64,000 bases of DNA from Leucobacter allii. GTDB lineage: Bacteria; Actinomycetota; Actinomycetes; Actinomycetales; Microbacteriaceae. The notes beneath the pieces are model-generated. The model was not told the DNA's origin, searched no databases, and saw only the letters and a list, made by a program, of their open reading frames with translations. Position 1 is the first letter of the stretch, and each line of letters starts with the position of its first letter. Shown here piece by piece: positions 1 to 64,000 of this stretch. The position numbers and the translations under genes are program-made. The stretch is taken from assembly GCF_022919155.1 (NCBI RefSeq), contig NZ_CP095045.1, forward strand, positions 2,108,001-2,172,000, written 5' to 3'.

Positions 1-568
1 GCCCCTCGGCCGCGGCGACGTCGAGCGCTCGCTGCATCGACCTCGCCGGCCAGTTGTTCACGCCCCAGCTGGCGAAGCTGCCGCGGTCGATCTCGGCCTG
101 GACATCGCGCACGACCTGCGCGATGTCCGGCTCCCCTGCGAAGTCGCCGACGACGACCGTGTCGAAGCGCTCGGGATCGGCCCCGGCGGCGCCGATCCGG
201 GCGAGGGACTCGTCCATCTGCCCCGCGAAGCCCGTCTCCGGGTACTCCCACATCCAGAGCTTGCCGCAGAGCCGGTAGTCGCTCCGCGCCAGGCCGAGCT
301 CGCGGATCGTCTCGCCGAAGAGTAGATCCGTGCGCGAGGCCTCCGCGTGCGGACCCATGTTGTAGAAGGCCACGTCGAAGAACGCGGCCTCGACATCCAC
401 GGCGCGCCGCATGAGCGCCCGTCGCTCCTCGGCGCCCATCCGGTCCCAGATGTTCCAGGATCCGAGGGCGAAGACCGGAACCTCGGGCCCGCCCGGCCCG
501 AGCCGCCGTCGGGGCACCGCACTCCCGAGTCCCGCACCAGCGCTTCCCGCTTCCTCGCTCGCCAACAT
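1..568 (-). CDS. Aldo/keto reductase family protein (3' part outside window)
   Basis: N-terminal 189 codons of an aldo/keto reductase; the gene runs off the left edge. The ATG at 568 follows a clear GAGGAGG ribosome site. The protein opens with PRRRLG and FALGSWNIWDRMG, keeps the Asp (FFDVAFYNMG), Tyr and Lys (LCGKLWMW) of the AKR tetrad and the WGVNNW segment after it. At the place of the catalytic His (normally L-I-H-W or similar) it reads VVVGDF, so the His is absent, as in Kv-beta-like AKR6 proteins. It is a clear paralogue of the AKR at 4361-5326 (shared ALGSW, GKLW/EKLW, WGVNNW). An oxidoreductase role on a carbonyl or sugar substrate is likely, but the substrate is unknown. It is divergent from the SDR gene and shares its promoter region. 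Confidence 0.82.
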   Translation of the reverse strand, partial: MLASEEAGSAGAGLGSAVPRRRLGPGGPEVPVFALGSWNIWDRMGAEERRALMRRAVDVEAAFFDVAFYNMGPHAEASRTDLLFGETIRELGLARSDYRLCGKLWMWEYPETGFAGQMDESLARIGAAGADPERFDTVVVGDFAGEPDIAQVVRDVQAEIDRGSFASWGVNNWPARSMQRALDVAAAEG

Positions 569-611
569 CGGCCTCCTCGTTCCCGGCGGATTCGGATGCG
601 ATCCGCGCTGA

Positions 612-632
612 TTTATTTTCTACAATCGTATA
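612..632 (-). promoter_or_regulatory. Candidate operator/promoter between AKR and SDR genes
   Basis: This AT-rich island lies in a 132 bp GC-rich divergent gap. Read on the minus strand it contains TGTAGAAAATAAA, resembling TGTAGAATAAAA at 3080-3091 and CGTAGAATGAAA at 18864-18875 (minus). On the plus strand TATAAT at 629-634 is a consensus -10 for the SDR. The match to the other two elements is loose, so sharing one regulator is only a suggestion. Confidence 0.45.
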
Positions 633-700
633 ATATAAACGCGGGGCGTTCCAGCCCCGTCCGCCATGGCGGCGCCCGCCGCCCCGACGAAGGAGTCCGC

Positions 701-1537
701 ATGACCGCATCCCCCACCCGAACGGCGCTCGTCACCGGGGGCGCCGGCGGCATCGGCCGCGGCATCGCCCGCGCCCTCCTCGCGGCCGGCCTGCGGGTGA
801 TCCTCGCCGATCGCGACGCCTCCGCCGTCGCCGAGGCCGCCGCCGAACTCAACGCCGAGGCGGCCGCGGAGCGCAGCGCCGGGCGCACTGCCGAACGCGG
901 CGCCGCGCTCCGCGCCGCCTCCGGGGCCGCGCACGGCGACGACCGCGCGCGGCCCCTCGTCCTCGACATCTCCGACGCCGCGGCCGCCGCACGGGCCTTC
1001 GCCGCGCTCGACCCCGAGGGGGGCGTCGATGTGCTCGTGAACAACGCGGGCATCCTCTCGGTGCACGGCGCCGTCACGGAGCTCGCGCCAGACGCCTACC
1101 GATCGATCCTGGAGGTGAACGCCGTCGGCACCTTCACCATGATCCAGGCGTTCGCCCGGCACCGGATCACCGCGGGCGGCGGCGGCGCGATCGTCAACAT
1201 CTCCTCCATCGGCGGCCGGCAGCCCACCCCGGGCATGGGCGCCTACGAGTCGAGCAAGGCCGCGGTCGACTCGATCACCCGCTGGGCGGCGATCGAGCTC
1301 GCGGCGCACGGGATCCGGGTGAACGCGGTCGCCCCGGGGCCCGTGCTCACCCCGATGCTCGCGGCCGAGATGCCCGAGGGCTCGCCGGCGCGCGTCGGAT
1401 GGGCCGCCCGGATCCCGCTCGGGGATCTCGCCCGCGTCGAGGACATCGCGCTCGCCGTCGCCTTCCTCGCCGGCCCGGGCGCCGCGCACATCACGGGCGT
1501 GAGCCTGCCGGTCGACGGCGGCCAGCTGCTCACCTGA
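701..1537 (+). CDS. Short-chain dehydrogenase/reductase (SDR)
   Basis: Classical SDR of 278 residues. The cofactor motif TGGAGGIGRG is near the N terminus, NNAG follows at the end of beta-4, and the active-site Tyr and Lys are in AYESSK. C-terminal VDGGQ is the usual end of the fold. The ATG at 701 is preceded by AAGGAG, so the longer upstream reading frame was not used. Between beta-2 and the DISD segment there is an extra Ala/Glu/Arg-rich loop of about 25 residues not typical of the family. Oxidation of an alcohol or reduction of a ketone with NAD(P)H is expected; the substrate is unknown. It is divergent from an AKR and next to an amidohydrolase, so a catabolic step is likely. Confidence 0.9.
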   Translation: MTASPTRTALVTGGAGGIGRGIARALLAAGLRVILADRDASAVAEAAAELNAEAAAERSAGRTAERGAALRAASGAAHGDDRARPLVLDISDAAAAARAFAALDPEGGVDVLVNNAGILSVHGAVTELAPDAYRSILEVNAVGTFTMIQAFARHRITAGGGGAIVNISSIGGRQPTPGMGAYESSKAAVDSITRWAAIELAAHGIRVNAVAPGPVLTPMLAAEMPEGSPARVGWAARIPLGDLARVEDIALAVAFLAGPGAAHITGVSLPVDGGQLLT

Positions 1538-1544
1538 GCCGATT

Positions 1545-1574
1545 CCGGCCCGGGCGTCCGCGCGCCCGGGCCGG
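1545..1574. terminator. Hairpin between convergent SDR and amidohydrolase genes
   Basis: Perfect 12 bp inverted repeat (arms 1545-1556 and 1563-1574, CCGGCCCGGGCG on the first) around a 6 nt loop, located directly between two convergent stop codons. It has no U tract, which is common for actinobacterial terminators; it may serve both strands. Confidence 0.6.
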
Positions 1575-1583
1575 ACGGGCCGC

Positions 1584-3014
1584 TCAGCCCGCGCGCTCGA
1601 ACACCACGCGCCCGTCGAGCACCGTGAGCTCGACCGGCACCTCCGGAAGACCGGCGGCGCCGACCGCGAAGGGATCGCGACCGAGGACGACGAGGTCGGC
1701 CACCTTCCCCGGCTCGATCGTCCCCTTCCACGCGGCCGCCCGATCCTGCTCCGCCGGCACCGCGGTGTAGGCCCGCAGCAGCGCGAGCAGCCGCGCATCG
1801 GCATCTCCCGCGTCCGCCCCGCCGCTCGCGAGCACCCGCGCGTCCGCGTCGGCGACGCCGCGCCGCCAGTCGAAGTCGAGCACGGGCGCGTCCGAGGAGA
1901 GCACCAGCACCCCGGCGTCGAGCGCCGCGCCGTAGTCCCAGGCCTCGGCGGCGACCGCCTCCCCCATCCGGCTCGCGAGCCACTCGCCCGTCCGCGCAGC
2001 GATGCCCGGCTGGGCGTTGAGCCACACGCCGAGGTCCCCCATGCGGCGCAGCTGCTCCGGCGTGGCGAGATCCCCGTGGATCAAGACGTGCCCGAGCTCG
2101 CGCACGGACGGCGCCCCCGGCTCGGCCGCGGCCGCGGCGAAGGCGTCGAGCGCGAGCCCGATGGTGCGGTCCCCCGTCGCGTGCAGGCCGACCTGCAGCC
2201 CCGCGGCGTGCGCGGCGCGCAGCATCTCGGCGAGCCGCTCCGCCCGCTGCTCGAGGGTGTCGCCGCGCACGAGGAGATCGCCATGGCCGCCGTCGTCGTA
2301 GCTCCGGGCCGTCCACGCCTGCCGGGTGAGCGGGATGAGATCGCCGAAGATCTTGACGCCGGGTATCGCGAACCAGGCGGGGTCCGCCTCGGGGGCGGCG
2401 GCCGCCCGCGAGCGGATCCCGGCGAGCACGGTCTCCACGTCGCTCGGCCCGTCGAGGATCCCGTGCAGTTCGAGCAGCGTGACGCGCTGCAGCAGCTCGC
2501 CGCGATCCGCGAGCTCCCGGTAGATCCCGATCGCCTCGCTGTGGAAGCAGCCCGTGTCGCCGTCGTCCTCCCCCGGCCCGATCCCGGGCTCCGTGTAGCT
2601 CGTGATGCCGAGCTGCGCGAGCAGCCGCCCCGCACGGAGGATCGCCTCGCGGCGCTTGGCGCGGTTCGAGACGAGGGGATCCTGCGGCGCAGCCCCGGGA
2701 TCGGCTTCGCCGAACACCGTGCGGGGCCAGCGGGCGCCGAGCCAGCTCGCGTGCAGATGCGAGTCGTTGATGCCGGGGAGCACCGCGCGGCCGGCGAGCT
2801 CCACGACCCGCGTCCCCGCGCCGATCAGGGCGGAGACCGTCGCGTCGTCGCCGACGGCCGCGATGCGGCCGCCTCGGACGGCGAGCGCCTCGGCGCGGCT
2901 CCCCGCGGCGTCGAGGGCGCGCACGACGCCGCCCCGCAGCACGAGGTCGGCGGCGGCGCCCCCCTCGTCCCCCTCGCCGCGCTCGCTGGGCGCGTCCTGT
3001 TCACTCCACCGCAT
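1584..3014 (-). CDS. Amidohydrolase family protein (YtcJ-like)
   Basis: A metal-dependent amidohydrolase of 476 residues. It starts with the small beta-sandwich (DLVLRGGVVRALD), then GINDSHLH with metal ligands His86 and His88, later LHATGDRT and VLIHGDL with further His ligands, and LSSDAPV with the catalytic Asp. This order matches YtcJ/amidohydrolase-3 proteins, which hydrolyse N-acyl or related amide bonds; the true substrate is unknown. GGAGGAGCCC precedes the ATG at 3014. It is divergent from the alcohol dehydrogenase, with a shared promoter region holding a strong candidate operator. It may act in the same catabolic cassette as the esterases downstream. Confidence 0.86.
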   Translation of the reverse strand: MRWSEQDAPSERGEGDEGGAAADLVLRGGVVRALDAAGSRAEALAVRGGRIAAVGDDATVSALIGAGTRVVELAGRAVLPGINDSHLHASWLGARWPRTVFGEADPGAAPQDPLVSNRAKRREAILRAGRLLAQLGITSYTEPGIGPGEDDGDTGCFHSEAIGIYRELADRGELLQRVTLLELHGILDGPSDVETVLAGIRSRAAAAPEADPAWFAIPGVKIFGDLIPLTRQAWTARSYDDGGHGDLLVRGDTLEQRAERLAEMLRAAHAAGLQVGLHATGDRTIGLALDAFAAAAAEPGAPSVRELGHVLIHGDLATPEQLRRMGDLGVWLNAQPGIAARTGEWLASRMGEAVAAEAWDYGAALDAGVLVLSSDAPVLDFDWRRGVADADARVLASGGADAGDADARLLALLRAYTAVPAEQDRAAAWKGTIEPGKVADLVVLGRDPFAVGAAGLPEVPVELTVLDGRVVFERAG

Positions 3015-3070
3015 GGGCTCCTCCGGATCGATCTCGGAGCGCCGCGTGCCGGGCCGCGCTTCCAGTTTTG

Positions 3071-3091
3071 GTCAACGTATGTAGAATAAAA
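3071..3091 (+). promoter_or_regulatory. Candidate promoter/operator of the alcohol dehydrogenase operon
   Basis: Core GTCAACGTATGTAGAAT followed by AAAA. It matches the minus-strand element at 18864-18884 at 18 of 21 positions. TGTAGAAT looks like an extended -10 box and points to the gene at 3150; the equivalent points to the ABC-transporter genes at the other site. This suggests common control of the cassette and the importer. Confidence 0.5.
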
Positions 3092-3149
3092 CCACATCGT
3101 CGGCGTCGCGGCAACGCTGCCCCGCCGAAACGGACGAATGGAGCACTCG

Positions 3150-4274
3150 ATGACGATTCCCGAATCCACCCGCGCCGCCGTGCTCGTCGAGCACGGGGCG
3201 CCCCTCGAGCTGCAGGAACTCCCGCTGCCCGCGCGGATCGAGCCGGGAGCCGCGCTCGTGCGGATCACCTGCACCACGCTCTGCGGCACCGACATCGAGA
3301 TCTGGTCGGGCAAGATGACCTTCCCTGGCATGCTGCCGATGGTGCTCGGGCACGAGATGGTCGGCGAGGTCGTGGCCGTCGGCCCGGGCGCCGCGGACGC
3401 GCTCGGCGTCACGATCGCGGTCGGCGATCGCATCGGCTGGTCCGAGTCGGTGTGCGGCAGCTGCTTCGGCTGCACCGTGCTCCGTCAGCCCGTCGCCTGC
3501 GAACGGCGCGGCTACGGATTCCTGCAGCGCTCCGACGCGCCGCCCTACGCGACCGCCGGGCTCGCCGAGTACGCCTACGTCACCCCCGGCGCCCAGAAGC
3601 TGCGCCTGCCCGAGGAGGTCGCCGATACCTGGGCCTCCGCGGCCGGCTGCGCCGCGAAGACGGTGCTGCGCGCCTTCGACCGCGCGGGCGGGGTCCATCC
3701 CGGCTCGCGGGTCGTCGTGCAGGGCTCCGGCGCCCTCGGCCTCTTCGCGACCGCCGTCGCGAGCATCGCCGGCGCGGCCAGCGTCATCACCGCGGGCGCA
3801 CCCGCATCCCGGCTCGCCCTCGCCGAGCGCTTCGGCGCCACCGCGACCGTCGACATCGCCGACGGCTCCGAAGCCGCGATCGCGCGCGTTCAGGAGCTCA
3901 CCGACGGCCGCGGCGCCGACCTCGTGCTCGACTTCGCGGGCGCGCCGAGCATCGGGCCCGAGGCCGTCGGCATGGCCGCGCAGCGCGGCACCATCGCCGT
4001 CGTGGGCTCCACGGGCCCCGCGGGCGACCCCTTCCCCCTGTCCGCGATCATGGGCAAGGAGCTCTCGGTCGTCGGCTCCCTCAACGGCGACGTCTCCGAC
4101 TACTTCCGCTCGATCGAGTTCTTCCGGGCCTTCGCCGACCGCTTCCCCTGGGACGCGCTCTTCTCCGCGCCCTGCGCCCTCGACGGGGCCTCCGAACGCA
4201 TCGCGAACATGCATGCCCTCGGCGAGGTGAAGGCCGTCATCGATCCGAGGCTGCCGGCACGCAGCGCCGCGTAA
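3150..4274 (+). CDS. Zinc-dependent alcohol dehydrogenase (MDR family)
   Basis: Medium-chain dehydrogenase of 374 residues. Catalytic zinc Cys is in TTLCGTD, followed by the LGHEMVGEV motif. A structural-zinc lobe has four Cys (CGSCFGC then VACERR). The Rossmann turn is in VVQGSGALGLFA. The ATG at 3150 is chosen because GGAG lies 6 nt before it; an in-frame ATG at 3138 would add MEHS. It probably oxidises an alcohol to an aldehyde or ketone with NAD(P). It is the first gene of a plus-strand run with an AKR, two esterases and a transporter. Substrate unknown; threonine/sorbitol/glucose dehydrogenase-like relatives are alternatives. Confidence 0.88.
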   Translation: MTIPESTRAAVLVEHGAPLELQELPLPARIEPGAALVRITCTTLCGTDIEIWSGKMTFPGMLPMVLGHEMVGEVVAVGPGAADALGVTIAVGDRIGWSESVCGSCFGCTVLRQPVACERRGYGFLQRSDAPPYATAGLAEYAYVTPGAQKLRLPEEVADTWASAAGCAAKTVLRAFDRAGGVHPGSRVVVQGSGALGLFATAVASIAGAASVITAGAPASRLALAERFGATATVDIADGSEAAIARVQELTDGRGADLVLDFAGAPSIGPEAVGMAAQRGTIAVVGSTGPAGDPFPLSAIMGKELSVVGSLNGDVSDYFRSIEFFRAFADRFPWDALFSAPCALDGASERIANMHALGEVKAVIDPRLPARSAA

Positions 4275-4360
4275 CCGCGCCGACCCGCCCCGCACCGGTG
4301 CGATCCGCACCGCACCGGCCTGGATCCCACTGCACCGCACCCCTCAGCGAAAGGCTCCCC

Positions 4361-5326
4361 ATGACCCACGCCCCCGTCCCCCGCCGCCGCCTCGGCACGA
4401 GCGAGCTGGAGGTCCCGCTCCTCGCCCTCGGCTCCTGGCACGTGTACGACCGCATGCACTTCGAGGACATCGTCGCCCTCATGCGCGCCGCCGTCGACCG
4501 CGGCGCCTCGCTCTTCGACGTCGGCGTCTACGCCGCTCCCGGAGCGCCGCCCGTCTTCACCGATGTGCTCTTCGCCTCCGCGATGCGCGCCGCCGGCATC
4601 GCCCGCGAGGAGTACCTGCTCTCCGAGAAGCTCTGGGTCGAGGGCTGGGACGCCGAGGGCGGCTTCCGACCGCAGCTCGAGCGCGCCCTCGTCCGCGTCG
4701 GCTCGGAGCGGGCCGACCTCGTCGTGCTCGGCGACCTCCGCCGCGACGATCTCCCCCTCGAGGACATCGTCGAGAGCCTCGCCGAGCTGCACCGGACGGG
4801 ACTCGTCCGCGCGTGGGGCGTCAACAACTGGTCGGCGGGCTCCGTGCAGCGGCTCATCGACATCGCCGCGGCCACGGCCGCCCCCGCCCCCGCCGTCGCG
4901 CAGCTCAAGTACAGCGTCTCGCGACGCTCGATCCCCGACGGCGAGCCGTTCCGGAGGCTCTGGGATCAGGGACTCTCCTTGGAGGCCTCCGACGTGATGG
5001 AGGGCGGCTACCTCGCCGGCAAGACGAGCACGGACCGCGAAGTGGGCCGCGATCCGGGCGGCATCCGTCAGCGCATCATCGACGACGTGGCCGCGTTCTC
5101 CGCGCTCGCGGCGGAGCTCGGCGCCACGCCCGCGCAGCTCGCCATCGCCTTCACCCTCACCCATTCCGCGACGGCCACGACGCTGTTCGGCACGTCGAGC
5201 GCCGCCCAGTTCGAGGCGAACCTCGGCAGCCTGGAGCTGCTCGAGCGCGTGGGCGCCGGAACGATCCGGGAGCGCGTGGATCCGTTCTGGGCGGATCGCG
5301 GCCTCGTCGATCCGGAGGGACCGTGA
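4361..5326 (+). CDS. Aldo/keto reductase, paralogue of the gene at 1-568
   Basis: Complete AKR of 321 residues with AAAGG before the ATG. It contains ALGSWHVYDRM, the Asp in SLFDVGVY, Lys in LLSEKLW, then DLVVLGDLRR where the catalytic His should be, and WGVNNWS. The missing His (Gly in its place) is shared with the partial AKR at the left edge and recalls AKR6/Kv-beta proteins, which retain slow reductase activity. The stop codon overlaps the start of the next gene (TGATG), implying translational coupling to the first esterase. The substrate is unknown; oxidoreduction in the same pathway as the neighbouring alcohol dehydrogenase is inferred. Confidence 0.88.
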   Translation: MTHAPVPRRRLGTSELEVPLLALGSWHVYDRMHFEDIVALMRAAVDRGASLFDVGVYAAPGAPPVFTDVLFASAMRAAGIAREEYLLSEKLWVEGWDAEGGFRPQLERALVRVGSERADLVVLGDLRRDDLPLEDIVESLAELHRTGLVRAWGVNNWSAGSVQRLIDIAAATAAPAPAVAQLKYSVSRRSIPDGEPFRRLWDQGLSLEASDVMEGGYLAGKTSTDREVGRDPGGIRQRIIDDVAAFSALAAELGATPAQLAIAFTLTHSATATTLFGTSSAAQFEANLGSLELLERVGAGTIRERVDPFWADRGLVDPEGP

Positions 5327-6462
5327 TGCGCCGGGCCGCCGACTGCCGCATCGCGGGTCGGCCGGCCGATCCGGCCGACGCTCGTGCCGCAGCCGTCGCG
5401 CCCGTCGCGCACGGAGCCCCGAGCCTCGCCCCCGTCCCCTTCGACGCCGAGATCGCGCCGATCCTCGCAGCGCTCGCGGCCGCCCCGGCCGCTCCGCTGA
5501 CCCCCGAGACGCTGCCCGCGCTGCGGGGTCCCGGCGCGCCGGGCGGCACGGATCCCGGTCCCGGGCCTGAGTCCGCCCGCGGACCCGACCCCGACGCCGC
5601 GGTCCGCGTCGAGGAGCGGCTGATCCCCGGGCCCGCGGGAGCCCCGGACATCGAGCTCACCGTGCTCCGGCCCGCCGGTTCCGATCCGGAGGCGGGCCCG
5701 CTCCCGATCCTCGTCAACTTCCACGGCGGCGGCATGATCGTCGGGCATCGCAGCTGGGAGCACGACCGCCTCGCCGCGCTCGTCGCGGCGCATCGCGCGG
5801 TGGGCGTGAACGTCGAGTACCGCCTCGCGCCCGAGGACCCGTTCCCCGCGGGCATCGAGGACGCCTACGCCGCGACCGCCTGGGCCGCCGCGCACGCGGC
5901 GGAGCTCGGCGGCGACCCCGACGCCCTCGTGGTCATGGGCGGCAGCGCGGGCGGCGCCTTCGCCGCGGCCGTCGCCCTCATGGCGCGCGACCGCGGCGGC
6001 CCCGCGATCGCCGGGCAGCTGCTGCTGTGCCCGATGCTCGACAACACGAACACGACCGTCGCGAGCCGGCAGTACGACGGGATCGGCACCTGGACCCGCG
6101 AGGCGAACCTGTTCGCCTGGCGCTGCGTGCTCGGCGAGGAGCTCGCGTACTCCCCCGACGCGCCCGCCTACGCGGCGCCGGCGCGCGTCGCCGAGCTCTC
6201 GGGGCTGCCGCCCGCGTTCATCGAGGTCGGGTCCGCCGAGATGTTCCGCGACGAGGACGCCGACTACGCCAGGCGCATCTGGGAGGCGGGCGGCGAGGCG
6301 GAGCTGCACGTCTGGTCAGGCGGCTGCCACGGCTTCGACAGGTACGCCCCCGACAGCGAGATCGCGCGCGCGGCGCTCGCCTCCCGGGACTCCTGGCTGC
6401 GGCGGGTGCTGCGCGGGGTCGAACGCGAGGGCGCCGAGGACGAGGGGGTCGCTCATGGCTGA
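5326..6462 (+). CDS. Alpha/beta hydrolase, HSL-type esterase (1 of 2)
   Basis: An esterase of the hormone-sensitive-lipase family, 378 residues. The oxyanion motif is NFHGGGMIVG, the nucleophile elbow GGSAGG, the catalytic Asp follows MFRDEDADY and the catalytic His is in GGCHGF. The first 110 residues are Ala/Pro-rich and poorly conserved in look. It starts within the stop of the AKR gene and overlaps the next esterase by 8 bp, so all three are one operon. It shares ExxR-free C-terminal ELHVWSGG with its neighbour, showing tandem duplication. It probably hydrolyses a short-chain ester or lactone; the substrate is not evident. Confidence 0.88.
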   Translation: MRRAADCRIAGRPADPADARAAAVAPVAHGAPSLAPVPFDAEIAPILAALAAAPAAPLTPETLPALRGPGAPGGTDPGPGPESARGPDPDAAVRVEERLIPGPAGAPDIELTVLRPAGSDPEAGPLPILVNFHGGGMIVGHRSWEHDRLAALVAAHRAVGVNVEYRLAPEDPFPAGIEDAYAATAWAAAHAAELGGDPDALVVMGGSAGGAFAAAVALMARDRGGPAIAGQLLLCPMLDNTNTTVASRQYDGIGTWTREANLFAWRCVLGEELAYSPDAPAYAAPARVAELSGLPPAFIEVGSAEMFRDEDADYARRIWEAGGEAELHVWSGGCHGFDRYAPDSEIARAALASRDSWLRRVLRGVEREGAEDEGVAHG

Positions 6463-7489
6463 GCCGGTCCGCGCCTTCCGCCCGCGTCCGCCCGAGCCGC
6501 TCCCGACGCCCGTCCCCTACGATCCCGAGCTCGTCCCCGGGCTCGCGGTCTTCCTCGACCTCGTGGAGCAGATCCCGCTGCGCGCGGACACGATCGACGC
6601 GAACCGCGCCCACTTCCAGACGATCACCCCGCCGCTCGCCGAGCAGCTCGCGGGGCGGGACGTCGTCTGCGAGGAGCGGATCGTCCCGGGCCCCGAGGAC
6701 GCGCCCGATGTCGAGGTGACGATCATCCGCCCCGCGGGCGTCCGCGACGACGCCGGCCCCGAGGACGCGCTCCGCCCTGCGGTGCTCGGCATCCACGGCG
6801 GCGGCTACGTCCTCGGCACCCGCTCCTTCGGCACGGGCGAACTCATCGACCTCGCCGAGCGCACCGGCGCGATCGGCGTCGCCGTCGAGTACCGGCTCGC
6901 GCCGGAGACCCGGGCGCCGGGCGCCGCGGAGGACTGCTACGCCACCCTCGTGTGGATGGCACGGCATGCGGAGGAGCTCGGCATCGATCCGGAGCGCATC
7001 GTCGTGACGGGATCCTCGGCGGGCGCCGGGCTCGCCGCCGCCGTGGCCCTCATGGCGCGGGATCGGGGCGAGGTCCGGCTCGCGGGGCAGCTCCTCGGCA
7101 GCCCCATGATCGACGATCGCAACGGGACCGTCTCCGCCTGGCAGTACGACGGCATCGGCGCCTGGGACCGGAACAACAACGACACCGGCTGGGACGCCGC
7201 CCTCGGGGAGGATCGCGGAGGCGACGGCGTCGGGGCGTATCAGGCGCCGGCCCGCGCCGTCCGACTCTCGGGGCTCGCCCCGGCCTTCCTCGAGGTCGGC
7301 AGTGCCGAGATCTTCCGCGACGAGACGATCGCGTACGCGGAGGGCATCTGGGCCGCGGGCGGCGAGGCGGAGCTGCACGTCTGGTCGGGCGGCTACCACG
7401 GCTTCACCGGATTCTCCCCCGACGCCGAGGTATCGAGGGCCGCGAACGCGGCTCGCGACAGCTGGTGGCGCCGGATCCTCGCGCGATGA
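6455..7489 (+). CDS. Alpha/beta hydrolase, HSL-type esterase (2 of 2)
   Basis: 344 residues; HGGGY oxyanion motif, TGSSAGAG nucleophile elbow, IFRDE acid region and GGYHGF catalytic His. It is a tandem paralogue of the preceding gene: both contain VEYRLAPE, a QYDGIG segment, LEVGSAE/IEVGSAE and ELHVWSGG. The pair may have different ester substrates or form a heteromer. The stop overlaps the ATG of the following MFS gene (ATGA), so hydrolysis and transport are coupled in translation. No signal peptide is seen, so it acts in the cytosol. Confidence 0.88.
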   Translation: MAEPVRAFRPRPPEPLPTPVPYDPELVPGLAVFLDLVEQIPLRADTIDANRAHFQTITPPLAEQLAGRDVVCEERIVPGPEDAPDVEVTIIRPAGVRDDAGPEDALRPAVLGIHGGGYVLGTRSFGTGELIDLAERTGAIGVAVEYRLAPETRAPGAAEDCYATLVWMARHAEELGIDPERIVVTGSSAGAGLAAAVALMARDRGEVRLAGQLLGSPMIDDRNGTVSAWQYDGIGAWDRNNNDTGWDAALGEDRGGDGVGAYQAPARAVRLSGLAPAFLEVGSAEIFRDETIAYAEGIWAAGGEAELHVWSGGYHGFTGFSPDAEVSRAANAARDSWWRRILAR

Positions 7490-8721
7490 GCGCCGCGCAC
7501 GGGCCGGCGGCGGCCCGCCCCATGGGGATGCTCCGGGTCGCCCTCGTACTCGGCGCACTCGAGGCGTTCGGACCGCTCTCGATGGATCTCTACCTGCCGC
7601 AGCTGCCGCAGCTCGCGCGGTCGCTCGGCACCTCCGACGCCCTCGCGCAGGCGACCATGTCCGTGTGCATGATCGGGCTCGGGCTCGGACAGCTCGTCGC
7701 CGGCCCGCTCTCCGACCGATACGGCCGCAAGCGCCCGCTCGTGACCGGGGTCGCGCTGTTCGCCGCACTGTCGGCCGTGTGCGCCGTCGCACCCACGATC
7801 GAGGTGCTGCTGGTGGCGCGGCTGCTGCAGGGTCTCGCGGGATCGGCGGGCGTGGTCATCAGCCTGGCGGTCGCGCGCGATCTCTTCCACGGCGTCGAGC
7901 TGTCCCGGATGCTCTCCCTGCTCGCACTCGTCACCTCGCTGACGCCGATCATCGCACCGGTCATCGGCGGTCAGCTGGCGCGGTTCACCGACTGGCGCGG
8001 CATCTTCCTCGTACTGTCCGGGATCGGCGTCGCGCTCGTGGTCGTCGCCGTCCTCGGGCTGCGGGAGACCCGGATCCCGGACGCCGTCGCCGCCGAGCCG
8101 GGCGCGGCGGCCGGGCACGCGGCTGTCGTCCTGCGCGACCCGCTCTTCGTCGCGCTGCTCGCGGCCGCCGGCCTCGGCGGTGCGGCGTTCTTCTCCTACC
8201 TCTCGATGTCGAGCTTCGTGCTGCAGGGCGAGTTCGGCTTCACCCCGCAACTGTTCAGCGTGGTGTTCGCCGCGAACGCCCTGGCCCAGCTCGCCGGAGC
8301 GCAGCTGAGCCGGGTGCTCGTGCGGCGCCTCGGGACGCGGCGCGTCTATCTCCTCGGGCAGCTGGCGGGCGGGGCCGCGGCGCTCGTCCTGCTCGTCGCG
8401 GCGCTCCTCGGCGCCGCCGCGCTGCCCTACGTCTGCCTGCTCGCGCTCTTCCTCGGCGCTGCGGGGCTCAGCGGCCCGAACGGCACGGCCCTCGCGCTCG
8501 AGGGACACGGGAGCCGGGCGGGCACCGCCTCGGCCCTGCTGGGCATGGCGACCTTCACGGCGGGAGCGATCGCCGCACCGCTCGTGTCCGCGCTCGCGGG
8601 CTCCTCGGCCGTCGCACTCGCCGCGAGCATCGCGGCGGGTGCCGCCGCGGCCGCGCTCATCGCGGTCGTCGCGGTCCGGCGGCTCGCGCCGCCGGGCGCT
8701 GTGCCCGCATACACAAGCTGA
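7486..8721 (+). CDS. MFS transporter, Bcr/CflA type
   Basis: 411 residues with about twelve hydrophobic spans. The first span carries SMDLYLPQLP, typical of Bcr/CflA and related drug:H+ antiporters, and the loop 2-3 motif is GPLSDRYGRKRPL. It overlaps the preceding esterase by 4 bp. Relatives export antibiotics, sulfonamides or small metabolites. Here it could export a product or toxic intermediate of the adjacent ester catabolism; this is inference from position only. Confidence 0.87.
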   Translation: MSAAHGPAAARPMGMLRVALVLGALEAFGPLSMDLYLPQLPQLARSLGTSDALAQATMSVCMIGLGLGQLVAGPLSDRYGRKRPLVTGVALFAALSAVCAVAPTIEVLLVARLLQGLAGSAGVVISLAVARDLFHGVELSRMLSLLALVTSLTPIIAPVIGGQLARFTDWRGIFLVLSGIGVALVVVAVLGLRETRIPDAVAAEPGAAAGHAAVVLRDPLFVALLAAAGLGGAAFFSYLSMSSFVLQGEFGFTPQLFSVVFAANALAQLAGAQLSRVLVRRLGTRRVYLLGQLAGGAAALVLLVAALLGAAALPYVCLLALFLGAAGLSGPNGTALALEGHGSRAGTASALLGMATFTAGAIAAPLVSALAGSSAVALAASIAAGAAAAALIAVVAVRRLAPPGAVPAYTS

Positions 8722-8809
8722 GTTCCGCAGGGGACAACCGGGGACGGGCTCGATCGACGTATCCTGAGCGCACCGGACCGGACCCGACCGGACTCGAAGT
8801 GGAGGATCC

Positions 8810-10222
8810 ATGTACACCTACGAAAGCCTGCTCGCGGCGGTCGTCGCATCGGACGGCGAGACCCGTGAGGTCACCGACCCCGCCACCGGGGAGTTCATCG
8901 GCCTCGCGCCGGTGCAGGATGTCGCCGCCCTCGAGGCGGCGATCGACACGGCCGAAGCGGCGCAGCCGGCCTGGGCGGCCCTGCCCGACGAGGAGCGCAT
9001 CGCCTACCTCCACCGGGCCGCCGATGCCATCAAGGAGTCCTCCGAGGCGCTCGCCGAGCTGCTCTCCCGCGAACAGGGCAAGCCGCTCAACGGCCCCAAC
9101 GCCCGCTTCGAGGTCGGCGGCTGCGAGGTCTGGACCCGCGCCGCGGCGGATACGCCGCTGCCCGTCGAGGTGGTCGTCGACGACGAGTCCGGCTACGCCG
9201 AGATGCACTACCGGCCGCTCGGCGTGGTCGGCGCGATCTCGCCGTGGAACTGGCCGATGATGATCTCCATCTGGCAGATCGCACCGTCCCTGCGCATGGG
9301 CAACACGGTCGTCATCAAGCCCGCCGAGACGACGACGCTGTCGGTGCTCGCGCTCGTGCACGTCATGAACCAGGTGCTCCCCGAAGGCGTGCTGAACATC
9401 GTCCCGGGCCCGGGGTCGACCGTCGGTGACGCGCTCACCCGGAGCCCGAAGATCGCGAAGATCATGTTCACCGGCTCGACCCCGGTCGGCAAGCGCATCA
9501 TCGAGGCCTCCGCGCCGAACGTCACCCGGCTCACGCTCGAGCTCGGCGGCAACGACGCCGGCATCGTGCTCCCCGACGCGGATCCCGCCGCCATCGCGGA
9601 GGACCTCTTCTGGGGCGCCTTCATCAACACGGGACAGACCTGCGCCGCCCTCAAGCGCCTCTACGTGCACGAGTCGGTGTACGACGCCGTCGTCGAGGAG
9701 CTCGCGAAGGTCGCCGCCGACGTGCCGATGGGCGTCGGCCTCGACGAGCAGAACGTGCTCGGGCCGCTGCAGAACCGCGCCCAGTTCGACGTCGTCGACC
9801 GGCTCGTGGAGTCGGCGAAGGCCTCAGGCGCGCGCATCGTGCTCGGCGGGAATCCGGACCGCGAGGCGCCGGGCAACTTCTACCCGACCACGCTCGTCGC
9901 CGACATCGACCCGCACCAGGAGCTCGTGCTCGAGGAGCAGTTCGGTCCGGCGCTGCCGATCGTCAAGTACCGCGATCTGGACGAGGTCGTGCGGCTCGCC
10001 AACGAGCTCGAGGTGGGTCTCGGCTCCTCGGTGTGGTCGAGCGATCGCGCGCAGGCGCTCGCGGTGGCGGCCCGTCTGCAGGCCGGCACGACCTGGATCA
10101 ACTCGCACGGCGGGCTGCACCCGATGATCCCCTTCGGCGGGGCGAAGCAGTCCGGCTACGGCCGAGAGTTCGGCGTCGCGGGCCTCAAGGCCGTCGCCGA
10201 GCCGCACGTCATCAGCGGCTGA
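8810..10222 (+). CDS. Aldehyde dehydrogenase family protein
   Basis: 470 residues, NAD(P)-dependent aldehyde dehydrogenase fold. PWNWPM and KPAE mark the cofactor site, FTGST the Rossmann turn, LELGGND holds the general-base Glu and GQTCAALKR the catalytic Cys. GGAGG sits 5 nt before the ATG. It would oxidise an aldehyde to an acid, fitting as the step after the alcohol dehydrogenase and AKRs upstream. Sequence looks closest to the short actinobacterial ALDH group (residues SGYAEMHYRPLGVVG); the substrate is unknown. A strong hairpin follows the stop, closing this transcription unit. Confidence 0.9.
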   Translation: MYTYESLLAAVVASDGETREVTDPATGEFIGLAPVQDVAALEAAIDTAEAAQPAWAALPDEERIAYLHRAADAIKESSEALAELLSREQGKPLNGPNARFEVGGCEVWTRAAADTPLPVEVVVDDESGYAEMHYRPLGVVGAISPWNWPMMISIWQIAPSLRMGNTVVIKPAETTTLSVLALVHVMNQVLPEGVLNIVPGPGSTVGDALTRSPKIAKIMFTGSTPVGKRIIEASAPNVTRLTLELGGNDAGIVLPDADPAAIAEDLFWGAFINTGQTCAALKRLYVHESVYDAVVEELAKVAADVPMGVGLDEQNVLGPLQNRAQFDVVDRLVESAKASGARIVLGGNPDREAPGNFYPTTLVADIDPHQELVLEEQFGPALPIVKYRDLDEVVRLANELEVGLGSSVWSSDRAQALAVAARLQAGTTWINSHGGLHPMIPFGGAKQSGYGREFGVAGLKAVAEPHVISG

Positions 10223-10230
10223 ACCCGCCA

Positions 10231-10266
10231 CCCGCCCGGGTCCCGCTCGCGCGGGGCCCGGGCGGG
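10231..10266 (+). terminator. Hairpin terminator after the aldehyde dehydrogenase gene
   Basis: Inverted repeat with 16 bp arms (10231-10246 and 10251-10266, one G-U type mismatch) and a TCGC tetraloop, 9 bp past the stop codon. Very GC-rich, without a U tract. Confidence 0.62.
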
Positions 10267-10305
10267 TGTCCGCCCCGAGCCGGACTCCGCCCCGGAAAGG
10301 ACCCC

Positions 10306-10656
10306 ATGCACGACGAGATCCGTGCCGCGATCCAGCAGTACGTCGACGGCTGCGCCGCGGCCGACCCCGCGCTCGTCCGCGACGTCTTCGACGAGGGCGC
10401 GGTGATGTGGGGGTTTCTCGGGGACCGGTACATGACGATGACCGGCGCCGAGTTCGCCGACGCCGTGGTCGCCGAGGCGGAGCCCGCGGGGACCGCCTAC
10501 ACCGCCGAGATCCGCGACATCGACGTGCACGGCGGCACCGCCTCGGCCGTGCTCGAGGAGCACGGCTTCCTCGGCCTCGACTTCCACAACCGCTTCGGCC
10601 TGATCCGCCGCGACGACCGCTGGAGAATCGTCAGCAAGGTGTTCACGACGCGCTGA
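10306..10656 (+). CDS. NTF2-like / lumazine-binding-like small protein
   Basis: 116 residues with GGAAAGG before the ATG. The pattern (start EIRAAIQQYVDGCAAADPALVRDVF, later GTASAVLEEHG, and final DDRWRIVSKVF) is that of the SnoaL/NTF2 superfamily and, by its opening, of the Lumazine_bd_2 group. These are cone-shaped domains that bind or isomerise small molecules; many have no known function. It stands alone after the terminator of the aldehyde dehydrogenase, so it may be separately expressed. No clear catalytic residue can be named. Confidence 0.7.
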   Translation: MHDEIRAAIQQYVDGCAAADPALVRDVFDEGAVMWGFLGDRYMTMTGAEFADAVVAEAEPAGTAYTAEIRDIDVHGGTASAVLEEHGFLGLDFHNRFGLIRRDDRWRIVSKVFTTR

Positions 10657-10687
10657 GCCGGCCGCTCGCCCGGCCCGCCTGCGCACC

Positions 10688-10723
10688 GCTCGGCGTCGTC
10701 GTGCGGCTCGGCGTCGTCGCGCG
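10688..10723 (+). repeat. Two tandem 18 bp copies
   Basis: Unit GCTCGGCGTCGTCGTGCG followed directly by a copy with one change (T to C). It lies in the 136 bp gap between the NTF2-like and DUF1801 genes; no other feature was seen there. Confidence 0.5.
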
Positions 10724-10792
10724 GCTCGGGCGGTGCGACGGCGGGCGCCGCGAGGGGTGTGGTCCCGGACCCCGAGGGGATACCGTGGTCGC

Positions 10793-11203
10793 ATGACGAG
10801 CATGCCGGACGACATCCGCTCCTACCACGCGGCCCTCGACGCCGAGGCCGCCCCGATCTGCGCACGCCTGCACGAGCTGATCGTCGGCGGCCTGCCCGAT
10901 GCCGAGGCGAAGGTCTGGCATCGGCACCCGGTCTGGTTCTTCGACGGCAACCCGGTCGTCGGCTACGACCGGCTGAAGTCGTCGGTCCGCCTGCTGTTCT
11001 GGAGCGGGCGGGCCTTCGACGAACCGCGTCTCGCCCCCGAGGGGAGCTTCCAGGCCGCGGAGGCGCGCTTCACCTCCGCCGAGCAGATCGACGCTGAAGA
11101 CGTCGCGCGCTGGCTGCGGAAGGCTCGCGAGCTCCAGTGGAACTACCGCGATATCCGCCGCAACCAGGGGCTCCTGCCGCTGCGGGGCGTGCCGGGGGCC
11201 TGA
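10793..11203 (+). CDS. DUF1801 domain protein
   Basis: 136 residues. The sequence KVWHRHPVWFFDGNPVVGYDRLKSSV and later LQWNYRDIRRNQ fit the DUF1801 (YdhG-like) family, small cytosolic proteins related in fold to frataxin-like iron-binding proteins. The biochemical role is not known. Two Met codons (10793 and 10802) are possible starts; neither has a strong ribosome site. It is convergent with the helicase gene. Confidence 0.72.
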   Translation: MTSMPDDIRSYHAALDAEAAPICARLHELIVGGLPDAEAKVWHRHPVWFFDGNPVVGYDRLKSSVRLLFWSGRAFDEPRLAPEGSFQAAEARFTSAEQIDAEDVARWLRKARELQWNYRDIRRNQGLLPLRGVPGA

Positions 11204-11214
11204 GCGGCGGCAAG

Positions 11215-11241
11215 CCGCGGCACCGGAATCCGGCGCCGCGG
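11215..11241. terminator. Hairpin between DUF1801 and helicase genes
   Basis: Arms 11215-11226 and 11230-11241 (CCGCGGCACCGG against its near-perfect complement, 11 of 12) with an AAT loop, placed between convergent stops. Probably bidirectional. Confidence 0.55.
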
Positions 11242-11245
11242 GGCG

Positions 11246-13321
11246 CTACCAGCGCGGCTTGCGCTTGCCGTCGGCGCGGTCGCCGCCGAAGTCGCGACCG
11301 CCGCGGTCGTCCCGATCCCGGTTTCCGGTGCCGCCGCGGTGCCCGCGATCGTCGCGGCCGTACCCGCCGCGATCTCCCCGGTCATAACCGCCGCGGCCGG
11401 AGCCTCCGCGGTCGTCGCCCCGGCCACCGCGATCGTCGCGGTAGGAGCCGCCGCGACCCCCGTGGGAGTCGCCCCGGCCGCCGCGATCGTAGCCGCCGCG
11501 ATTCCCGTCGCGCCCGCCGCGATCGTAGCCGCCGCGATCCCCGCGATCGTAGCCGCCGCGCTTGCCGTCGCGCACGGGGCCGCGATCCTCGCGGAGCTCT
11601 ATCAGCTTGCCGCTGATCCGCGTCTCCGAGAGCTTCGCGATCGTGTCGGCCGAGAGCTTCGCGGGCAGCTCGACGAGCGAGAAGTCATCGCGCACCTGGA
11701 TGCGGCCGAAGTCGTCGCGGGTGAGGCCGCCCTCGTTCGCGATCGCGCCGATGATCTGGCCGGGGTTGATCTTCTGACGCCGCCCCACCTCGATCCGGTA
11801 CATCCGCAGGTCGTCGCGGCGCTCCCGGGGGCCGCGGTCCTCGCGCGCCGGGCGGTCGCGACCCGGGCGGTCGCGGTCGCCGCCGTCCTCGAGGAACCGC
11901 GCGGCCTGCTTGCGGTCGCGCTCGAACTTGCGGTCGTCGTCCTCGGTGAGCAGCAGCGGCGTCTCGCCCTGTGCCACGACGGCGAGCGCCGCGGCGACGT
12001 CGGTCTCCGGGATGTCGTGATGGCGCACGTAGTGATCGATGATGTCGCGGAACGCCTCGATGCGGTGAGTCTCCTCGAGCGCCGCGGTGATCGCGTCGTC
12101 GAAGCGGGACAGGCGCGTGGCGTTCACCTCGTCGATGCGCGGCAGCGGCATCTGCGTGAGCGGCTGCTTCGTGGCCTTCTCGATCGCTTTGAGCAGGCGC
12201 TGCTCGCGCGGCGTGACGAAGCTGATCGCGTCGCCCGTGCGGCCCGCGCGGCCGGTGCGGCCGATGCGGTGCACGTACGATTCGGTGTCGATCGGCAGGT
12301 CGTAGTTGATGACGTGGCTGATGCGCTCCACGTCGAGGCCGCGGGCGGCGACGTCCGTGGCGACGAGGATGTCGAGCTTGCCGTCCTTGAGGGCCTGCAC
12401 CGTCTTCTCGCGCACGTTCTGGGGGATGTCGCCGTTGATGGCCGCGGCGGAGTAGCCACGGGCGCGCAGCTTCTCGGCCACCTGCTCGGAGTCCCCGCGG
12501 GTGCGGGTGAAGACGATGAGGCCGTCGAACTCCTCCACCTCGAGGATGCGGGTGAGCGCGTCGAGCTTCTGCGTGTAGGAGACGACGGTGTAGCGCTGCG
12601 TGATGCTCGAGCTCGTCTGCGTCTTGCCCGCGATCTTGATCTCGCGGGGATCGTTGAGGTACTGCTGCGAGATGCGGCGGATCTGCGCGGGCATCGTGGC
12701 CGAGAAGAGCGCGACCTGCTTGGACGCCGGCGTGTCGGCGAGGATCGTCTCCACGTCCTCGGCGAAGCCCATCTTCAGCATCTCGTCGGCCTCGTCGAGC
12801 ACGAGGTACTTGATCTGCGACAGATCGAGGGAGCCGCGATTCAGATGGTCCATGATGCGGCCGGGCGTGCCCACGACGATATCGACGCCGCGGCGGAGGG
12901 CCGAGAGCTGCTGCCCGTAGGCCTGCCCGCCGTAGACCGGCAGCAGATGGACGTCCGGCAGATGCGGCGCGTAGCTCTCGAAGGCCTCGCAGACCTGCAG
13001 CGCGAGCTCGCGGGTGGGGGCGAGCACGAGGGCCTGGGGCACGCCCTGGCCGGGCTCGATGCGGGAGAGGATCGGGAGGGCGAAGGCGGCGGTCTTACCG
13101 GTGCCGGTCTGCGCGAGGCCGACGACGTCGGTCCCCTCGAGCAGCACGGGGATCGTGGCGGCCTGGATCGCGGAGGGGGTCTCGTACCCCACCTCCGTCA
13201 CTGCGCGCAGCACCTCGGGCGCGAGGCCCAGGTCTGCGAAAGTCGTGCGCGCGCCCTCGGTTTCGGTCGGGGCTGCGGTGTCGCCGGCGTCGGGCGCGGC
13301 GTTCTCGGAAGAGGTCATCAT
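11246..13321 (-). CDS. deaD: DEAD-box RNA helicase, DeaD/CsdA type, with RGG tail
   Basis: 691 residues. Helicase motifs in order: Q-motif (FADLGL, PSAIQ), Walker A AQTGTGKT, PTRELA, GTPGR, DEAD in LDEADEML, SAT, then DVAARGLD and HRIGRTGR. Around residue 505-580 a DbpA-type RNA-binding domain follows (MYRIEVGRRQKINPGQIIGA). The last ~110 residues are Gly/Arg/Asp repeats (RGGYDRGDRGG and similar) that would bind RNA without structure. Such proteins unwind ribosomal and mRNA structures and help in cold adaptation and ribosome assembly. Two adjacent Met codons (13321, 13318) follow AGGATAG. High confidence for family, moderate for exact name. Confidence 0.93.
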   Translation of the reverse strand: MMTSSENAAPDAGDTAAPTETEGARTTFADLGLAPEVLRAVTEVGYETPSAIQAATIPVLLEGTDVVGLAQTGTGKTAAFALPILSRIEPGQGVPQALVLAPTRELALQVCEAFESYAPHLPDVHLLPVYGGQAYGQQLSALRRGVDIVVGTPGRIMDHLNRGSLDLSQIKYLVLDEADEMLKMGFAEDVETILADTPASKQVALFSATMPAQIRRISQQYLNDPREIKIAGKTQTSSSITQRYTVVSYTQKLDALTRILEVEEFDGLIVFTRTRGDSEQVAEKLRARGYSAAAINGDIPQNVREKTVQALKDGKLDILVATDVAARGLDVERISHVINYDLPIDTESYVHRIGRTGRAGRTGDAISFVTPREQRLLKAIEKATKQPLTQMPLPRIDEVNATRLSRFDDAITAALEETHRIEAFRDIIDHYVRHHDIPETDVAAALAVVAQGETPLLLTEDDDRKFERDRKQAARFLEDGGDRDRPGRDRPAREDRGPRERRDDLRMYRIEVGRRQKINPGQIIGAIANEGGLTRDDFGRIQVRDDFSLVELPAKLSADTIAKLSETRISGKLIELREDRGPVRDGKRGGYDRGDRGGYDRGGRDGNRGGYDRGGRGDSHGGRGGSYRDDRGGRGDDRGGSGRGGYDRGDRGGYGRDDRGHRGGTGNRDRDDRGGRDFGGDRADGKRKPRW

Positions 13322-13448
13322 ACTATCCTACCCTGCATCCGCAGAACCCGATCCCACTCCCGAGACGGCCGCCTCGCGGATCCGCACCCCCGGCCCCCGG
13401 ACCCGGCATCGGGACGGGAGGGTTGCGGGCACCGCGACCCCCGACCGG

Positions 13449-14294
13449 TCAGCGGGCCGGATCGGGCAGCGGATCCCCGCGGAGCGCCAGCCACTCCTCG
13501 CGGCGCGCGCGCTGCTGCACGGGGTCGGCGACCGGCGAGGCCGCGAGCAGCCTGCGGCTGTAGGGGTGCCGGGGCTCCCGCGTGACCTGATCACCCTCCC
13601 CCACCTCCACGAGGTGCCCGCGGTACATGACCGCGACGCGGTGGCAGATGCGGCGCACCACGCCGAGGTCGTGCGAGACGAAGAGGTAGGAGACGCCCGT
13701 GTCGCGCTGCAGCTCGATGAGCAGATCGAGCACCGACGCCTGCGTGGTGAGATCGAGCGCGCTGACCGGCTCGTCGCAGATGATGAGCCGGGGCCGGCGC
13801 ACGAGCGCGCGGGCGATCGCGATGCGCTGCCGCTGACCGCCGGAGAACTCGCTCGGGTACCGCCCGGCGACGCTCGCGGGGAGATTCACGCGTTCGAGCA
13901 TCTCCCCCACGATGCGCCGCGACTCGGCGCGCCCCGCGCCGCCGACCGACAGCGGCTCCGAGAGGATCTCCCCGACCGTCATCATCGGGTTCAGCGAGCC
14001 GTACGGGTCCTGGAACACGACCTGGATGTCGGAGGCGAGCGCGCGCCGCTCCCGGCCGGAGAGCCGGGTGATGTCGCGGCCGTCGAACTCGATCCGGCCG
14101 CCGGCGACCGGGACGAGGCCGAGGATCGCCTTGCCGAGCGTCGATTTGCCCGATCCCGACTCCCCGACGAGCCCGACGCACTCCCCGGGCCCGACGTCGA
14201 GCGACACCTCGTGCAGGACCCGTGTGGGACGGCGCCGGGAGCCGTACTCGACGACGACGTTCTCCGCGCGCAGCAGCGGCGTGCTCGGGGTCAT
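13449..14294 (-). CDS. Peptide/nickel ABC transporter ATP-binding protein (DppF/OppF-like)
   Basis: 281 residues. Walker A GESGSGKST, Q-loop FQDPYGSLNP, signature FSGGQRQRIAIARAL, Walker B LIICDEPVSALD and H-loop VSHDLG. The C-terminal end has HPYSRRLLAASP, the oligopeptide-transporter ATPase extension. It overlaps the preceding permease-ATPase fusion by 4 bp (ATGA) and is the last gene of the four-gene importer operon. It would power import together with the ATPase half of the fused protein. Confidence 0.92.
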   Translation of the reverse strand: MTPSTPLLRAENVVVEYGSRRRPTRVLHEVSLDVGPGECVGLVGESGSGKSTLGKAILGLVPVAGGRIEFDGRDITRLSGRERRALASDIQVVFQDPYGSLNPMMTVGEILSEPLSVGGAGRAESRRIVGEMLERVNLPASVAGRYPSEFSGGQRQRIAIARALVRRPRLIICDEPVSALDLTTQASVLDLLIELQRDTGVSYLFVSHDLGVVRRICHRVAVMYRGHLVEVGEGDQVTREPRHPYSRRLLAASPVADPVQQRARREEWLALRGDPLPDPAR

Positions 14295-16171
14295 GCTCGG
14301 GCCTCCTCGGCGTCGGCGCGGCCGGTCCGCGCGGGGTCGGGGTCGCCGTTTCCGACGCTCGCCGCGGAATCCGCCGCGACGTCGCGGCCGCCCCGATCGA
14401 GTGCGCCACGGCTCGCCGTGCCATCGAGTGAGGCGGAGATGAGCTCGCGCGTGTACGCGTGCTCCGGGTGGGCGAAGATCGGACCGACGTCGTCGAGCTC
14501 GACGATCGAGCCGGAGCGCATCACCACGACGCGGTCGCAGAGGTCGGCGACGACGCCGAAGTTGTGGGTCACGATCACGAGCGCCATGCCGTACTCCCGC
14601 TGGAGCTCGCGCAGCAGCTCGAGCACCTCCGCCTGCACCGTGACGTCGAGCGCCGTGGTGGGTTCGTCGGCGACGAGCACGGAGGGGCGCCCCGCGATCG
14701 CCCCCGCGATGAGGACGCGCTGCGCCATGCCGCCCGAGAGCTCGTGCGGGTAGGCGCGCATCACCCGCGGCGGATCGACGATGCCCACGCGTTCGAGCAT
14801 CGCGAGCGCGTGGGCGCGCGCCTCCGCGCGCCCCATGCCGTGCACCGCGCGCAGCGGCTCGATCAGCTGAGTGCCGATCGTGTAGGAGGGGTCGAGGTTC
14901 GACATCGGCTCCTGGGGGATGTAGCCGATCTCGTGGCCGAGCAGCCGGGCCCGGTCGCGCCGCGGCAGCGTCGTGACATCCGCGCCGCCGATCCAGATCG
15001 CGTCGGCGGTGCATGAGCCGGACTGCGGCAGCAGGTCGAGCATCGAGAACACCGTCTGCGACTTCCCGGAACCCGACTCGCCCACGATGCCCAGCACCTC
15101 GCCCGGGGCGACGTCGAGGGTGATGCCGTGCACCACTTCCACGACGCCGTCGGCGGTCTCGTACTGCACGCGCAGGTTCTCCAGCCGCACCGCGGAGTCG
15201 ACGGCGGCGACCGAGATCGACCCCGTGGTCGTGGTCGTCGCCCCGGCGGGTCGGCCGGCGGCGTTCTGTGCGGCGATCCGGCGGCGATCGCGGCCGCTCA
15301 GCCGCGGTGTCTTGACGCTGATGACGTCGGCGAGCGTGGAGCCCGCGATCGCGAGCGCCGCGATCGTGAGCCCGAGCGCGAGCGACGGCCACACGAGCAG
15401 CAGCGGATCCGTGCGCATCACCTTGAAGCCCTCGCTCATCGCGGAGCCCCAGCCCGGTGTGGTGCCGCCGCCGATGCCGAGGAACTGGAGCCCGGCCTGC
15501 ATGCCCATCGCGATGCCGGCGGTGAGCGCCGACTGGATCACGATGGGGGCGATCACGGCGCGGATCACGTGCCGGGCCATGATGCGCAGATCGGTGAGGC
15601 CGGCCACGCGGGCCGCGTCCACGTAGGGCTCGCCGCGGACGGCGAGGACGGCGGACCGCGTGAGCCGGAAGTAGCCGGGGGCGAGGATCACGCCGAGGGT
15701 CGCCATGAGCAGCGTGAAGTCGTTCTTCGTGCTCGCCGCGACGATGAGCAGGATGATCATGCCGGGCAGCGCCTGCAGCGCGTCGCTGATCCAGGCGCCG
15801 ATGCGGTCGACGACGCCCCCGGAGTAGCCGGCGGCGAGCCCGCTCGGCACGCCGAGGACGATCGCCGTCGCGACCGCGACGAGCGCCCCCCACAGCGTCG
15901 AGCGTGCGCCCCACAAGAGTCGGCTGAGCACGTCGCGGCCGTTCGTGTCGCCGCCGAGCAGATGCTCGGGGCCTGGCAGGGCCCGGGTGATGCCGAGGTC
16001 GACGGCGTGGGGATCGTACGGGGAGATCCAGGGGGCGAGCACGGCGATGAGCACGATGCCGAGGAGCACGAGGCTCGTGCCTGCGCCCGCGGGGCGACGG
16101 AGAAAGCGCAGCAGGGTCGAGCCGCGCCCCCCGTCGCGGGTGTCGGCGGGGTCGATGATCGGAGCGGTCAT
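14291..16171 (-). CDS. Fused ABC permease (DppC-like) and ATP-binding protein (DppD-like)
   Basis: 626 residues in one frame. Residues about 20-300 are a DppC-type permease: first membrane span LVLLGIVLIAVLAPW, then five more, with the EAA-type loop EPYVDAARVAGLTD. A linker rich in Thr follows, and from about residue 345 a complete ATPase: Walker A GESGSGKSQT, QEPMSNLDPSY, signature LSGGMAQRVLIAG, Walker B LVADEPTTALD. The permease and one ATPase are therefore covalently joined, a form known among actinobacterial dipeptide/nickel transporters. ATGA overlaps tie it to the genes on both sides. The transported solute is likely a peptide or another organic compound used by the catabolic cassette. 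Confidence 0.92.
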   Translation of the reverse strand: MTAPIIDPADTRDGGRGSTLLRFLRRPAGAGTSLVLLGIVLIAVLAPWISPYDPHAVDLGITRALPGPEHLLGGDTNGRDVLSRLLWGARSTLWGALVAVATAIVLGVPSGLAAGYSGGVVDRIGAWISDALQALPGMIILLIVAASTKNDFTLLMATLGVILAPGYFRLTRSAVLAVRGEPYVDAARVAGLTDLRIMARHVIRAVIAPIVIQSALTAGIAMGMQAGLQFLGIGGGTTPGWGSAMSEGFKVMRTDPLLLVWPSLALGLTIAALAIAGSTLADVISVKTPRLSGRDRRRIAAQNAAGRPAGATTTTTGSISVAAVDSAVRLENLRVQYETADGVVEVVHGITLDVAPGEVLGIVGESGSGKSQTVFSMLDLLPQSGSCTADAIWIGGADVTTLPRRDRARLLGHEIGYIPQEPMSNLDPSYTIGTQLIEPLRAVHGMGRAEARAHALAMLERVGIVDPPRVMRAYPHELSGGMAQRVLIAGAIAGRPSVLVADEPTTALDVTVQAEVLELLRELQREYGMALVIVTHNFGVVADLCDRVVVMRSGSIVELDDVGPIFAHPEHAYTRELISASLDGTASRGALDRGGRDVAADSAASVGNGDPDPARTGRADAEEARA

Positions 16172-17109
16172 TGCACACGTGCCTTCGGATTGATCCACCC
16201 GAGCAGCAGGTCGAGGAGGAAGTTGACGATGACGACGAACACGACGGTGATCACTGTGACGCCGAGGAGCATGGGGATGTCGCCGTTCTGGGACGCGCCG
16301 AGGGTCACGGCGCCGATGCCGGGCAGCGCGAAGATCTGCTCCACGACCACGGCGCCCGAGAGCAGGCTGACGAACATGAGCGCGAGCACCGTCAGCGCGG
16401 CGGGCGAGGCGTTGCGCAGCAGATGGACGATGATGCGCCACCGCGGCAGTCCGCGGCTGCGCAGCGTGCGCACGTAGTCCTGGCGATCCGCGAGGACGAC
16501 GCCGCCCCGGAGCTGCTCCGCGACCATCACGATCGCGCCGAGCGCGAGCGCGATCGCCGGCAACGCGATGGACTGCAGCCAGCCGCCGAGGGACTGCGTC
16601 GGCGGCGTGTAGCCGACCGCGGGGAACCACTGGAGCTGCACGGCGAAGAGCATGACGAGCACGAGCGCGATCCAGAACCCGGGGAGTGCGAAGAGGATCA
16701 CGGAGGCCGCCTGGACGACGCGGTCGATCCAGCTGCCGGGCCGCAGCCCCGCCGCCGTGCCGAGGACGCCGCCGAGGACGGCGGAAAGGAGCACGGCGGC
16801 CGTCACGATGGACAGGGTGACGGGGAGCTTCGAGCCGATCTGCGCGGCGACCGGCTGGAAGTTCTTCCAGGACTCGCCGAAGTCGCCCTGGAGCATCGCG
16901 GCGACCCAATCTCCGTATTGCGCGAGCAGCGGCCGATCCGTGCCGATCTTCTGCGCGAGCGCTGCCTGGGATTCGGGCGTGGCCGCGCTGCCGAGCAGGC
17001 CGAGGGTCGGATCGGGGATCGCGAGATGCGCGAGGAAGAACGTGCCGGTCGCCACGACGACGAGCAGGATCACCCCCGAGAGCAGTCTCTTGATGGTGAA
17101 CGAGAGCAT
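16168..17109 (-). CDS. Peptide/nickel ABC transporter permease (DppB-like)
   Basis: 313 residues with six membrane spans. N-terminal IKRLLSGVILLVVVATGTFFLAHLAIPDP is the usual DppB start, followed by a large periplasmic loop, then the EAA loop QDYVRTLRSRGLP and FALPGIGAV near the C terminus. It overlaps the fused permease-ATPase by 4 bp. It forms the heterodimeric channel with the DppC half. Confidence 0.92.
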   Translation of the reverse strand: MLSFTIKRLLSGVILLVVVATGTFFLAHLAIPDPTLGLLGSAATPESQAALAQKIGTDRPLLAQYGDWVAAMLQGDFGESWKNFQPVAAQIGSKLPVTLSIVTAAVLLSAVLGGVLGTAAGLRPGSWIDRVVQAASVILFALPGFWIALVLVMLFAVQLQWFPAVGYTPPTQSLGGWLQSIALPAIALALGAIVMVAEQLRGGVVLADRQDYVRTLRSRGLPRWRIIVHLLRNASPAALTVLALMFVSLLSGAVVVEQIFALPGIGAVTLGASQNGDIPMLLGVTVITVVFVVIVNFLLDLLLGWINPKARVQ

Positions 17110-17206
17110 CGAGTGATCTCCTGGGGTGATTCGAGAGCGGATCCGAGGGTTCGGGAGAGGACGGGGATGCGCCGGACCCGGGGTGCGCCCCGGATCCGGC
17201 GTCTGC

Positions 17207-18742
17207 TCACTCGACGAGGTCGATGTGGCGCAGGGTGGGGAACATGGTGCCGACCACCGGGGTCACGGTGAAGTCCGAGGTCGAGACGAACATGTTGTTC
17301 GCCTGGTACCAGACATCGAACCACGCCTCATCGGTGACCGTCCGGTTCAACTGTTCGATCGCGGCGGTCTGCGCGTCGCCGGGCTCCGCGGCGAAGACCG
17401 CGTCGACCTGCTCCTGCACGTCCGCGGAGGCCTCGAGGCCCGGGGTCGGGTTGTACCACTGGGGCGTCGCGATCTGCCGTTCGACCGTGGCGACCGGATC
17501 GCCGTCCATGGAGAGGACCGCGATGAACAGCGGGTAGCCCGGCGCCTTGCCCATGTAGTCGGCGAACTGGTACTCGTCCCAGGTCACGGTGATCCCGAGC
17601 TCGCCGAGCACCTGCTCGACCGTCGCCTGGTAGGGCTGGAACGGCGGCGCCATCGGCATCGTGACGGCGAAGCCGTCGGCGTAGCCGGCCTCGGCGAGCA
17701 GGTCCTTCGCCCGGTCGATATCCGTGGCGTACTGCTCGTCGAGCTCGGCGAGGTTCCCCGTCGTGCCGGCCGGGAAGACCTGGTTCGTCGCGGCGCCGCT
17801 GCCCTGGGCGATCGCCTCGAGCATCTCCGGTCCGTCGAACGCGGTGTTGAGCGCCTGGCGCACGCGGACGTCGCCGAACGGCTTCCCCATCTCGGTGGCG
17901 CCGGTGCGGTCGGTGAACTGCAGGCCGACCCAGGTGGCGACGCCCTCGCTGACGTTCCACCCTTGGCCCTCGGCCATATCGGCGGCGGCCTGGTCGCCGT
18001 AGATCACGTTGAGCTGACCGCCCTGCAGGCCGTTGAGCATGGCCGTCGCATCGCTCAGAGGCGAGATGACGAGGGGGTCGAAGGGGAAGTCGGCGGCGGC
18101 CCAGTGCTCGGCCACCTTGTCGAAGCGGTACTCGGAGCCGGTGACGGAGTCGGCGGACAGCGTGTAGGGCCCGGAGCCGACCGGGGTCTCGGCGAGGGTG
18201 CCGTCATCGATCGCGGACGGCGACATCATGTAGCTGCGGCCGAGCCCCATGTAGTAGAGGATCGTGTCGTCGCGCTCCGTGAGGTGGATCGCGATCGTGT
18301 CCGCATCGACGGCCTCGAAGCTCTCGACCTTCTGATAGGCCTCCTGGGAGCGGACGCCGGCCTGGAGATACTCGAGGCTCTTCACCGCGGCGTCGGCGTC
18401 GAATGCCGCGCCGTCGGAGAACACCGCGTCGGTGCGCAGGTTCATGGTGATGGTGAGGAAGTCGTCGGAGACCTCCCAGTCCGTCGCGAGGGCGGGTTCG
18501 GGCTGCCCGGATCCGTCGTCGACGACGAGCGGATCGTAGACGGCGGAGAGGTAGGGGCCGTCGAAGCCGATGTCGGCGAGGGAGGGATCCCAGGAGGTCA
18601 CGTCGAGGAAATCGCCGATGTTGAGCGGAACGACGCCGGAGGCGCCGTCGCCGCCGGCATCCGTCCCTCTTGCGGCGCACGAGGTAAGGGCGAGGGCCGC
18701 TGCGGCGAGCGCTGCGACGCCGAGCAGGGGTGTCTTCTTCAT
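17207..18742 (-). CDS. ABC transporter substrate-binding lipoprotein (SBP family 5)
   Basis: 511 residues. Lipoprotein signal peptide MKKTPLLGVAALAAAALALT followed by the lipobox Cys22 (LTSC). The mature part has the SBP-5 pattern: DVTSWDPSLAD near the start, LATDWEVSDD, VFSDGAAFDADAAVKSLEYL, GSGPYTL and VRQALNTAFD. It captures the solute outside the membrane for the permeases encoded downstream. Family 5 proteins bind peptides, nickel, oligosaccharides or other organics. The first gene of the operon, with a promoter element 122 bp upstream that matches the one of the alcohol dehydrogenase at 3150. Confidence 0.92.
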   Translation of the reverse strand: MKKTPLLGVAALAAAALALTSCAARGTDAGGDGASGVVPLNIGDFLDVTSWDPSLADIGFDGPYLSAVYDPLVVDDGSGQPEPALATDWEVSDDFLTITMNLRTDAVFSDGAAFDADAAVKSLEYLQAGVRSQEAYQKVESFEAVDADTIAIHLTERDDTILYYMGLGRSYMMSPSAIDDGTLAETPVGSGPYTLSADSVTGSEYRFDKVAEHWAAADFPFDPLVISPLSDATAMLNGLQGGQLNVIYGDQAAADMAEGQGWNVSEGVATWVGLQFTDRTGATEMGKPFGDVRVRQALNTAFDGPEMLEAIAQGSGAATNQVFPAGTTGNLAELDEQYATDIDRAKDLLAEAGYADGFAVTMPMAPPFQPYQATVEQVLGELGITVTWDEYQFADYMGKAPGYPLFIAVLSMDGDPVATVERQIATPQWYNPTPGLEASADVQEQVDAVFAAEPGDAQTAAIEQLNRTVTDEAWFDVWYQANNMFVSTSDFTVTPVVGTMFPTLRHIDLVE

Positions 18743-18863
18743 GTCTTCTTCTCTCGATCAACGGACATGTCCAGGGGTGCGGCGCCGTTGCTGTTCCACC
18801 GGCCGGCATCGGACCGAAGAGGCTCCCGAGTGGCGATGGACGCCACTGCGGTGTGCCGTCGGA

Positions 18864-18884
18864 TTTCATTCTACGTATGTTGAC
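18864..18884 (-). promoter_or_regulatory. Candidate promoter/operator of the ABC importer
   Basis: Minus-strand core GTCAACATACGTAGAAT, then GAAA. 18 of 21 positions match the element at 3071-3091. The TAGAAT part resembles a -10 box directed to the substrate-binding protein gene at 18742, giving a leader of over 100 nt. The inner part is pseudo-palindromic, as expected of a GntR- or TetR-type operator. Confidence 0.5.
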
Positions 18885-18987
18885 AAAAAACGCAACCGCG
18901 CATTCCGACAGGCTCCCGGGGAGGATAAACGCGTGATTTCGCGCGGGATTCCAGGAGGTCGCGACGCATCCTGGCGTGACGGCGACT

Positions 18988-19009
18988 GATCGTATACGAT
19001 CTGAGATAC
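18988..19009 (+). promoter_or_regulatory. hpa operator 1 (before hpaH)
   Basis: It contains the perfect 12 bp palindrome ATCGTATACGAT followed by CTGAGATAC. The site at 20712-20733 is the same in 18 of 22 positions and has the same distance to its start codon (22 versus 20 bp). The obvious candidate regulator is the GntR protein encoded at 22247. Confidence 0.7.
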
Positions 19010-19031
19010 CCGGCGAGACAACGGAGGTCAC

Positions 19032-19817
19032 GTGCTCGAACAGACGCAGATTGAATCCATCGCGGACGAACTGGTGCAGGCGGATCGGGATCGCACGATC
19101 CTGCCGAAGCTCACGTCCCGGTACCCCGGCATGGTCATCGAGGACTCCTACGCCATCCAGAAGGTGTGGTCGGATCGACGCATCGCCGCCGGCGCGCGGC
19201 TCGTCGGCCACAAGATCGGCCTCACCTCGAAGGTGATGCAGCTCGCCACCGGCATCAGCGAACCGGACTACGGCGTCATCCACGACGACATGGTCTACGA
19301 GTCGGGCTCCGTCCTCGAGTTCGACCGCTTCTCCAACGTCCGCATCGAGGTCGAGCTCGCCTTCGTCCTGTCGAAGCCGCTGCGCGGCCCCGGCGTCTCG
19401 CTCTTCGACGTGCTCGACGCCACGGCGTACGTGGTGCCGGCGCTCGAGGTGCTCAACTCGCACCTCGAGCTCGAGGGCCGCACGATCGTCGACACGATCA
19501 GCGACAACGCGGCGATGGGCGCGATGGTGGTCGGCGGCCGCCCCGTGAAAGTCGACGACCTCGATCTCACGTGGGCCAAGGCGCTGCTCTACCGCAACGA
19601 GGGCATCGAGGATTCCGGCGTCGCCGGCGCGGTGCTCGGCCACCCGGCGCTCGGCGTCGCCTGGCTCGCGAACAAGCTCGCGCAGCACGGGCAGGCGCTC
19701 GACGCCGGCGAGATCATCCTCGCCGGATCGTTCACGAAGCCCATGTGGGTGGAGCGGGGCGACACCGTGCACGCCGACTACCACGAGCTGGGATCGGTCA
19801 CATGCCGATTCGCCTGA
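19032..19817 (+). CDS. hpaH: 2-oxo-hept-4-ene-1,7-dioate hydratase
   Basis: 261 residues, GTG start with GGAGG 5 nt before. The pattern GARLVGHKIGLTSKVMQ, EPDYGVIHDDM and EVELAFVL is that of the HpaH/MhpD hydratase family, with Glu and Asp metal ligands in the EVELAF region. It adds water to 2-oxohept-4-ene-1,7-dioate in the homoprotocatechuate meta-cleavage route, giving the substrate of HpaI. It overlaps hpaI by 16 bp and lies in a cluster with hpaD and hpaE, which decides between this and the related MhpD/catechol-pathway hydratases. Confidence 0.88.
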   Translation: MLEQTQIESIADELVQADRDRTILPKLTSRYPGMVIEDSYAIQKVWSDRRIAAGARLVGHKIGLTSKVMQLATGISEPDYGVIHDDMVYESGSVLEFDRFSNVRIEVELAFVLSKPLRGPGVSLFDVLDATAYVVPALEVLNSHLELEGRTIVDTISDNAAMGAMVVGGRPVKVDDLDLTWAKALLYRNEGIEDSGVAGAVLGHPALGVAWLANKLAQHGQALDAGEIILAGSFTKPMWVERGDTVHADYHELGSVTCRFA

Positions 19818-20620
19818 GCCTTCCCGCCACGCTGCGCGAGCGGCTCGCCGACGCCGACCGCCCCCTCATCGGGCTCTGGGCCTGCGCCGGCAGTCCGATC
19901 ACCGCCGAGATCGTGGCGGGCAGCGGCTGCGACTGGGTGCTCCTGGACGCCGAGCACTCCCCCAACGGCCTCGAATCGGTGCTCGCGCAGCTCTACGCGA
20001 TGTCGGCCTACCCCGTGGCGCCGCTCGTCCGGCCGCCGTTCGGCGACACGGTCACGATCAAGCAGTTCCTCGACCTCGGTGCGCAGAACCTGCTCATCCC
20101 GATGGTCGACTCGGCCGAGCAGGCCGCCGAGATCGTGCGCGCCGCCCGCTACCCGACCGGCGAGCCCGGCGCCGGAGCCCGAGGCGTGGGCTCGGCGCTC
20201 GCCCGCTCCGCGCGCTGGAACCGGGTCGAGGGCTACCTCGGACGCGCGGCGGAGACCATCAGCCTGACCGTCCAGATCGAGTCGGCCGCCGCGGTCGCCG
20301 ACGTCGAACGGATCGCGGCCGTGCCCGGCGTCGACGCGCTCTTCGTCGGCCCCTCCGACCTCGCCGCCTCGATGGGGCATCTCGGGCAGCAGAGTCACCC
20401 CGAGGTCGTCGCGGGCGTGCACCGGGCGATCGCCGCCGGCCGGGCCGCCGGGATCCCCGTCGGCGTGAACGCCTTCGTGCCCGCCGACGCGGAGCGCTAC
20501 ATCGCGGCCGGCGCCGCCTTCGTCGCCGTGGGCGCCGATGTCGCGATCCTCGCCAGGCAGACCGAGACGCTCGTCGACCGCTTCACGGGCGGCGCCGGCG
20601 AGGAGCGCGCGAGCTACTGA
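19802..20620 (+). CDS. hpaI: 4-hydroxy-2-oxo-heptane-1,7-dioate aldolase
   Basis: 272 residues, HpcH/HpaI class II aldolase family. Motifs: GLWACAGSP, LLDAEHSPN with the active-site His, VRPPFGD with Arg, QIESAAAV with the metal-binding Glu, and GPSDLAASMG with the metal-binding Asp. It splits 4-hydroxy-2-oxoheptane-1,7-dioate to pyruvate and succinate semialdehyde, the last step of the pathway. Its start lies inside hpaH. Confidence 0.9.
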   Translation: MPIRLSLPATLRERLADADRPLIGLWACAGSPITAEIVAGSGCDWVLLDAEHSPNGLESVLAQLYAMSAYPVAPLVRPPFGDTVTIKQFLDLGAQNLLIPMVDSAEQAAEIVRAARYPTGEPGAGARGVGSALARSARWNRVEGYLGRAAETISLTVQIESAAAVADVERIAAVPGVDALFVGPSDLAASMGHLGQQSHPEVVAGVHRAIAAGRAAGIPVGVNAFVPADAERYIAAGAAFVAVGADVAILARQTETLVDRFTGGAGEERASY

Positions 20621-20711
20621 TCCCGCGATCCGGGGATCCGCAGCCGCGACTCCGCTCCACGGAGTTCGCCCCCGGGTCCCGCACCCCGCACCCCCTTTCC
20701 AGATCCCCACG

Positions 20712-20733
20712 GATCGTATATGATTTGAAATAC
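20712..20733 (+). promoter_or_regulatory. hpa operator 2 (before the FAH-RraA gene)
   Basis: GATCGTATATGAT then TTGAAATAC, 20 bp before the ATG at 20754. It repeats the site at 18988-19009 with four base changes, all transitions. This indicates a second promoter in the cluster under the same regulator. Confidence 0.7.
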
Positions 20734-20753
20734 AACGACGAGACGAGGCAGTC

Positions 20754-22244
20754 ATGAGCTACGGAATCGACACCCCGGGCAAGATCATCGCCGTGCACCT
20801 GAACTACCCCTCGCGCATGCAGCAGCGCGGGCGCACCCCCTCCCACCCCTCCTACTTCTTCAAGCCGCAGTCCTCGCTCGCGGCGAGCGGCGGCATCATC
20901 GAGCGGCCGGCCGGAACCGAGCTGCTCGCCTTCGAGGGCGAGATCGCGCTCGTGATCGGCGCGCCCGCGCGCTGGGTCTCCCCGGAGGACGGCTGGAGCC
21001 ACGTCGCGCAGGTGACCGCCGCCAACGACTTCGGCGTCTACGACCTCCGCGCGGCCGACAAGGGGTCGAACGTGCGCAACAAGGGCGGCGACGGCTTCAC
21101 CCCGATCGGCCCGGCGGCGATCCCGACGGACGGTCTCGGCCCGGGCGACTGGCGCGTGCGCACCTGGGTGAACGGCGCACTCGTGCAGGACGACACGAGC
21201 GATACGCTCGCCTTCCCCTTCGGGCGGCTCGTCGCCGACCTGTCGCAGCACTTCACACTGGAGACCGGCGACGTGATCCTCACGGGCACCCCCGCAGGGT
21301 CCTCGGTGGTGCTCCCCGGCGACGTCGTCGAGGTCGAGGTCGACGCGCCGAACGCCCCGGGCGCCCCGAGCACCGGCCGTCTCGTCACCACCGTCGCCCA
21401 GGGCGACCACGAGTTCGGCGACTTCGGCAGTAAGCCCGCCGTCGACGACACGCAGCGCATCGAGGCGTGGGGCAGCGAGCAGGAGCACGCGGCCGCGGTC
21501 GCCGCGGGCCGAGCCACCCCGCTCGTCGAGCGGCCCGAGGCGAGCCCCCTCACCGACGAGATCCGCGAGCTGCTCGACGGCGTCGCCGTCGCGACCGTCT
21601 CGGCGGCGCTGCGCAAGCGCGGCTACGTCGACGTCTTCATCGACGGGGTGCATCCGAATCACGAGGGCGACACGATCCTCGGCACCGCCAAGACGCTGCG
21701 CTTCATCCCGTTCCGGCCGGACCTGTTCGCGCAGCACGGCGGCGGCTTCAACGCGCAGAAGCGCGCGTTCGACACCGTGAACCCGGGCGAGGTGCTCGTC
21801 GTCGAGGCCCGCGGCATCCCCGAGACCGGCACCGTCGGCGACGTCCTCGCGCTCCGCGCCCAGGTGCGCGGCGCCGCCGGCATCGTCACCGACGGCGGCG
21901 TACGCGACTTCGCGGCGGTGCAGGAGTTCGACATCCCGGTGTTCTCGCAGGGCGCCCACCCGAGCGTGCTCGGCCGCCGGCACGTGCCCTGGGAGGTCGA
22001 CGTGACCGTCGCCTGCGGCGGCGCCGCCGTGCAGCCCGGCGACATCATCATGGGCGACGGCGACGGCGTGATCGTGATCCCGCCGTTCCTCCTCGAGGAG
22101 GTCGCCCGCGAGGCGGCGGCGCAGGAGGCCGCGGACGCCTGGGTCGCCGAGCAGGTCGCCGCCGGACATCCCGTGGACGGCCTGTTCCCGATGAACGCCG
22201 AGTGGCGCGCGAAGTACGAGGCCGCGCAGGCGGACGGATCCTGA
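20754..22244 (+). CDS. Fumarylacetoacetate-hydrolase-fold protein fused to RraA-like aldolase/decarboxylase domain
   Basis: 496 residues with two enzymes in one chain. Residues about 1-230 are a FAH domain like HpaG: metal ligands Glu61 and Glu63 (FEGEIAL) and Asp92 (NDFGVYD), and LTGTPAG near its end. Residues about 265-496 are an RraA/HMG-aldolase-like domain with the metal motif TDGGVRD (Arg384, Asp385). In this pathway the FAH domain would decarboxylate and/or isomerise 5-oxopent-3-ene-1,2,5-tricarboxylate, the job of the two-FAH-domain HpaG of E. coli. RraA-fold enzymes can decarboxylate 2-oxo acids, so the second domain may take one of the two steps. The exact division of labour is inference. 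Confidence 0.85.
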   Translation: MSYGIDTPGKIIAVHLNYPSRMQQRGRTPSHPSYFFKPQSSLAASGGIIERPAGTELLAFEGEIALVIGAPARWVSPEDGWSHVAQVTAANDFGVYDLRAADKGSNVRNKGGDGFTPIGPAAIPTDGLGPGDWRVRTWVNGALVQDDTSDTLAFPFGRLVADLSQHFTLETGDVILTGTPAGSSVVLPGDVVEVEVDAPNAPGAPSTGRLVTTVAQGDHEFGDFGSKPAVDDTQRIEAWGSEQEHAAAVAAGRATPLVERPEASPLTDEIRELLDGVAVATVSAALRKRGYVDVFIDGVHPNHEGDTILGTAKTLRFIPFRPDLFAQHGGGFNAQKRAFDTVNPGEVLVVEARGIPETGTVGDVLALRAQVRGAAGIVTDGGVRDFAAVQEFDIPVFSQGAHPSVLGRRHVPWEVDVTVACGGAAVQPGDIIMGDGDGVIVIPPFLLEEVAREAAAQEAADAWVAEQVAAGHPVDGLFPMNAEWRAKYEAAQADGS

Positions 22245-22246
22245 CC

Positions 22247-22918
22247 GTGTCCGACGAGTCCAAGTCCGAGCGGGCCTACCGCCTCATCCGCGAGCGCATC
22301 GACAGCGGGCAGTACGTGCCCGGCTACCGGCTCGTGCTCGCGCCGATCGCCGCGGAGCTCGGGATGTCGGTGGTCCCCGTGCGGGAGGCGATCCGGCGGC
22401 TCGAGGCGGAGCAGCTCGTCACCTTCGAGCGCAACGTCGGCGCGCAGGTGGCGCTCGTGCAGGAGACCGAGTACCTGCACACGATGCAGACGCTCGCGCT
22501 CGTGGAGGGATCCGCCACGGCGCTCGCCGCCCCGTTCGTCACCGCCGAGCAGATCGCGCGGGCGCGCGACGTGAACGAGACGATGCGCCGGACCCTCGAC
22601 GACTTCGATCCGCAGCGCTTCACCGCGCTCAACCTCGACTTCCACAGCGTGCTCTTCGAGACCTGCCCCAATCCGCACATCCTCGACCTCGTGCACCGCG
22701 GCTGGAACCGCATGAAGCTGCTGCGCAACTCCTCCTTCAGCTTCGTGCCCGGCCGCGCGCAGGAATCCGTCGCGGAGCACGAGCGGATCCTGCAGCTCGT
22801 CGAGCGGGGCGCTCCCCCGCTCGACGTCGAGCTCGCGGCCCGGGCCCACCGCACCGCGACGCTCGACGCCGTCCTCGCCTACGCCGAGGAGCACAAGCAG
22901 CCGTCCGCGGCGCACTGA
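22247..22918 (+). CDS. GntR-family regulator (FCD subfamily), probable hpa regulator
   Basis: 223 residues from a GTG two bases after the previous stop. Winged helix at the N terminus (RLVLAPIAAELGMSVVPVREAIRRLEAEQLV), then an all-helical FCD effector domain with possible metal ligands in LNLDFHSVLF and VAEHERIL. Being inside the hpa cluster, it is the best candidate to bind the two operators at 18988 and 20712 and to respond to a pathway intermediate. Usually such proteins repress until the effector binds. Confidence 0.88.
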   Translation: MSDESKSERAYRLIRERIDSGQYVPGYRLVLAPIAAELGMSVVPVREAIRRLEAEQLVTFERNVGAQVALVQETEYLHTMQTLALVEGSATALAAPFVTAEQIARARDVNETMRRTLDDFDPQRFTALNLDFHSVLFETCPNPHILDLVHRGWNRMKLLRNSSFSFVPGRAQESVAEHERILQLVERGAPPLDVELAARAHRTATLDAVLAYAEEHKQPSAAH

Positions 22919-22966
22919 TCCGATCCCCATCTCCCACCCCTGTCACATCGTTTCGGAGGCGACACC

Positions 22967-24466
22967 ATGACCCACCAGAAGCCCGCCGGGCTCCCCGACA
23001 AGATCCAGCTCTTCATCGACGGCGCGTTCGTCGACGCCCAGGACGGCGCGACGTTCGACGTCTCCGAGCCCGTGTCCAACGAGGTCTACATCACCGCGGC
23101 CGCCGCGGGCCGTGCCGACGTCGATCTCGCCGTCGCCGCCGCCAAGCGCGCGTTCGACGACGGCCCGTGGCCCCAGATGCTGCCCCGCGAGCGCTCGCGG
23201 ATCCTCCACCGGGTCGCCGACATCGTCGAGTCGCGCGACGAGCAGCTGGCCCTCATCGAGAGCTGGGACTCCGGCCTCCCCATCACGCAGGCGAAGGGCC
23301 AGGCGCGCCGCGCCGCCGAGAACTTCCGCTTCTTCGCCGACCTCATCGTCGCCGAGCACGACAACGTCACGAAGGTGCCCGGCCGCCAGATCAACTACGT
23401 GAACCGCAAGCCGAAGGGCGTCGCCGGCCTCATCACGCCCTGGAACGTGCCCTTCATGCAGGAGTCGTGGAAGCTCGCCCCGGCCCTCGCGACCGGCAAC
23501 ACGGTCGTGCTGAAGCCCGCCAGCTACACCCCGCTCTCGGCGGCGCTGTGGCCCGAGATCTTCCGCGAGGCCGGCGTGCCCGACGGGGTCTTCAACCTCA
23601 TTCTGGGCTCGGGCGGCGTCGCGGGCGATGCGCTCGTGAAGCACCCCGATGTGCCGCTCATCTCCTTCACCGGCGACAGCTCGACCGGCGCGATGATCTC
23701 GACCAACGCCGCGCCGTTCCTCAAGGGCCTCTCCCTCGAGCTCGGCGGCAAGAGCCCGTCCGTCGTCTTCGCCGACGCGGATCTCGAGGAGGCGCTCGAC
23801 GCCACCGTGTTCAGCGTCTTCAGCCTGAACGGCGAGCGCTGCACCGCCGGCAGCCGCGTCCTCGTCGAGCGCTCCATCTACGACGACTTCGTCGCCCGCT
23901 ACGCCGAGCGCGCGAAGAACATCGTGATCGGCCTGCCCTCCGACCCCGCGACCGAGGTCGGCGCGCTCGTGCACCCGAGCCACTTCGAGAAGGTCATGAG
24001 CTACGTCGAGATCGGCAAGTCCGAGGGGCGCCTCGTCGCCGGCGGCGGCCGCCCCGAGGGCTTCCCCGAGGGCAACTACGTCGCCCCGACCGTGTTCGCC
24101 GACGTCGCGCCCGATGCGCGCATCTTCCAGGAGGAGATCTTCGGCCCGGTCGTCGCCATCACTCCCTTCGACACGGACGAGGAGGCGCTCGCCCTCGCGA
24201 ACGACACGAAGTACGGCCTCGCCGCGTACGTCTGGACCTCGAACCTCAAGCGCGCCCACAACTTCGCGCACGGCATCGAGTCGGGCATGGTGTGGCTGAA
24301 CTCGAACAACGTCCGCGACCTGCGCACCCCCTTCGGCGGCGTGAAGGCCTCGGGCCTCGGCCGCGAGGGCGGGTACCGCTCGGTCGACTTCTACACCACG
24401 GCGCAGTCGATCCAGATCACCCTCAACGAGGCGCACTCCCCCCGCTTCGGCGCGGGCGGCAAGTGA
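22967..24466 (+). CDS. hpaE: 5-carboxymethyl-2-hydroxymuconate semialdehyde dehydrogenase
   Basis: 499 residues, aldehyde dehydrogenase fold: TPWNVPF, KPASYTPLSA, FTGDSSTG, LELGGKSPS with Glu and NGERCTAGSR with the catalytic Cys. GGAGG stands 8 nt before the ATG. Length and context (next to hpaD) point to HpaE, which oxidises the ring-cleavage product of homoprotocatechuate with NAD. Other ALDH functions cannot be excluded from sequence alone, but the cluster argues for this one. Confidence 0.9.
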   Translation: MTHQKPAGLPDKIQLFIDGAFVDAQDGATFDVSEPVSNEVYITAAAAGRADVDLAVAAAKRAFDDGPWPQMLPRERSRILHRVADIVESRDEQLALIESWDSGLPITQAKGQARRAAENFRFFADLIVAEHDNVTKVPGRQINYVNRKPKGVAGLITPWNVPFMQESWKLAPALATGNTVVLKPASYTPLSAALWPEIFREAGVPDGVFNLILGSGGVAGDALVKHPDVPLISFTGDSSTGAMISTNAAPFLKGLSLELGGKSPSVVFADADLEEALDATVFSVFSLNGERCTAGSRVLVERSIYDDFVARYAERAKNIVIGLPSDPATEVGALVHPSHFEKVMSYVEIGKSEGRLVAGGGRPEGFPEGNYVAPTVFADVAPDARIFQEEIFGPVVAITPFDTDEEALALANDTKYGLAAYVWTSNLKRAHNFAHGIESGMVWLNSNNVRDLRTPFGGVKASGLGREGGYRSVDFYTTAQSIQITLNEAHSPRFGAGGK

Positions 24467-24494
24467 CCCCATCCACCTTCCAGGAAGCATGATC

Positions 24495-25637
24495 ATGGCG
24501 AAACTCAACGAAGAAGACAAGCAGTCCGCGGGGTTCTGGGTCACTCAGGAGGCCCCGATCCACTCGGACAATCCCATCCCGACGGCGACCTCGCCCGCGC
24601 CGGACATCCTGCGCTGCGCGTACATGGAGCTCATCGTCACCGACCTCGCCGCCTCGCGCGAGTTCTACGTCGACGTGCTCGGGCTCTACGTCACCACGGA
24701 GGACGACGAGGCGATCTACCTCCGCTCCACCGAGGAGTTCATCCACCACAACCTCGTGCTGCGCAAGGGCCCCGTCGCGGCGGTCGCGGCGTTCTCCTAC
24801 CGCGTGCGCACGCCCGAGGACCTCGACCGGGCGGTAACCTTCTACGAGGAGCTCGGCTGCGAGGTGCGCCGCAACCCCGACGGATTCGTCACGGGCATCG
24901 GGGACTCGGTGCGCGTCGTCGATCCGCTCGGCTTCCCCTACGAGTTCTTCTACCAGACCGAGCACACCGAGCGGATGTCGTGGCGCTACGACCTGCACAT
25001 CCCCGGCGAGCTCGTGCGCCTCGACCACTTCAACCAGATCACCCCCGACGTGCCGCGCGCCGTCGGCTTCATGCAGAACCTGGGCTTCCGCGTCACCGAG
25101 GACATCCAGGACAACGAGGGCACGGTCTACGCGGCGTGGATGCGGCGCAAGCCGACGGTGCACGACACCGCCATGACCGGCGGCGACGGACCGCGCATGC
25201 ACCACGTGTGCTTCGCGACCCATGAGAAGCACAACATCCTCGCCATCTGCGACAAGCTCGGCTCGCTCCGGCGCTCCGATGCGATCGAGCGGGGGCCGGG
25301 CCGCCACGGCGTCTCGAACGCCTTCTACCTCTACCTGCGGGATCCGGACGGCCACCGCGTCGAGGTCTACACCCAGGACTACTACACGGGCGACCCCGAC
25401 AACCCGGTCGTCACCTGGGACGTGCACGACAACCAGCGCCGCGACTGGTGGGGCAACCCGGTCGTGCCCTCGTGGTACACCGACGGCTCGCTCGTGCTCG
25501 ACCTCGACGGCAACCCCCAGCCCGTCGTCGCGCGCACGGACGACTCCGAGATGGCCGTGACCATCGGCGCCGACGGCTTCTCCTACACCCGCGAGGGCGA
25601 CGAGGAGAAGGGCTTCAAGCTCGGCAACACGCTGTAG
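24495..25637 (+). CDS. hpaD: Homoprotocatechuate (3,4-dihydroxyphenylacetate) 2,3-dioxygenase
   Basis: 380 residues, extradiol ring-cleavage enzyme of the vicinal-oxygen-chelate fold. It is very close in remembered sequence to the Brevibacterium fuscum enzyme: metal ligands His178 (LDHFN), His237 (MHHVCF) and Glu290 (HRVEVYT), acid-base His223 (TVHDT), and His271 and Tyr280, all offset by exactly 23 from the B. fuscum numbering. It opens the catechol ring with O2. The start at 24495 is chosen since AGGAAG lies 7 nt before; the ATG at 24489 is too close. It ends the operon; a strong hairpin follows. Confidence 0.96.
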   Translation: MAKLNEEDKQSAGFWVTQEAPIHSDNPIPTATSPAPDILRCAYMELIVTDLAASREFYVDVLGLYVTTEDDEAIYLRSTEEFIHHNLVLRKGPVAAVAAFSYRVRTPEDLDRAVTFYEELGCEVRRNPDGFVTGIGDSVRVVDPLGFPYEFFYQTEHTERMSWRYDLHIPGELVRLDHFNQITPDVPRAVGFMQNLGFRVTEDIQDNEGTVYAAWMRRKPTVHDTAMTGGDGPRMHHVCFATHEKHNILAICDKLGSLRRSDAIERGPGRHGVSNAFYLYLRDPDGHRVEVYTQDYYTGDPDNPVVTWDVHDNQRRDWWGNPVVPSWYTDGSLVLDLDGNPQPVVARTDDSEMAVTIGADGFSYTREGDEEKGFKLGNTL

Positions 25638-25652
25638 CCCGACGCGCGCGTC

Positions 25653-25691
25653 CCGACGGGGCGGCCGGGGATCCCCCGGCCGCCCCGTCGG
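25653..25691 (+). terminator. Strong hairpin after hpaD
   Basis: Perfect 18 bp stem (25653-25670 and 25674-25691) with an ATC loop, 15 bp after the stop codon. No U tract. It closes the hpa operon. Confidence 0.75.
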
Positions 25692-25773
25692 CGTTGCAGC
25701 GGTTTCCGTCGCAGGGTTTCCGTTGCACCGGCGGGGCGGTCGCATCGGGGCGTCGCGGCCGACTGCATCGTGA

Positions 25774-25809
25774 TCGACACCGCGTTCGACACCGCGTTCG
25801 ACACCGTGC
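25774..25809 (+). repeat. Three direct 12 bp repeats before the APC permease gene
   Basis: Unit TCGACACCGCGT, twice exact and once with two changes, directly before an inverted repeat at 25812. They lie in the 335 bp gap between hpaD and the permease, and could be part of a control region. Confidence 0.5.
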
Positions 25810-25811
25810 GA

Positions 25812-25827
25812 CTATCCGTATGGATAG
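25812..25827. promoter_or_regulatory. Inverted repeat, candidate operator of the APC permease
   Basis: CTATCC-GTAT-GGATAG, perfect 6 bp arms, about 145 bp before the ATG at 25973. It is unlike the hpa operators, so the permease may have another regulator. The rest of the gap shows no gene. Confidence 0.4.
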
Positions 25828-25972
25828 CCCTGCGCGCAGGGTCATGCCCCGTGCGCGCGCTGCACAGCCCGGAGCTTCCCCGCGCACCCCGCGGATTTTA
25901 GACTCGTGGCAATCCGCGCCTTCGCCGAGGACGGCGCATCCGGCATCGCCGCCGGTCACGAGAGGAACGACG

Positions 25973-27520
25973 ATGAGCACTCCCACCGCGCAGGATCCCG
26001 CCGCGCAGGCGGCACCGCACGATCCCGGCCTCAGCAGGCGCACGCTCGGCGTGCCCGCCATCACCCTCATGATCATCGCCGCCTCCGCGCCCCTCACGGT
26101 CGTGGCGGGCGGCGTCACCACGTCCTTCGCCGTGACGGAGTCCCTCGGGGTGCCGCTCGGCTTCCTCCTCATTGCCGTGATCCTCACCGTCTTCGCGGTC
26201 GGCTACACGGCGATGGGCCGCTTCATCACGAACGCCGGCGCGTTCTACGCGTACATCGCCCAGGGCATCGGCCGGCCGCTCGGCGTCGGGGCCTCCCTCG
26301 TCGCGCTCGTCTCCTACAACGCGATGCAGGTGGGCATCTACGGACTCTTCGGCTTCCAGCTCTCCATGTTCCTCGAGGCGAAGTTCGGCTTCGCATCGCC
26401 GTGGTGGGCGTGGATCCTGCTGTGCATCGTCATCGTCGGCGTTCTCGGCGTCAACCGCGTCGACCTCTCGGCGAAGGTGCTCGGCGTCCTCGTCGGGCTC
26501 GAGTTCCTCGTCGTGATCGTCTTCGACATCATCTCGCTCACGGTGGCGCCCGAGGGCGTCTCGACGGCGACCCTCGCCCCGTCCGCGCTCTTCGGCCCGG
26601 CGCTCGGCCTCATCCTCGTCTTCGGCGTCGCCGCCTTCATGGGCTTCGAGGGCGCCGCGATCTACGGCGAGGAGGCCAAGGATCCCAAGCGCACGGTGCC
26701 CCGGGCCACCTACGCGGCGGTCGCGATCATCGGCGTGTTCTACGCCTTCAGCGCCTGGGCCTTCTCCGTCGGCATCGGCCCCTCGCAGATCGTGCCAGCC
26801 TCCCAGGAGTTCGGCCCCGATCTCATGTTCGTGTTCATGACGGACCGGGCCGGCGTGCTGCTCGCCGACATCATGACCCTGCTCTTCCTCACGAGCCTCT
26901 TCGCCTCGCTGCAGTCCTTCCACAACGCCGTCGCCCGCTACTTCTACTCGCTCGGCCGTGAGGGCGTGCTGCCCGCCTGGTTCGCGCGCACGAGCCGCGC
27001 AGGCGCGCCGTGGGCGGGCTCCGTCGCGCAGACCGTGATCGCGCTCGTCGTGGTGCTCGGCTTCATCCTCGCCGGCGAGGTCTTCGGCGGGGCGGCCGCC
27101 CTCGGCGACTCGGCATTCCTCTACCCCGTGCTCACGATGTTCACCTGGCTCACGAACACCGGCGCGGCGGGGCTCGTGCTCCTCATGGCGGTGATCGCGG
27201 TCGCGGTGATCGGCTTCTTCCGCCGGGACCGACGCGGACTCGGCGTCTGGACCACGGTGATCGCGCCCGCGGTGTCGGGACTCGCGCTGCTCTGGGTGTT
27301 CGTGATGATCCTGCAGAACTTCCCGCTCATGCTCGGCCAGGAGCAGCCGGATGCGACGACCTTCGTGCTCCCCGGCATGATCATCGCCGCCGCGGTGATC
27401 GGGATCGTGTGGGCGCTCGTGCTCCGCTCCTCCCGGCCGGAGACGTACCGCCGGATCGGACACGGCACCGAGCCCGGCGCCTACGGCACGGTACTCGTCG
27501 ACGTGCCGGGCGAAGCGTAA
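25973..27520 (+). CDS. APC-superfamily amino acid permease
   Basis: 515 residues with about twelve membrane spans. The first span region (LGVPAITLMIIAASAPLTVVAGG) and the segment FMGFEGAAIYGEEAKDPKRTVPRATY are typical APC markers (the GFE/xxxxEEAKxPxRxxPRA motif). It imports an amino acid, amine or similar solute with protons or by exchange. Its place directly after the homoprotocatechuate genes suggests uptake of tyrosine, tyramine or an aromatic acid, or alternatively histidine given the hut genes downstream; neither is shown by sequence. Confidence 0.87.
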   Translation: MSTPTAQDPAAQAAPHDPGLSRRTLGVPAITLMIIAASAPLTVVAGGVTTSFAVTESLGVPLGFLLIAVILTVFAVGYTAMGRFITNAGAFYAYIAQGIGRPLGVGASLVALVSYNAMQVGIYGLFGFQLSMFLEAKFGFASPWWAWILLCIVIVGVLGVNRVDLSAKVLGVLVGLEFLVVIVFDIISLTVAPEGVSTATLAPSALFGPALGLILVFGVAAFMGFEGAAIYGEEAKDPKRTVPRATYAAVAIIGVFYAFSAWAFSVGIGPSQIVPASQEFGPDLMFVFMTDRAGVLLADIMTLLFLTSLFASLQSFHNAVARYFYSLGREGVLPAWFARTSRAGAPWAGSVAQTVIALVVVLGFILAGEVFGGAAALGDSAFLYPVLTMFTWLTNTGAAGLVLLMAVIAVAVIGFFRRDRRGLGVWTTVIAPAVSGLALLWVFVMILQNFPLMLGQEQPDATTFVLPGMIIAAAVIGIVWALVLRSSRPETYRRIGHGTEPGAYGTVLVDVPGEA

Positions 27521-27570
27521 CGCGCCGCGGCGGGCGTTCGGTCGCAGACCCTGCGGACGGCGCGATCGCT

Positions 27571-27642
27571 GCGGGCGGCGCGGACGGTGCGGGCGGCGCG
27601 GACGGTGCGGGCGGCGCGGACGGTGCGAGCGGCGCGAGCGCT
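27571..27642 (+). repeat. 18 bp tandem repeat
   Basis: Unit GCGGGCGGCGCGGACGGT three times exactly (27571-27624) and once degenerate. It is in the 529 bp gap between the APC permease and hutU, which otherwise holds a hairpin (27713), a second tandem array (27810) and the hutU leader, and no convincing gene. Confidence 0.7.
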
Positions 27643-27712
27643 GGCGACGCGAGCGCTGCGCACGACGAGGGCGCTGCTGCCGCCTCTGACGCCGCACGTC
27701 GCCTCGGTCGGA

Positions 27713-27766
27713 GATGCGGCTTCGGTCGGGCCGGATCGACGCATCCGGCCCGACCGAAGCCGCATC
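27713..27766. terminator. Perfect 24 bp inverted repeat
   Basis: Arms 27713-27736 and 27743-27766 are exactly complementary, with a 6 nt loop (CGACGC). It lies about 190 bp after the permease stop and 280 bp before hutU. It could be a terminator, but the length and perfection also fit a palindromic mobile repeat or a protein-bound site. Confidence 0.55.
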
Positions 27767-27809
27767 GCTCACGGACGCCCCGGTGCCGTGCTCGCTGCTC
27801 CGCCTCCCC

Positions 27810-27869
27810 CACGGTCACGCGTCGCACGGTCACGCGCCGCACGGTCACGCACCCCACGGTCACACGCCG
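27810..27869 (+). repeat. 15 bp tandem repeat
   Basis: Four copies of CACGGTCACGCGTCG-like units with changes only in the last bases, directly before the hutU leader. Units carry CGGTCAC half-sites that a regulator might use, but this is not proven. Confidence 0.65.
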
Positions 27870-28049
27870 CACGACTGATACATCGCACGATGAAGCGCCA
27901 CACGAACGGTGCGACGCGCGTACTGCGCGCCCATCAGTCCGGGATCCCGGACAGCACGGGAATGAGCGACGTTGTCGCGCGGACCGCGGCGCGGTGTGAT
28001 GGATCCAACGCGCGGCGCCCGCCGCGTCGCTCGACCGAAAGGATCCGCC

Positions 28050-29843
28050 ATGGCCCTCCCCGGCGCCCGCCCCGTCCGCGCTCCGCGCGGCACCGCGCTC
28101 TCGGCGAAGAGCTGGCAGACGGAGGCCCCGCTGCGCATGCTCATGAACAACCTCGATCCCGAGGTCGCCGAGCACCCCGACGACCTCGTCGTCTACGGCG
28201 GCACGGGCCGCGCCGCACGCAGCTGGGAGGCCTTCGACGCGATCGTCGACACCCTCAGGGATCTGGAGGACGACGAGACGCTGCTCGTCCAGTCGGGCAA
28301 GCCCGTGGGCGTCTTCCGCACCCATGTCTGGGCGCCGCGCGTGCTCATCGCGAACTCGAACCTCGTCGGGGACTGGGCCACCTGGCCGGAGTTCCGCCGT
28401 CTCGAGGCCGAGGGGCTCACGATGTACGGTCAGATGACCGCGGGCTCGTGGATCTACATCGGGACGCAGGGCATCCTCCAGGGCACCTTCGAGACCTTCG
28501 CAGCGGTCGCCCGGAAGCTCGCGGAATCGACGCGCGCGGCCGGGATCTCGGGGGATGCGGCGGACGCCATCACCACCGATGCCGCGGCGTCCGGAACGAC
28601 GGAGACGGCCGCGGACGACGAGGCCGCACTGGCCGGCACGCTCACGCTCACCGGCGGCTGCGGCGGCATGGGCGGCGCGCAGCCGCTCGCGGTCACGCTC
28701 AACGGCGGCGTCTGCCTCATCGTCGACGTCGACGAGACGCGCCTGCGCCGCCGCGCCGGGAAGCGCTACCTCGACGAGGTCGTCACGGATCTCGACGAGG
28801 CCGTCGCGAAGGCGCGACGCGCGAAGGCCGAACGGCGCGCGTGGTCGATCGGCCTTGTCGGCAACGCGGCCGAGGCGTTCCCCGAGCTCCTGCGCCGTCA
28901 TCGCGCCGGCGAGATCGCGATCGACGTCGTCACCGATCAGACGAGCGCGCACGATCCGCTCGCGTACCTCCCGACCGGATACGCCGTCGACGACTGGCGC
29001 GAGCGCGCCGCGGCCGATCCCGAGGGGTTCACCCGAGACGCGCGCGCCTCGATGGCCGCGCAGGTGCGGGCGATGGTGGAGTTCCAGGACGCCGGGGCTG
29101 AGGTCTTCGACTACGGCAACTCGATCCGCGACGAGGCCCGCCAGGGCGGCTACGACCGCGCATTCGACTTCCCCGGCTTCGTCCCCGCCTACATCCGGCC
29201 CCTCTTCTGCGAGGGCCTCGGGCCGTTCCGCTGGGCGGCGCTCTCCGGCGACCCCGAGGACATCCGCGTCACCGACGAAGCGATCCTCGAGCTCTTCCCT
29301 GAGAACGCCCACCTGCGCCGCTGGATCCGCGCGGCCCAGGAGCGCGTCGAGTTCGAGGGCCTGCCCGCCCGCATCTGCTGGCTCGGCTACGGCGAGCGCG
29401 CGCGGGCCGCGCTCCGCTTCAACGAGCTCGTCGCCGAGGGACGGCTGTCCGCGCCCATCGTGATCGGCCGCGACCACCTCGACTCGGGTTCGGTCGCCTC
29501 TCCGTACCGCGAGACGGAGGCGATGGCCGACGGCTCGGACGCGATCGGAGACTGGCCGCTGCTCAACGCGCTCACCGCCGCCTCCTCCGGCGCCACCTGG
29601 GTGTCGCTGCACCACGGCGGCGGCGTCGGCATCGGACGCTCGCTGCACGCGGGCCAGGTCTCGGTGGCCGACGGCACCCCGCTCGCCGCGGAGAAGCTCG
29701 CGCGCCTCCTCACCAACGATCCGGGCATGGGGGTGATCCGCCACGTCGACGCCGGGTACAGGCGCGCCGTCGAGGTCGCCGCGGAGCGCGGGGTCCGCGT
29801 GCCGATGGCGCCCGTGATCCGCGACGCCGGCGCGGAGGGGTAG
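28050..29843 (+). CDS. hutU: Urocanate hydratase
   Basis: 597 residues; AAAGGA 6 nt before the ATG. It shows the family's signature regions [38 protein letters not shown] for NAD binding, and [13 protein letters not shown] with the active-site Cys, ending with the [11 protein letters not shown] motif. It turns urocanate into imidazolonepropionate in histidine breakdown with tightly bound NAD. An insertion of roughly 30 Ala/Thr/Asp-rich residues lies between AAVARK and LAGTL, a place normally bridged by a few residues; this explains the extra length. hutI follows after 4 bp. No hutH is in the window. Confidence 0.96.
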
Positions 29844-29847
29844 CACG

Positions 29848-31110
29848 ATGCCCGCGCTCCTCATCGACCGCATCGGCGAACTGACGACCAACGTCCCCGA
29901 GCTCGGCACGGGCGTCGGCGGTCGGCTGCACGATGCCGCGGTCGTGGTCGAGGACGGGCGGATCGCCTGGCTCGGTCCGAGCGCGCAGGCGCCCGACGCC
30001 GACGAGCGCTGCGATGCGGACGGCCGCGCGCTCCTCCCCGGGTGGGTCGACTCGCACACCCATCTCGTCTTCGCCGGCGACCGCACGGCGGAGTTCGAAG
30101 CGCGCATGGCCGGCGAGGCCTACACGGCGGGCGGCATCGCCGCGACCGTCGCCGCGACGCGGGCGGCGAGCGACGCGGCACTCGAAGACAATCTCGTCCG
30201 GCTCGTGGGCGAGGCCAGGCGCGGCGGCACGACCACCCTCGAGACGAAGACGGGCTACGGGCTCACGGTCGCCGACGAGCTGCGCTCCGCGCGCATCGCC
30301 GGCCGTCACGTCGATGCGGTGACCTTTCTCGGCGCGCATCTCGTGCCCGAGGGCGCCGACCCCGAGGCCTACCTCGCGCTCGTCACGGGAGACATGCTCG
30401 CCGCCGTCGCCCCGCACGTGAACTCCGTGGACGTCTTCTGCGAGACGGGCGCGTTCGACGCCGATGCGACGCGACGCGTTCTCGCGGCGGCCGCCGAACG
30501 CAGCCTCGCGACGCGCGTCCACGGCAACCAGCTCGGTCCGGGCCCGGGCGTGCGCCTCGCGGTCGAGCATGCCGCCCGCAGCGTCGACCACGTCGGATTC
30601 CTCGACGATGCCGACGTCGAGGCGCTCGCGGGCTCCTGGTCGGGGCTGTCCTCACGCGCGCTCGCCGCCGATGCGGGCGCGCTCGCCTCCGGCAGCGGCA
30701 CAGTCGCCACCGTGCTCCCGGCCTGCGATCTCTCGACGCGGATGCCGCTCGCCCCGGCGCGGCGGCTGCTCGACGCGGGCGCGATCGTCGCGATCGCCTC
30801 CAACTGCAACCCGGGCACCTCGTACACCAGCGCGATGGCCTTCTGCGTCGCCACCGCCGTGCTGCAGATGGGCCTGAGCGTCGCCGAGGCGGTGCGCGCG
30901 GCCACGCTCGGCGGCGCGATCGCGCTCGGCGCGCACGTCGACGGCTGGACGGATCCCGCGGGGGTGCCGCAGCCGCGCGTCGGCGTCGTCGCACCCGGCG
31001 CGCGGGCCGATCTGCACCTCCTCGCGGCGCCCGCGACGACGCATCTCGCCTACCGCCCGGGGGTGCCCCTCACCGCGGCCGTCTGGCGCTCCGGCGAGCG
31101 CGTGGTCTGA
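29848..31110 (+). CDS. hutI: Imidazolonepropionase
   Basis: 420 residues, amidohydrolase fold. SHTHLVFAGDRTAEFEAR holds the metal ligands and the HutI-specific segment; ETKTGYGL and VRVHGNQLG-like (TRVHGNQLG) and SNCNPGTS follow in the usual order. It opens the imidazolone ring to give N-formimino-glutamate. It starts 4 bp after hutU, in one operon. A ureohydrolase at 42504 could be the next enzyme (HutG-like), though it is far away. Confidence 0.94.
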   Translation: MPALLIDRIGELTTNVPELGTGVGGRLHDAAVVVEDGRIAWLGPSAQAPDADERCDADGRALLPGWVDSHTHLVFAGDRTAEFEARMAGEAYTAGGIAATVAATRAASDAALEDNLVRLVGEARRGGTTTLETKTGYGLTVADELRSARIAGRHVDAVTFLGAHLVPEGADPEAYLALVTGDMLAAVAPHVNSVDVFCETGAFDADATRRVLAAAAERSLATRVHGNQLGPGPGVRLAVEHAARSVDHVGFLDDADVEALAGSWSGLSSRALAADAGALASGSGTVATVLPACDLSTRMPLAPARRLLDAGAIVAIASNCNPGTSYTSAMAFCVATAVLQMGLSVAEAVRAATLGGAIALGAHVDGWTDPAGVPQPRVGVVAPGARADLHLLAAPATTHLAYRPGVPLTAAVWRSGERVV

Positions 31111-31171
31111 GCCGAGCACGATCCCGCACGCTCGCCGCCCCGCCTCCTTCGCCGACCCCCGCCCCGACCTC

Positions 31172-31238
31172 CCCCTTCGCACGTCAGTCGTTGCGACTTT
31201 TCGCCACGTTGAGTCACAACTCCTGACGTGCGAAGGGG
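31172..31238. repeat. Long two-part hairpin after hutI
   Basis: Outer arms of 16 bp are perfect (31172-31187 and 31223-31238), then a 2 nt bulge on each side, then 9 bp inner arms with one mismatch (31190-31198 and 31212-31220), and a 13 nt loop. It starts 61 bp after the hutI stop and ends 213 bp before the end of prs. It may be a terminator or one copy of a dispersed palindromic element; the inner part ACTGACGTGCGAA-like ends are suspicious of a genome-wide repeat. Confidence 0.65.
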
Positions 31239-31251
31239 ACGCGTTGGCGGA

Positions 31252-31357
31252 GAGGGGATGCGTGGGAGGCGCGAGGACGCGTGGGAGGCGAGAGGACGCG
31301 TGGGGGGCGCGAGGACGCGTGGGAGGCGAGAGGACGCGTGGGAGGCAAGGGGACGCG
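31252..31357 (+). repeat. 19 bp tandem repeat (about 5.5 copies)
   Basis: Unit GAGGACGCGTGGGAGGCGA, copies at 31273, 31292, 31311 and 31330 plus degenerate ends. It directly follows the long hairpin. The 341 bp gap between hutI and prs contains only these two features; small frames through it are repeat-driven and are not taken as genes. Confidence 0.75.
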
Positions 31358-31451
31358 ACTCAGACGCGAGCGGGGACGCGAAGGAAGCGCGACCGGGGCT
31401 CGAGCCGGACTGCGGTTCGGACGGGGATCCGGCCGGGAGCGCGGATCCCGG

Positions 31452-32429
31452 CTAGGCGGCGCCTTCGAACATCGAGGTCACGGAGCCGTCCTCGAACACC
31501 TCGTGGATGGCCTTCGCGAGGAGCGGGGCGATCGAGAGCACCGTGAGCTTCTCGAAGCGCTTCTCCTCGGGCACCGGGAGCGTGTCGGTGACCACGACCT
31601 GGTCGATGAAGTCCTGCGAGAGGTACTCGGTCGCCTTGCCCGAGAAGATCGCGTGGGTCGCGGCGATCGTGACGCCGCGCGCACCGGCCTCCTTGAGCGC
31701 GCCGGCGGCCTTCGTGATCGTCCCGCCCGTGTCGATCATGTCGTCCACCATCAGGCACCAGCGGTCCTTCACGTCGCCGACGATGCCGTGCACGGAGGCC
31801 TGGTTCGCGACCGAGGGGTCGCGGCGCTTGTGGATGATCGCGAGCGGGGCGCCCAGGCGGTCGCTCCACACGTCGGCGACCCGGACCCGGCCCATATCGG
31901 GCGAGACGACGGTCAGATCGTCGCGGTTCAGGTGGGTCTCGAAGTGCTCGAGGAGCACGGGCATCGCGAAGAGGTGGTCGAGGGGGCCGTCGAAGAAGCC
32001 CTGGATCTGCGGCGCGTGCAGGTCGACCGACATGATGCGGTCGGCACCCGCGGTCTTGAAGAGGTCCGCGACGAGCCGGGCCGAGATCGGCTCGCGGCCG
32101 CGGCCCTTCTTGTCCTGGCGGGAGTACGGGTAGAACGGGGCGACGACGGTGATCCGCTTCGCCGAGGCGCGCTTAAGCGCGTCCACCATGATGAGCTGCT
32201 CCATGAGCCACTCGTTGATCGGGTTGGTGTGCGACTGGATCACGAACGCGTCTGAGCCGCGCACGCTCTCGTCGAATCGCGCGTACAGCTCGCCGTTGGC
32301 GAAGGTGCGGGCATCGGTGGGCACGAGTTCGGCCCCCAGCTCCGCCGCCACCGACTCGGCGAGCTCCGGGTACGCCCTGCCCGTAATGAGGACGAGCTTC
32401 TTCTGCCCGGCCATCTCGATCGTGCTCAT
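31452..32429 (-). CDS. prs: Ribose-phosphate diphosphokinase (PRPP synthetase)
   Basis: 325 residues. Family marks: NGELYARFDESVRG, the ATP-binding region PFYPYSRQDKKGRGREPISARLVADL, the catalytic loop near HKRRDP, and the PRPP-binding loop VDDMIDTGGTI. It makes PRPP from ribose 5-phosphate and ATP for nucleotides, histidine and tryptophan. The gene lies 22 bp after glmU in one operon, a conserved order in actinobacteria. Confidence 0.97.
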   Translation of the reverse strand: MSTIEMAGQKKLVLITGRAYPELAESVAAELGAELVPTDARTFANGELYARFDESVRGSDAFVIQSHTNPINEWLMEQLIMVDALKRASAKRITVVAPFYPYSRQDKKGRGREPISARLVADLFKTAGADRIMSVDLHAPQIQGFFDGPLDHLFAMPVLLEHFETHLNRDDLTVVSPDMGRVRVADVWSDRLGAPLAIIHKRRDPSVANQASVHGIVGDVKDRWCLMVDDMIDTGGTITKAAGALKEAGARGVTIAATHAIFSGKATEYLSQDFIDQVVVTDTLPVPEEKRFEKLTVLSIAPLLAKAIHEVFEDGSVTSMFEGAA

Positions 32430-32451
32430 TACCGTTCGATTCCCATCTGGT

Positions 32452-33894
32452 TCATTCCCCGCCGTCCTGCGCCGACTTCGCTCGCTCTGCGGCTTCCGCA
32501 GTGCTGGTCCCGGGGCGATGCTCCGCGACCCACCCCTCGAGGTTCCGCTGGGGCGCCACGTTCAGCGCCAGCGATCCCGAGGGGACATCCTTCCGCACGA
32601 CCGTGCCCGCGGCCGTGTACGTGCCGTCCTCAATCGTAACGGGCGCGATCAGCACGTTCTTCGAGCCGACGCGCACGCCGTCGCCGACGACGGTCGTGTG
32701 CTTGGCCACGCCGTCGTAGTTGGCGAAGATGGTGCCTGCGCCGATGTTGCTGTCGCGGCCGATCGTCGCGTCGCCGACGTAGCTGAGGTGCGGCACCTTG
32801 CTGCCCTCGCCGATCTTCGCGTTCTTCGCCTCCACGAAGGCGCCGATCTTGCCGCCCTCGCCGAGTTCGGTGCCCGGGCGGATGTAGGCGAAGGGACCGA
32901 CGACCGCGCCGGCGGCGATCACGGCGAGGGTGGCCTCGCTGCGCCGGATCCGCGCACCCTCGCCGACCTCGCAGTCCACGAGCGTCGTATCCGGGCCGAC
33001 GACGGCGTCCGCCCCAATCGAGGTCGCGCCCTGCAGGAAGGTGCCGGGGAGGATCTCCGCATCCGCGGCGATCGAGACGTCGGCGTCGATCCACGTCGTC
33101 GCGGGATCCTGGATGGTCACGCCGGCGCGCTGGTGGGCGCGCACGATGCGGGCGTTGAGCTCGCGGCCGGCCTGGGCCAGCTGCGCGCGGTCGTTCACCC
33201 CCGCGATGAGCCAGGGGTCGTCGGTCGCGACGGCCTCGACGCCGCCGCCCGCCGCGAGGATCCGCGACGCCGCATCGGTGAGGTACTTCTCGCCCTGGGC
33301 GTTGTCCGTGCCGATCCCGGCGAGGGCCTCCTCGAGGGAGCGGCGCGCGAAGACGTAGATGCCGCCGTTGATCTCGGTGATCCGGCGCTGGGACTCGTCG
33401 GCGTCCTTCTCCTCGACGATGCCCGTGACGGATCCGCCGGCGTCGCGCAGGATCCGGCCGAGACCCGTCGGGTTCTCGAAGGTGGCCGAGAGCAGGGTCA
33501 TCGCGCGGCGCCCCTCGACGTGGCCCTTGACGAGGCGGTCGAGGGTCGGGGCGTCGATGAGCGGGACGTCGCCCGAGAGCACCACGACGGAGCCCGCGAA
33601 GCTCTCGGGCAGCGCCTGCAGCGCCTGCTCGACGGCGCGACCCGTGCCCGGCACCGCGTCCTGGTCGACGATCACCGTGTCGGGGGCGTGGTCGAGGATG
33701 GCGGCGGCGACCCGGTCGCGATCGTGCCGCACGACCGCGAGCACCCGCTCGGGCGACAGCGCGGCCGCCGTGTCGAGCACGTGGGCGATGAGCGAGCGCC
33801 CGCCGATCGGGTGCAGCACCTTCGGCAGGGCCGACTTCATGCGGGTGCCCTGGCCCGCCGCGAGGATGACCACCGCGAGAGCGCGTTCTGACAT
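32452..33894 (-). CDS. glmU: Bifunctional UDP-GlcNAc pyrophosphorylase / GlcN-1-P acetyltransferase
   Basis: 480 residues. N-terminal uridyltransferase with VVILAAGQGTRMKSALPKVLHPIGG, then QDAVPGTGRAV and the GDVPLI site. From about residue 250 come left-handed beta-helix hexapeptide repeats with GPFAYIRPGTELGEGGKIGAFVEAKN and NYDGVAKH (catalytic His region). It makes UDP-GlcNAc for cell wall in two steps. It is upstream of prs on the same strand and just after tRNA-Gln. Confidence 0.97.
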   Translation of the reverse strand: MSERALAVVILAAGQGTRMKSALPKVLHPIGGRSLIAHVLDTAAALSPERVLAVVRHDRDRVAAAILDHAPDTVIVDQDAVPGTGRAVEQALQALPESFAGSVVVLSGDVPLIDAPTLDRLVKGHVEGRRAMTLLSATFENPTGLGRILRDAGGSVTGIVEEKDADESQRRITEINGGIYVFARRSLEEALAGIGTDNAQGEKYLTDAASRILAAGGGVEAVATDDPWLIAGVNDRAQLAQAGRELNARIVRAHQRAGVTIQDPATTWIDADVSIAADAEILPGTFLQGATSIGADAVVGPDTTLVDCEVGEGARIRRSEATLAVIAAGAVVGPFAYIRPGTELGEGGKIGAFVEAKNAKIGEGSKVPHLSYVGDATIGRDSNIGAGTIFANYDGVAKHTTVVGDGVRVGSKNVLIAPVTIEDGTYTAAGTVVRKDVPSGSLALNVAPQRNLEGWVAEHRPGTSTAEAAERAKSAQDGGE

Positions 33895-33971
33895 GTCTTC
33901 TGCCTTTCTCGGACCCTCTGCGCCGGCGGGCGCAGGCGGAGCTGCTGTGCGGCGATTCCCCCGCGCAGCAG

Positions 33972-34043
33972 CTCCGCCCCTAGGATTCGAACCTAGACTT
34001 CACAGCTCCAAAGGCTGTCGTGCTGCCATTACACCAAGGCGGA
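33972..34043 (-). tRNA. tRNA-Gln (anticodon TTG)
   Basis: 72 nt on the minus strand. The acceptor arm TCCGCCT pairs with GGGCGGA (one G-U), followed by discriminator G. The anticodon loop reads C-TTTG-GA with TTG. The T arm is CTAGG-TTCGAAT-CCTAG. CCA is not encoded. It is upstream of glmU, the common place in this group. Confidence 0.95.
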
Positions 34044-34132
34044 CCGCGCCGTTCACCGGCACGCGTACCAGTTTGCCAGATCCGGGAGGAGCGCCGTACC
34101 ACGCGGAGGCGATCCCGCGCGATAATGGAGGG

Positions 34133-34636
34133 ATGAAGCAGGAGGACGAGGTCGACCAGATCGTCGCCGATTGGAGCCGTGCACGCCCGGATCTCGACCT
34201 GGCGCCGCTCGCGATCTTCTCGCGGCTCTGGCGGGTGAGCAAGCACCTCGATCGCGCCCGTTCCCACGCCTTCGAGCGCTCCGGGCTCACGGCGTGGGAG
34301 TTCGACGTGCTCGCGGTGCTCCGCCGCAGCGGCGAGCCCTTCATGCAGAGCCCCAAGGTGCTCGTGCAGCAGACGCTCGTCTCGAGCGGCACCATGACCA
34401 ATCGCATCGACCGCATGGCCGAGCGCGGTCTGGTCCGCCGGCTCACCGATCCCAACGACGGCCGGGGGGTGCTCGTCGAACTCACGGCGAACGGGCTGAC
34501 GCTCGTCGACGCGGCGATGACGCGGCTCAGCGACGCCGAGGAGCGCATGCTCGGGGGCTCCCGCGCTCGGAGCGGGATCGGCTCACCGTGCTGCTGCGGC
34601 GCCTCTCGCAGAGCATCGACCGCTTCGAGCCCGTGA
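34133..34636 (+). CDS. MarR-family regulator with frameshifted C terminus
   Basis: Winged-helix regulator with GGAGGG before ATG. The DNA-binding part is intact: LTAWEFDVLAVLRR, VLVQQTLVSSGTMTNRIDRMAERGLVRRLTDPNDGRG. After ERMLGG the frame runs into RARSGIGSPCCCG, unlike any MarR. In the next frame the expected dimerisation helix LPRSERDRLTVLLRRLSQSIDRF continues to a stop at 34689. One base seems lost in the GGGGG run at 34553-34557. Either a real frameshift that changes the last ~28 residues, or a sequencing error; the restored protein would have 185 residues. Target genes are unknown. Confidence 0.8.
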   Translation: MKQEDEVDQIVADWSRARPDLDLAPLAIFSRLWRVSKHLDRARSHAFERSGLTAWEFDVLAVLRRSGEPFMQSPKVLVQQTLVSSGTMTNRIDRMAERGLVRRLTDPNDGRGVLVELTANGLTLVDAAMTRLSDAEERMLGGSRARSGIGSPCCCGASRRASTASSP

Positions 34637-34719
34637 CGGAGCCCATCACGCTCCCCGGCGCGGTCGGCGAGGACGCGCCCGGGGCCTGAGCCGGATCGCG
34701 GGAGCGCTCCGGGGGCCTG

Positions 34720-34750
34720 AGCGGATCGCGGCTCAGTCCCGCGATCCGCT
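34720..34750. terminator. Hairpin between MarR and amidase genes
   Basis: Perfect 12 bp arms (34720-34731 AGCGGATCGCGG, and 34739-34750) with a 7 nt loop in the gap between convergent genes. A near copy of one arm (CCGGATCGCGG) also precedes it at 34691-34701. Confidence 0.55.
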
Positions 34751-34756
34751 GCGGCC

Positions 34757-36475
34757 TCAGGCCGCGCGATCGCCCGGGAGCTCGGGCGTCGAGGCGGGCG
34801 GCACGCGGAGGCTGCCGCCGTCGCCGGCCTCGAACGCCGCGGCGTAGCCGAGCAGCTCCGGGTCGCGGTATGCGGCGCCGGCGAAGGTGAGGCCGACGGG
34901 CATGCCGATGTCCTCCATGAGCCCCATCGCCACCGTCACCGTCGGGATGCCGAGATGGCGGATCGCGTAGTTGCCGTTCGAGAAGAACACGCCGTTCGAC
35001 CACGCGTGATCGGCGGCCTCGAGCTCGCGCTCCGCGTCCTCGCGCGCCACGTCGGCGTTCGCGGGGAAGACGACGCCGTCGAAGCCCTCGGCGGCGAGCC
35101 AGTCCTCGAAGAGTTCCTCGCGCAGGCGCACGAGCGCCCGCAGGCCGTCGGCGAAGTCGCCCCGATCGCGCGGGTCGGGGATGCCGCGCTTCGCGTAGGC
35201 GACGGTGGCGCGGTAGCGGTTCGGGTAGTCCTCGACCTCCTCGTAGCGGTCGGGCAGGGTGCCGGGGGGCTGCGGGAAGATTCGATCGGGGTCGACGACC
35301 GCGAGCTCGGGGATCGCGGGATCGCCGTTCGCCTTGAGGAAGTCGTCCCAGCCGAAGGCGAGGAAGTCGGTGAACTCGGTGTCCATCCAGCCCTCGGGGA
35401 GCGCGCCGAGCGCACCGACGTTCTCCTGGCCCGGCCGGTCGCCCTCGTAGCGCTCGATGAGGGGGAAATCGGTGACGACGAGCTCGGCGCCGAGCGCCTC
35501 GAGCCTGGCGGTGGCGCGGGCGAACAGCGCGAGCACGCTCGGCCGCACCGCGATCGGGAACGCGGGGTCCTGGCCGAGGTACATCCGCGGCACCGCGAAG
35601 CGCTTGCCGCGGAGCGCCCCGGGATCCTGCAGGGAGAGGTACGAATCCGGCCGGTGCGCGCTCGGCCGCGGCAGCGGCACGACCGACTGGTTCCGCCAGA
35701 AGTCTCCGCGGGTCACGGGGTCGTCCTGCACGAGCACGTCCAGGAGCCGGAGCATGTCGGGCATGGAGCGGGTGTGCGGCACGACGACATCCCTCGCGGG
35801 GAACAGCGGCCAGTTGCCGCGGATCGAGAGGATCCCCCAGCTCGGCGTGTACGCGCAGAGCCCGTTGTTCGAGGCCGGGCTGCGCCCGGAGGAGACCGTC
35901 TCCTCCCCCATGCCGAACATCGCGAGGTTCGCGGCCGTCGAGACCCCCGAGCCGTTCGAGGAGCCGGAGGCGTAGGCGGCGGCGAGGAAGTCCCTGTTGT
36001 AGGGGCTCTCGGCCCTGCCGTAGACGCCGCGCTGCATCCCGCCGTCGGCCATCGGGGGCATGTTCGTCTTGCCGAGGAGCACCGCGCCGGCCTCCCGGAG
36101 ACGGGCCACCGAGAACGCGTCCCACTGCGCGACGAGCTCCGCGAAGGCCGGGGAGCCGGAGGCGACCGTGAGCCCGCGCACCATGTAGGAGTCCTTGACG
36201 GTGAAGGGCACCCCCTCGAGCGGGCGGGCCTCGCCCGCGGCCCAGCGGCGGTCGGACTCCGCGGCCTCGGCGAGCGCGTCGGGATTCGGCACCACGACGG
36301 CGTGGAGGCCGCCCTCGCCCGCGTCGTAGCGCGCGATCCGAGCGAGATAGCGCTCCGTCAGCCAGGTGCTCGTGATCGTGCCGCCGCGCAGGGCCGCGAG
36401 CACCTCCCCGATGCTCGCCTCGTGCAGCGCGAAGCCCGCCGTCGCTGCGGACTCAGATCCGCTGTGATCATCCAT
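34757..36475 (-). CDS. Amidase signature family protein
   Basis: 572 residues. Amidase-signature triad: Lys in GVPFTVKDSYMV, the cis-Ser in GSSNGSG and the nucleophilic Ser in ETVSSGRSPAS; the usual GGS at the last site is changed to VSSGR. The start MDDHS at 36475 has GAGGA 5 nt before; a longer reading from 36505 lacks a ribosome site. It hydrolyses a linear amide or carbamate; many relatives are in catabolic operons. It is divergent from a TetR gene, and palindromes between the two suggest control by that regulator. Confidence 0.88.
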   Translation of the reverse strand: MDDHSGSESAATAGFALHEASIGEVLAALRGGTITSTWLTERYLARIARYDAGEGGLHAVVVPNPDALAEAAESDRRWAAGEARPLEGVPFTVKDSYMVRGLTVASGSPAFAELVAQWDAFSVARLREAGAVLLGKTNMPPMADGGMQRGVYGRAESPYNRDFLAAAYASGSSNGSGVSTAANLAMFGMGEETVSSGRSPASNNGLCAYTPSWGILSIRGNWPLFPARDVVVPHTRSMPDMLRLLDVLVQDDPVTRGDFWRNQSVVPLPRPSAHRPDSYLSLQDPGALRGKRFAVPRMYLGQDPAFPIAVRPSVLALFARATARLEALGAELVVTDFPLIERYEGDRPGQENVGALGALPEGWMDTEFTDFLAFGWDDFLKANGDPAIPELAVVDPDRIFPQPPGTLPDRYEEVEDYPNRYRATVAYAKRGIPDPRDRGDFADGLRALVRLREELFEDWLAAEGFDGVVFPANADVAREDAERELEAADHAWSNGVFFSNGNYAIRHLGIPTVTVAMGLMEDIGMPVGLTFAGAAYRDPELLGYAAAFEAGDGGSLRVPPASTPELPGDRAA

Positions 36476-36515
36476 GGCACTCCTCGATCCCGTCTCCGTC
36501 GGCATTGCCGAATCC

Positions 36516-36548
36516 GATACGCGCGTCGTATCCTGAAATTAGTTTCAG
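36516..36548. promoter_or_regulatory. Two adjacent palindromes between amidase and TetR genes
   Basis: GATACG-CGCGT-CGTATC at 36516-36532 and CTGAAA-TTAG-TTTCAG at 36533-36548, both with perfect 6 bp arms and directly joined. They lie 40 bp from the amidase start and 60 bp from the TetR start, the right place for a shared operator. Confidence 0.6.
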
Positions 36549-36607
36549 TTCTTCCGGCCCCGCTGTCAAGCCGAGGGACCGGGCGGGCACCGGCACGAGA
36601 GGACGAC

Positions 36608-37174
36608 ATGGCCGAGGACACGCGGGAGCGCATTCTCGCCGCGTGCGAGCGCGTCATCGCCGGGGACGGCCTGAGCCGCTTCCGGATGCAGCGGGTCGCG
36701 CGCGAGGCGGGGGTCTCGATCGGGCTCCTCGCCTACCACTTCGGCGATCGGGACGGGCTGCTGCAGGCCGCCCTCGACCACGTGAACGCCGGCGCGGCCG
36801 AACGCGCCGCTCGAGTGCCGGAGGCGAGCGACGCCCGTGCACGGCTCGCGGCGCTGCTGTGCTCGGAATTCGGCGATGACGCGCGGATCCGCGCGGGATC
36901 GACGCTGTGGAACGAGTTGCGCGCCGCGGCCGTCTTCGCGCCGGCGCAGGCGGGGGCGCTCGCGAAGTCCACCTTGGAATGGCAGGACTCGGTGCGCCGG
37001 CTCATCGTCGAGGCCGGCCGATCCGCCGCGGACGCCGACGCCGCCGCGCTCGCGCTCACCGCGCTCGTCGAGGGGCTCTCGGGCCGGTGGCTGACGGGGC
37101 AGATCGACGTCGGCGAGGCGCAGGCGACCGTCCGCGGCGCCCTTGCGGCCCTCGGTCTCGAGCCCCCGGCCTGA
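36608..37174 (+). CDS. TetR-family regulator
   Basis: 188 residues. N-terminal helix-turn-helix RERILAACERVIAGDGLSRFRMQRVAREAGVSIGLLAYHFGDRDGLL, then a helical ligand domain ending with an ALVEGLSGRWL segment, typical of the TetR_C_6 (BetI/YcdC-like) group. Likely represses the divergent amidase gene and itself until a ligand binds. Confidence 0.9.
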   Translation: MAEDTRERILAACERVIAGDGLSRFRMQRVAREAGVSIGLLAYHFGDRDGLLQAALDHVNAGAAERAARVPEASDARARLAALLCSEFGDDARIRAGSTLWNELRAAAVFAPAQAGALAKSTLEWQDSVRRLIVEAGRSAADADAAALALTALVEGLSGRWLTGQIDVGEAQATVRGALAALGLEPPA

Positions 37175-37227
37175 CGCGCGCCCGGCGACACGGCGCCGCG
37201 GCACCGAAGGGGGCGCGGCGGCGCCCG

Positions 37228-38154
37228 TCACGGCGCGGCGACACCCGTCACGGCTCGGCGGCGCTCGGCGACGACGCGCTCCAGGATCCCGCCGAGGCTC
37301 CGCGCCGCCGGCGGCGCCGCGTCCCGCAGCGTCACGTAGGAGACGCGGCGCTCGCCGAGATCCTGCACGGCGGGCCGAAGCACCACGTCGAAGTCCGCAT
37401 CCACCGCCCCCTCGGTCGTGAGCGCGCAGCCGAGACCCTCGGCGACGAGACCGTGGATCATGGCGAGGTCGTCGGTGCGCATGAGCTCGCGCATCGGGAT
37501 GCCGAGTGCCCGGTGCACGCGGCGCAGCACCCGATCGGAGGCCTCGTCCGCATTGCGGCTGCACACCCAGGCCGCCTCCGCGAGCTCGGCGAGATCGAGC
37601 TCGGCCCGCGCGGCGAGCGGTCCGTTCCCCGCGACGAGCACCCGGTAGGGCTCGGAGATCAGGGGACGCTGCACGAGGTCGTCGCCGATGAAGCCCGGTT
37701 CGGTCGAGAGGTGGTAGACGAGCCCCGCGTGCACCTCTCCCGCACGCAACTGCCTGAGCACCTCGGTCGGCTCCGCCTCGACGACCTCGACCCGGACCGC
37801 GCTGCGCCGCTGCAGCGCGGCGATCGCGGCGGGGATGAGGCGCGACCCCGTCGAGGAGAAGGTCCCCACGCGCAGCGTGACCGTGCCGGCGTCGCGCAGC
37901 TCGGCGACGGCGCGCTCGGCGCGGTCGATGCGCGTGAAGACCGGCGCGATCTCGGTCGCGAAGTACTCCCCGAGCTCCGTCAGCCGCGCGCCGCTGCGCT
38001 CACGGGCGACGAGCGCGGTGCCGAGATGGGCCTCGAGCGCGCCGAGGTGGTGGGTCACGGTGGGGACGCCGTAGCGGAGCGCCTCGGCCGCGCGCGTCAG
38101 GCTGCCGTGCTCGCGGACGGCGAGCAGCACGCGGAACTGCTGCAGATTCATCAT
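37228..38154 (-). CDS. LysR-family regulator
   Basis: 308 residues. N-terminal HTH LQQFRVLLAVREHGSLTRAAEALRYGVPTVTHHLGALE, then the periplasmic-binding-like effector domain (GTVTLRVGTFSSTGSRL, AGEVHAGLVYH). Two Met codons (38154, 38151) start it. It is divergent from the PLP-dependent enzyme at 38228, whose expression it probably controls; a palindrome touches its start codon. Confidence 0.9.
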   Translation of the reverse strand: MMNLQQFRVLLAVREHGSLTRAAEALRYGVPTVTHHLGALEAHLGTALVARERSGARLTELGEYFATEIAPVFTRIDRAERAVAELRDAGTVTLRVGTFSSTGSRLIPAAIAALQRRSAVRVEVVEAEPTEVLRQLRAGEVHAGLVYHLSTEPGFIGDDLVQRPLISEPYRVLVAGNGPLAARAELDLAELAEAAWVCSRNADEASDRVLRRVHRALGIPMRELMRTDDLAMIHGLVAEGLGCALTTEGAVDADFDVVLRPAVQDLGERRVSYVTLRDAAPPAARSLGGILERVVAERRRAVTGVAAP

Positions 38155-38171
38155 GACATAGAGCGTATGTC
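38155..38171. promoter_or_regulatory. Palindrome at the LysR start, candidate operator
   Basis: GACATA-GAGCG-TATGTC, perfect 6 bp arms, directly before the LysR ATG and 56 bp before the divergent gene. The spacing T-N11-A of LysR boxes is present. Confidence 0.55.
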
Positions 38172-38227
38172 AACTGATTCGAATTCTTGATATTCCGCAT
38201 CACGCTCGAGCAGCCTAGCGTGGTCTC

Positions 38228-39784
38228 GTGCTCGATACCCCACACACGCCGCCGACCACTGACCCTGCGACCCCCGCCGTCCCCGCGACGCCGCCGGCCG
38301 GCGCGCCCGCGGTGCCCGCCCGGCAGTTCGAGACGCCCTACGTGGACGCCGTGCGCGCGCTGGCCACCGAGCCGTGGCAGCGCCTCCACGTGCCCGCGCA
38401 CCACGGCGCCCCGGAGAACGCGCCGGGCATCGCCGAACTCGTCGGCGCCGGGGCGATGAGCATCGACTTCCCCGTGCTCTTCAGCGGCGTCGATCAGCGC
38501 AGCTGGCGGCTGACCGCGCCCGGGCGCGCGACCCCGCTCATGCGGGCCCAGGAGCTCGCGGCCGAGGCCTGGGGGGCGAGCCGCACCTGGTTCATCACGA
38601 ACGGCGCCTCCGGGGGCAACCATGTCGCGACCACCGTCGCGCGCGCTCTGGGCACCGAGACGGTGCTGCAGCGCAGCGTCCATTCGAGCGTGATCGACGG
38701 GGCCACCCACGTCGGTCTCGAACCGCACTTCGTGCACGGCTCGGTGGACACCGGACTCGGCGCCTCGCACGGTGTCACCGCCGCGCAGGTCGCGCGGGCG
38801 CTCTCGGAGCACCCCGGGAGCGCCTCGGTCTATCTCGTCTCCCCCAGCTATTTCGGCGCGGTCGCCGACATCGCCGCGATCGCCCGGGTCGCCCACGATC
38901 ACGGCGTACCGCTCATCGTCGACGAGGCCTGGGGCTCCCACTTCGGCATGCACCCCGCGCTGCCGGTCAATGCGGTGCGCCTCGGCGCCGACCTCGTGAT
39001 CTCGAGCACCCATAAGGGCGCCGGTTCGCTCACGCAGTCCGCGATGCTGCAGCTCGGCCACGGTCCGCACGCCGCCGCGCTCGCCTCCCTCGTCGAGCGG
39101 GTCGTCCGGTCCTTCCAGTCGACCTCGACGAGCGCGCTGCTGCTCGCCTCGATCGACGAAGCGCGCAAGCACCTCGTCACGCGGCCCGAGCTCGTGGGGC
39201 GAGCGATCGCCTCTGCCGAACGCATCCGCGCCGCGATCCGCGCCGACCGCCGCTACCGCGACGCGACGCCCGATGTGCTCGCGCGCGCCGACGCCGTGGC
39301 GCACGATCCGCTGAAGGTCGCCATCGACACCCGCGGCGCCGGCATCACGGGCGGCGAGGCGCACTTCCTGCTCATGCGCGACCACCGCATCACCTGCGAG
39401 CTCTCCACCCCGGCCGCGCTCCTCTCCCTCATCGGCGCGACCGCCGAGGTCGACGTCGCGCGCTTCCTCGCCGCGCTCCAGGCACTCCCGGAGGCCGCCG
39501 TCGAGCCCGAGCGCCCGATCGCGATGCCCGCCCCCGGCGCGCGGGCGATGGGCCTCGGCGAGGCGTTCTTCAGCGCCGTCGAGCTCGTGCCCGCCGCGGA
39601 CGCCGCGGGACGCGTCTCGGCCGACGCGCTCGCCGCGTATCCGCCCGGCGTCCCCAACGTGCTCCCCGGCGAGGTGCTCTCCGTCGAGGCGATCGCCTTC
39701 CTGCGCGCGACCGCGGCGAGCCCGGCCGGGTACGTGCGCGGCGCCGCCGACCCGGCGCTCGACGCCTTCCGCGTCGTCGCCTGA
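38228..39784 (+). CDS. PLP-dependent Orn/Lys/Arg decarboxylase-fold protein
   Basis: 518 residues. Fold-type I PLP enzyme of the Orn/Lys/Arg decarboxylase class: LHVPAHHGAP near the N terminus, TNGASGGNH, VDEAWGSHFG with the PLP-binding Asp, and SSTHKGAGSLTQSAML with the Schiff-base Lys. The C-terminal end has LSVEAIAFLRA. The N terminus is Thr/Pro/Ala-rich. It would decarboxylate a basic amino acid or be one of the related actinobacterial aminotransferase-like forms; the substrate is not clear. The divergent LysR gene is likely its regulator. Confidence 0.85.
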   Translation: MLDTPHTPPTTDPATPAVPATPPAGAPAVPARQFETPYVDAVRALATEPWQRLHVPAHHGAPENAPGIAELVGAGAMSIDFPVLFSGVDQRSWRLTAPGRATPLMRAQELAAEAWGASRTWFITNGASGGNHVATTVARALGTETVLQRSVHSSVIDGATHVGLEPHFVHGSVDTGLGASHGVTAAQVARALSEHPGSASVYLVSPSYFGAVADIAAIARVAHDHGVPLIVDEAWGSHFGMHPALPVNAVRLGADLVISSTHKGAGSLTQSAMLQLGHGPHAAALASLVERVVRSFQSTSTSALLLASIDEARKHLVTRPELVGRAIASAERIRAAIRADRRYRDATPDVLARADAVAHDPLKVAIDTRGAGITGGEAHFLLMRDHRITCELSTPAALLSLIGATAEVDVARFLAALQALPEAAVEPERPIAMPAPGARAMGLGEAFFSAVELVPAADAAGRVSADALAAYPPGVPNVLPGEVLSVEAIAFLRATAASPAGYVRGAADPALDAFRVVA

Positions 39785-39836
39785 GGGCCGCCGCCGCATC
39801 GGGGAATACTCGGCGCGGCGGCGCGTTGCACCCGGC

Positions 39837-40493
39837 ATGGTTGAATCTTCACACACCACGCCGCGACGCGCGGACGCCGCGGTCCGGACGCGGGTGCGCA
39901 TCCCGCTCCGCTTCCCCGACGACTACGCCGCTCCCGCCGACGTCTACACCTTCACGGGGCTCGTCGACGACCGGGAGCACCTGCTCCTCGCCCTCGGCGA
40001 CTGGGAGTCGGCGCTCGCCGGGCCGGATGCGCCGCTCGTGCGGCTGCACAGCGAGTGCCTCACCGGGGATGTCTTCGGTTCGGAGCGCTGCGACTGCGGG
40101 CCGCAGCTGCGCGAGTCCGTCGAGCGCATCGCCGGGAACGGGGGCTTCCTGCTCTACCTGCGCCAGGAGGGGCGGGGCATCGGCCTCTACGCCAAGCTCG
40201 ACGCCTATGCGCTGCAGGACGCCGGGCTCGACACCTACGAGGCGAACCGCGCGCTCGGCAGGGGCGACGACGAGCGGGACTACGCCGCGGCCGCGCAGAT
40301 GCTCCGCGCGCTCGGCGCGGAGCGGATCCGCCTGCTGAGCAACAACCCCGACAAGGCCGAGCAGCTCGAGCGCCTCGGCATCGAGGTCGCGGAGCGCGTG
40401 CCGACCTCCGTGCACCTCTCGGACTTCAATCGGAGGTACCTGGAGTCCAAGCGGGATCGCACGGCGCACACGATCGACCTCACTGCGGCGTGA
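39837..40493 (+). CDS. ribA: GTP cyclohydrolase II
   Basis: 218 residues, stand-alone RibA. Zinc ligands Cys74, Cys85 and Cys87 (HSECLTGDVFGSERCDC), substrate-binding RQEGRGIGLYAKL and the later LLSNNPDKAEQL and RYLESKRDR regions. It opens GTP to the first riboflavin precursor. It is not with other rib genes here and is coupled to a MarR regulator by a GTGA overlap, so it may be a second, pathway-specific copy supplying flavin or a pteridine-like product. Confidence 0.94.
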   Translation: MVESSHTTPRRADAAVRTRVRIPLRFPDDYAAPADVYTFTGLVDDREHLLLALGDWESALAGPDAPLVRLHSECLTGDVFGSERCDCGPQLRESVERIAGNGGFLLYLRQEGRGIGLYAKLDAYALQDAGLDTYEANRALGRGDDERDYAAAAQMLRALGAERIRLLSNNPDKAEQLERLGIEVAERVPTSVHLSDFNRRYLESKRDRTAHTIDLTAA

Positions 40494-40981
40494 ACGCGAC
40501 CGGAGCGGGCGCGCAGGATCGGGGCGGCGAGCGCCGCCTCGACCCGTCCGAGATGGCGGCGTGGACGCCGTTGATCCGGGTGGCCCAGCTCCTGCCCCAG
40601 GCGCTCGATCGCACGCTCCGCGAGCGGACGGGGCTCAACCACGCCCGGTACGCGATTCTCGTGATGCTCGCCCGCCCCGCGGCGGAGCAGCCGTCGATGA
40701 CGGAGCTGGCCCGCATCGCCGGGCTCAGCCGATCGCGTCTCAGCCACGCGATCGATGCGCTGGAGGCGCGCGGCTGGGTGGAGCGCTCCTCCTGCGGAGC
40801 CGACCGCCGCGCGCGCTCCGCGCGCCTCACCGCGGCGGGGCGGGACGCGCTCCGCGCCGCGGCCCCAGCCCACGTGGCGCAGATCCGGGAGCTCGTGCTC
40901 GGCCCCCTCGACGCGACAGAGCGGGAGCAGCTCGCCGCGCTGCTCGGCAAGCTGCTCCCGGGGATCGAGGCGTCGCTCTGA
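40490..40981 (+). CDS. MarR-family regulator
   Basis: 163 residues from a GTG that overlaps the ribA stop. Winged helix: TGLNHARYAILVMLARP, SMTELARIAGLSRSRLSHAIDALEARGWVERSSCGADRRARSARLTAAG, then the dimerisation helix. Translational coupling to ribA suggests it controls that gene or a linked flavin-dependent process. An internal Met at 40553 is a possible shorter start. Confidence 0.86.
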   Translation: MNATGAGAQDRGGERRLDPSEMAAWTPLIRVAQLLPQALDRTLRERTGLNHARYAILVMLARPAAEQPSMTELARIAGLSRSRLSHAIDALEARGWVERSSCGADRRARSARLTAAGRDALRAAAPAHVAQIRELVLGPLDATEREQLAALLGKLLPGIEASL

Positions 40982-41017
40982 GCGCCGGGGCGCGCCGCGC
41001 GCGGCCCGGACGCGCGC

Positions 41018-42445
41018 TCAGTCCTCGGCGACCGCCCGGAGGCGCTCCGTCGTGATCCGGTGCGCCTCCTCCTCCGTCTCCACATTGGGCTCCGAGCCGA
41101 TGAGCGGCCTGCCCGCGCTCTCCCGCACGAAGCAGACGGCGATGACGCCGATGACGGACATGCCCATGAGGTAGTAGGCGGCCGCGAGCTGGTCGCCGGT
41201 CGCGCGGATGAGCGCGTCGATGACGAGCGGCGCGGTGCCGCCGAACAGCGCGATCGAGACGTTGTAGGAGACGCCCAGGCTCGTGTTGCGCGAGCGCGTC
41301 GTGAACATCGCCGGATAGGTCGAGGCCAGGGTGCCCATGTAGAGCGCCACGGGGAGCCCGACGAGCGCGAGCCCGATGACGATCCCCGCGGGCTCCGCGC
41401 CGCCGATGAGGTGGAAGGCGGGAATGCTGAGCAGGATCACCCAGATGGCCGCGGCGAAGAGCACCGGCTTGCGGCCCACCCGGTCGGAGAGCATGCCGAC
41501 GAAGGGCATGGCGCACGCCATCAGCAGCATGAGCGGCAGGGAGAACAGGTTGCCCTGCACGGCGTCGTGCGCGAGCACGGTCGAGAGGTAGGTCGGCATG
41601 TACGAGGTGAAGGCGTAGCCCGCGGAGTTCGCCGCGGCGACGAGCAGGATCACGATGAGCATGGGGCGCCAGTTCTCGGCGAAGACCCGCAGCGGATTGA
41701 CCCGCAGCGATGCGGGCCGCACGCCGTCCGCATCGGCGCGCTCCGCCAGCAGCGCGTCGAACTGCGGCGACTCCTCGACGCGCATGCGGAGATACACCGC
41801 CACGCAGCCGAGCGGTCCGGCGATGAGGAACGGCACCCGCCACAGCCCGTCGACCATCGCCTGCTGGCCGAAGGCGATCTGCAGCGCGGTCACGATCGCC
41901 GCGCCCAGCACGAAGCCGAGGTAGCTGCCGGCGTCGAGGAACGCGGCGTAGAAGCCGCGCTTGCGGTCGGGGGCGGCCTCGTTGATGTAGGTCACCGCGC
42001 CGGTGAACTCGCCGCCGGCGGAGAAGCCCTGGACGATCTTCAGGAGCACGAGGAGCACCGCGGCCGTCGCGCCGATCGCCGCGTGGCCGGGCAGCAGGCC
42101 GATGAGGAACGTCGCCACCGCGACGGTCGTGAGCGTGATGAAGAGCACCCGCTTCCGCCCGATCTTGTCGCCGAGCCATCCGAAGAACAGGCCGCCGAGC
42201 GGACGGAAGAGGTACGTGCTCGCGAAGGTGCCGAGCATGAAGATCACCTGCGTCGCCGCGGCCGCATCCGGCAGGAAGACCGGCCCGAGGGTGACGACGA
42301 GGTAGCCGAACACGCCGACGTCGTACCACTCCATCACGTTGCCCACGAAGGTGCCGCGCACGGCGCGGCCCAGTTCGCGGCGGCGCACGACGTGCACCGT
42401 ACCCGTGTCGAGCGGGGGCCGATCCCCCGTGTGCTGCTGCGTCAT
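41018..42445 (-). CDS. MFS transporter, metabolite:H+ symporter (MHS) family
   Basis: 475 residues, about twelve spans. N-terminal GNVMEWYDVGVFGYL is the MHS marker (as in ProP, ShiA, KgtP); GWLGDKIGRKRVL in loop 2-3 and SDRVGRKPVLF in loop 8-9 are the MFS motifs, and GFSAGGEFTGA is in span 4. It imports an organic acid, betaine or similar with protons. AAGGGAG precedes the ATG. It lies downstream of the ureohydrolase on the same strand and may bring in its substrate. Confidence 0.9.
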   Translation of the reverse strand: MTQQHTGDRPPLDTGTVHVVRRRELGRAVRGTFVGNVMEWYDVGVFGYLVVTLGPVFLPDAAAATQVIFMLGTFASTYLFRPLGGLFFGWLGDKIGRKRVLFITLTTVAVATFLIGLLPGHAAIGATAAVLLVLLKIVQGFSAGGEFTGAVTYINEAAPDRKRGFYAAFLDAGSYLGFVLGAAIVTALQIAFGQQAMVDGLWRVPFLIAGPLGCVAVYLRMRVEESPQFDALLAERADADGVRPASLRVNPLRVFAENWRPMLIVILLVAAANSAGYAFTSYMPTYLSTVLAHDAVQGNLFSLPLMLLMACAMPFVGMLSDRVGRKPVLFAAAIWVILLSIPAFHLIGGAEPAGIVIGLALVGLPVALYMGTLASTYPAMFTTRSRNTSLGVSYNVSIALFGGTAPLVIDALIRATGDQLAAAYYLMGMSVIGVIAVCFVRESAGRPLIGSEPNVETEEEAHRITTERLRAVAED

Positions 42446-42503
42446 CGTCTCACTCCCTTGTTCGTCAATCGGCTGGCGCGCCGCGGCGGTGCGGCGCGGT
42501 TCG

Positions 42504-43391
42504 TCACCGCTCCGCGCGATCCTGCCCGAAGACCGCGAAGTAGTAGCAGAGATAGGCCGCGAGGGTCGCGGTCATGTCCTGGTGGTCCGTCATCGGATTG
42601 ACCTCGGTCACGGAGAAGGAGTCGCAGTGCGGGGCCAGCGCCATGATCGCCTCGATGGCTTCGCGCGAGGTGAGCCCTCCCGGCTCGAGCGCTCCCGCAC
42701 CCGGCGCGTGCGCGGGATCGATGGCGTCGATGTCGAAGCTCAGGTGGACGTGTTCGGCGCCGGCGACGCGCGCCAGGATCCGTTCGACGGCCGCCTCCGT
42801 GCCGATCCGCGAGTACTCCGCCGCGGTGATCCGCGCGAGCCCGGCGTCCTCGAGATAGGCGCGGGAGGAGGGGAAGTTGAAGTGGCGGAGACCGACCTGG
42901 ATGCTGTGCGCCGCGCTCGCGCGCGGCAGTTCGAGCGCGCGGCGCATGCCGCTGGACTGGCTGTGCGTGCCCTGCTGCGCATTGCGGTCCATGACGTCGA
43001 GGTGGGCGTCGAAGTGGATGACGGCGACGCTGCCCGCGGTCGCGTCGTGCAGGCCCTTCGAGCCCGCATAGAGGAAGCAGTCGTCGCCGCCGAGCAGGAT
43101 GGGCACGTTCCCCTCCCGCACGCTCCGGCTCACCCGCGCGCTCGTCGCGTCGAGGGTCGCCATGAGATCGTGCGCCACGACCTCCGCGTCGCCGCCGTCG
43201 CCCAGCCGCGGTGCGGCGTGGAGGGCGCCGGTCTCGAGCGAGAACACCTCGCCGCGCTCGACGCGCTGGGTGATCCACCCCAGCTGCTGCCGGATGCGGG
43301 CGGGCGCGAAGCGGGACCCCGGATAGCCGAGCGTGGAGGCGCCGTCGAAGGGCGCTCCGATGAGTTCGAACTGACGTGCGGTGCCGGACAT
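42504..43391 (-). CDS. Ureohydrolase (arginase/agmatinase/formimidoylglutamase family)
   Basis: 295 residues. Manganese ligands in GGDD, VIHFDAHLDV and SFDIDAIDPAHAPGAG, the full set for the family. The start at 43391 has GAGGAG 6 nt before. It would release urea or formamide from a guanidino or formimino compound. It is next to an MHS importer and a divergent PucR regulator, so agmatinase- or guanidino acid-hydrolase-like action is plausible; a HutG role after hutUI is possible but the distance argues against it. Confidence 0.88.
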   Translation of the reverse strand: MSGTARQFELIGAPFDGASTLGYPGSRFAPARIRQQLGWITQRVERGEVFSLETGALHAAPRLGDGGDAEVVAHDLMATLDATSARVSRSVREGNVPILLGGDDCFLYAGSKGLHDATAGSVAVIHFDAHLDVMDRNAQQGTHSQSSGMRRALELPRASAAHSIQVGLRHFNFPSSRAYLEDAGLARITAAEYSRIGTEAAVERILARVAGAEHVHLSFDIDAIDPAHAPGAGALEPGGLTSREAIEAIMALAPHCDSFSVTEVNPMTDHQDMTATLAAYLCYYFAVFGQDRAER

Positions 43392-43522
43392 GCGCGCTCC
43401 TCGATCGTGTGGCGGGACGGCTTCCAGCTTGGTTCGGCTGCCGATGCGACGCAATCACGGATAATGTGAACCTGATACGAAGGATTCACGGAAATCGACA
43501 CCGCTGGAGAGAGGAGCCCGAG

Positions 43523-45139
43523 ATGACGGTGCCCGGCCGCGCCATTCATCCGAGTCTGGCTGACCTCGTGAACGCGCCCGAGCTCGGCCTCGACTGCGTC
43601 TCGGGCCACGGGGAGCTGCACCGTCCCGTGACCTGGGTGCACGTCGCGGAGGTCAACGACCCGAGCCCGTGGCTCAGCCGCGGCGTGCTCCTGTTGACCA
43701 CGGGGCTCGTGGAGCGCGACGCGGCCGAGCTCGAGGCGTTCTTCGCCGGCCTGGCCGCGCACGGCGTCGCGGCCGTCGGCTTCGGCGTCGGGCTCATCGT
43801 CGACGAGATCCCCGAGAGCTGGATCCTCGCGGCCGGACGGCACCGCATGCCCCTGCTGCGTATCCCGCTCCGGACGCCCTACATCGCGATCTCGGCGTTC
43901 GTCTCGCAGCGCATCGGCGATGCCCAGATGAACCAGGTGCGGCGCATGCTCGACGTGCAGCAGCGACTCGCCTACGCCGAGGCGGGCCGCGAGCCCGGGG
44001 TCGAGGCGCTGGAGACCCTCGGCGCCGAGCTCGACGCCGCGGTGCTGTGGACGGGCGCCGACGGGACGCCGGTGCGCACCGCCGCCGGAGGCGTACTGAC
44101 CTCCGACGAGCTGCGCACGCTCGCGGGCGAGCTCGCCCGCCATGCCGCGTCGGGCAGACGCGGCACCAGCTTCTCCGCCGGCACGCTCTACGCCCACCTC
44201 GCGAGCACCGCGGGCGCCCCCATCGCCGTCGTGCGCCGCCGCAGGTACACCCCGCTCGAGCAGAGCATCATCGGCTCGATCGCCGTCTTCATCGACCTCG
44301 TGCGCGAGGGCGAGGCGCCTCGGGATCCCGCGACGTCCTTCCGCGAGCGCGTGCTCGGGGAGGCGGTGTCGGGGCGGCTCGCGGCCGATGCGCGGCTGTG
44401 GGAGCTGCTCATGCTGCAGGCGGAGCGCTGCGCGGTCGTCCGCCTCGGCCCCTCGCCCGACCCCGCGGTGCCGAGCCGCAGGGAACCGGCGGCGGGCCTC
44501 CTCCTGCGCGCGCACCTCGCGAGCGCACTCTCCGCAGTCGGCGCATCCGTCGCGCCGCTCCTGTGCAGCACGGGCTCCGGCTTCCTCCTCGCGCTCCCCG
44601 ACGCCGACGCCGCGTCGGCCCGGGACGCCGTCGCCGCCTTCCTGGAGACGGAGACGGGCAACCTCCGCACCTGGCGCGCGGGGGTGAGCCGCACCGGTGC
44701 GCCCGCCGAGCTCCTCGAGCTCTGCGCGGAGGCCGAGCGCGCCCGGCGCGCCACACGACACCGGCCGGGGGCGCTCGTGCTCGCGCACGCCGAGCTCTCG
44801 CGGCGCGAGCTCCTGGGCGACTGGCTGCCGCCCGCACTGGAATCCCCGGTCGTCGCGCAGTGGCGGCGGCGCCTCGCCGCGACGGACCCGGAGACGGCCG
44901 CCCGCGTCCGGGAGGCGCTCCGCGCGTTCCTCGGTGCGAACGGCGCGATCGAGCGGGCGGCGGCCGAACTCGGCGTGCACCGCCAGACCCTGCACGCGCG
45001 CCTCCGCACGGCCGAGCGGGTGCTCGGGCTCGAGCTCGATGCGCCGACGGAGCGCGCGCTGCTCTGGCTCGCCCTCGATGCCGGGGAGCTCGGGCCCGCG
45101 CCCGTTCGCGACGACGCCCGCGATGGGCCGGTCGGCTGA
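43523..45139 (+). CDS. PucR-family regulator
   Basis: 538 residues. N-terminal PucR domain (HPSLADLVNAPELGLDCVSG, LLLTTGLVERDAAELEAFFAGLAAHGVAAVGFGVG), a middle GGDEF-like/CdaR region, and a C-terminal HTH (AERA... GANGAIERAAAELGVHRQTLHARLRTAERVLGLELDAP). PucR proteins activate purine, urea or amine catabolism on sensing a metabolite. It is divergent from the ureohydrolase, its likely target. Confidence 0.9.
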   Translation: MTVPGRAIHPSLADLVNAPELGLDCVSGHGELHRPVTWVHVAEVNDPSPWLSRGVLLLTTGLVERDAAELEAFFAGLAAHGVAAVGFGVGLIVDEIPESWILAAGRHRMPLLRIPLRTPYIAISAFVSQRIGDAQMNQVRRMLDVQQRLAYAEAGREPGVEALETLGAELDAAVLWTGADGTPVRTAAGGVLTSDELRTLAGELARHAASGRRGTSFSAGTLYAHLASTAGAPIAVVRRRRYTPLEQSIIGSIAVFIDLVREGEAPRDPATSFRERVLGEAVSGRLAADARLWELLMLQAERCAVVRLGPSPDPAVPSRREPAAGLLLRAHLASALSAVGASVAPLLCSTGSGFLLALPDADAASARDAVAAFLETETGNLRTWRAGVSRTGAPAELLELCAEAERARRATRHRPGALVLAHAELSRRELLGDWLPPALESPVVAQWRRRLAATDPETAARVREALRAFLGANGAIERAAAELGVHRQTLHARLRTAERVLGLELDAPTERALLWLALDAGELGPAPVRDDARDGPVG

Positions 45140-45157
45140 TCCGGCCAGCGGCCACGC

Positions 45158-46393
45158 TCAGGCGAAGGCGGACATGCCGGTGATGTCGCGGCCGATGATG
45201 AGCGCCTGCACGGTCTCGGTGCCCTCGTAGGTGTGCAGCGCCTCGATGTCGGCGAAGTGCCGCGCCACACGGTTCTCGAGCAGGATCCCGTTCCCGCCGA
45301 GCAGGTCTCGCGCGTTCCGCGCGAGGTCTCGCGCCGTCCGCGTCGCCGTGTACTTGCCGAGGGAGGCGCCGGGCCCGGTGAGCTCGCCGCGCTCCTCCGC
45401 GCGGGTGAGCTGCATGAGCAGCGTCTGCAGCGAGGTCAGCTGGCTCAGCATCTCGGCGAGCCTCGCCTGCACGATCTGCGAGGCCGCGAGCGGGCGACCG
45501 AACTGGATCCGCTGGCCCGCGTAGTGCACGGCGGTCTCGTAGACGGCCGTGGCCTGGCCGAGGGCGCCCCACGCGACGCCGAGGCGGGTCGCCTGCAGCA
45601 CCCGGGACGTGTCGGCGAAGCTGTTCGCGCCCGGCATCCGCGCGCTCGCCGGGACCCTGACCCCGTCGAGCTCGATGCGGGCCTGCCAGATCGCGCGCAG
45701 CGAGACCTTCCCCTCGATCGTCGTGGCGCGGTACCCGGGGGCGTCCTGCGGCACCAGGAACCCCTGCACCCGGCCGTCGTCCCCCCTGGCCCACACGACC
45801 GACACCTGGCCGACGCCGCCCGAGCCGATCCACTTCTTGTGGCCGTCGATGACGTAGTCTCCGCCGTCCGCCCGCGCCCGCGTCTCGAGGCTCACCGAGT
45901 CGGAGCCGTGGGTCGGCTCGGTCAGGGCGAACGCGCCGAGCTCCGTGCCTCGGGCGAGCGGTTCGAGCCAGCGCTCGCGCTGCGCCTCCGAGCCGCAGAG
46001 CGCGATCGAGCGCAGGGCGAGCCCGCCCTGCACGCCCACGATGGTCGCGATGGAGCCGTCGCCCCGGGAGAGCTCCATCGTGGCGAGACTCGCGGCGAGC
46101 AGGCTCTGCTCGGGGAAGCCGGGGACGTCGATGCCGTCGCGCAGCAGATCGAGCTCGCCGAGGCGCCTCGCGAGGTCGAGGGGGTACTCCGCGCGATCCC
46201 AGATGCCCGCGATGACGGGGCGCACCTCCTCCTGCACGAAGGCGCGGGCGCGATCCCGGTACGCCGCGTCCTCGGCGGAGAGCCCGCGGAACACGCCGGC
46301 GACGTCGGGATCGAGCGGATCCCACAGCGCGTACTCCGGTTCGGCGGTGCCCTGGGGCACCGGCGGCTGCTTCGACGGCTTCGACTCCGACAT
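45158..46393 (-). CDS. Acyl-CoA dehydrogenase, glutaryl-CoA dehydrogenase-like
   Basis: 411 residues. FAD-binding motifs FALTEPTHGSD and KKWIGSG, Arg/Gln region GQRIQFGRPLA, DLLGGNGIL and the catalytic Glu in LHTYEGTETVQALIIGRDITG, which is the glutaryl-CoA dehydrogenase pattern (YEGT, ALI/LGR, ITG). It probably oxidises glutaryl-CoA or another short acyl-CoA. The start MSESKPSK has AGAGGA before it. It is divergent from a TetR gene with palindromes between. Confidence 0.86.
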   Translation of the reverse strand: MSESKPSKQPPVPQGTAEPEYALWDPLDPDVAGVFRGLSAEDAAYRDRARAFVQEEVRPVIAGIWDRAEYPLDLARRLGELDLLRDGIDVPGFPEQSLLAASLATMELSRGDGSIATIVGVQGGLALRSIALCGSEAQRERWLEPLARGTELGAFALTEPTHGSDSVSLETRARADGGDYVIDGHKKWIGSGGVGQVSVVWARGDDGRVQGFLVPQDAPGYRATTIEGKVSLRAIWQARIELDGVRVPASARMPGANSFADTSRVLQATRLGVAWGALGQATAVYETAVHYAGQRIQFGRPLAASQIVQARLAEMLSQLTSLQTLLMQLTRAEERGELTGPGASLGKYTATRTARDLARNARDLLGGNGILLENRVARHFADIEALHTYEGTETVQALIIGRDITGMSAFA

Positions 46394-46439
46394 GCGTTCC
46401 TCTCCGCGCCGCGCGAGCGCCGGCGACGCCTCAAGCATC

Positions 46440-46458
46440 CCTGAGACGCGGTCTCAGG
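46440..46458. promoter_or_regulatory. Palindrome before the acyl-CoA dehydrogenase gene
   Basis: CCTGAGAC-GCG-GTCTCAGG: perfect 8 bp arms, 47 bp before the start codon on the minus strand. Candidate operator for a TetR protein. Confidence 0.55.
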
Positions 46459-46516
46459 TCAAGCACGAATACCTCACGGAATCGCCGGGAACCCTGGCAC
46501 TGAGCGGCACCATCGG

Positions 46517-46535
46517 ATTGAAACCGAGTTCCAAT
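46517..46535. promoter_or_regulatory. Palindrome before the TetR gene
   Basis: ATTGAAAC-CGA-GTTCCAAT, arms equal at 7 of 8 positions, 29 bp before the TetR start. Likely the autoregulatory operator; its sequence differs from the palindrome at 46440. Confidence 0.55.
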
Positions 46536-46563
46536 GCGCCGCGTCGTGTGCTACGGTCACCCT

Positions 46564-47244
46564 ATGGCGACCCTCTCCGCATCGAACGGCGCCGCGCTCG
46601 AGAGCTCGGCCGCGGCGATCCGCATGCTCGCGGCGCGCGGCTACGAGGCGACGACGGCGGAGGACCTCGCCGACGCCGTCGGCATGAGCCGCAGCACGTT
46701 CTTCCGGCGCTTCGGCAGCAAGGACGAGGTCATCTTCTCGGACCACGATCACGCGCTCGCCCGGCTCGAGTCCTTCCTCGCGGACACCGCTCTGCCGGTC
46801 CCCGAGGCGCTCGCGGCGGGCACGGCGGATGTGCTGCGGCTGCTGATCCGGGATCCCGAGGCCGCGCGGCTGCGCCTCGAGCTCATGCGGCGCACGCCCG
46901 CGCTCCGGGACCGGGAGCTCATCATCACCCACCGCTACGAACGCGTCTTCGTGCGCTACCTCAGGGAGCGCGTGACCGCGCCCGGCTGGGTCGTCTCCGC
47001 GCTCGCGGCGGGAATCGTCGCGGTGCACAACCGCACGCTGCGCGATTGGCTGCGCGGCGAGCTCGTCGACGCACCCGAGGCCTTCGCGCGCGACGCGCGA
47101 CGGCTCTGCGGACTCTTCCGGGAGTGGCTCGCGCCCGGCGATGAGCCGGGCGACCGCCGGGTCCTCGTCGCCGTCTACGACGCCGCCGGCGCCCCCGAGA
47201 CCGTGCTCGACGCGGTCTCCGCGCAGCTCGGCCCCGGGCGCTGA
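46564..47244 (+). CDS. TetR-family regulator
   Basis: 226 residues. HTH: SAAAIRMLAARGYEATTAEDLADAVGMSRSTFFRRFGSKDEVIF. The rest is helical with no clear ligand motif. Likely controls the divergent acyl-CoA dehydrogenase. An in-frame ATG at 46534 is possible, but it would cover the palindrome. The stop is 4 bp from the convergent MBL gene. Confidence 0.89.
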   Translation: MATLSASNGAALESSAAAIRMLAARGYEATTAEDLADAVGMSRSTFFRRFGSKDEVIFSDHDHALARLESFLADTALPVPEALAAGTADVLRLLIRDPEAARLRLELMRRTPALRDRELIITHRYERVFVRYLRERVTAPGWVVSALAAGIVAVHNRTLRDWLRGELVDAPEAFARDARRLCGLFREWLAPGDEPGDRRVLVAVYDAAGAPETVLDAVSAQLGPGR

Positions 47245-47248
47245 CCGC

Positions 47249-47908
47249 TCAGTGCCCGCGGGCGATCCACTCGGGGAGCTGCGGCGCCTCGGCGGCGATC
47301 GTCGTGGCGTCCCCGTGCCCCGTGCACACGACGGTCTCCCCCGGGAGCGTCAGCAGTTCGTCCCGGATCGACGCGATGATCGTCGGGAAGTCGCTGTAGG
47401 AGCGGCCCGTCGCGCCGGGGCCGCCCTGGAAGAGCGTGTCCCCCGTGAACACGGCGCCCAGCGTCGGCGCCACGAAGCAGGTGGAGCCGGGCGAGTGCCC
47501 CGGCGTGAACCGGGCGTGCAGGAGCTCGCCCGCCACCGCGAAGGTGTCGCCGTTCACGATCTCCCGATCGGGCGCATCGTCGTGGACGGCGTCCCAGAGC
47601 ATCCGGTCGGCCGGGTTCAGCAGGATCGGGGCGCCGAGGAGCGCCGCCGTCTCGCGCGCCGCGCGGATGTGGTCGTCGTGCCCGTGGGTGAGCAGGATCG
47701 CGAGCACCCGGCGATCGCCCACCGCCTCGGCGATCGCGGCGGCGTCGTGCGCGGGATCGATGACGATCGCCTCGGCGTCGTCGCCCACGATCCAGACGTT
47801 GTTGTCCACCTCCCAGGTGCCGCCGTCGAGCGAGAACGTGCCGCTCGTGACGAGGCGCTCGATGCGCGCGCCCGTCGCCTCCGAGCTGCGGACGACCTCG
47901 GCCCCCAT
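47249..47908 (-). CDS. MBL-fold hydrolase linked to mycothiol-dependent formaldehyde oxidation
   Basis: 219 residues, metallo-beta-lactamase fold with the THGHDDH metal motif, then FTPGHSPGST, FTGDTLF and CTGHGD. Translationally coupled (TGATG) to mscR, the same pair as Rv2259-Rv2260 in mycobacteria. It may act like a glyoxalase II/S-formylmycothiol hydrolase, releasing formate from S-formylmycothiol; this role is inferred from pairing. Confidence 0.87.
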   Translation of the reverse strand: MGAEVVRSSEATGARIERLVTSGTFSLDGGTWEVDNNVWIVGDDAEAIVIDPAHDAAAIAEAVGDRRVLAILLTHGHDDHIRAARETAALLGAPILLNPADRMLWDAVHDDAPDREIVNGDTFAVAGELLHARFTPGHSPGSTCFVAPTLGAVFTGDTLFQGGPGATGRSYSDFPTIIASIRDELLTLPGETVVCTGHGDATTIAAEAPQLPEWIARGH

Positions 47909-48993
47909 CAGAGCTCCACCACGGAGCGCAGCACGGTGCCGTCGTGCATCCGGTCGAACGCGGCCTCGACGTCGCCGAGCCCGATGCGCTCGGTCACGAA
48001 GCCGTCGAGGTCGAGCCGGCCGAGCTTGTACTGGTCGATGAGCATCGCGAAGTCGCGGCTCGGCAGGCAGTCGCCGTACCAGGAGGACTTCAGGGCTCCG
48101 CCGCGCCCGAAGACGTCGAGGAGCGGCAGCTCGAGCACCATCTCGGGCGTCGGCACGCCGACGAGCACGACACGACCGGCGAGATCGCGCGCGTAGAAGG
48201 CCTGGCGGTACGTCTCGGGCCGGCCGACGGCGTCGATCACCACATCGGCGCCGAAGCCGCTGGTGAGGGCCTGGATGGCGGCGACCGGATCCTCGGTCTT
48301 CGAGTTGACGGTGTGCGTGGCGCCGAAGCGCTTCGCCTGCTCGAGCTTCGCATCGTCGATGTCCACGGCGACGATCGTCGTGGCCCCCGCGAGCTGGGCG
48401 CCGGCGATCGCGGCCGTCCCGACGCCGCCGCAGCCGATGACCGCCACGGACTCGCCCCGCTGCACGCCGCCGGTGTTGATCGCGGCGCCGATGCCCGCCA
48501 TCACCCCGCAGCCGAGCAGGCCGACCGCGGCCGCGTCCGACTCCTCGTCGATCTTCGTGCACTGCCCGGCCGCGACGAGGGTCTTCTCGATGAACGCGCC
48601 GATGCCGAGGGCGGGCGAGAGCTCGGTGCCGTCCTCGAGGGTCATCTTCTGCGAGGCGTTGTGCGTCGCGAAGCAGTACTGGGGCTGCCCCTTGCTGCAG
48701 GCGCGGCACTGCCCGCAGACCGCGCGCCAGTTGAGGATCACGCGGTCGCCGACGGCGACCTCCGTGACGCCCTCGCCGACGGCGGCGACCCGCCCCGTCG
48801 CCTCGTGGCCGAGGAGGAACGGGAAGTCGTCGCTGATGCCGCCGAGCTTGTAGTGCAGGTCCGTGTGGCAGACCCCGCTCGTGAGGATGTCGACGACGGC
48901 TTCCCCCGGACCCGGATCGGGGACGATGATCGTCGCGATCTCGGCCTGCGCGTTCTTCTCGCGGACGATGACGCCCTGGACTCGATACGCCAT
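47908..48993 (-). CDS. mscR: S-(hydroxymethyl)mycothiol dehydrogenase
   Basis: 361 residues. Catalytic zinc ligands Cys42, His63, Glu64; structural zinc Cys93, Cys96, Cys99, Cys107. Long stretches ([54 protein letters not shown]) agree with the mycobacterial enzyme as remembered. It oxidises the formaldehyde-mycothiol adduct with NAD, and also has nitrosomycothiol reductase activity. AAAGGA lies 6 nt before the ATG at 48993. It confirms that the host makes mycothiol. Formaldehyde released by O-demethylation would be disposed of here, fitting the P450 gene upstream. Confidence 0.96.
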
Positions 48994-49073
48994 GCGCATT
49001 CCTTTCGTTGTGGATCTTTGGGCCGCGGCGGGCCGCACGGGGCGGGCGGCGGCGCCGGCCCGACGGCTCCAGG

Positions 49074-52000
49074 CTATCGAAGCCCGGCGGCGACCGGAGC
49101 CGCGTCCGCGAGTTCCGCGAGCACGCCCTCCAGCCAGTCGACGGCTGCCTCCGCGGCGTCCGTGCCGCCGCCCGCGTCGTGGCGGCCGTACTCGCCGATG
49201 CGCTGAGCGCCGCAGGCCGTGAGCGCCTCGTCGAGCAGCTCGCTGCCGCGCGAGTAGGTCTTGGCGTAGCTGCGGTCCCCGAGGCCGAAGACGGCGTAGC
49301 GCAGGCCGGCGAGTCCGCCGCGCGCGGCGCGGAGCTCGGCGTGGAAGCCGCGTGCCGCGGTGGGGAGCTCGCCGTCGCCGTAGCTCGAGCAGAGCACGAG
49401 GTGGAGCCGCTGCGGGTCGAGCTCCTCGGGGGCGGCGTCGGCGACGTCGAGCAGCCGCACGTCTCCCCCGTCGAGGTGCCGGCGCAGCTCCTCCGCCGCG
49501 AGCTCGGCGCCGCCGGATTCGGTGGCGAAGAGGATCGTGATCGCCCCCTCGTGCCGGGCACCGGCCGCGCGCCCCGGCGCGGGCGGCGGGACGAGGGACG
49601 CGTCGCGGGCCGCGGCGAGCTGCGCGTCGCGGCTGGCGAGCTTGGCGCGCACGCGGCCGGGCGCCGCTCCGAGGCGCTCCCTGAGATCGATGCGGCGCCA
49701 TCCGGCGAAGTCGACGGCGTGCACCGGCGGAACGATGCCCGCGGCCGACGGGGCGTCGCCGTCGCGAGCCGCGAGATCGTCTCGGATCATGCGGGCGAGC
49801 TGCCGCGCGTCCTCGCGCTGCTCCGGGATCGTGCCGCGCGGGCCGCGGCGCAGCCAGCCGGCGGTGTAGAGCCCGGGCTCGACGCGCCCGTCGGGGTGGG
49901 CGCCCGCGGACGTCGGCATCGCGGTGCTGCCGGACGCCTCCGCGCCCTCGTCGACGAAGCCGACCGCGGTGACGACCGCGGTGACGGCGAGCTCCCGGTC
50001 GGCCCCGGCCTGCGCGATCCGGATCGCGCGCACGCCGCGCTCCCCCGAGATCTCGACGGGGCGCGCCCCGAACCACCACTCGATGACCGGAGTCCCCGGC
50101 TCGCCGTCCGAGCCGCGCTCCCCCGGGTCCGCTGCCGTGAGCTCGCGCACGGCGTCGAGGCGGGCGTCCTTCCCCTCGGGCACGGCGTCGAGGTCGACGC
50201 CGTGCACGACGTGGCGCACGCCGGGGAGACCCGCGAGCTCGCGCACCATCACGGGGTCGAACTTCGCGAGCTCGGGAGCGCTGCGGCCGATGAGGTGCAC
50301 CGTGCGCACGGCGCCGGCGAGGTCGGCGTGGACGGCATCGTCGAGGTCGCTCCCGGTGAAGTCCCGGCGCGTGAGCAGGCGCGCGACGTCCATCGCGACG
50401 TTGCCGTGGCCGACGATGGCGACGCGCGCGCCGAGGGCGGGCGGCGCCGGCGCGTCGGGATGTCCGTTCAGGGTGCGGGTGATCGCGCCCGCGCCGTGCA
50501 CGCCGGCGAGGTCGCCGCCGGGGATCCGGAGCGGCGCATCGCCGCGGACGCCCGTCGCGAGCACGACCGCGTCGCTCGCCGCCCGCAGCTCGTCGAGGCT
50601 GACGTCCACGCCGAGCCGCGTGTTCCCGATGAATCGCACGCCGGGCTCCGCGTAGAGCCGGTCGAACTGCCGGGAGACGGACTTCGTGCCCTGGTGGTCG
50701 GCGGCGACGCCGTAGCGCACGAGACCGTAGGGCACGGGCTGCGCCTCGACGACGTCGATCCGCGCGTCGGGGATCGCCTTGCGCACGGCCTGAGCCGTGA
50801 AGCTCCCCGACGGGCCGGAGCCGACGATGGTGATCCGCGGGGCGGTCGCCGTCGCGCGCGCGCTCGGATTCCCGTCCGCGGCCGGTCGCGCGCGCTCCCA
50901 GGTCACGGGCAGCCGCGTCATGCCGCGGAAGACCCAGCCGGCGATGACGGCCGGATCGGTCTCGCTGAGCGCGAGCCCCTCGAAGCGGGAGAAGAGCCGG
51001 GGCAGGCCGACCGCGGCGACCTCGGCCTTCGCGACCCAGGCGCCGAGGCAGACGTGCGTGCCCTTGCCGAAGGCGAGGTGCGGGCGCACCTCGCGGTGGA
51101 TGTCGAAGCGCTCGGGAGCCGCCCAGACCGTCTCGTCGCGATTGGCGGAGAGCACGCAGATGCCGAGCTTCGCCCCGGCGGGGAGCGCGACGCCGGCGAG
51201 CTCGGTGTCCCGGGTGACCTGCCTGGAGTAGAGGCCGATCGGGGCGACCCAGCGGATCGCCTCCTCGAAGACGGCCGGCCACAGCTCCGCGTCCGCCGCG
51301 ACGGCGGCGCGCTGCTCCGGGTGCTGCAGGAGCGCCCAGGCGGCGACGCCGAGGGCGTCGCGGGGCTCGTTCAGACCGCCGCCGATGGTCATCTTCAGGT
51401 TCGCTCGGATGCGCTCGAGCGGCATCGTCCGCTCGGGGGCGCGCAGCAGCTGGGCGATGAGCGTCGGGTTGTCGTCGAGATGCGCGGCGTGCCAGGCGAG
51501 CATCTCGTCGAGCGCGGCGTCCACCTCATCGAATGAGGCCTTGCCGAGCGCCCACACCTCGGGATCGTCGGCGTAGTTGCCCGTCGCGTCGATCATGGTC
51601 TGCGACCAGCGCTGCAGATCCGACTGATCGGCGTTGTGGAATCCGATGAGCTCGCGGAGGTTCTCCGCGGCGTACGGGGCGGCGAAGTCCCAGATGAGGT
51701 CGGCTCCCGGGCCGCGCTCCGCGAGCGCCTCGAGGGCGCGGGCGGCGTTCCGTTCGAAGACCCGCGTCCAGGTGCGCTTCACCTCGCCCGGCCGCAGCGC
51801 CGGCTGCCACGCCTTCCGCTCGATGTAGTGCTCGGGATCGTCGCGGCGCAGCATCGAGTGCCCCATCGCGCGGATCTGGAGCGAGCCCTCCTCGTTCGCC
51901 GAGAAGGTCTCCTGGTCGAGCTCCGTCTCGTGCACGGCCGCGTAGGACGTGATGAGGGTCCGACCGACGGCGGGCACCCAGTGCACGCCGCCCTCGGCTC

Positions 52001-52085
52001 GCAGCCGTTCGTAGATGGGGAAGGGATCGCGGACGAGGTCGGGGATCGTCACCCAGTCGGCGACGGGGGCGGGCTGCGCGGTCAT
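49074..52085 (-). CDS. Self-contained P450: cytochrome P450 - FprA-type reductase - flavodoxin fusion
   Basis: 1003 residues in one uninterrupted frame. (1) Residues 1-400: P450 with ExxR at Glu275-Arg278 and heme Cys346 in [10 protein letters not shown]. The I helix has GGGLNEP (235-241) instead of AGxxT. This, the N terminus and the WVFRGMT ending resemble GcoA/CYP255-type aryl-ether demethylases as I remember them. (2) Residues ~415-815: adrenodoxin-reductase/FprA type, with FAD motif GSGPSG (422-427), NADP motif VGHGNVAMD (558-566) and the [11 protein letters not shown] segment. (3) Residues ~848-990: flavodoxin with FMN loop TESGG (855-859), SSYGDGELP and FGLGDRSY. Electrons could go NADPH-FAD-FMN-heme in one chain. 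GAGGAC precedes the ATG. Order differs from the XplB-XplA fusion known from Microbacterium. Substrate unknown. Confidence 0.93.
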
Positions 52086-52120
52086 GTCGGGTCCTCATCG
52101 TTGAGCTGCGGGCGTTGCCT

Positions 52121-52132
52121 CGATTATGATCG
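52121..52132. promoter_or_regulatory. Candidate LysR site between P450 and LysR genes
   Basis: CGATTATGATCG, palindromic in 10 of 12 positions, the only such site in the 104 bp divergent gap. It is 36 bp from the P450 start. The LysR protein at 52190 is the natural candidate. Confidence 0.4.
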
Positions 52133-52189
52133 CGGAGAAAGCCGGGGAAAAGCGGGGAATACCGCTCTACTACAAAGGAAAAACCGATT

Positions 52190-53134
52190 TTGAGTACCGT
52201 CCGACCGCCCGACTTCACGCTGCGGCAGCTCGCGTACCTTGTGGCGGCCGCCGAAGCGGGGAGCATCGCCGCCGCCGCGGAGCGCCTGCACGTCTCCCCC
52301 TCGGCCCTCTCGGAGGCGCTCACCGAACTCGAGCGCGCGCTCGGCGCGCCGCTCACCGTGCGCCGTCGCGCGCACGGGCTCACGCTCACCGGCAGCGGCA
52401 CGGCGGTGCTCGCGCGGGCCCGCCGCCTGCTCGACGGCGCCGCCGAGCTCGCGGCGGGGATCCGCGGGCCCGACGGGGAGCTGGCGGGACCGGTGACGAT
52501 CGCCTGCTACCCCACGCTCGCGCCGGTGATCCTCCCCGCGCTGCTCGACGGCTTCGGCCGCGCGCACCCCAGGGTGCAGCTCGACATCCTCGAGGTCACG
52601 CACGATCAACTGCGCGGACGGATCGAGTCGGGCGAGGTCGACGTCGCCTTCGTCTACGACACGCTCGTGCCGGGTGCGCCGCGGCGCGAGCGGCTCTACG
52701 CGCTGCCCGCGCACGTCATCCTGCCGGCCGGCCACCGCCTCGCCGGGGCGGAGTCCGTGCGGCTGGCGGACCTCGCCTCCGACGACCTCATCCTGCTCGA
52801 CGCCCCGCCGTCGAGCGAGCACACGCTCTCGCTGTTCGCGCGTCTCGGCGTGACGCCGCGGATCCGGCACCGCACGGCCAGCTACGAAGCCGTGCGGACC
52901 CTCGTGGGACGCGGGCTCGGCTACGGCGTGCTCGTGCAGCGCGTGGCGAACGACCGCAGCTACGAGGGGTATCCGATCGTCGCGAAGGAGATCGAGCCGC
53001 CGGTCGAGCCCGTCGGCATTGACGTCATCTGGGCCGCGGGCGCACCCCCGTCCGCGCGCGTCCAACGGCTCGTCGCCTTCGCCCGATCGATCGACTGGCA
53101 CGGCGCGGCGCCGGCCGCAGGAGGAGCACCATGA
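52190..53134 (+). CDS. LysR-family regulator, probable P450 regulator
   Basis: 314 residues. TTG start (no ATG or GTG in this stretch) with AAAGGA 10 nt before. HTH: LRQLAYLVAAAEAGSIAAAAERLHVSPSALSEALTELERALG. The effector domain has GPVTIACYPTLAPVILP and ESGEVDVAFVYD. It is divergent from the P450 fusion and overlaps the HtaA-domain gene by 4 bp. Induction of the P450 by its substrate or product is inferred. Confidence 0.9.
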   Translation: MSTVRPPDFTLRQLAYLVAAAEAGSIAAAAERLHVSPSALSEALTELERALGAPLTVRRRAHGLTLTGSGTAVLARARRLLDGAAELAAGIRGPDGELAGPVTIACYPTLAPVILPALLDGFGRAHPRVQLDILEVTHDQLRGRIESGEVDVAFVYDTLVPGAPRRERLYALPAHVILPAGHRLAGAESVRLADLASDDLILLDAPPSSEHTLSLFARLGVTPRIRHRTASYEAVRTLVGRGLGYGVLVQRVANDRSYEGYPIVAKEIEPPVEPVGIDVIWAAGAPPSARVQRLVAFARSIDWHGAAPAAGGAP

Positions 53135-53580
53135 CCAGTCTGCACTGGGGCGTGAAGGCGTCCTTCCTCGGATACCTCGGCGCGATGCCGGACGGCGAGG
53201 TCACCCCGCTCGCGCCCGCGGAGCTGCTGGACGGCCGGACGCTGCGGTTCCCCGAGATCGGCACGGGCGGCGCCGCCGGCGCCGGCTCCCGCCGCTTCGC
53301 GGGCGGGGTGCGCTTCACCGGCCACGGCGGCGTGCTCGACCTCGTCATCGCCGAGCCGGCACTCGAGTCGGGCGACGGCCCGGACGGCTGGATCGTGACG
53401 ATCGCCGATCCCTACGCGCCCGGCGCGCGGCTCGCGCTCGCGACGGTCGGACCGATCGACGAGCGCGCGGGGCGGACCGTGGGCGGCGGCGTCGCGCTCA
53501 CGGAGGCGGGAGCGGATCTCTTCTTCGGCCCCTACGTCGCGGGGACGCCGCTCGACGACATCGCCGTCGTCGACGACTGA
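53131..53580 (+). CDS. HtaA-domain protein, cytosolic
   Basis: 149 residues. The start LHWGVKASFLGYLGA and RFAGGVRFTGHGGVLDLVIAEP are the marks of the HtaA domain, known from secreted heme-binding proteins of corynebacteria. Here there is no signal peptide and no membrane anchor, so it should be in the cytosol. Its ATG overlaps the LysR stop. The heme-linked name and the P450 neighbour suggest a role in heme or substrate handling for the P450, but the conserved heme Tyr cannot be assigned with certainty. Confidence 0.82.
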   Translation: MTSLHWGVKASFLGYLGAMPDGEVTPLAPAELLDGRTLRFPEIGTGGAAGAGSRRFAGGVRFTGHGGVLDLVIAEPALESGDGPDGWIVTIADPYAPGARLALATVGPIDERAGRTVGGGVALTEAGADLFFGPYVAGTPLDDIAVVDD

Positions 53581-53620
53581 GCGCGCGGCGCCGGTCCGCC
53601 GACCGACGTCCGCGTACGCT

Positions 53621-53652
53621 CCCGGGCCGCTCAGATCCCGGGCCGCTCAGAT
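53621..53652 (+). repeat. 16 bp direct duplication at the response regulator stop
   Basis: CCCGGGCCGCTCAGAT occurs twice in a row (53621-53636, 53637-53652); the second copy contains the stop codon of the response regulator (53647-53649), so the first is a silent spare stop. Likely slipped-strand duplication. Confidence 0.6.
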
Positions 53653-54321
53653 CCCGGGCAGCCGCATCTCCGGCATGTGCAGCGCGATGTAGCCGTCCTC
53701 GGAGGCGACGCGGCTGAGATCGAAGCGGGTGCGCATCGGTCTCCCCGCCGCCGCGTACTTCGCTCGCAGCCGCTGCAGGTACTTCTTCGCGGTGTCGCGC
53801 TTCACGCCGATGGCGGCAGCCACCGCGTCGAGCGACAGTCCCGAGGCGTAGAGCACGAGGGTCCGCTCCTCCTGGTCGCTGAGCTTCGGACGCCGCGGGT
53901 CGTGCGCGATGACGGTCGCGAGCTCCTGGGACATCCAGCTCTGCCCGCCGAGCACGCTGCGGATCGCGGCGAGGATGTCCTCCTCCCGATCGCGCTTGCC
54001 GAGCACGCCGTGCACACCCGCGCGCACCATGCGGCGCACGAGCGGCGGCGAGGCCATGGCGGAGAGCACGATGATGCGGAGCCCCGCCTCGACCAGCCGC
54101 TCGACGAGTTCGGGATCCGCGTCCTTCCCCCGGTCGACCATGAGGTCGAGGAGCAGCAGATGCGGGCGCTCCCCCTCGGCGGACTCGCGCAGCCAGTCCA
54201 TGAACCCCGCGAGGTCCTCCCCGCTGTAGACGGTGGTCAGGTCGCCCTCCGCGGCCACGAGCAGCTCCGCGTGCCGGCGCTGCAGCAGGTGATCCTCCAC
54301 GATCGCGATCCTCGCACGCAC
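53647..54321 (-). CDS. Two-component response regulator, NarL/LuxR type
   Basis: 224 residues from a GTG (54321) with GAGGGGA upstream. Receiver domain: IAIVEDH, phosphorylated Asp in LLLLDLMVDRG, VLSAMAS, LGKRDREEDI with Lys. Output: LSDQEERTLVLYASGLSLDAVAAAIGVKRDTAKKYLQRLRAKY, a LuxR-type HTH. It is divergent from the histidine kinase gene, its probable partner. Target genes unknown. Confidence 0.86.
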   Translation of the reverse strand: MRARIAIVEDHLLQRRHAELLVAAEGDLTTVYSGEDLAGFMDWLRESAEGERPHLLLLDLMVDRGKDADPELVERLVEAGLRIIVLSAMASPPLVRRMVRAGVHGVLGKRDREEDILAAIRSVLGGQSWMSQELATVIAHDPRRPKLSDQEERTLVLYASGLSLDAVAAAIGVKRDTAKKYLQRLRAKYAAAGRPMRTRFDLSRVASEDGYIALHMPEMRLPGI

Positions 54322-54525
54322 TGCCCCGCATCCCCTCTGGTTCCCGAGCCGGGTCGCTCGCTCCCCGCGCGGCCGCGGCCGGCGGCCGCTCGACATTCCT
54401 GCCACAGGATACCCCGTGCGCGGCCCGACGGCTCCCGACCGGAGCCGCCGGGCGGGCGGTGACCCCTCCTCGAGGGTCACCCGACGACGGCCGGGGGCGC
54501 GGGAGCGTGCGAGGATACTCGTACC

Positions 54526-56844
54526 ATGATCGCCGCGCGAGCTCACCGATGGACGCCGTCCGCGCCAGGAACGGCGGGATGGACGACGCGGAGCTTCGAC
54601 GAGCTCATCCCCGCCGCGCAGATCGCGTGCATCTCCCTGGCGCAGCCGATCTTCGCGGTCGCGGCGCTCGGCTCCCAGCTGCGGGTGCCCGGAGCCTTCC
54701 TCGTCACGGCGCACCTGGCGGTCGCACTGCTCGGGGCGGTCGTGCTGCTCCGCCGCGCGCACCCGCTCGCCTTCCTCCTCCCCTGCTTCGCGATCCTCGT
54801 GCTCGACGCGCTCGCCGCGGTCGAACACGACGGCGCGCTGACGCTGCTGCTCACGGCCGTCGGCCCGCTGATCGTCATCCTGCCGATCATGTTCTGGGCG
54901 GGCGCGGTCCCCGTCCTGAGCAGCGCATGCGTCGCGGTCGCGCTGTCCCTCGCACTCTCCCGGGCGCATCCGGACTGGCCCGCCTCCGTCGCCGTCTCCT
55001 TCGCCGCCGCCGCGCTCGTCTTCGGCATCGGGGCGGCGGCGCTCATCGGCGGGATCCGGCGGCTCGTCGCCGCGACCGCGCGCAGCGAACAGGATGCGGC
55101 GCGCGAACGTCAGCAGGCCGAGCGCACCCGTCTCGCAGTGGCGGCCGATGTCGAGTACCGGCGGGTGCTCCACGACACCGTGGTGAACACGCTCGGCTCG
55201 CTCGCCAGGGACGACGCCGCGCTCCTCGATCCCGGCGTCGTCCGCGGGCGGTGCGCGCGGGACCTGCGGCGGATCGCGGGGTTCCACGAGGAGATCACGG
55301 GCGACGCCGGCGAGGCCGGCCCGCTCGACGGCGTCGACGCGGGCGGCGCGATGCCCGTGCGGCGTCTGGGCATGACGGACGAGGAGCTGCGGCGCATCTG
55401 CGCGCTCGCCCCCCGCACGGTCGTCCGGGCGCTCCGGGGCTGCGTCGAGGAGGCCGTCCGCAACGCGGCGGATCACTCCGGGGCGACCGCCGTCACCCTC
55501 GAGGCCCGGGCCTCGCGCAGCGAGCTCGCGATCCTCGTCTCCGATGATGGACGCGGCTTCGACGGCGCGATCCCTCCCGGCCGCGGCCTCGCGGAGTCGG
55601 TCTTCGCCCGTGCGCGGGAGCACGGGATCGATGCCGAGCTCGATACGGCGCCCGGGTCAGGGACCCGGATCGCGCTGCGCACCGAGCTCACGCGGCGCCC
55701 CGCGGACACGGCCGCCGACGCCTCCGAGGAGGGCGCCTTCCGCGCGTTCCTGCTCCGTCTGAGCTGGATCTGGGCCCTCGTGATCACCGGCGCCGTCCTG
55801 CTCGGGGAGCTGCTCGTGGGCTCGGGCGACCCGGCGGCGCCGATCGTCCTCGCGCTCGGCGTGGCGGCGATCTGCGGCGGCGCCTGGTTCGCCTGCCGCG
55901 GGGGCCGGCCGCTCCCCCGCGGCATCGCGCTCCTGGCCCTCGCCGGGATCCCCGCGGTCGCCTGGGCGACGCTCGCGGGGAGCATCGGGGCCGGATCCGG
56001 CCCCTCCGCGATCCACGCGTACCTCGTCACCCCGCTCCTCGTCCTGCTGCTCCTCGTGCCGACTTCACGGGCCCCATCGATCGCCGCGGCCGCGCTGCTG
56101 GTCGCCGCCGTCGCCGCGGCGGCCGTCCGCACGGCGGTCGCCGCGCCGAGCGCCCTCCCCGCGCTCGGCGTCGCCGTGGCGCCGCTCGCCATCCTCGTCG
56201 TCGCCTGGTACCTCTTCCACGCCGCGATGCTCGGCTTCGACGCCCGGGCCGCGCGCGCCCGCGCACGCGCACGCGCCGGGCAGCGCGAGGCGGCGGCGGC
56301 GGAGTCCGCCGCCGCCGCCAGGGACCGCTGGAACCGGGTCGGCCTGGGGGCCTCGCTCGAGCTGATCGCCGCGCTCGCGGACGGCTCCGCCACCGTCGCG
56401 GATCCCGCGGTCCGCGCCCGATGCGCGGCCGAGGAGCACCAGCTCCGCCAGCTCGCGAGCCTGCTGGCGGACGCCGGGCCCATGAACTGGTGGCTCGCGC
56501 TGGCGCTCGCCCAGGCGCGTTCCCGGGGCCTGCGACTGGTGCTGCGCACGGAGAGCGCCCGGATCGCCGACCCCCGCGAGGCGGAGGCGCTCGGGCGGCT
56601 CGTGCTCGACTGCGTGGCCGCCGCGCGGGCCGGCACGGAACTCGTGGTGAACCTCTTCGCCGACGCCGGCGTCACGCGGCTGATCGTCGTCGGGGACGGT
56701 CCGACGCCCCCGGAGGCGATCCGGCACGGCTCCGAGGCCGCCCTCCGGGTCGCGCACCGGGAGCTGGGCGAGCAGTCCCTCCTCGAGGCGACGTGGCGAT
56801 CGGACTACGCGGCCGGGGGCATCAGCACGCCGTCGAGCAGGTAG
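54526..56844 (+). CDS. Sensor histidine kinase with duplicated membrane and degenerate kinase halves
   Basis: 772 residues. First half: five or so membrane spans (residues ~30-180), a coiled coil, DHp helix with phospho-His216 ([10 protein letters not shown]), then an ATPase domain with N box Asn313 ([12 protein letters not shown]), G1 SDDGRGFD (339-346) and GRGLAES. Second half: another set of about five spans (~407-570), an Arg/Ala coiled coil, then [19 protein letters not shown] without His and a shrunken ATPase remnant (VVGDGP). Such a tandem build is unusual. The second half may sense or regulate dimerisation. Its 3' end overlaps the convergent fasciclin gene by 40 bp. Confidence 0.85.
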
Positions 56845-57464
56845 ACGGTGGCGTTCGCGGTCTGCACGCCGCCGCAGATGACCTGCGCGTCGCCGACCAT
56901 CAGCTCGTCGCCCGAACCGCTGACGGTCACCTCCTGACCCTCCACCGTCTCGTGCGTGCCGACGATGTCCGCCGGCTCGATCTGGCCGGGCACGACGTGG
57001 TACGTGAGGATCGAGGTGAGCAGATCCGAGTCCGTCTTGAGGGTCTCGATCGTCGCCGCGTCGATCTTCGCGAAGGCGTCGTCGACCGGGGCGAAGACCG
57101 TGAACTCGTCACCGTTCAGCGTGTCGACGAGGTCGACGTCCGGATTGAGCTGCCCGCTCACCGCGGAGACGAGCGTCGTGAGCATCGGGTTGTTCGAGGC
57201 CGCGACCGCGACCGGATCCTGCGACATGCCCTGGATCGATCCGGCGCCGTCCGGCACCTCCTCCGCGTAGGCGGCGCAGCCCGGGCCGACGAGATTCGCC
57301 GCGGGGTCCATCGCGTCCGTCGCGCCGCCCGAGCGCTCCTCGCTCGGCTCGGCCTGCTCCTCCGCGGCCGTGTCCGCTCCCGACTCCATGGAACAGCCGG
57401 TCATCGTCGCGCCGATCAGCAGCAGCGCGAACGCGGAGCCGAGTGCCTGCTTCTTCGTGAACAT
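56805..57464 (-). CDS. Fasciclin-domain lipoprotein (MPT83/MPT70-like)
   Basis: 219 residues. Lipoprotein signal [15 protein letters not shown] with the lipid Cys, an acidic linker, then one FAS1 domain: [38 protein letters not shown] and [14 protein letters not shown]. It should be on the outer face of the membrane. In mycobacteria MPT83/MPT70 are the main SigK targets. Here the same set (fasciclin, DipZ, SigK, RskA) is together, and a SigK-like promoter lies 48 bp before its ATG. GAGGAGG precedes the start. Confidence 0.9.
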
Positions 57465-57511
57465 GGGTTCCTCCTCGAATGATGCACCGCGAATCCCGCG
57501 GCTTGTGAGGG

Positions 57512-57539
57512 TGTTCGGAGCCCTCGGCGGATCGGATGG
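57512..57539 (-). promoter_or_regulatory. SigK-type promoter of the fasciclin gene
   Basis: On the minus strand: CCATCC (57534-57539), 16 bp spacer, CGAACA (57512-57517). Its spacer is nearly the same as that of the promoter at 57633. CCATCC followed by a CCGAAT-like -10 is the mycobacterial SigK consensus as remembered. Confidence 0.75.
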
Positions 57540-57632
57540 GAAATTCCTCGATCGGGCTCGCACCGCGTCGCGCCGGCCCGACGGCCCCGTCCCATCCGAC
57601 CGCCCCGTCGCGCCGGACGGGCCGGGCCCGCC

Positions 57633-57660
57633 CCATCCGATCCGCCGTCGGCTCCGAATA
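57633..57660 (+). promoter_or_regulatory. SigK-type promoter of dipZ-sigK-rskA
   Basis: CCATCC (57633-57638), 16 bp spacer, CGAATA (57655-57660), with start codon 25 bp further. It would give an autoregulatory loop for sigK, since sigK follows dipZ on the same strand. Confidence 0.75.
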
Positions 57661-57684
57661 CCGAAACGACAGGAAAGGCGTCTC

Positions 57685-59406
57685 ATGGACATCGTGCTCA
57701 TCGGTCTGCTCGGCGGACTCATCACCGGCATCTCGCCGTGCATCCTCCCCGTACTGCCGGTCATCTTCCTCACCGCGGGGGCGCGCCCCGCGGCGCCGGG
57801 CAGAACGCCCGAGGTGATCCCGGCGAAGCGCTCCCGCCCCTACTGGATCATCGCCGGGCTCGTGCTCAGCTTCTCGGCCGTCACGCTGCTCGGTTCGCTG
57901 CTGCTCGGACTGCTCGCGATCCCGCAGAGCGCGATCCGCTGGGCCGGGGTCGTCGTGCTCCTCGCGATCGGCATCGGCATGCTCGTACCCGGCTTCGAGC
58001 GGCTGCTCGAGAAGCCGTTCCAGCGGTTGCCGCGCCGCCGGGTGGCCGACGGCGGCAGCGGCTTCGGCATGGGGCTCGCCCTCGGCACCGTCTTCGTGCC
58101 GTGCGCGGGACCGGTGCTCGCAGCCATCATCGTCGCCGGGGCCACCGGGACCATCGGACTCGAGACGGTCCTCCTCACCGTCTCCTTCGCCCTCGGCGTC
58201 GCGATCCCGCTGCTCGTCTTCGCCCTCGCCGGGAGCGGCGTCGCCCGGCGCATCCGAGGGTTCCGCGCCCGAGAGCGCGCGCTCCGGATCGCCGCGGGCA
58301 TCGCGCTCATCGCGCTCGCCGCCGGGCTCGCCCTCGACGTGCCGCAGCGCCTGCAGCGCCTCCTCCCCGACTACACCGCGGGGCTGCAGCGCGGTCTCGC
58401 GGAGAGCGAATCCGGGGAGCGCGCGCTCGGACTCGGCGGACTCGTGACCGAGGAGAACCGCAGGCTCGACGCGTGCGAGAACGGTGCCGCCGAGCTCGCG
58501 GACTGCGGCCCCGCCCCCCGGATCCGCGGCATCGCCGGCTGGCTCAACACCCCGGGCGGCGCGGCGCTCGATCTCGAGGAGCTCCGGGGGCGGGTCGTGC
58601 TCATCGATTTCTGGGCCTACTCCTGCATCAACTGCCAGCGCTCCATCCCCCACGTGGTGGCGTGGGATCGCGCCTATCGCGATGCGGGTCTGCAGGTCAT
58701 CGGCGTGCACTCGCCGGAGTACGCCTTCGAGAAGGAGCCGGCGAACGTCGCGGCGGGGGCGCGCGAATTCGGCATCACCTACCCCGTCGCGCTCGACAAC
58801 GACCTGGCGACCTGGACCCACTACCGCAACCGCTACTGGCCGGCGCACTATCTCATCGACGCCGAGGGCGCGGTGCGCCACATCTCCTTCGGCGAGGGCA
58901 ACTACGCGACCACCGAGCGACTCCTCCGCGAGCTGCTGCGGGAGGCCGACCCCGGGGTGCGGCTGCCCGAGGAGACGGACACGAGGGACGAGACCCCGGA
59001 GCTGGGGAGCACCACGCCCGAGACCTTCCTCGGTTCCGCGAAGGATCGCAACTTCGCCGGCCCCGGGGCCTACCGAGCCGGCCCCGGCGCCTTCTCCTTC
59101 CCCGAGGAGCAGCCGGACGACACCTTCGCCCTCGACGGCGACTGGACCGTCGAGACCCAGTACGCCGCCCCGAGCGGCGACGCCGGCGGAGCCGTGCGCC
59201 TCGAGTACCGCGCCAGGGAAGTGCGCGCCGTGCTCGCCGGGAGCGGCTCGGTGGAGGTGGAGGTGGCCGGATCGGCGCCCCGCAGCATGCAGGTCGACGG
59301 CACGCCGCGCTCCTACCGCCTGCTCGCGGAGAACGCAGCGGGCACCGGCGCGCTCACGCTCCGGGTGCCGCGGGGCGTGGAGCTCTACTCCTTCACCTTC
59401 GGATGA
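57685..59406 (+). CDS. dipZ: DipZ-like CcdA-thioredoxin fusion protein
   Basis: 573 residues. Residues 1-220: CcdA-type membrane part with redox Cys19 (GISPCILP) and Cys140 (VFVPCAGP). Then an outside thioredoxin domain with Cys314 and Cys317 ([10 protein letters not shown]), and a C-terminal beta-rich domain like the carbohydrate-binding module of mycobacterial DipZ. It carries electrons across the membrane to oxidised proteins outside. RBS AGGAAAGG is present. It is shorter than mycobacterial DipZ (about 695 residues). It belongs to the SigK regulon block with the fasciclin protein. Confidence 0.92.
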
Positions 59407-59459
59407 CCCGGGCACGACTCGCGGCGGATCATGACGGGCGGAACGGAGGTGCATGGGGC

Positions 59460-60056
59460 ATGCTGGACGAGATGGTCATCGATGGGGTCGAGGTGCCCGA
59501 GGACGCGGGCGCGGACCCGGCGGACACGGCGCTCCAGCGCGCCGCCGCGGGCGAGCAGCACGCCTTCGCGGAGCTGTACGACATGATGTCGCCGCGCGTC
59601 TTCGGGCTCATCCTCCGCGTCGTGGTCGACCGCTCGCAGAGCGAGGAGGTGCTCCAGGAGGTCTTCCTGGAGGCATGGCAGTCGGCCCGCGCCTTCGACC
59701 GTGCGCGGGGCAGCGCGCGCAGCTGGCTGCTGACCATCGCCCATCGGCGCGCGGTGGATCGCGTGCGCTCCGCCCGCGCCATGACCCGACGCGATCTCAC
59801 CGCCGGCGCGCGGGAGATCGCGGACCCCGGGAGCGGCGTCGACGACGAGGTCGCGCTCCTCGTCGACGGCGCGCGCGCCAGGGAAGCCCTCGGCCGGCTG
59901 CCGGAGCCCCAGCGGCGCGCCATCGTGCTCGCCTATTTCGGCGGCTACAGTCAGAGCGAGATCGCCGCGCTCGTCGGGGCGCCGCTCGGCACCGTCAAGA
60001 CGCGCATCAGGGACGGCCTGAGCCGGATCAGGGAAGCATGGGAGGCGACGCGATGA
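59460..60056 (+). CDS. sigK: ECF sigma factor SigK
   Basis: 198 residues. Sigma region 2: AFAELYDMMSPRVFGLILRVVVDRSQSEEVLQEVFLEAWQ, ARSWLLTIAHRRAVDRVRS; region 4: LPEPQRRAIVLAYFGGYSQSEIAALVGAPLGTVKTRIRDGL. GGAGGT lies 9 nt before the ATG at 59460; an ATG at 59403 overlapping the dipZ stop is an alternative start. It directs RNA polymerase to CCATCC/CGAAT promoters, two of which lie just upstream. rskA follows with an ATGA overlap. Confidence 0.9.
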   Translation: MLDEMVIDGVEVPEDAGADPADTALQRAAAGEQHAFAELYDMMSPRVFGLILRVVVDRSQSEEVLQEVFLEAWQSARAFDRARGSARSWLLTIAHRRAVDRVRSARAMTRRDLTAGAREIADPGSGVDDEVALLVDGARAREALGRLPEPQRRAIVLAYFGGYSQSEIAALVGAPLGTVKTRIRDGLSRIREAWEATR

Positions 60057-60880
60057 ATGAGGAGCACTTCCGGGAGCTCTCGGCCGCGCGCGCCCTGCAC
60101 GCGCTCTCCCCCGAGGACGAGCAGGCCTTCTCCCGCGCCCTCGCGGCGCATCCGGAGTGGCGCTCGACGGTCGACGAGGATCAGGAGGCTGCGGCCGCGC
60201 TCGGCGCGATGACGCCGCCCGTCCCGCCGCCCCCCGACGCGCGCGATGCACTCCTCGCGGCGATCGCCGGCGCACCCCAGGCACCGGCCCCGAGCGGCGG
60301 GGCGGCGGACGCCTCCGATGCCGCGCCGTCGGCCGCGACCTCGGGCGCCGCGCCGTCCGCAGCCGCCGATGCGGACGCCCCCGCTGCGGCGCGGACCGGC
60401 GGCGAGCGCGGATCCCGCCCGCCCCGCCGCCGCGCCGCCTGGTTCGCGCTGGCCGCGTCGGTCGCGGTGCTCATCGCCGTCTCGCTCGCCATCCCGTGGG
60501 GGCGGCTGCTCGCGCCGTCCGACCCCGTCTCGCTCGCCCTGCAGGAGATCGACGAGGCGCCGGACGCGCGCAGCGCGACCGCGCCGCTGCCGGGCGGCGG
60601 ATCCGCGACCCTGCGCTGGTCCGCGGAGACCGCGCAGGCGGTCTTCGTCGCCGAGGGCATGGAGACCGCCCCGGAGGGCCGCGACTACGAGGCCTGGGTG
60701 GTCCGCGGCGAGACGCCGGTCTCCCTCGGCGTGATGGACGTGGACGACGCCGGCCGGTCCGAGATCCTCGCGACCGGATTCGCCCCGGGCGACGCCGTCG
60801 CGGTCACGGTCGAGACGCGCGGGGGCTCGCCGAGCGGCGCGCCGAGCGGCGACCCGATCGTCGCGATCCCCGCGGCCTGA
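60053..60880 (+). CDS. rskA: Anti-sigma-K factor RskA
   Basis: 275 residues. N-terminal cytosolic part with RELSAARALHALSPEDEQAFSRALAAHPEWR, which binds the sigma factor; an Ala/Pro-rich linker; a single membrane span (AAWFALAASVAVLIAVSLAIPWG) and an outside RskA C-terminal domain with YEAWVVRGETPVSLGVM. It holds SigK until its outside domain senses a signal and is cut. Coupled to sigK. Confidence 0.9.
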   Translation: MNEEHFRELSAARALHALSPEDEQAFSRALAAHPEWRSTVDEDQEAAAALGAMTPPVPPPPDARDALLAAIAGAPQAPAPSGGAADASDAAPSAATSGAAPSAAADADAPAAARTGGERGSRPPRRRAAWFALAASVAVLIAVSLAIPWGRLLAPSDPVSLALQEIDEAPDARSATAPLPGGGSATLRWSAETAQAVFVAEGMETAPEGRDYEAWVVRGETPVSLGVMDVDDAGRSEILATGFAPGDAVAVTVETRGGSPSGAPSGDPIVAIPAA

Positions 60881-60927
60881 CGCGCGCGGCTTCGCCTTCC
60901 GCCGGCCCCGTGTCAGGATGGAGGATC

Positions 60928-62850
60928 ATGGGAACCCCGATCGACCACGACGCACGCTCCGAGGAGCCCGATTCCGGCACGGGCGGCGAAGCGCTGCACC
61001 CGGCGCTCATCCCCGGCATCGGCGTCGAGGAGACGCATCGGGTGTACCGCACGGATCGCCTCGTCTTCGGCGTCGCGATCGCCCTCACCCTCGCGTTCGT
61101 CGGCTGGGGCGTGTTCGCGGGCGACCATCTCGCAGCCACGACGCGCGCCGCGCTCGACTGGGTGGTGGAGTACACCGGCTTCTTCTTCACCTCCATCGCG
61201 ACGGTGGTGCTCGTGTTCATGCTCTTCATCGGTTTCAGCCGCTACGGGCGCATCCGCCTCGGGCGCGACAACGAGGAGCCCGAGTACTCGATGTTCTCGT
61301 GGATCTCGATGCTCTTCGCGGCGGGCATGGGCATCGGACTCGTGTTCTGGGGCGCCGCCGAGCCGCTGACCTTCTTCGAGGAGCCGCCGCCGGGCACGGC
61401 GGAGGCCGAGACCTTCGACGCCATGCACACCGCGCTCGCCCAGGTGCTCTACCACTGGGGGCCGCAGGCCTGGGCCTTCTACGCGCTCGTCGGCGGGGCC
61501 ATCGCCTACGGCATGTTCCGGCGCGGTCGCACACCTCTGATCTCCTCGATCTTCGCCCCGCTGCTCGGAGAGGACCGCACCACCGGTCCGCTCGGCAAGA
61601 CGATCGACATCTTCTCCATCATCGTCACGCTCTTCGGCACGGCCGCCTCGCTCGGCCTCGGCGCGCTGCAGATCGGGCACGGCATCGAGATCGTCTCGGG
61701 CATCGGCCCGCTCGGCAACGGCGTGCTCGTCGGCGTGATCGCCGTGCTCACCGCGGCGTTCATCGCCTCGGCGGTCTCCGGGGTCTCCAAGGGCATCCGG
61801 CTGCTCTCCAACATCAACTCGGTCGCGGCGATGGCGCTCGCGCTCTTCGTCTTCTTCGTCGGGCCCACGCTCCTCATCCTCAATGTGCTTCCGGCCGTCG
61901 CCGCCCAGTTCATCGCCGATCTGCCGATGATGGCCGGCCGCTCCGGTTCCCAGGGCGAGGCGATGGAGCAGTTCCTCTCGAGCTGGACGATCTTCTACTG
62001 GGCCTGGTGGATCTCGTGGTCGCCGTTCGTCGGCATGTTCATCGCCCGCATCTCCCGCGGTCGCACGCTCAAGCAGTTCGTGTCGGTGGTCATCGTGGTG
62101 CCCTCCATCATCTCCTTCGCGTGGTTCGCGATCTTCGGCGCCACGGCGATCGACCAGCAGCGGAACGGGGCCGGCCTCGCCATCGATCCTCCGGAGCAGG
62201 TGCTCTTCGGCGTCCTCGAGAACCTCCCGTTCAGCGGCGTCGTGAGTGCGGGGCTGATCCTGCTCATCGCCATCTTCTTCATCACCGGAGCCGATTCCTC
62301 CTCCCTCGTCATGGGGACGCTGTCCCAGCAGGGCCGCCCGAATCCGGCGCGCTGGGTCACGGTCACCTGGGGCACCATGGTCGGCGTCATCGGCGCCGTG
62401 CTGCTGGTCACCGGGGAGGAGGGGCAGGGGCTCCGGTCCCTCCAGAACGTCACCATCATCGCCGCGCTGCCCTTCGCGCTGATCATCGCGCTCATGATGG
62501 TCGCCTTTCTCAGGGATCTGCAGCGGGACCCGCTGATCCTGCGCGACAGGTACGCGAGCCTGGCGGTGCGGCACAGCGTGCGCTCGGGACTCGAGGAGTA
62601 CGGCGACAACTTCGCGCTGCAGCCCGTGGAGTACGACCACGCGAGCGACGACATCGCCTGGGTCCAGGAGGAGGACGTCGACGACAGCCTCGCCGAGGCC
62701 TACGAAGCCGCGACCGGATCGATGCCGGCCATCCGCCCCGACGGCAGCGAGCTCGGCGAGGAGGCGCCGAAGGACGCCGCGCGTCGGCCCCGCCGCGATC
62801 CCGACGATCCGGACGACCCTGCGGTGCCGCCCCTCAGTTCCACAGCGTGA
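60928..62850 (+). CDS. BCCT-family betaine/carnitine/choline transporter
   Basis: 640 residues with twelve spans. Markers: FSRYGRIRLG, MLFAAGMGIGLVFWGAAEP and the Trp-rich segment WTIFYWAWWISWSPFVGMFIARISRGRT, and FFITGADSSSLVMG. The long acidic C-terminal tail (WVQEEDVDDSLAEAYEA, then basic and proline-rich) may sense osmotic state. It imports glycine betaine or a related compound with Na+ or protons. GGAGGATC precedes the ATG. It overlaps the convergent sigma gene by 17 bp. Confidence 0.93.
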   Translation: MGTPIDHDARSEEPDSGTGGEALHPALIPGIGVEETHRVYRTDRLVFGVAIALTLAFVGWGVFAGDHLAATTRAALDWVVEYTGFFFTSIATVVLVFMLFIGFSRYGRIRLGRDNEEPEYSMFSWISMLFAAGMGIGLVFWGAAEPLTFFEEPPPGTAEAETFDAMHTALAQVLYHWGPQAWAFYALVGGAIAYGMFRRGRTPLISSIFAPLLGEDRTTGPLGKTIDIFSIIVTLFGTAASLGLGALQIGHGIEIVSGIGPLGNGVLVGVIAVLTAAFIASAVSGVSKGIRLLSNINSVAAMALALFVFFVGPTLLILNVLPAVAAQFIADLPMMAGRSGSQGEAMEQFLSSWTIFYWAWWISWSPFVGMFIARISRGRTLKQFVSVVIVVPSIISFAWFAIFGATAIDQQRNGAGLAIDPPEQVLFGVLENLPFSGVVSAGLILLIAIFFITGADSSSLVMGTLSQQGRPNPARWVTVTWGTMVGVIGAVLLVTGEEGQGLRSLQNVTIIAALPFALIIALMMVAFLRDLQRDPLILRDRYASLAVRHSVRSGLEEYGDNFALQPVEYDHASDDIAWVQEEDVDDSLAEAYEAATGSMPAIRPDGSELGEEAPKDAARRPRRDPDDPDDPAVPPLSSTA

Positions 62851-63748
62851 GCTTGTGCGGGTTCCGCATGAGGCGCACCGCGGTGACCGCCCCCGCCTCG
62901 ACCTCGACGGTCGCGACGCTCGCGATGCGCCCCTCGTCCCACAGCGCGAATCCGAGCCCGTCGGGGGTCTCCTGCTCGCGGAGCACCGTGCGCGGATGCT
63001 TGCGGAGGATGCCGAGCAGGAACCGTCCCACATGATCGTCGCCGCGGATCGGCTTGCGCGCGGCGGAGACGACCCCGCCGCCGTCGGAATGCAGCTCGAC
63101 TGCGGGATCGAGGACGGCGAGGAGCCCCGAGAGGTCGCCGCCGCGCGCGGCCTCGGCGAACGCCCGCACGACGGTGTCGTGCTCGGCGCGGCTCGCGCGA
63201 CGCGCACGGCGCTGCCGCACCCGGCGTCGTGCGGAGGACGCGAGTTGCCGGCATGCGGCCGGCGTGCGGCCCACGACGTCCGCGATCTCGCCGAAGGGCA
63301 TCGCGAACACGTCGTGGAGGACGAAGGCGACCCGTTCCGCGGGCGTCATCGATTCGAGCACGACGAGCAGCGCCGTGCTGACGGAATCGTCGAGTGCCGC
63401 CCGCTCGAGCGGGTCCTCGGTCGCGGACGCGCCCGCGGGGAAGGCGTGGGCGGGGACCGGCTCGGGCAGCCACGGGCCGACGTACCGCTCCCGCCGGTGC
63501 CTGGCCGAGTCGAGGACGTTCAGGCAGACGCGACCGGCGGCACGGGTGAGCCAGGCCCGCGGCACGCGGATCGCCTCGCGCTCGGCCTCGCTGAGCCGGT
63601 ACCACCGCACGTAGGTCTCCTGGACGGCGTCCTCGGCCTCGGCGATGGTGCCGAGCATCCGGAACGCCAGCGCCATAAGGTGCCGTCGCTCGCCCAGCAC
63701 CTCGGCGTCGATCGGGCTCGCGCGCCGCGAGGGTGCTTCACCGCTCAT
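62834..63748 (-). CDS. ECF41-type sigma factor (SigJ-like) with SnoaL-like extension
   Basis: 304 residues. Sigma2 (LMALAFRMLGTIAEAEDAVQETYVRWYRL), sigma4 (MTPAERVAFVLHDVFAMPFGEIADVVGRTPAACRQLASSARRRV), then a SnoaL-like domain of about 110 residues. All three ECF41 marks are present: WLPEP in the linker, HSDGGGVV in the extension and NPHKL near the end (NPDKL type). In this group the extension itself controls the activity and no separate anti-sigma factor is needed. The usual target is a neighbouring oxidoreductase/epimerase gene, here at 63931. GGAGGAGGAC precedes the ATG at 63748. Confidence 0.92.
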   Translation of the reverse strand: MSGEAPSRRASPIDAEVLGERRHLMALAFRMLGTIAEAEDAVQETYVRWYRLSEAEREAIRVPRAWLTRAAGRVCLNVLDSARHRRERYVGPWLPEPVPAHAFPAGASATEDPLERAALDDSVSTALLVVLESMTPAERVAFVLHDVFAMPFGEIADVVGRTPAACRQLASSARRRVRQRRARRASRAEHDTVVRAFAEAARGGDLSGLLAVLDPAVELHSDGGGVVSAARKPIRGDDHVGRFLLGILRKHPRTVLREQETPDGLGFALWDEGRIASVATVEVEAGAVTAVRLMRNPHKLTLWN

Positions 63749-63930
63749 GTCGTCGTCCTCCTCCCCCATCAGGACCGGACGGCGCCGCGGTGCGTCAGGC
63801 CGACGGTCCGCCGCCGGGCGATGCCGGCTCACATTCCCGGGGCCCGCGCGGTCCTGAAGGGTATGGAAGCCATCATCTCGCACCGCTGCCCGTCCCGTCC
63901 CGCATTCTCCCGCCTGACGGGGGTCGGACG

Positions 63931-64000
63931 ATGAGGCTCGCGGTCGCCGGGGCGACGGGCCAGCTCGGTCGCCGGGTCGCCGCGACGGCGGAGGACGCGG
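63931..64000 (+). CDS. NAD(P)-binding protein, NmrA/epimerase-like (start only)
   Basis: Only 23 residues before the window ends: MRLAVAGATGQLGRRVA, the N-terminal Rossmann motif GATGQLG of the NmrA/atypical SDR group. It is divergent from the ECF41 sigma gene; this kind of gene is the typical ECF41 target. The 182 bp gap between them has no clear consensus promoter to my eye. Confidence 0.72.
   Translation, partial: MRLAVAGATGQLGRRVAATAEDA

Follow-up and report, generated by a model that had tools for sequence, protein, structure and literature searches.

The gene under study lies in a window of 64,000 nucleotides from Leucobacter allii (contig NZ_CP095045.1, positions 2,108,001 to 2,172,000) and encodes, in one open frame, a cytochrome P450, a reductase of the adrenodoxin reductase/FprA type and a flavodoxin, in that order (Table 1). 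The next gene downstream on the same strand, after a gap of about 74 bp if its first ATG is used, encodes a mycothiol-dependent formaldehyde dehydrogenase (the piece scored with TIGR03451 began 5 codons upstream of this ATG), and its stop is overlapped by the ATG of an MBL-fold hydrolase, a candidate S-formylmycothiol hydrolase. On the other side, a LysR-type regulator gene diverges from the fusion with 104 bp between them, and the gene of a small HtaA-domain protein overlaps its end. A LysR operator was sought in the divergent gap (over the stretch 52086-52215) and was rejected, the one T-N11-A motif being weak (4 of 6 half-site bases) and situated at 52200, inside the LysR frame. About 23 kb from the fusion, the stretch 19032-25637 is predicted by family models to encode the homoprotocatechuate meta-cleavage route, in which HpaD alone scores above the cut-off of its own model and HpaE, HpaH and HpaI score below theirs.

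Table 1. Genes and domains of the window considered in this work, with the scores on which the names rest.
Feature	Position	Strand	Basis
HpaH-like 2-oxo-hept-4-ene-1,7-dioate hydratase	19032..19817	+	TIGR02312 347.6 bits, just below cut-off 351.5
HpaI-like 4-hydroxy-2-oxoheptanedioate aldolase, gene start not fixed	19775..20620	+	TIGR02311 293.6 bits, below cut-off 368.8
Fumarylacetoacetate-hydrolase-family/HpaG-like protein	20754..22244	+	NF009399 787 bits (cut-off 444); HpaG-C 118 bits (below cut-off 276.4)
HpaE-like 5-carboxymethyl-2-hydroxymuconate semialdehyde dehydrogenase	22967..24466	+	TIGR02299 632.8 bits, just below cut-off 638.35
HpaD, 3,4-dihydroxyphenylacetate (homoprotocatechuate) 2,3-dioxygenase	24489..25637	+	TIGR02295 427.2 bits, cut-off 321.4
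MBL-fold hydrolase, GloB-like	47249..47908	-	Lactamase_B 90 bits; TIGR03413 76 bits, below cut-off 200.8
S-(hydroxymethyl)mycothiol dehydrogenase (formaldehyde oxidation)	47908..48999	-	TIGR03451 656.8 bits, cut-off 512.9
P450 - FprA-type reductase - flavodoxin fusion, 1003 aa	49074..52085	-	ORF and translation, Pfam
Flavodoxin (FMN) domain, cindoxin-like, residues ~847-1003	49077..49547	-	4oxx, Flavodoxin_1
FAD/NADPH reductase domain, adrenodoxin reductase/FprA type, residues ~414-828	49602..50846	-	
P450 domain, CYP1232-like, residues 1-402	50880..52085	-	heme Cys346 at 51048-51050
LysR-type regulator, TTG start as listed	52190..53134	+	Pfam
HtaA-domain small protein, 149 aa	53131..53580	+	PF04213 62 bits, cut-off 24

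The sequence-only reading of this gene had proposed an unbroken frame running from a P450 with heme Cys346 through an FprA-like reductase to a flavodoxin with FMN motifs. The open frame, the Pfam calls and the PDB matches agree with this layout, and a Pfam domain search, which that reading had suggested as a check, recovered P450, Pyr_redox_2 and Flavodoxin_1, all in the one frame. In the CYP nomenclature, more than 40% identity places two proteins in the same family and more than 55% in the same subfamily. Over 394 columns, the P450 part shares 59.6% identity with CYP1232A24 (PDB 6g71), and by identity to a named member (>40%) it belongs to CYP1232. The heme cysteine and the ExxR residues (C346, E275, R278) are kept in 48/48 fused and 22/22 stand-alone P450 rows of the alignment. 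Fused and stand-alone members also have in common the I-helix motif GGGLNEPRD (residues 235-243), in which Glu-Pro stands where most P450s carry an acid-Thr pair; GcoA shares Glu-Pro at the same position. For the reductase part, called as Pyr_redox_2, the best PDB matches were FprA and adrenodoxin reductase. The adjacent arginines R199/R200 of FprA, which have a role in NADPH binding, find a single counterpart in the fusion (R601, with S602 at the other position). At the C-terminus, Flavodoxin_1 scored 74.6 bits over residues 851-982, the top match among 87 PDB sequences was cindoxin (4oxx, 77.2 bits), and the FMN-loop residues are conserved in the family alignment.

An AlphaFold model from a 71-row alignment replaced one made from 25 close sequences (P450 part mean pLDDT 73.4); its pTM of 0.65 leaves the placement of the domains open. 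The PDB P450s closest by fold were CYP1232A24, followed by GcoA (guaiacol-bound entries) and SyoA (syringol-bound entries), and the GcoA match carried the label 'Aromatic O-demethylase' in the PDB search of the P450 part. The 50 matches listed by VIA-align for the model were mostly P450s, with no flavodoxin row among them, and the list has no bearing on the flavodoxin part. The CYP1232A24 chain in 6g71 is that of a P450 alone, with 405 residues, whereas the window P450 has its partners fused. GcoA and SyoA, both aryl O-demethylases, are about 30% identical to it, and the partner of GcoA, GcoB, is a different type of reductase and a separate protein.

Judged by the families of the three domains, NADPH would reduce the FAD in the middle domain, of adrenodoxin-reductase type; from this FAD, electrons would pass singly to the FMN in the cindoxin-like flavodoxin domain at the C-terminus, and the flavodoxin domain would dock on the N-terminal CYP1232-type P450 and reduce the heme. 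The predicted cofactor content and electron flow, in the order NADPH, FAD, FMN and heme, resemble the P450cin system, whose substrate is cineole. The likeness is drawn through the flavodoxin (4oxx), and the difference is that there the chain is made of three separate proteins and here of one 1003-aa frame. In the accessible part of PMC9687028, the P450cin system passes electrons from NADPH through an FAD reductase and an FMN flavodoxin to the P450, in three proteins, and cindoxin reductase is described merely as similar to NADPH-dependent ferredoxin reductases. Discrete FprA-type reductase and flavodoxin genes adjoin other P450s in the same genome and in further genomes. The fusion would thus work like a known kind of system, a P450cin-like chain joined P450-first in one protein. 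The 'distinct electron-transfer class' of the sequence-only reading was too strong a term, because the P450cin chain matches, cindoxin is the best match of the flavodoxin part and the discrete gene sets exist.

The same reading was right that the order differs from that of the self-sufficient P450s covered by the literature consulted. BM3, RhF/CYP116B and P450TT resemble the fusion in being self-sufficient P450s with C-terminal redox domains, but the Pfam listing of the fusion contained no FNR-type FAD/NADPH domain, as in the CPR-like diflavin module that defines BM3/CYP102, and neither the phthalate-reductase-type FMN domain nor the [2Fe-2S] ferredoxin that define RhF/CYP116B. In the Microbacterium XplB-XplA fusion, the reductase comes first. 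As far as the available text of PMC9687028 describes them, BM3 (CYP102) has a diflavin, cytochrome-P450-reductase-like FAD-FMN module fused C-terminal to the P450, P450TT runs from P450 through a phthalate-dioxygenase-reductase-like FMN domain to a [2Fe-2S] ferredoxin, and a Paraburkholderia protein has the order ferredoxin-FAD-FCD-P450. XplA, in the portion of PMC8081977 available, also joins a P450 covalently to a flavodoxin, which is N-terminal there and C-terminal (851-982) here, and XplB is its cognate flavodoxin reductase.

As for the reaction, we consider it likely that the fusion is a self-sufficient homovanillate-type aryl-O-demethylase P450 whose product is fed to the Hpa route, since the P450 relatives, the Hpa pathway context and the adjacent formaldehyde dehydrogenase converge on this reading. 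CYP1232A24 demethylates methoxylated phenylacetates, namely 3,4-dimethoxyphenylacetate and homovanillate. By analogy with these relatives and from the gene neighbours, the fused P450 would act on aromatic acids of plant origin, hydroxylating a methoxylated phenylacetate at its methoxy carbon; homovanillate (3-methoxy-4-hydroxyphenylacetate) is the likeliest substrate, and the resulting hemiacetal would split into homoprotocatechuate and formaldehyde. HpaD would open the homoprotocatechuate, the Hpa enzymes of the window would then degrade the product, and the mycothiol-dependent dehydrogenase of the following gene in the operon would oxidise the formaldehyde. The hpa and formaldehyde genes, which point to the likely reaction, were absent from the sequence-only reading. 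Two Arthrobacter P450s have been reported with a proposed cluster including a flavodoxin and a flavodoxin reductase (PMC9687028, accessible part); by the title of the reference cited there (Klenk et al. 2019), these are CYP1232A24 and 1232F1, of papaverine metabolism.

The neighbourhood was compared across loci from a scan of genome contigs, in which the best 80 of 150 relatives comprised 70 fusion loci and 10 stand-alone P450 loci. At 21/70 loci, HpaD is encoded no more than 9 kb from the fusion; 16 of these were recognised by tblastn (50% identity or more) and 5, all Halomonadaceae, by clustering, and the HpaD proteins of these five all exceed the TIGR02295 cut-off. HpaD was not found at the other 49/70 in the flanks covered, which reach the full 9 kb at 54/70. 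A rough estimate of the chance expectation is about 0.4 in 70, for a genome of ~3.5 Mb with a single, randomly located HpaD and a stretch of ~21 kb; the loci, being related, do not count as independent. Any of the five Hpa genes, with the window proteins as tblastn queries, was present at 23/70 fusion loci versus 0/10 stand-alone loci; two stand-alone loci (L078, L083) carry a hydrolase of cluster 12, the tested member of which is HpaG-like and below cut-off. Co-occurrence of HpaD and fusion within the genus was set aside as uninformative, HpaD being present in 50/54 genomes irrespective of the fusion. The mycothiol-type formaldehyde dehydrogenase was likewise rejected as a general neighbour: at 60% identity or more (tblastn) it is linked to the fusion at 0/70 named loci, five of which carry other dehydrogenases at 29-35% identity, and the link is confined to the window and to one further genome of the genus (G705, locus L104), where the order is the same.

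The same self-sufficient chain might instead hydroxylate the ring, for example converting 3- or 4-hydroxyphenylacetate to homoprotocatechuate, and the Hpa neighbourhood is compatible with any route into that compound. In addition, a PRK08294-type flavin monooxygenase is found at 13/70 fusion loci, and several entry reactions may cluster there. However, the closest solved P450s are the demethylase CYP1232A24, GcoA and SyoA, and a formaldehyde dehydrogenase stands in the operon of the fusion; we regard ring hydroxylation as unlikely.

It is a little less probable still that the reductase-flavodoxin half acts in trans, additionally or chiefly, for a different P450; a candidate is the second P450 of one genome of the genus (G730), which is CYP1232-like, 44% identical and about 3 kb from the fusion. 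Three loci of the genus (L099, L100, L101) carry such a second P450 and no further reductase or flavodoxin match in the stretch examined, and the last of them contains the fusion as well. Against such a hub, the second P450 at L048 is accompanied by a flavodoxin of its own, immediately ahead of the fusion, and the fused P450 is no mere carrier, its catalytic motifs being retained in 48/48 aligned rows. With an equally low probability, the fusion is not truly self-sufficient, the parts being joined for stoichiometry and turnover needing a dimer or a free flavodoxin. In the same genome, a reductase gene and a flavodoxin gene form a discrete pair (46% and 49% identical to the fusion parts), the domain placement is left open by the model, and BM3 works as a dimer according to the available part of PMC9687028; yet the fused order has been retained across many lineages.

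Among the 120 protein matches listed (283 in total), all three Pfam domains were present in 119, that of the window included, and the remaining one (P0114) was without a Pyr_redox_2 call. At least three listed proteins carry the JGI label 'cytochrome P450/NADPH-dependent glutamate synthase beta subunit-like oxidoreductase/flavodoxin'. The frame is continuous at 62/70 fusion loci; it ends within the last residues at L022 and L077, runs off the contig at L061 and L066, and has a stop or frame break at 4/70 (L042, L070, L073, L074). In the genus, the three domains stand in one open frame in 20/54 genomes, 16 with a single match and 4 with the match split in two within one frame (G695, G712, G725, G728); in G702 the fusion is broken and in G716 it runs to the contig end. 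Despite the four broken loci, an assembly join or a pseudogene, the first of which the sequence-only reading had named as a possible refutation, can be dismissed with near certainty given the intact frame at 62/70 loci and in 20/54 genomes.

The named fusion hosts are mainly Micrococcales (Leucobacter, Microbacterium, Agrococcus, Brevibacterium, Yaniella, Citricoccus and others), with seven gammaproteobacterial hosts in Halomonas, Kushneria, Larsenimonas and Terasakiispira. In the first of two P450 trees, the gammaproteobacterial fusions form one clade (support 100) that groups with Brevibacterium and Pseudoglutamicibacter (98), which suggests that they were acquired by transfer from actinobacteria. 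The fusion is uncommon in evenly drawn genome samples: at family level it matched at E <= 1e-150 in 11/299 genomes, and at order level at E <= 1e-100 in 10/297, six of these spanning the full query and four the P450 alone. In the phylum sample, the reductase-flavodoxin half matched at E <= 1e-70 in 1/396 genomes, namely that of the window itself. Among 72,556 plasmid records, no full-length fusion was found at E <= 1e-100, the sole match being a Rhodococcus opacus P450 (51% over 39% of the query).

The stand-alone P450 relatives keep different company. A [2Fe-2S] ferredoxin adjoins them in 10/10 loci and a ferredoxin reductase of the Pyr_redox_2/Reductase_C type in 8/10, the family scans having been made with one example of each. 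The fused and stand-alone P450s point to a redox-partner swap within one P450 lineage. The P450 trees started from 110 rows: the tblastn matches of at least 330 aa, the window P450, 6g71 and eight database proteins. Before the first tree, L007, L094 and L097 were removed as distant roots, with branch lengths of 6-10 changes per column, and the second was made also without L006, L008 and L095 for the same reason. With the midpoint root on the branch to four paralogs of 44-45%, the 18 stand-alone P450s of the second tree form one group (bootstrap 91, but SH-aLRT only 21). Opposite them stand the 81 fused rows, with 6g71 placed among them on a long branch, and the fused/stand-alone label needs two changes. 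The fused rows form a single side in only 14% of bootstrap trees; a single fusion event is compatible with these trees but not shown by them.

Near other P450s, tblastn detected reductase (37-45%) and flavodoxin (44-51%) homologues with stops in or between them, at L091 (the window's own genome), L092 and L094-L098, the P450 match at L098 being a 132-aa piece. In one genome of the genus (G708), four separate genes for P450, reductase, flavodoxin and HtaA follow one another in that order, overlapping or almost touching; the first three stand as in the fusion, and the P450 is SyoA/GcoA-like, closest to SyoA (278 bits). From a gene order of this type, the order of the fusion would arise by loss of stop codons.

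The HtaA-domain protein stays beside the fusion despite changes in gene order. A homologue lies within 2.5 kb of 43/70 fusions versus 0/10 stand-alone P450s (HMM scan of stop-to-stop frames); the profile was built from 19 neighbours, 18 of which are among the 70 loci and match by construction. The copy is on the fusion strand, upstream of the fusion, in 14 loci and on the opposite strand in 29. Members of the close subfamily (E < 1e-37) are present in 14/54 genomes of the genus, 13 times beside the fusion and once in the G708 operon, whereas distant HtaA domains are near-universal there (51/54 genomes at E <= 1e-15). A close copy was not found in 7/20 genus genomes with an intact fusion. Since the Brevibacterium and Halomonadaceae fusions of this set are without an HtaA neighbour, the protein is not needed everywhere. 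A reductase homologue in G726 has an HtaA-like C-terminus by our own profile (5.9e-20), where the Pfam HtaA model gave no call. A LysR homologue (at least 45%, tblastn) is found in 49/70 fusion loci and 8/10 stand-alone loci.

The following residues are the same in all of 16 HtaA sequences: L4, W6, Y15, G22, F40, G58, H65, G67, D93, R100, L123, G127, F131 and Y135. At the position of Y15, the match 6jsa (44 bits), which we take to be an HtaA-family heme protein, also has a Tyr; its near-copy 6jsc has Ala at the position of H65, and 8smu, which matches more distantly, bears the label HtaACR2. The positions aligned with Tyr15 and His65 are presumably heme contacts in solved HtaA-type domains. 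No signal peptide is apparent by eye in the protein, and the anti-phage library scan gave no match. We propose, tentatively and with more doubt than belief, a five-part module in which the fused P450, reductase and flavodoxin would be accompanied by a cytosolic HtaA protein as heme loader or guard and by the LysR protein as switch.

The literature searched, with most subscription journals outside its coverage, contained no natural P450-reductase-flavodoxin fusion in this order; artificial flavodoxin-flavodoxin reductase fusions have been made, according to the accessible parts of PMC4503991 and PMC5575160. The fusion is not unique, at least 119 proteins carrying all three domains. Within the same literature, the one-chain, P450-first layout is undescribed, and its predicted electron chain is of a known kind. 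If active, the fusion would be a natural one-protein reductase-flavodoxin-P450 chain, a template for powering P450s through a tail of adrenodoxin-reductase and flavodoxin type as against CPR or phthalate-reductase tails, and an enzyme source for homovanillate-type O-demethylation. In the part of PMC9867520 available, the vanillate demethylase of Rhodococcus ruber failed to degrade a homovanillate-type substrate. Furthermore, one P450 lineage with two unrelated redox partners, fused FAD-FMN domains versus a separate [2Fe-2S] ferredoxin and its reductase, makes partner switching testable, and the gene context yields a specific, testable substrate prediction. The fusion family also points to a possible dedicated heme-handling partner in the HtaA protein, and if this is true, a chaperone devoted to the heme of a bacterial P450 would add a new type to the known accessory proteins.

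Among the best 80 of 150 relatives, which comprised 70 fusion loci and 10 loci with a stand-alone P450, a small HtaA-domain (heme-binding family) protein was found at 43 of the 70 fusion loci. A signal peptide was not obvious in the HtaA-domain protein of the window. In another region of the own genome (locus L113), a second HtaA protein lies about 1 kb from a different P450, with one intervening gene, and this P450 has 28% identity to the fused P450. In addition, in genome G726 of the same genus, an FprA-type reductase and an HtaA-like C-terminal part form a single frame of 556 aa; this part was detected with a custom profile from the fusion-neighbour HtaA proteins and was not reported in the frame by the Pfam HtaA model.

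Features at the fusion and related loci (L, fetched loci; C1, contig of the own genome)
Feature	Position	Strand	Context
Small HtaA-domain protein	window 53131-53580	+	beside fused P450
HtaA-domain protein, genome G708	L111 7572-8078	-	after discrete P450-reductase-flavodoxin operon
Second single-domain HtaA protein, own genome	L113 7040-7474	-	C1 about 319-322 kb; adjoins LysR gene
Different P450, own genome	L113 8504-9766	+	same C1 region
Reductase with HtaA-like part, G726	L112 5239-6909	-	
Second CYP1232-like P450	L101 5413-6603	-	about 3 kb from fusion
Second CYP1232-like P450	L099 5437-6639	-	
Second CYP1232-like P450	L100 5180-6370	+	
Second CYP1232-like P450	L048 7781-8938	+	P450, own flavodoxin, then fusion
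FprA-type reductase gene and cindoxin-like flavodoxin gene, unfused	L091 12082-15322		near 917-920 kb on C1 of the own genome

The second CYP1232-like P450s of four loci (identity 44-45%) are possibly CYP1232F1-like enzymes. The separate reductase and flavodoxin genes of L091 are divergent from another P450, and this locus is a discrete P450cin-like set in a genome that also carries the fusion. The fusion gene copies of L042, L070, L073 and L074 have an in-frame stop or frame break; related species carry intact versions of the gene.

A PRK08294-type flavin aromatic monooxygenase was encoded in 13/70 fusion loci (L011, L018, L021, L025, L027, L031, L033, L037, L038, L040, L060, L063 and L070) and is perhaps another entry enzyme to homoprotocatechuate. 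The fusion was also found in seven Gammaproteobacteria of Halomonadaceae and Terasakiispira (L025, L027, L031, L033, L037, L038 and L072), with homoprotocatechuate-pathway genes nearby in six of these loci and HpaD called in five. These gammaproteobacterial fusions were likely acquired by transfer from actinobacteria.
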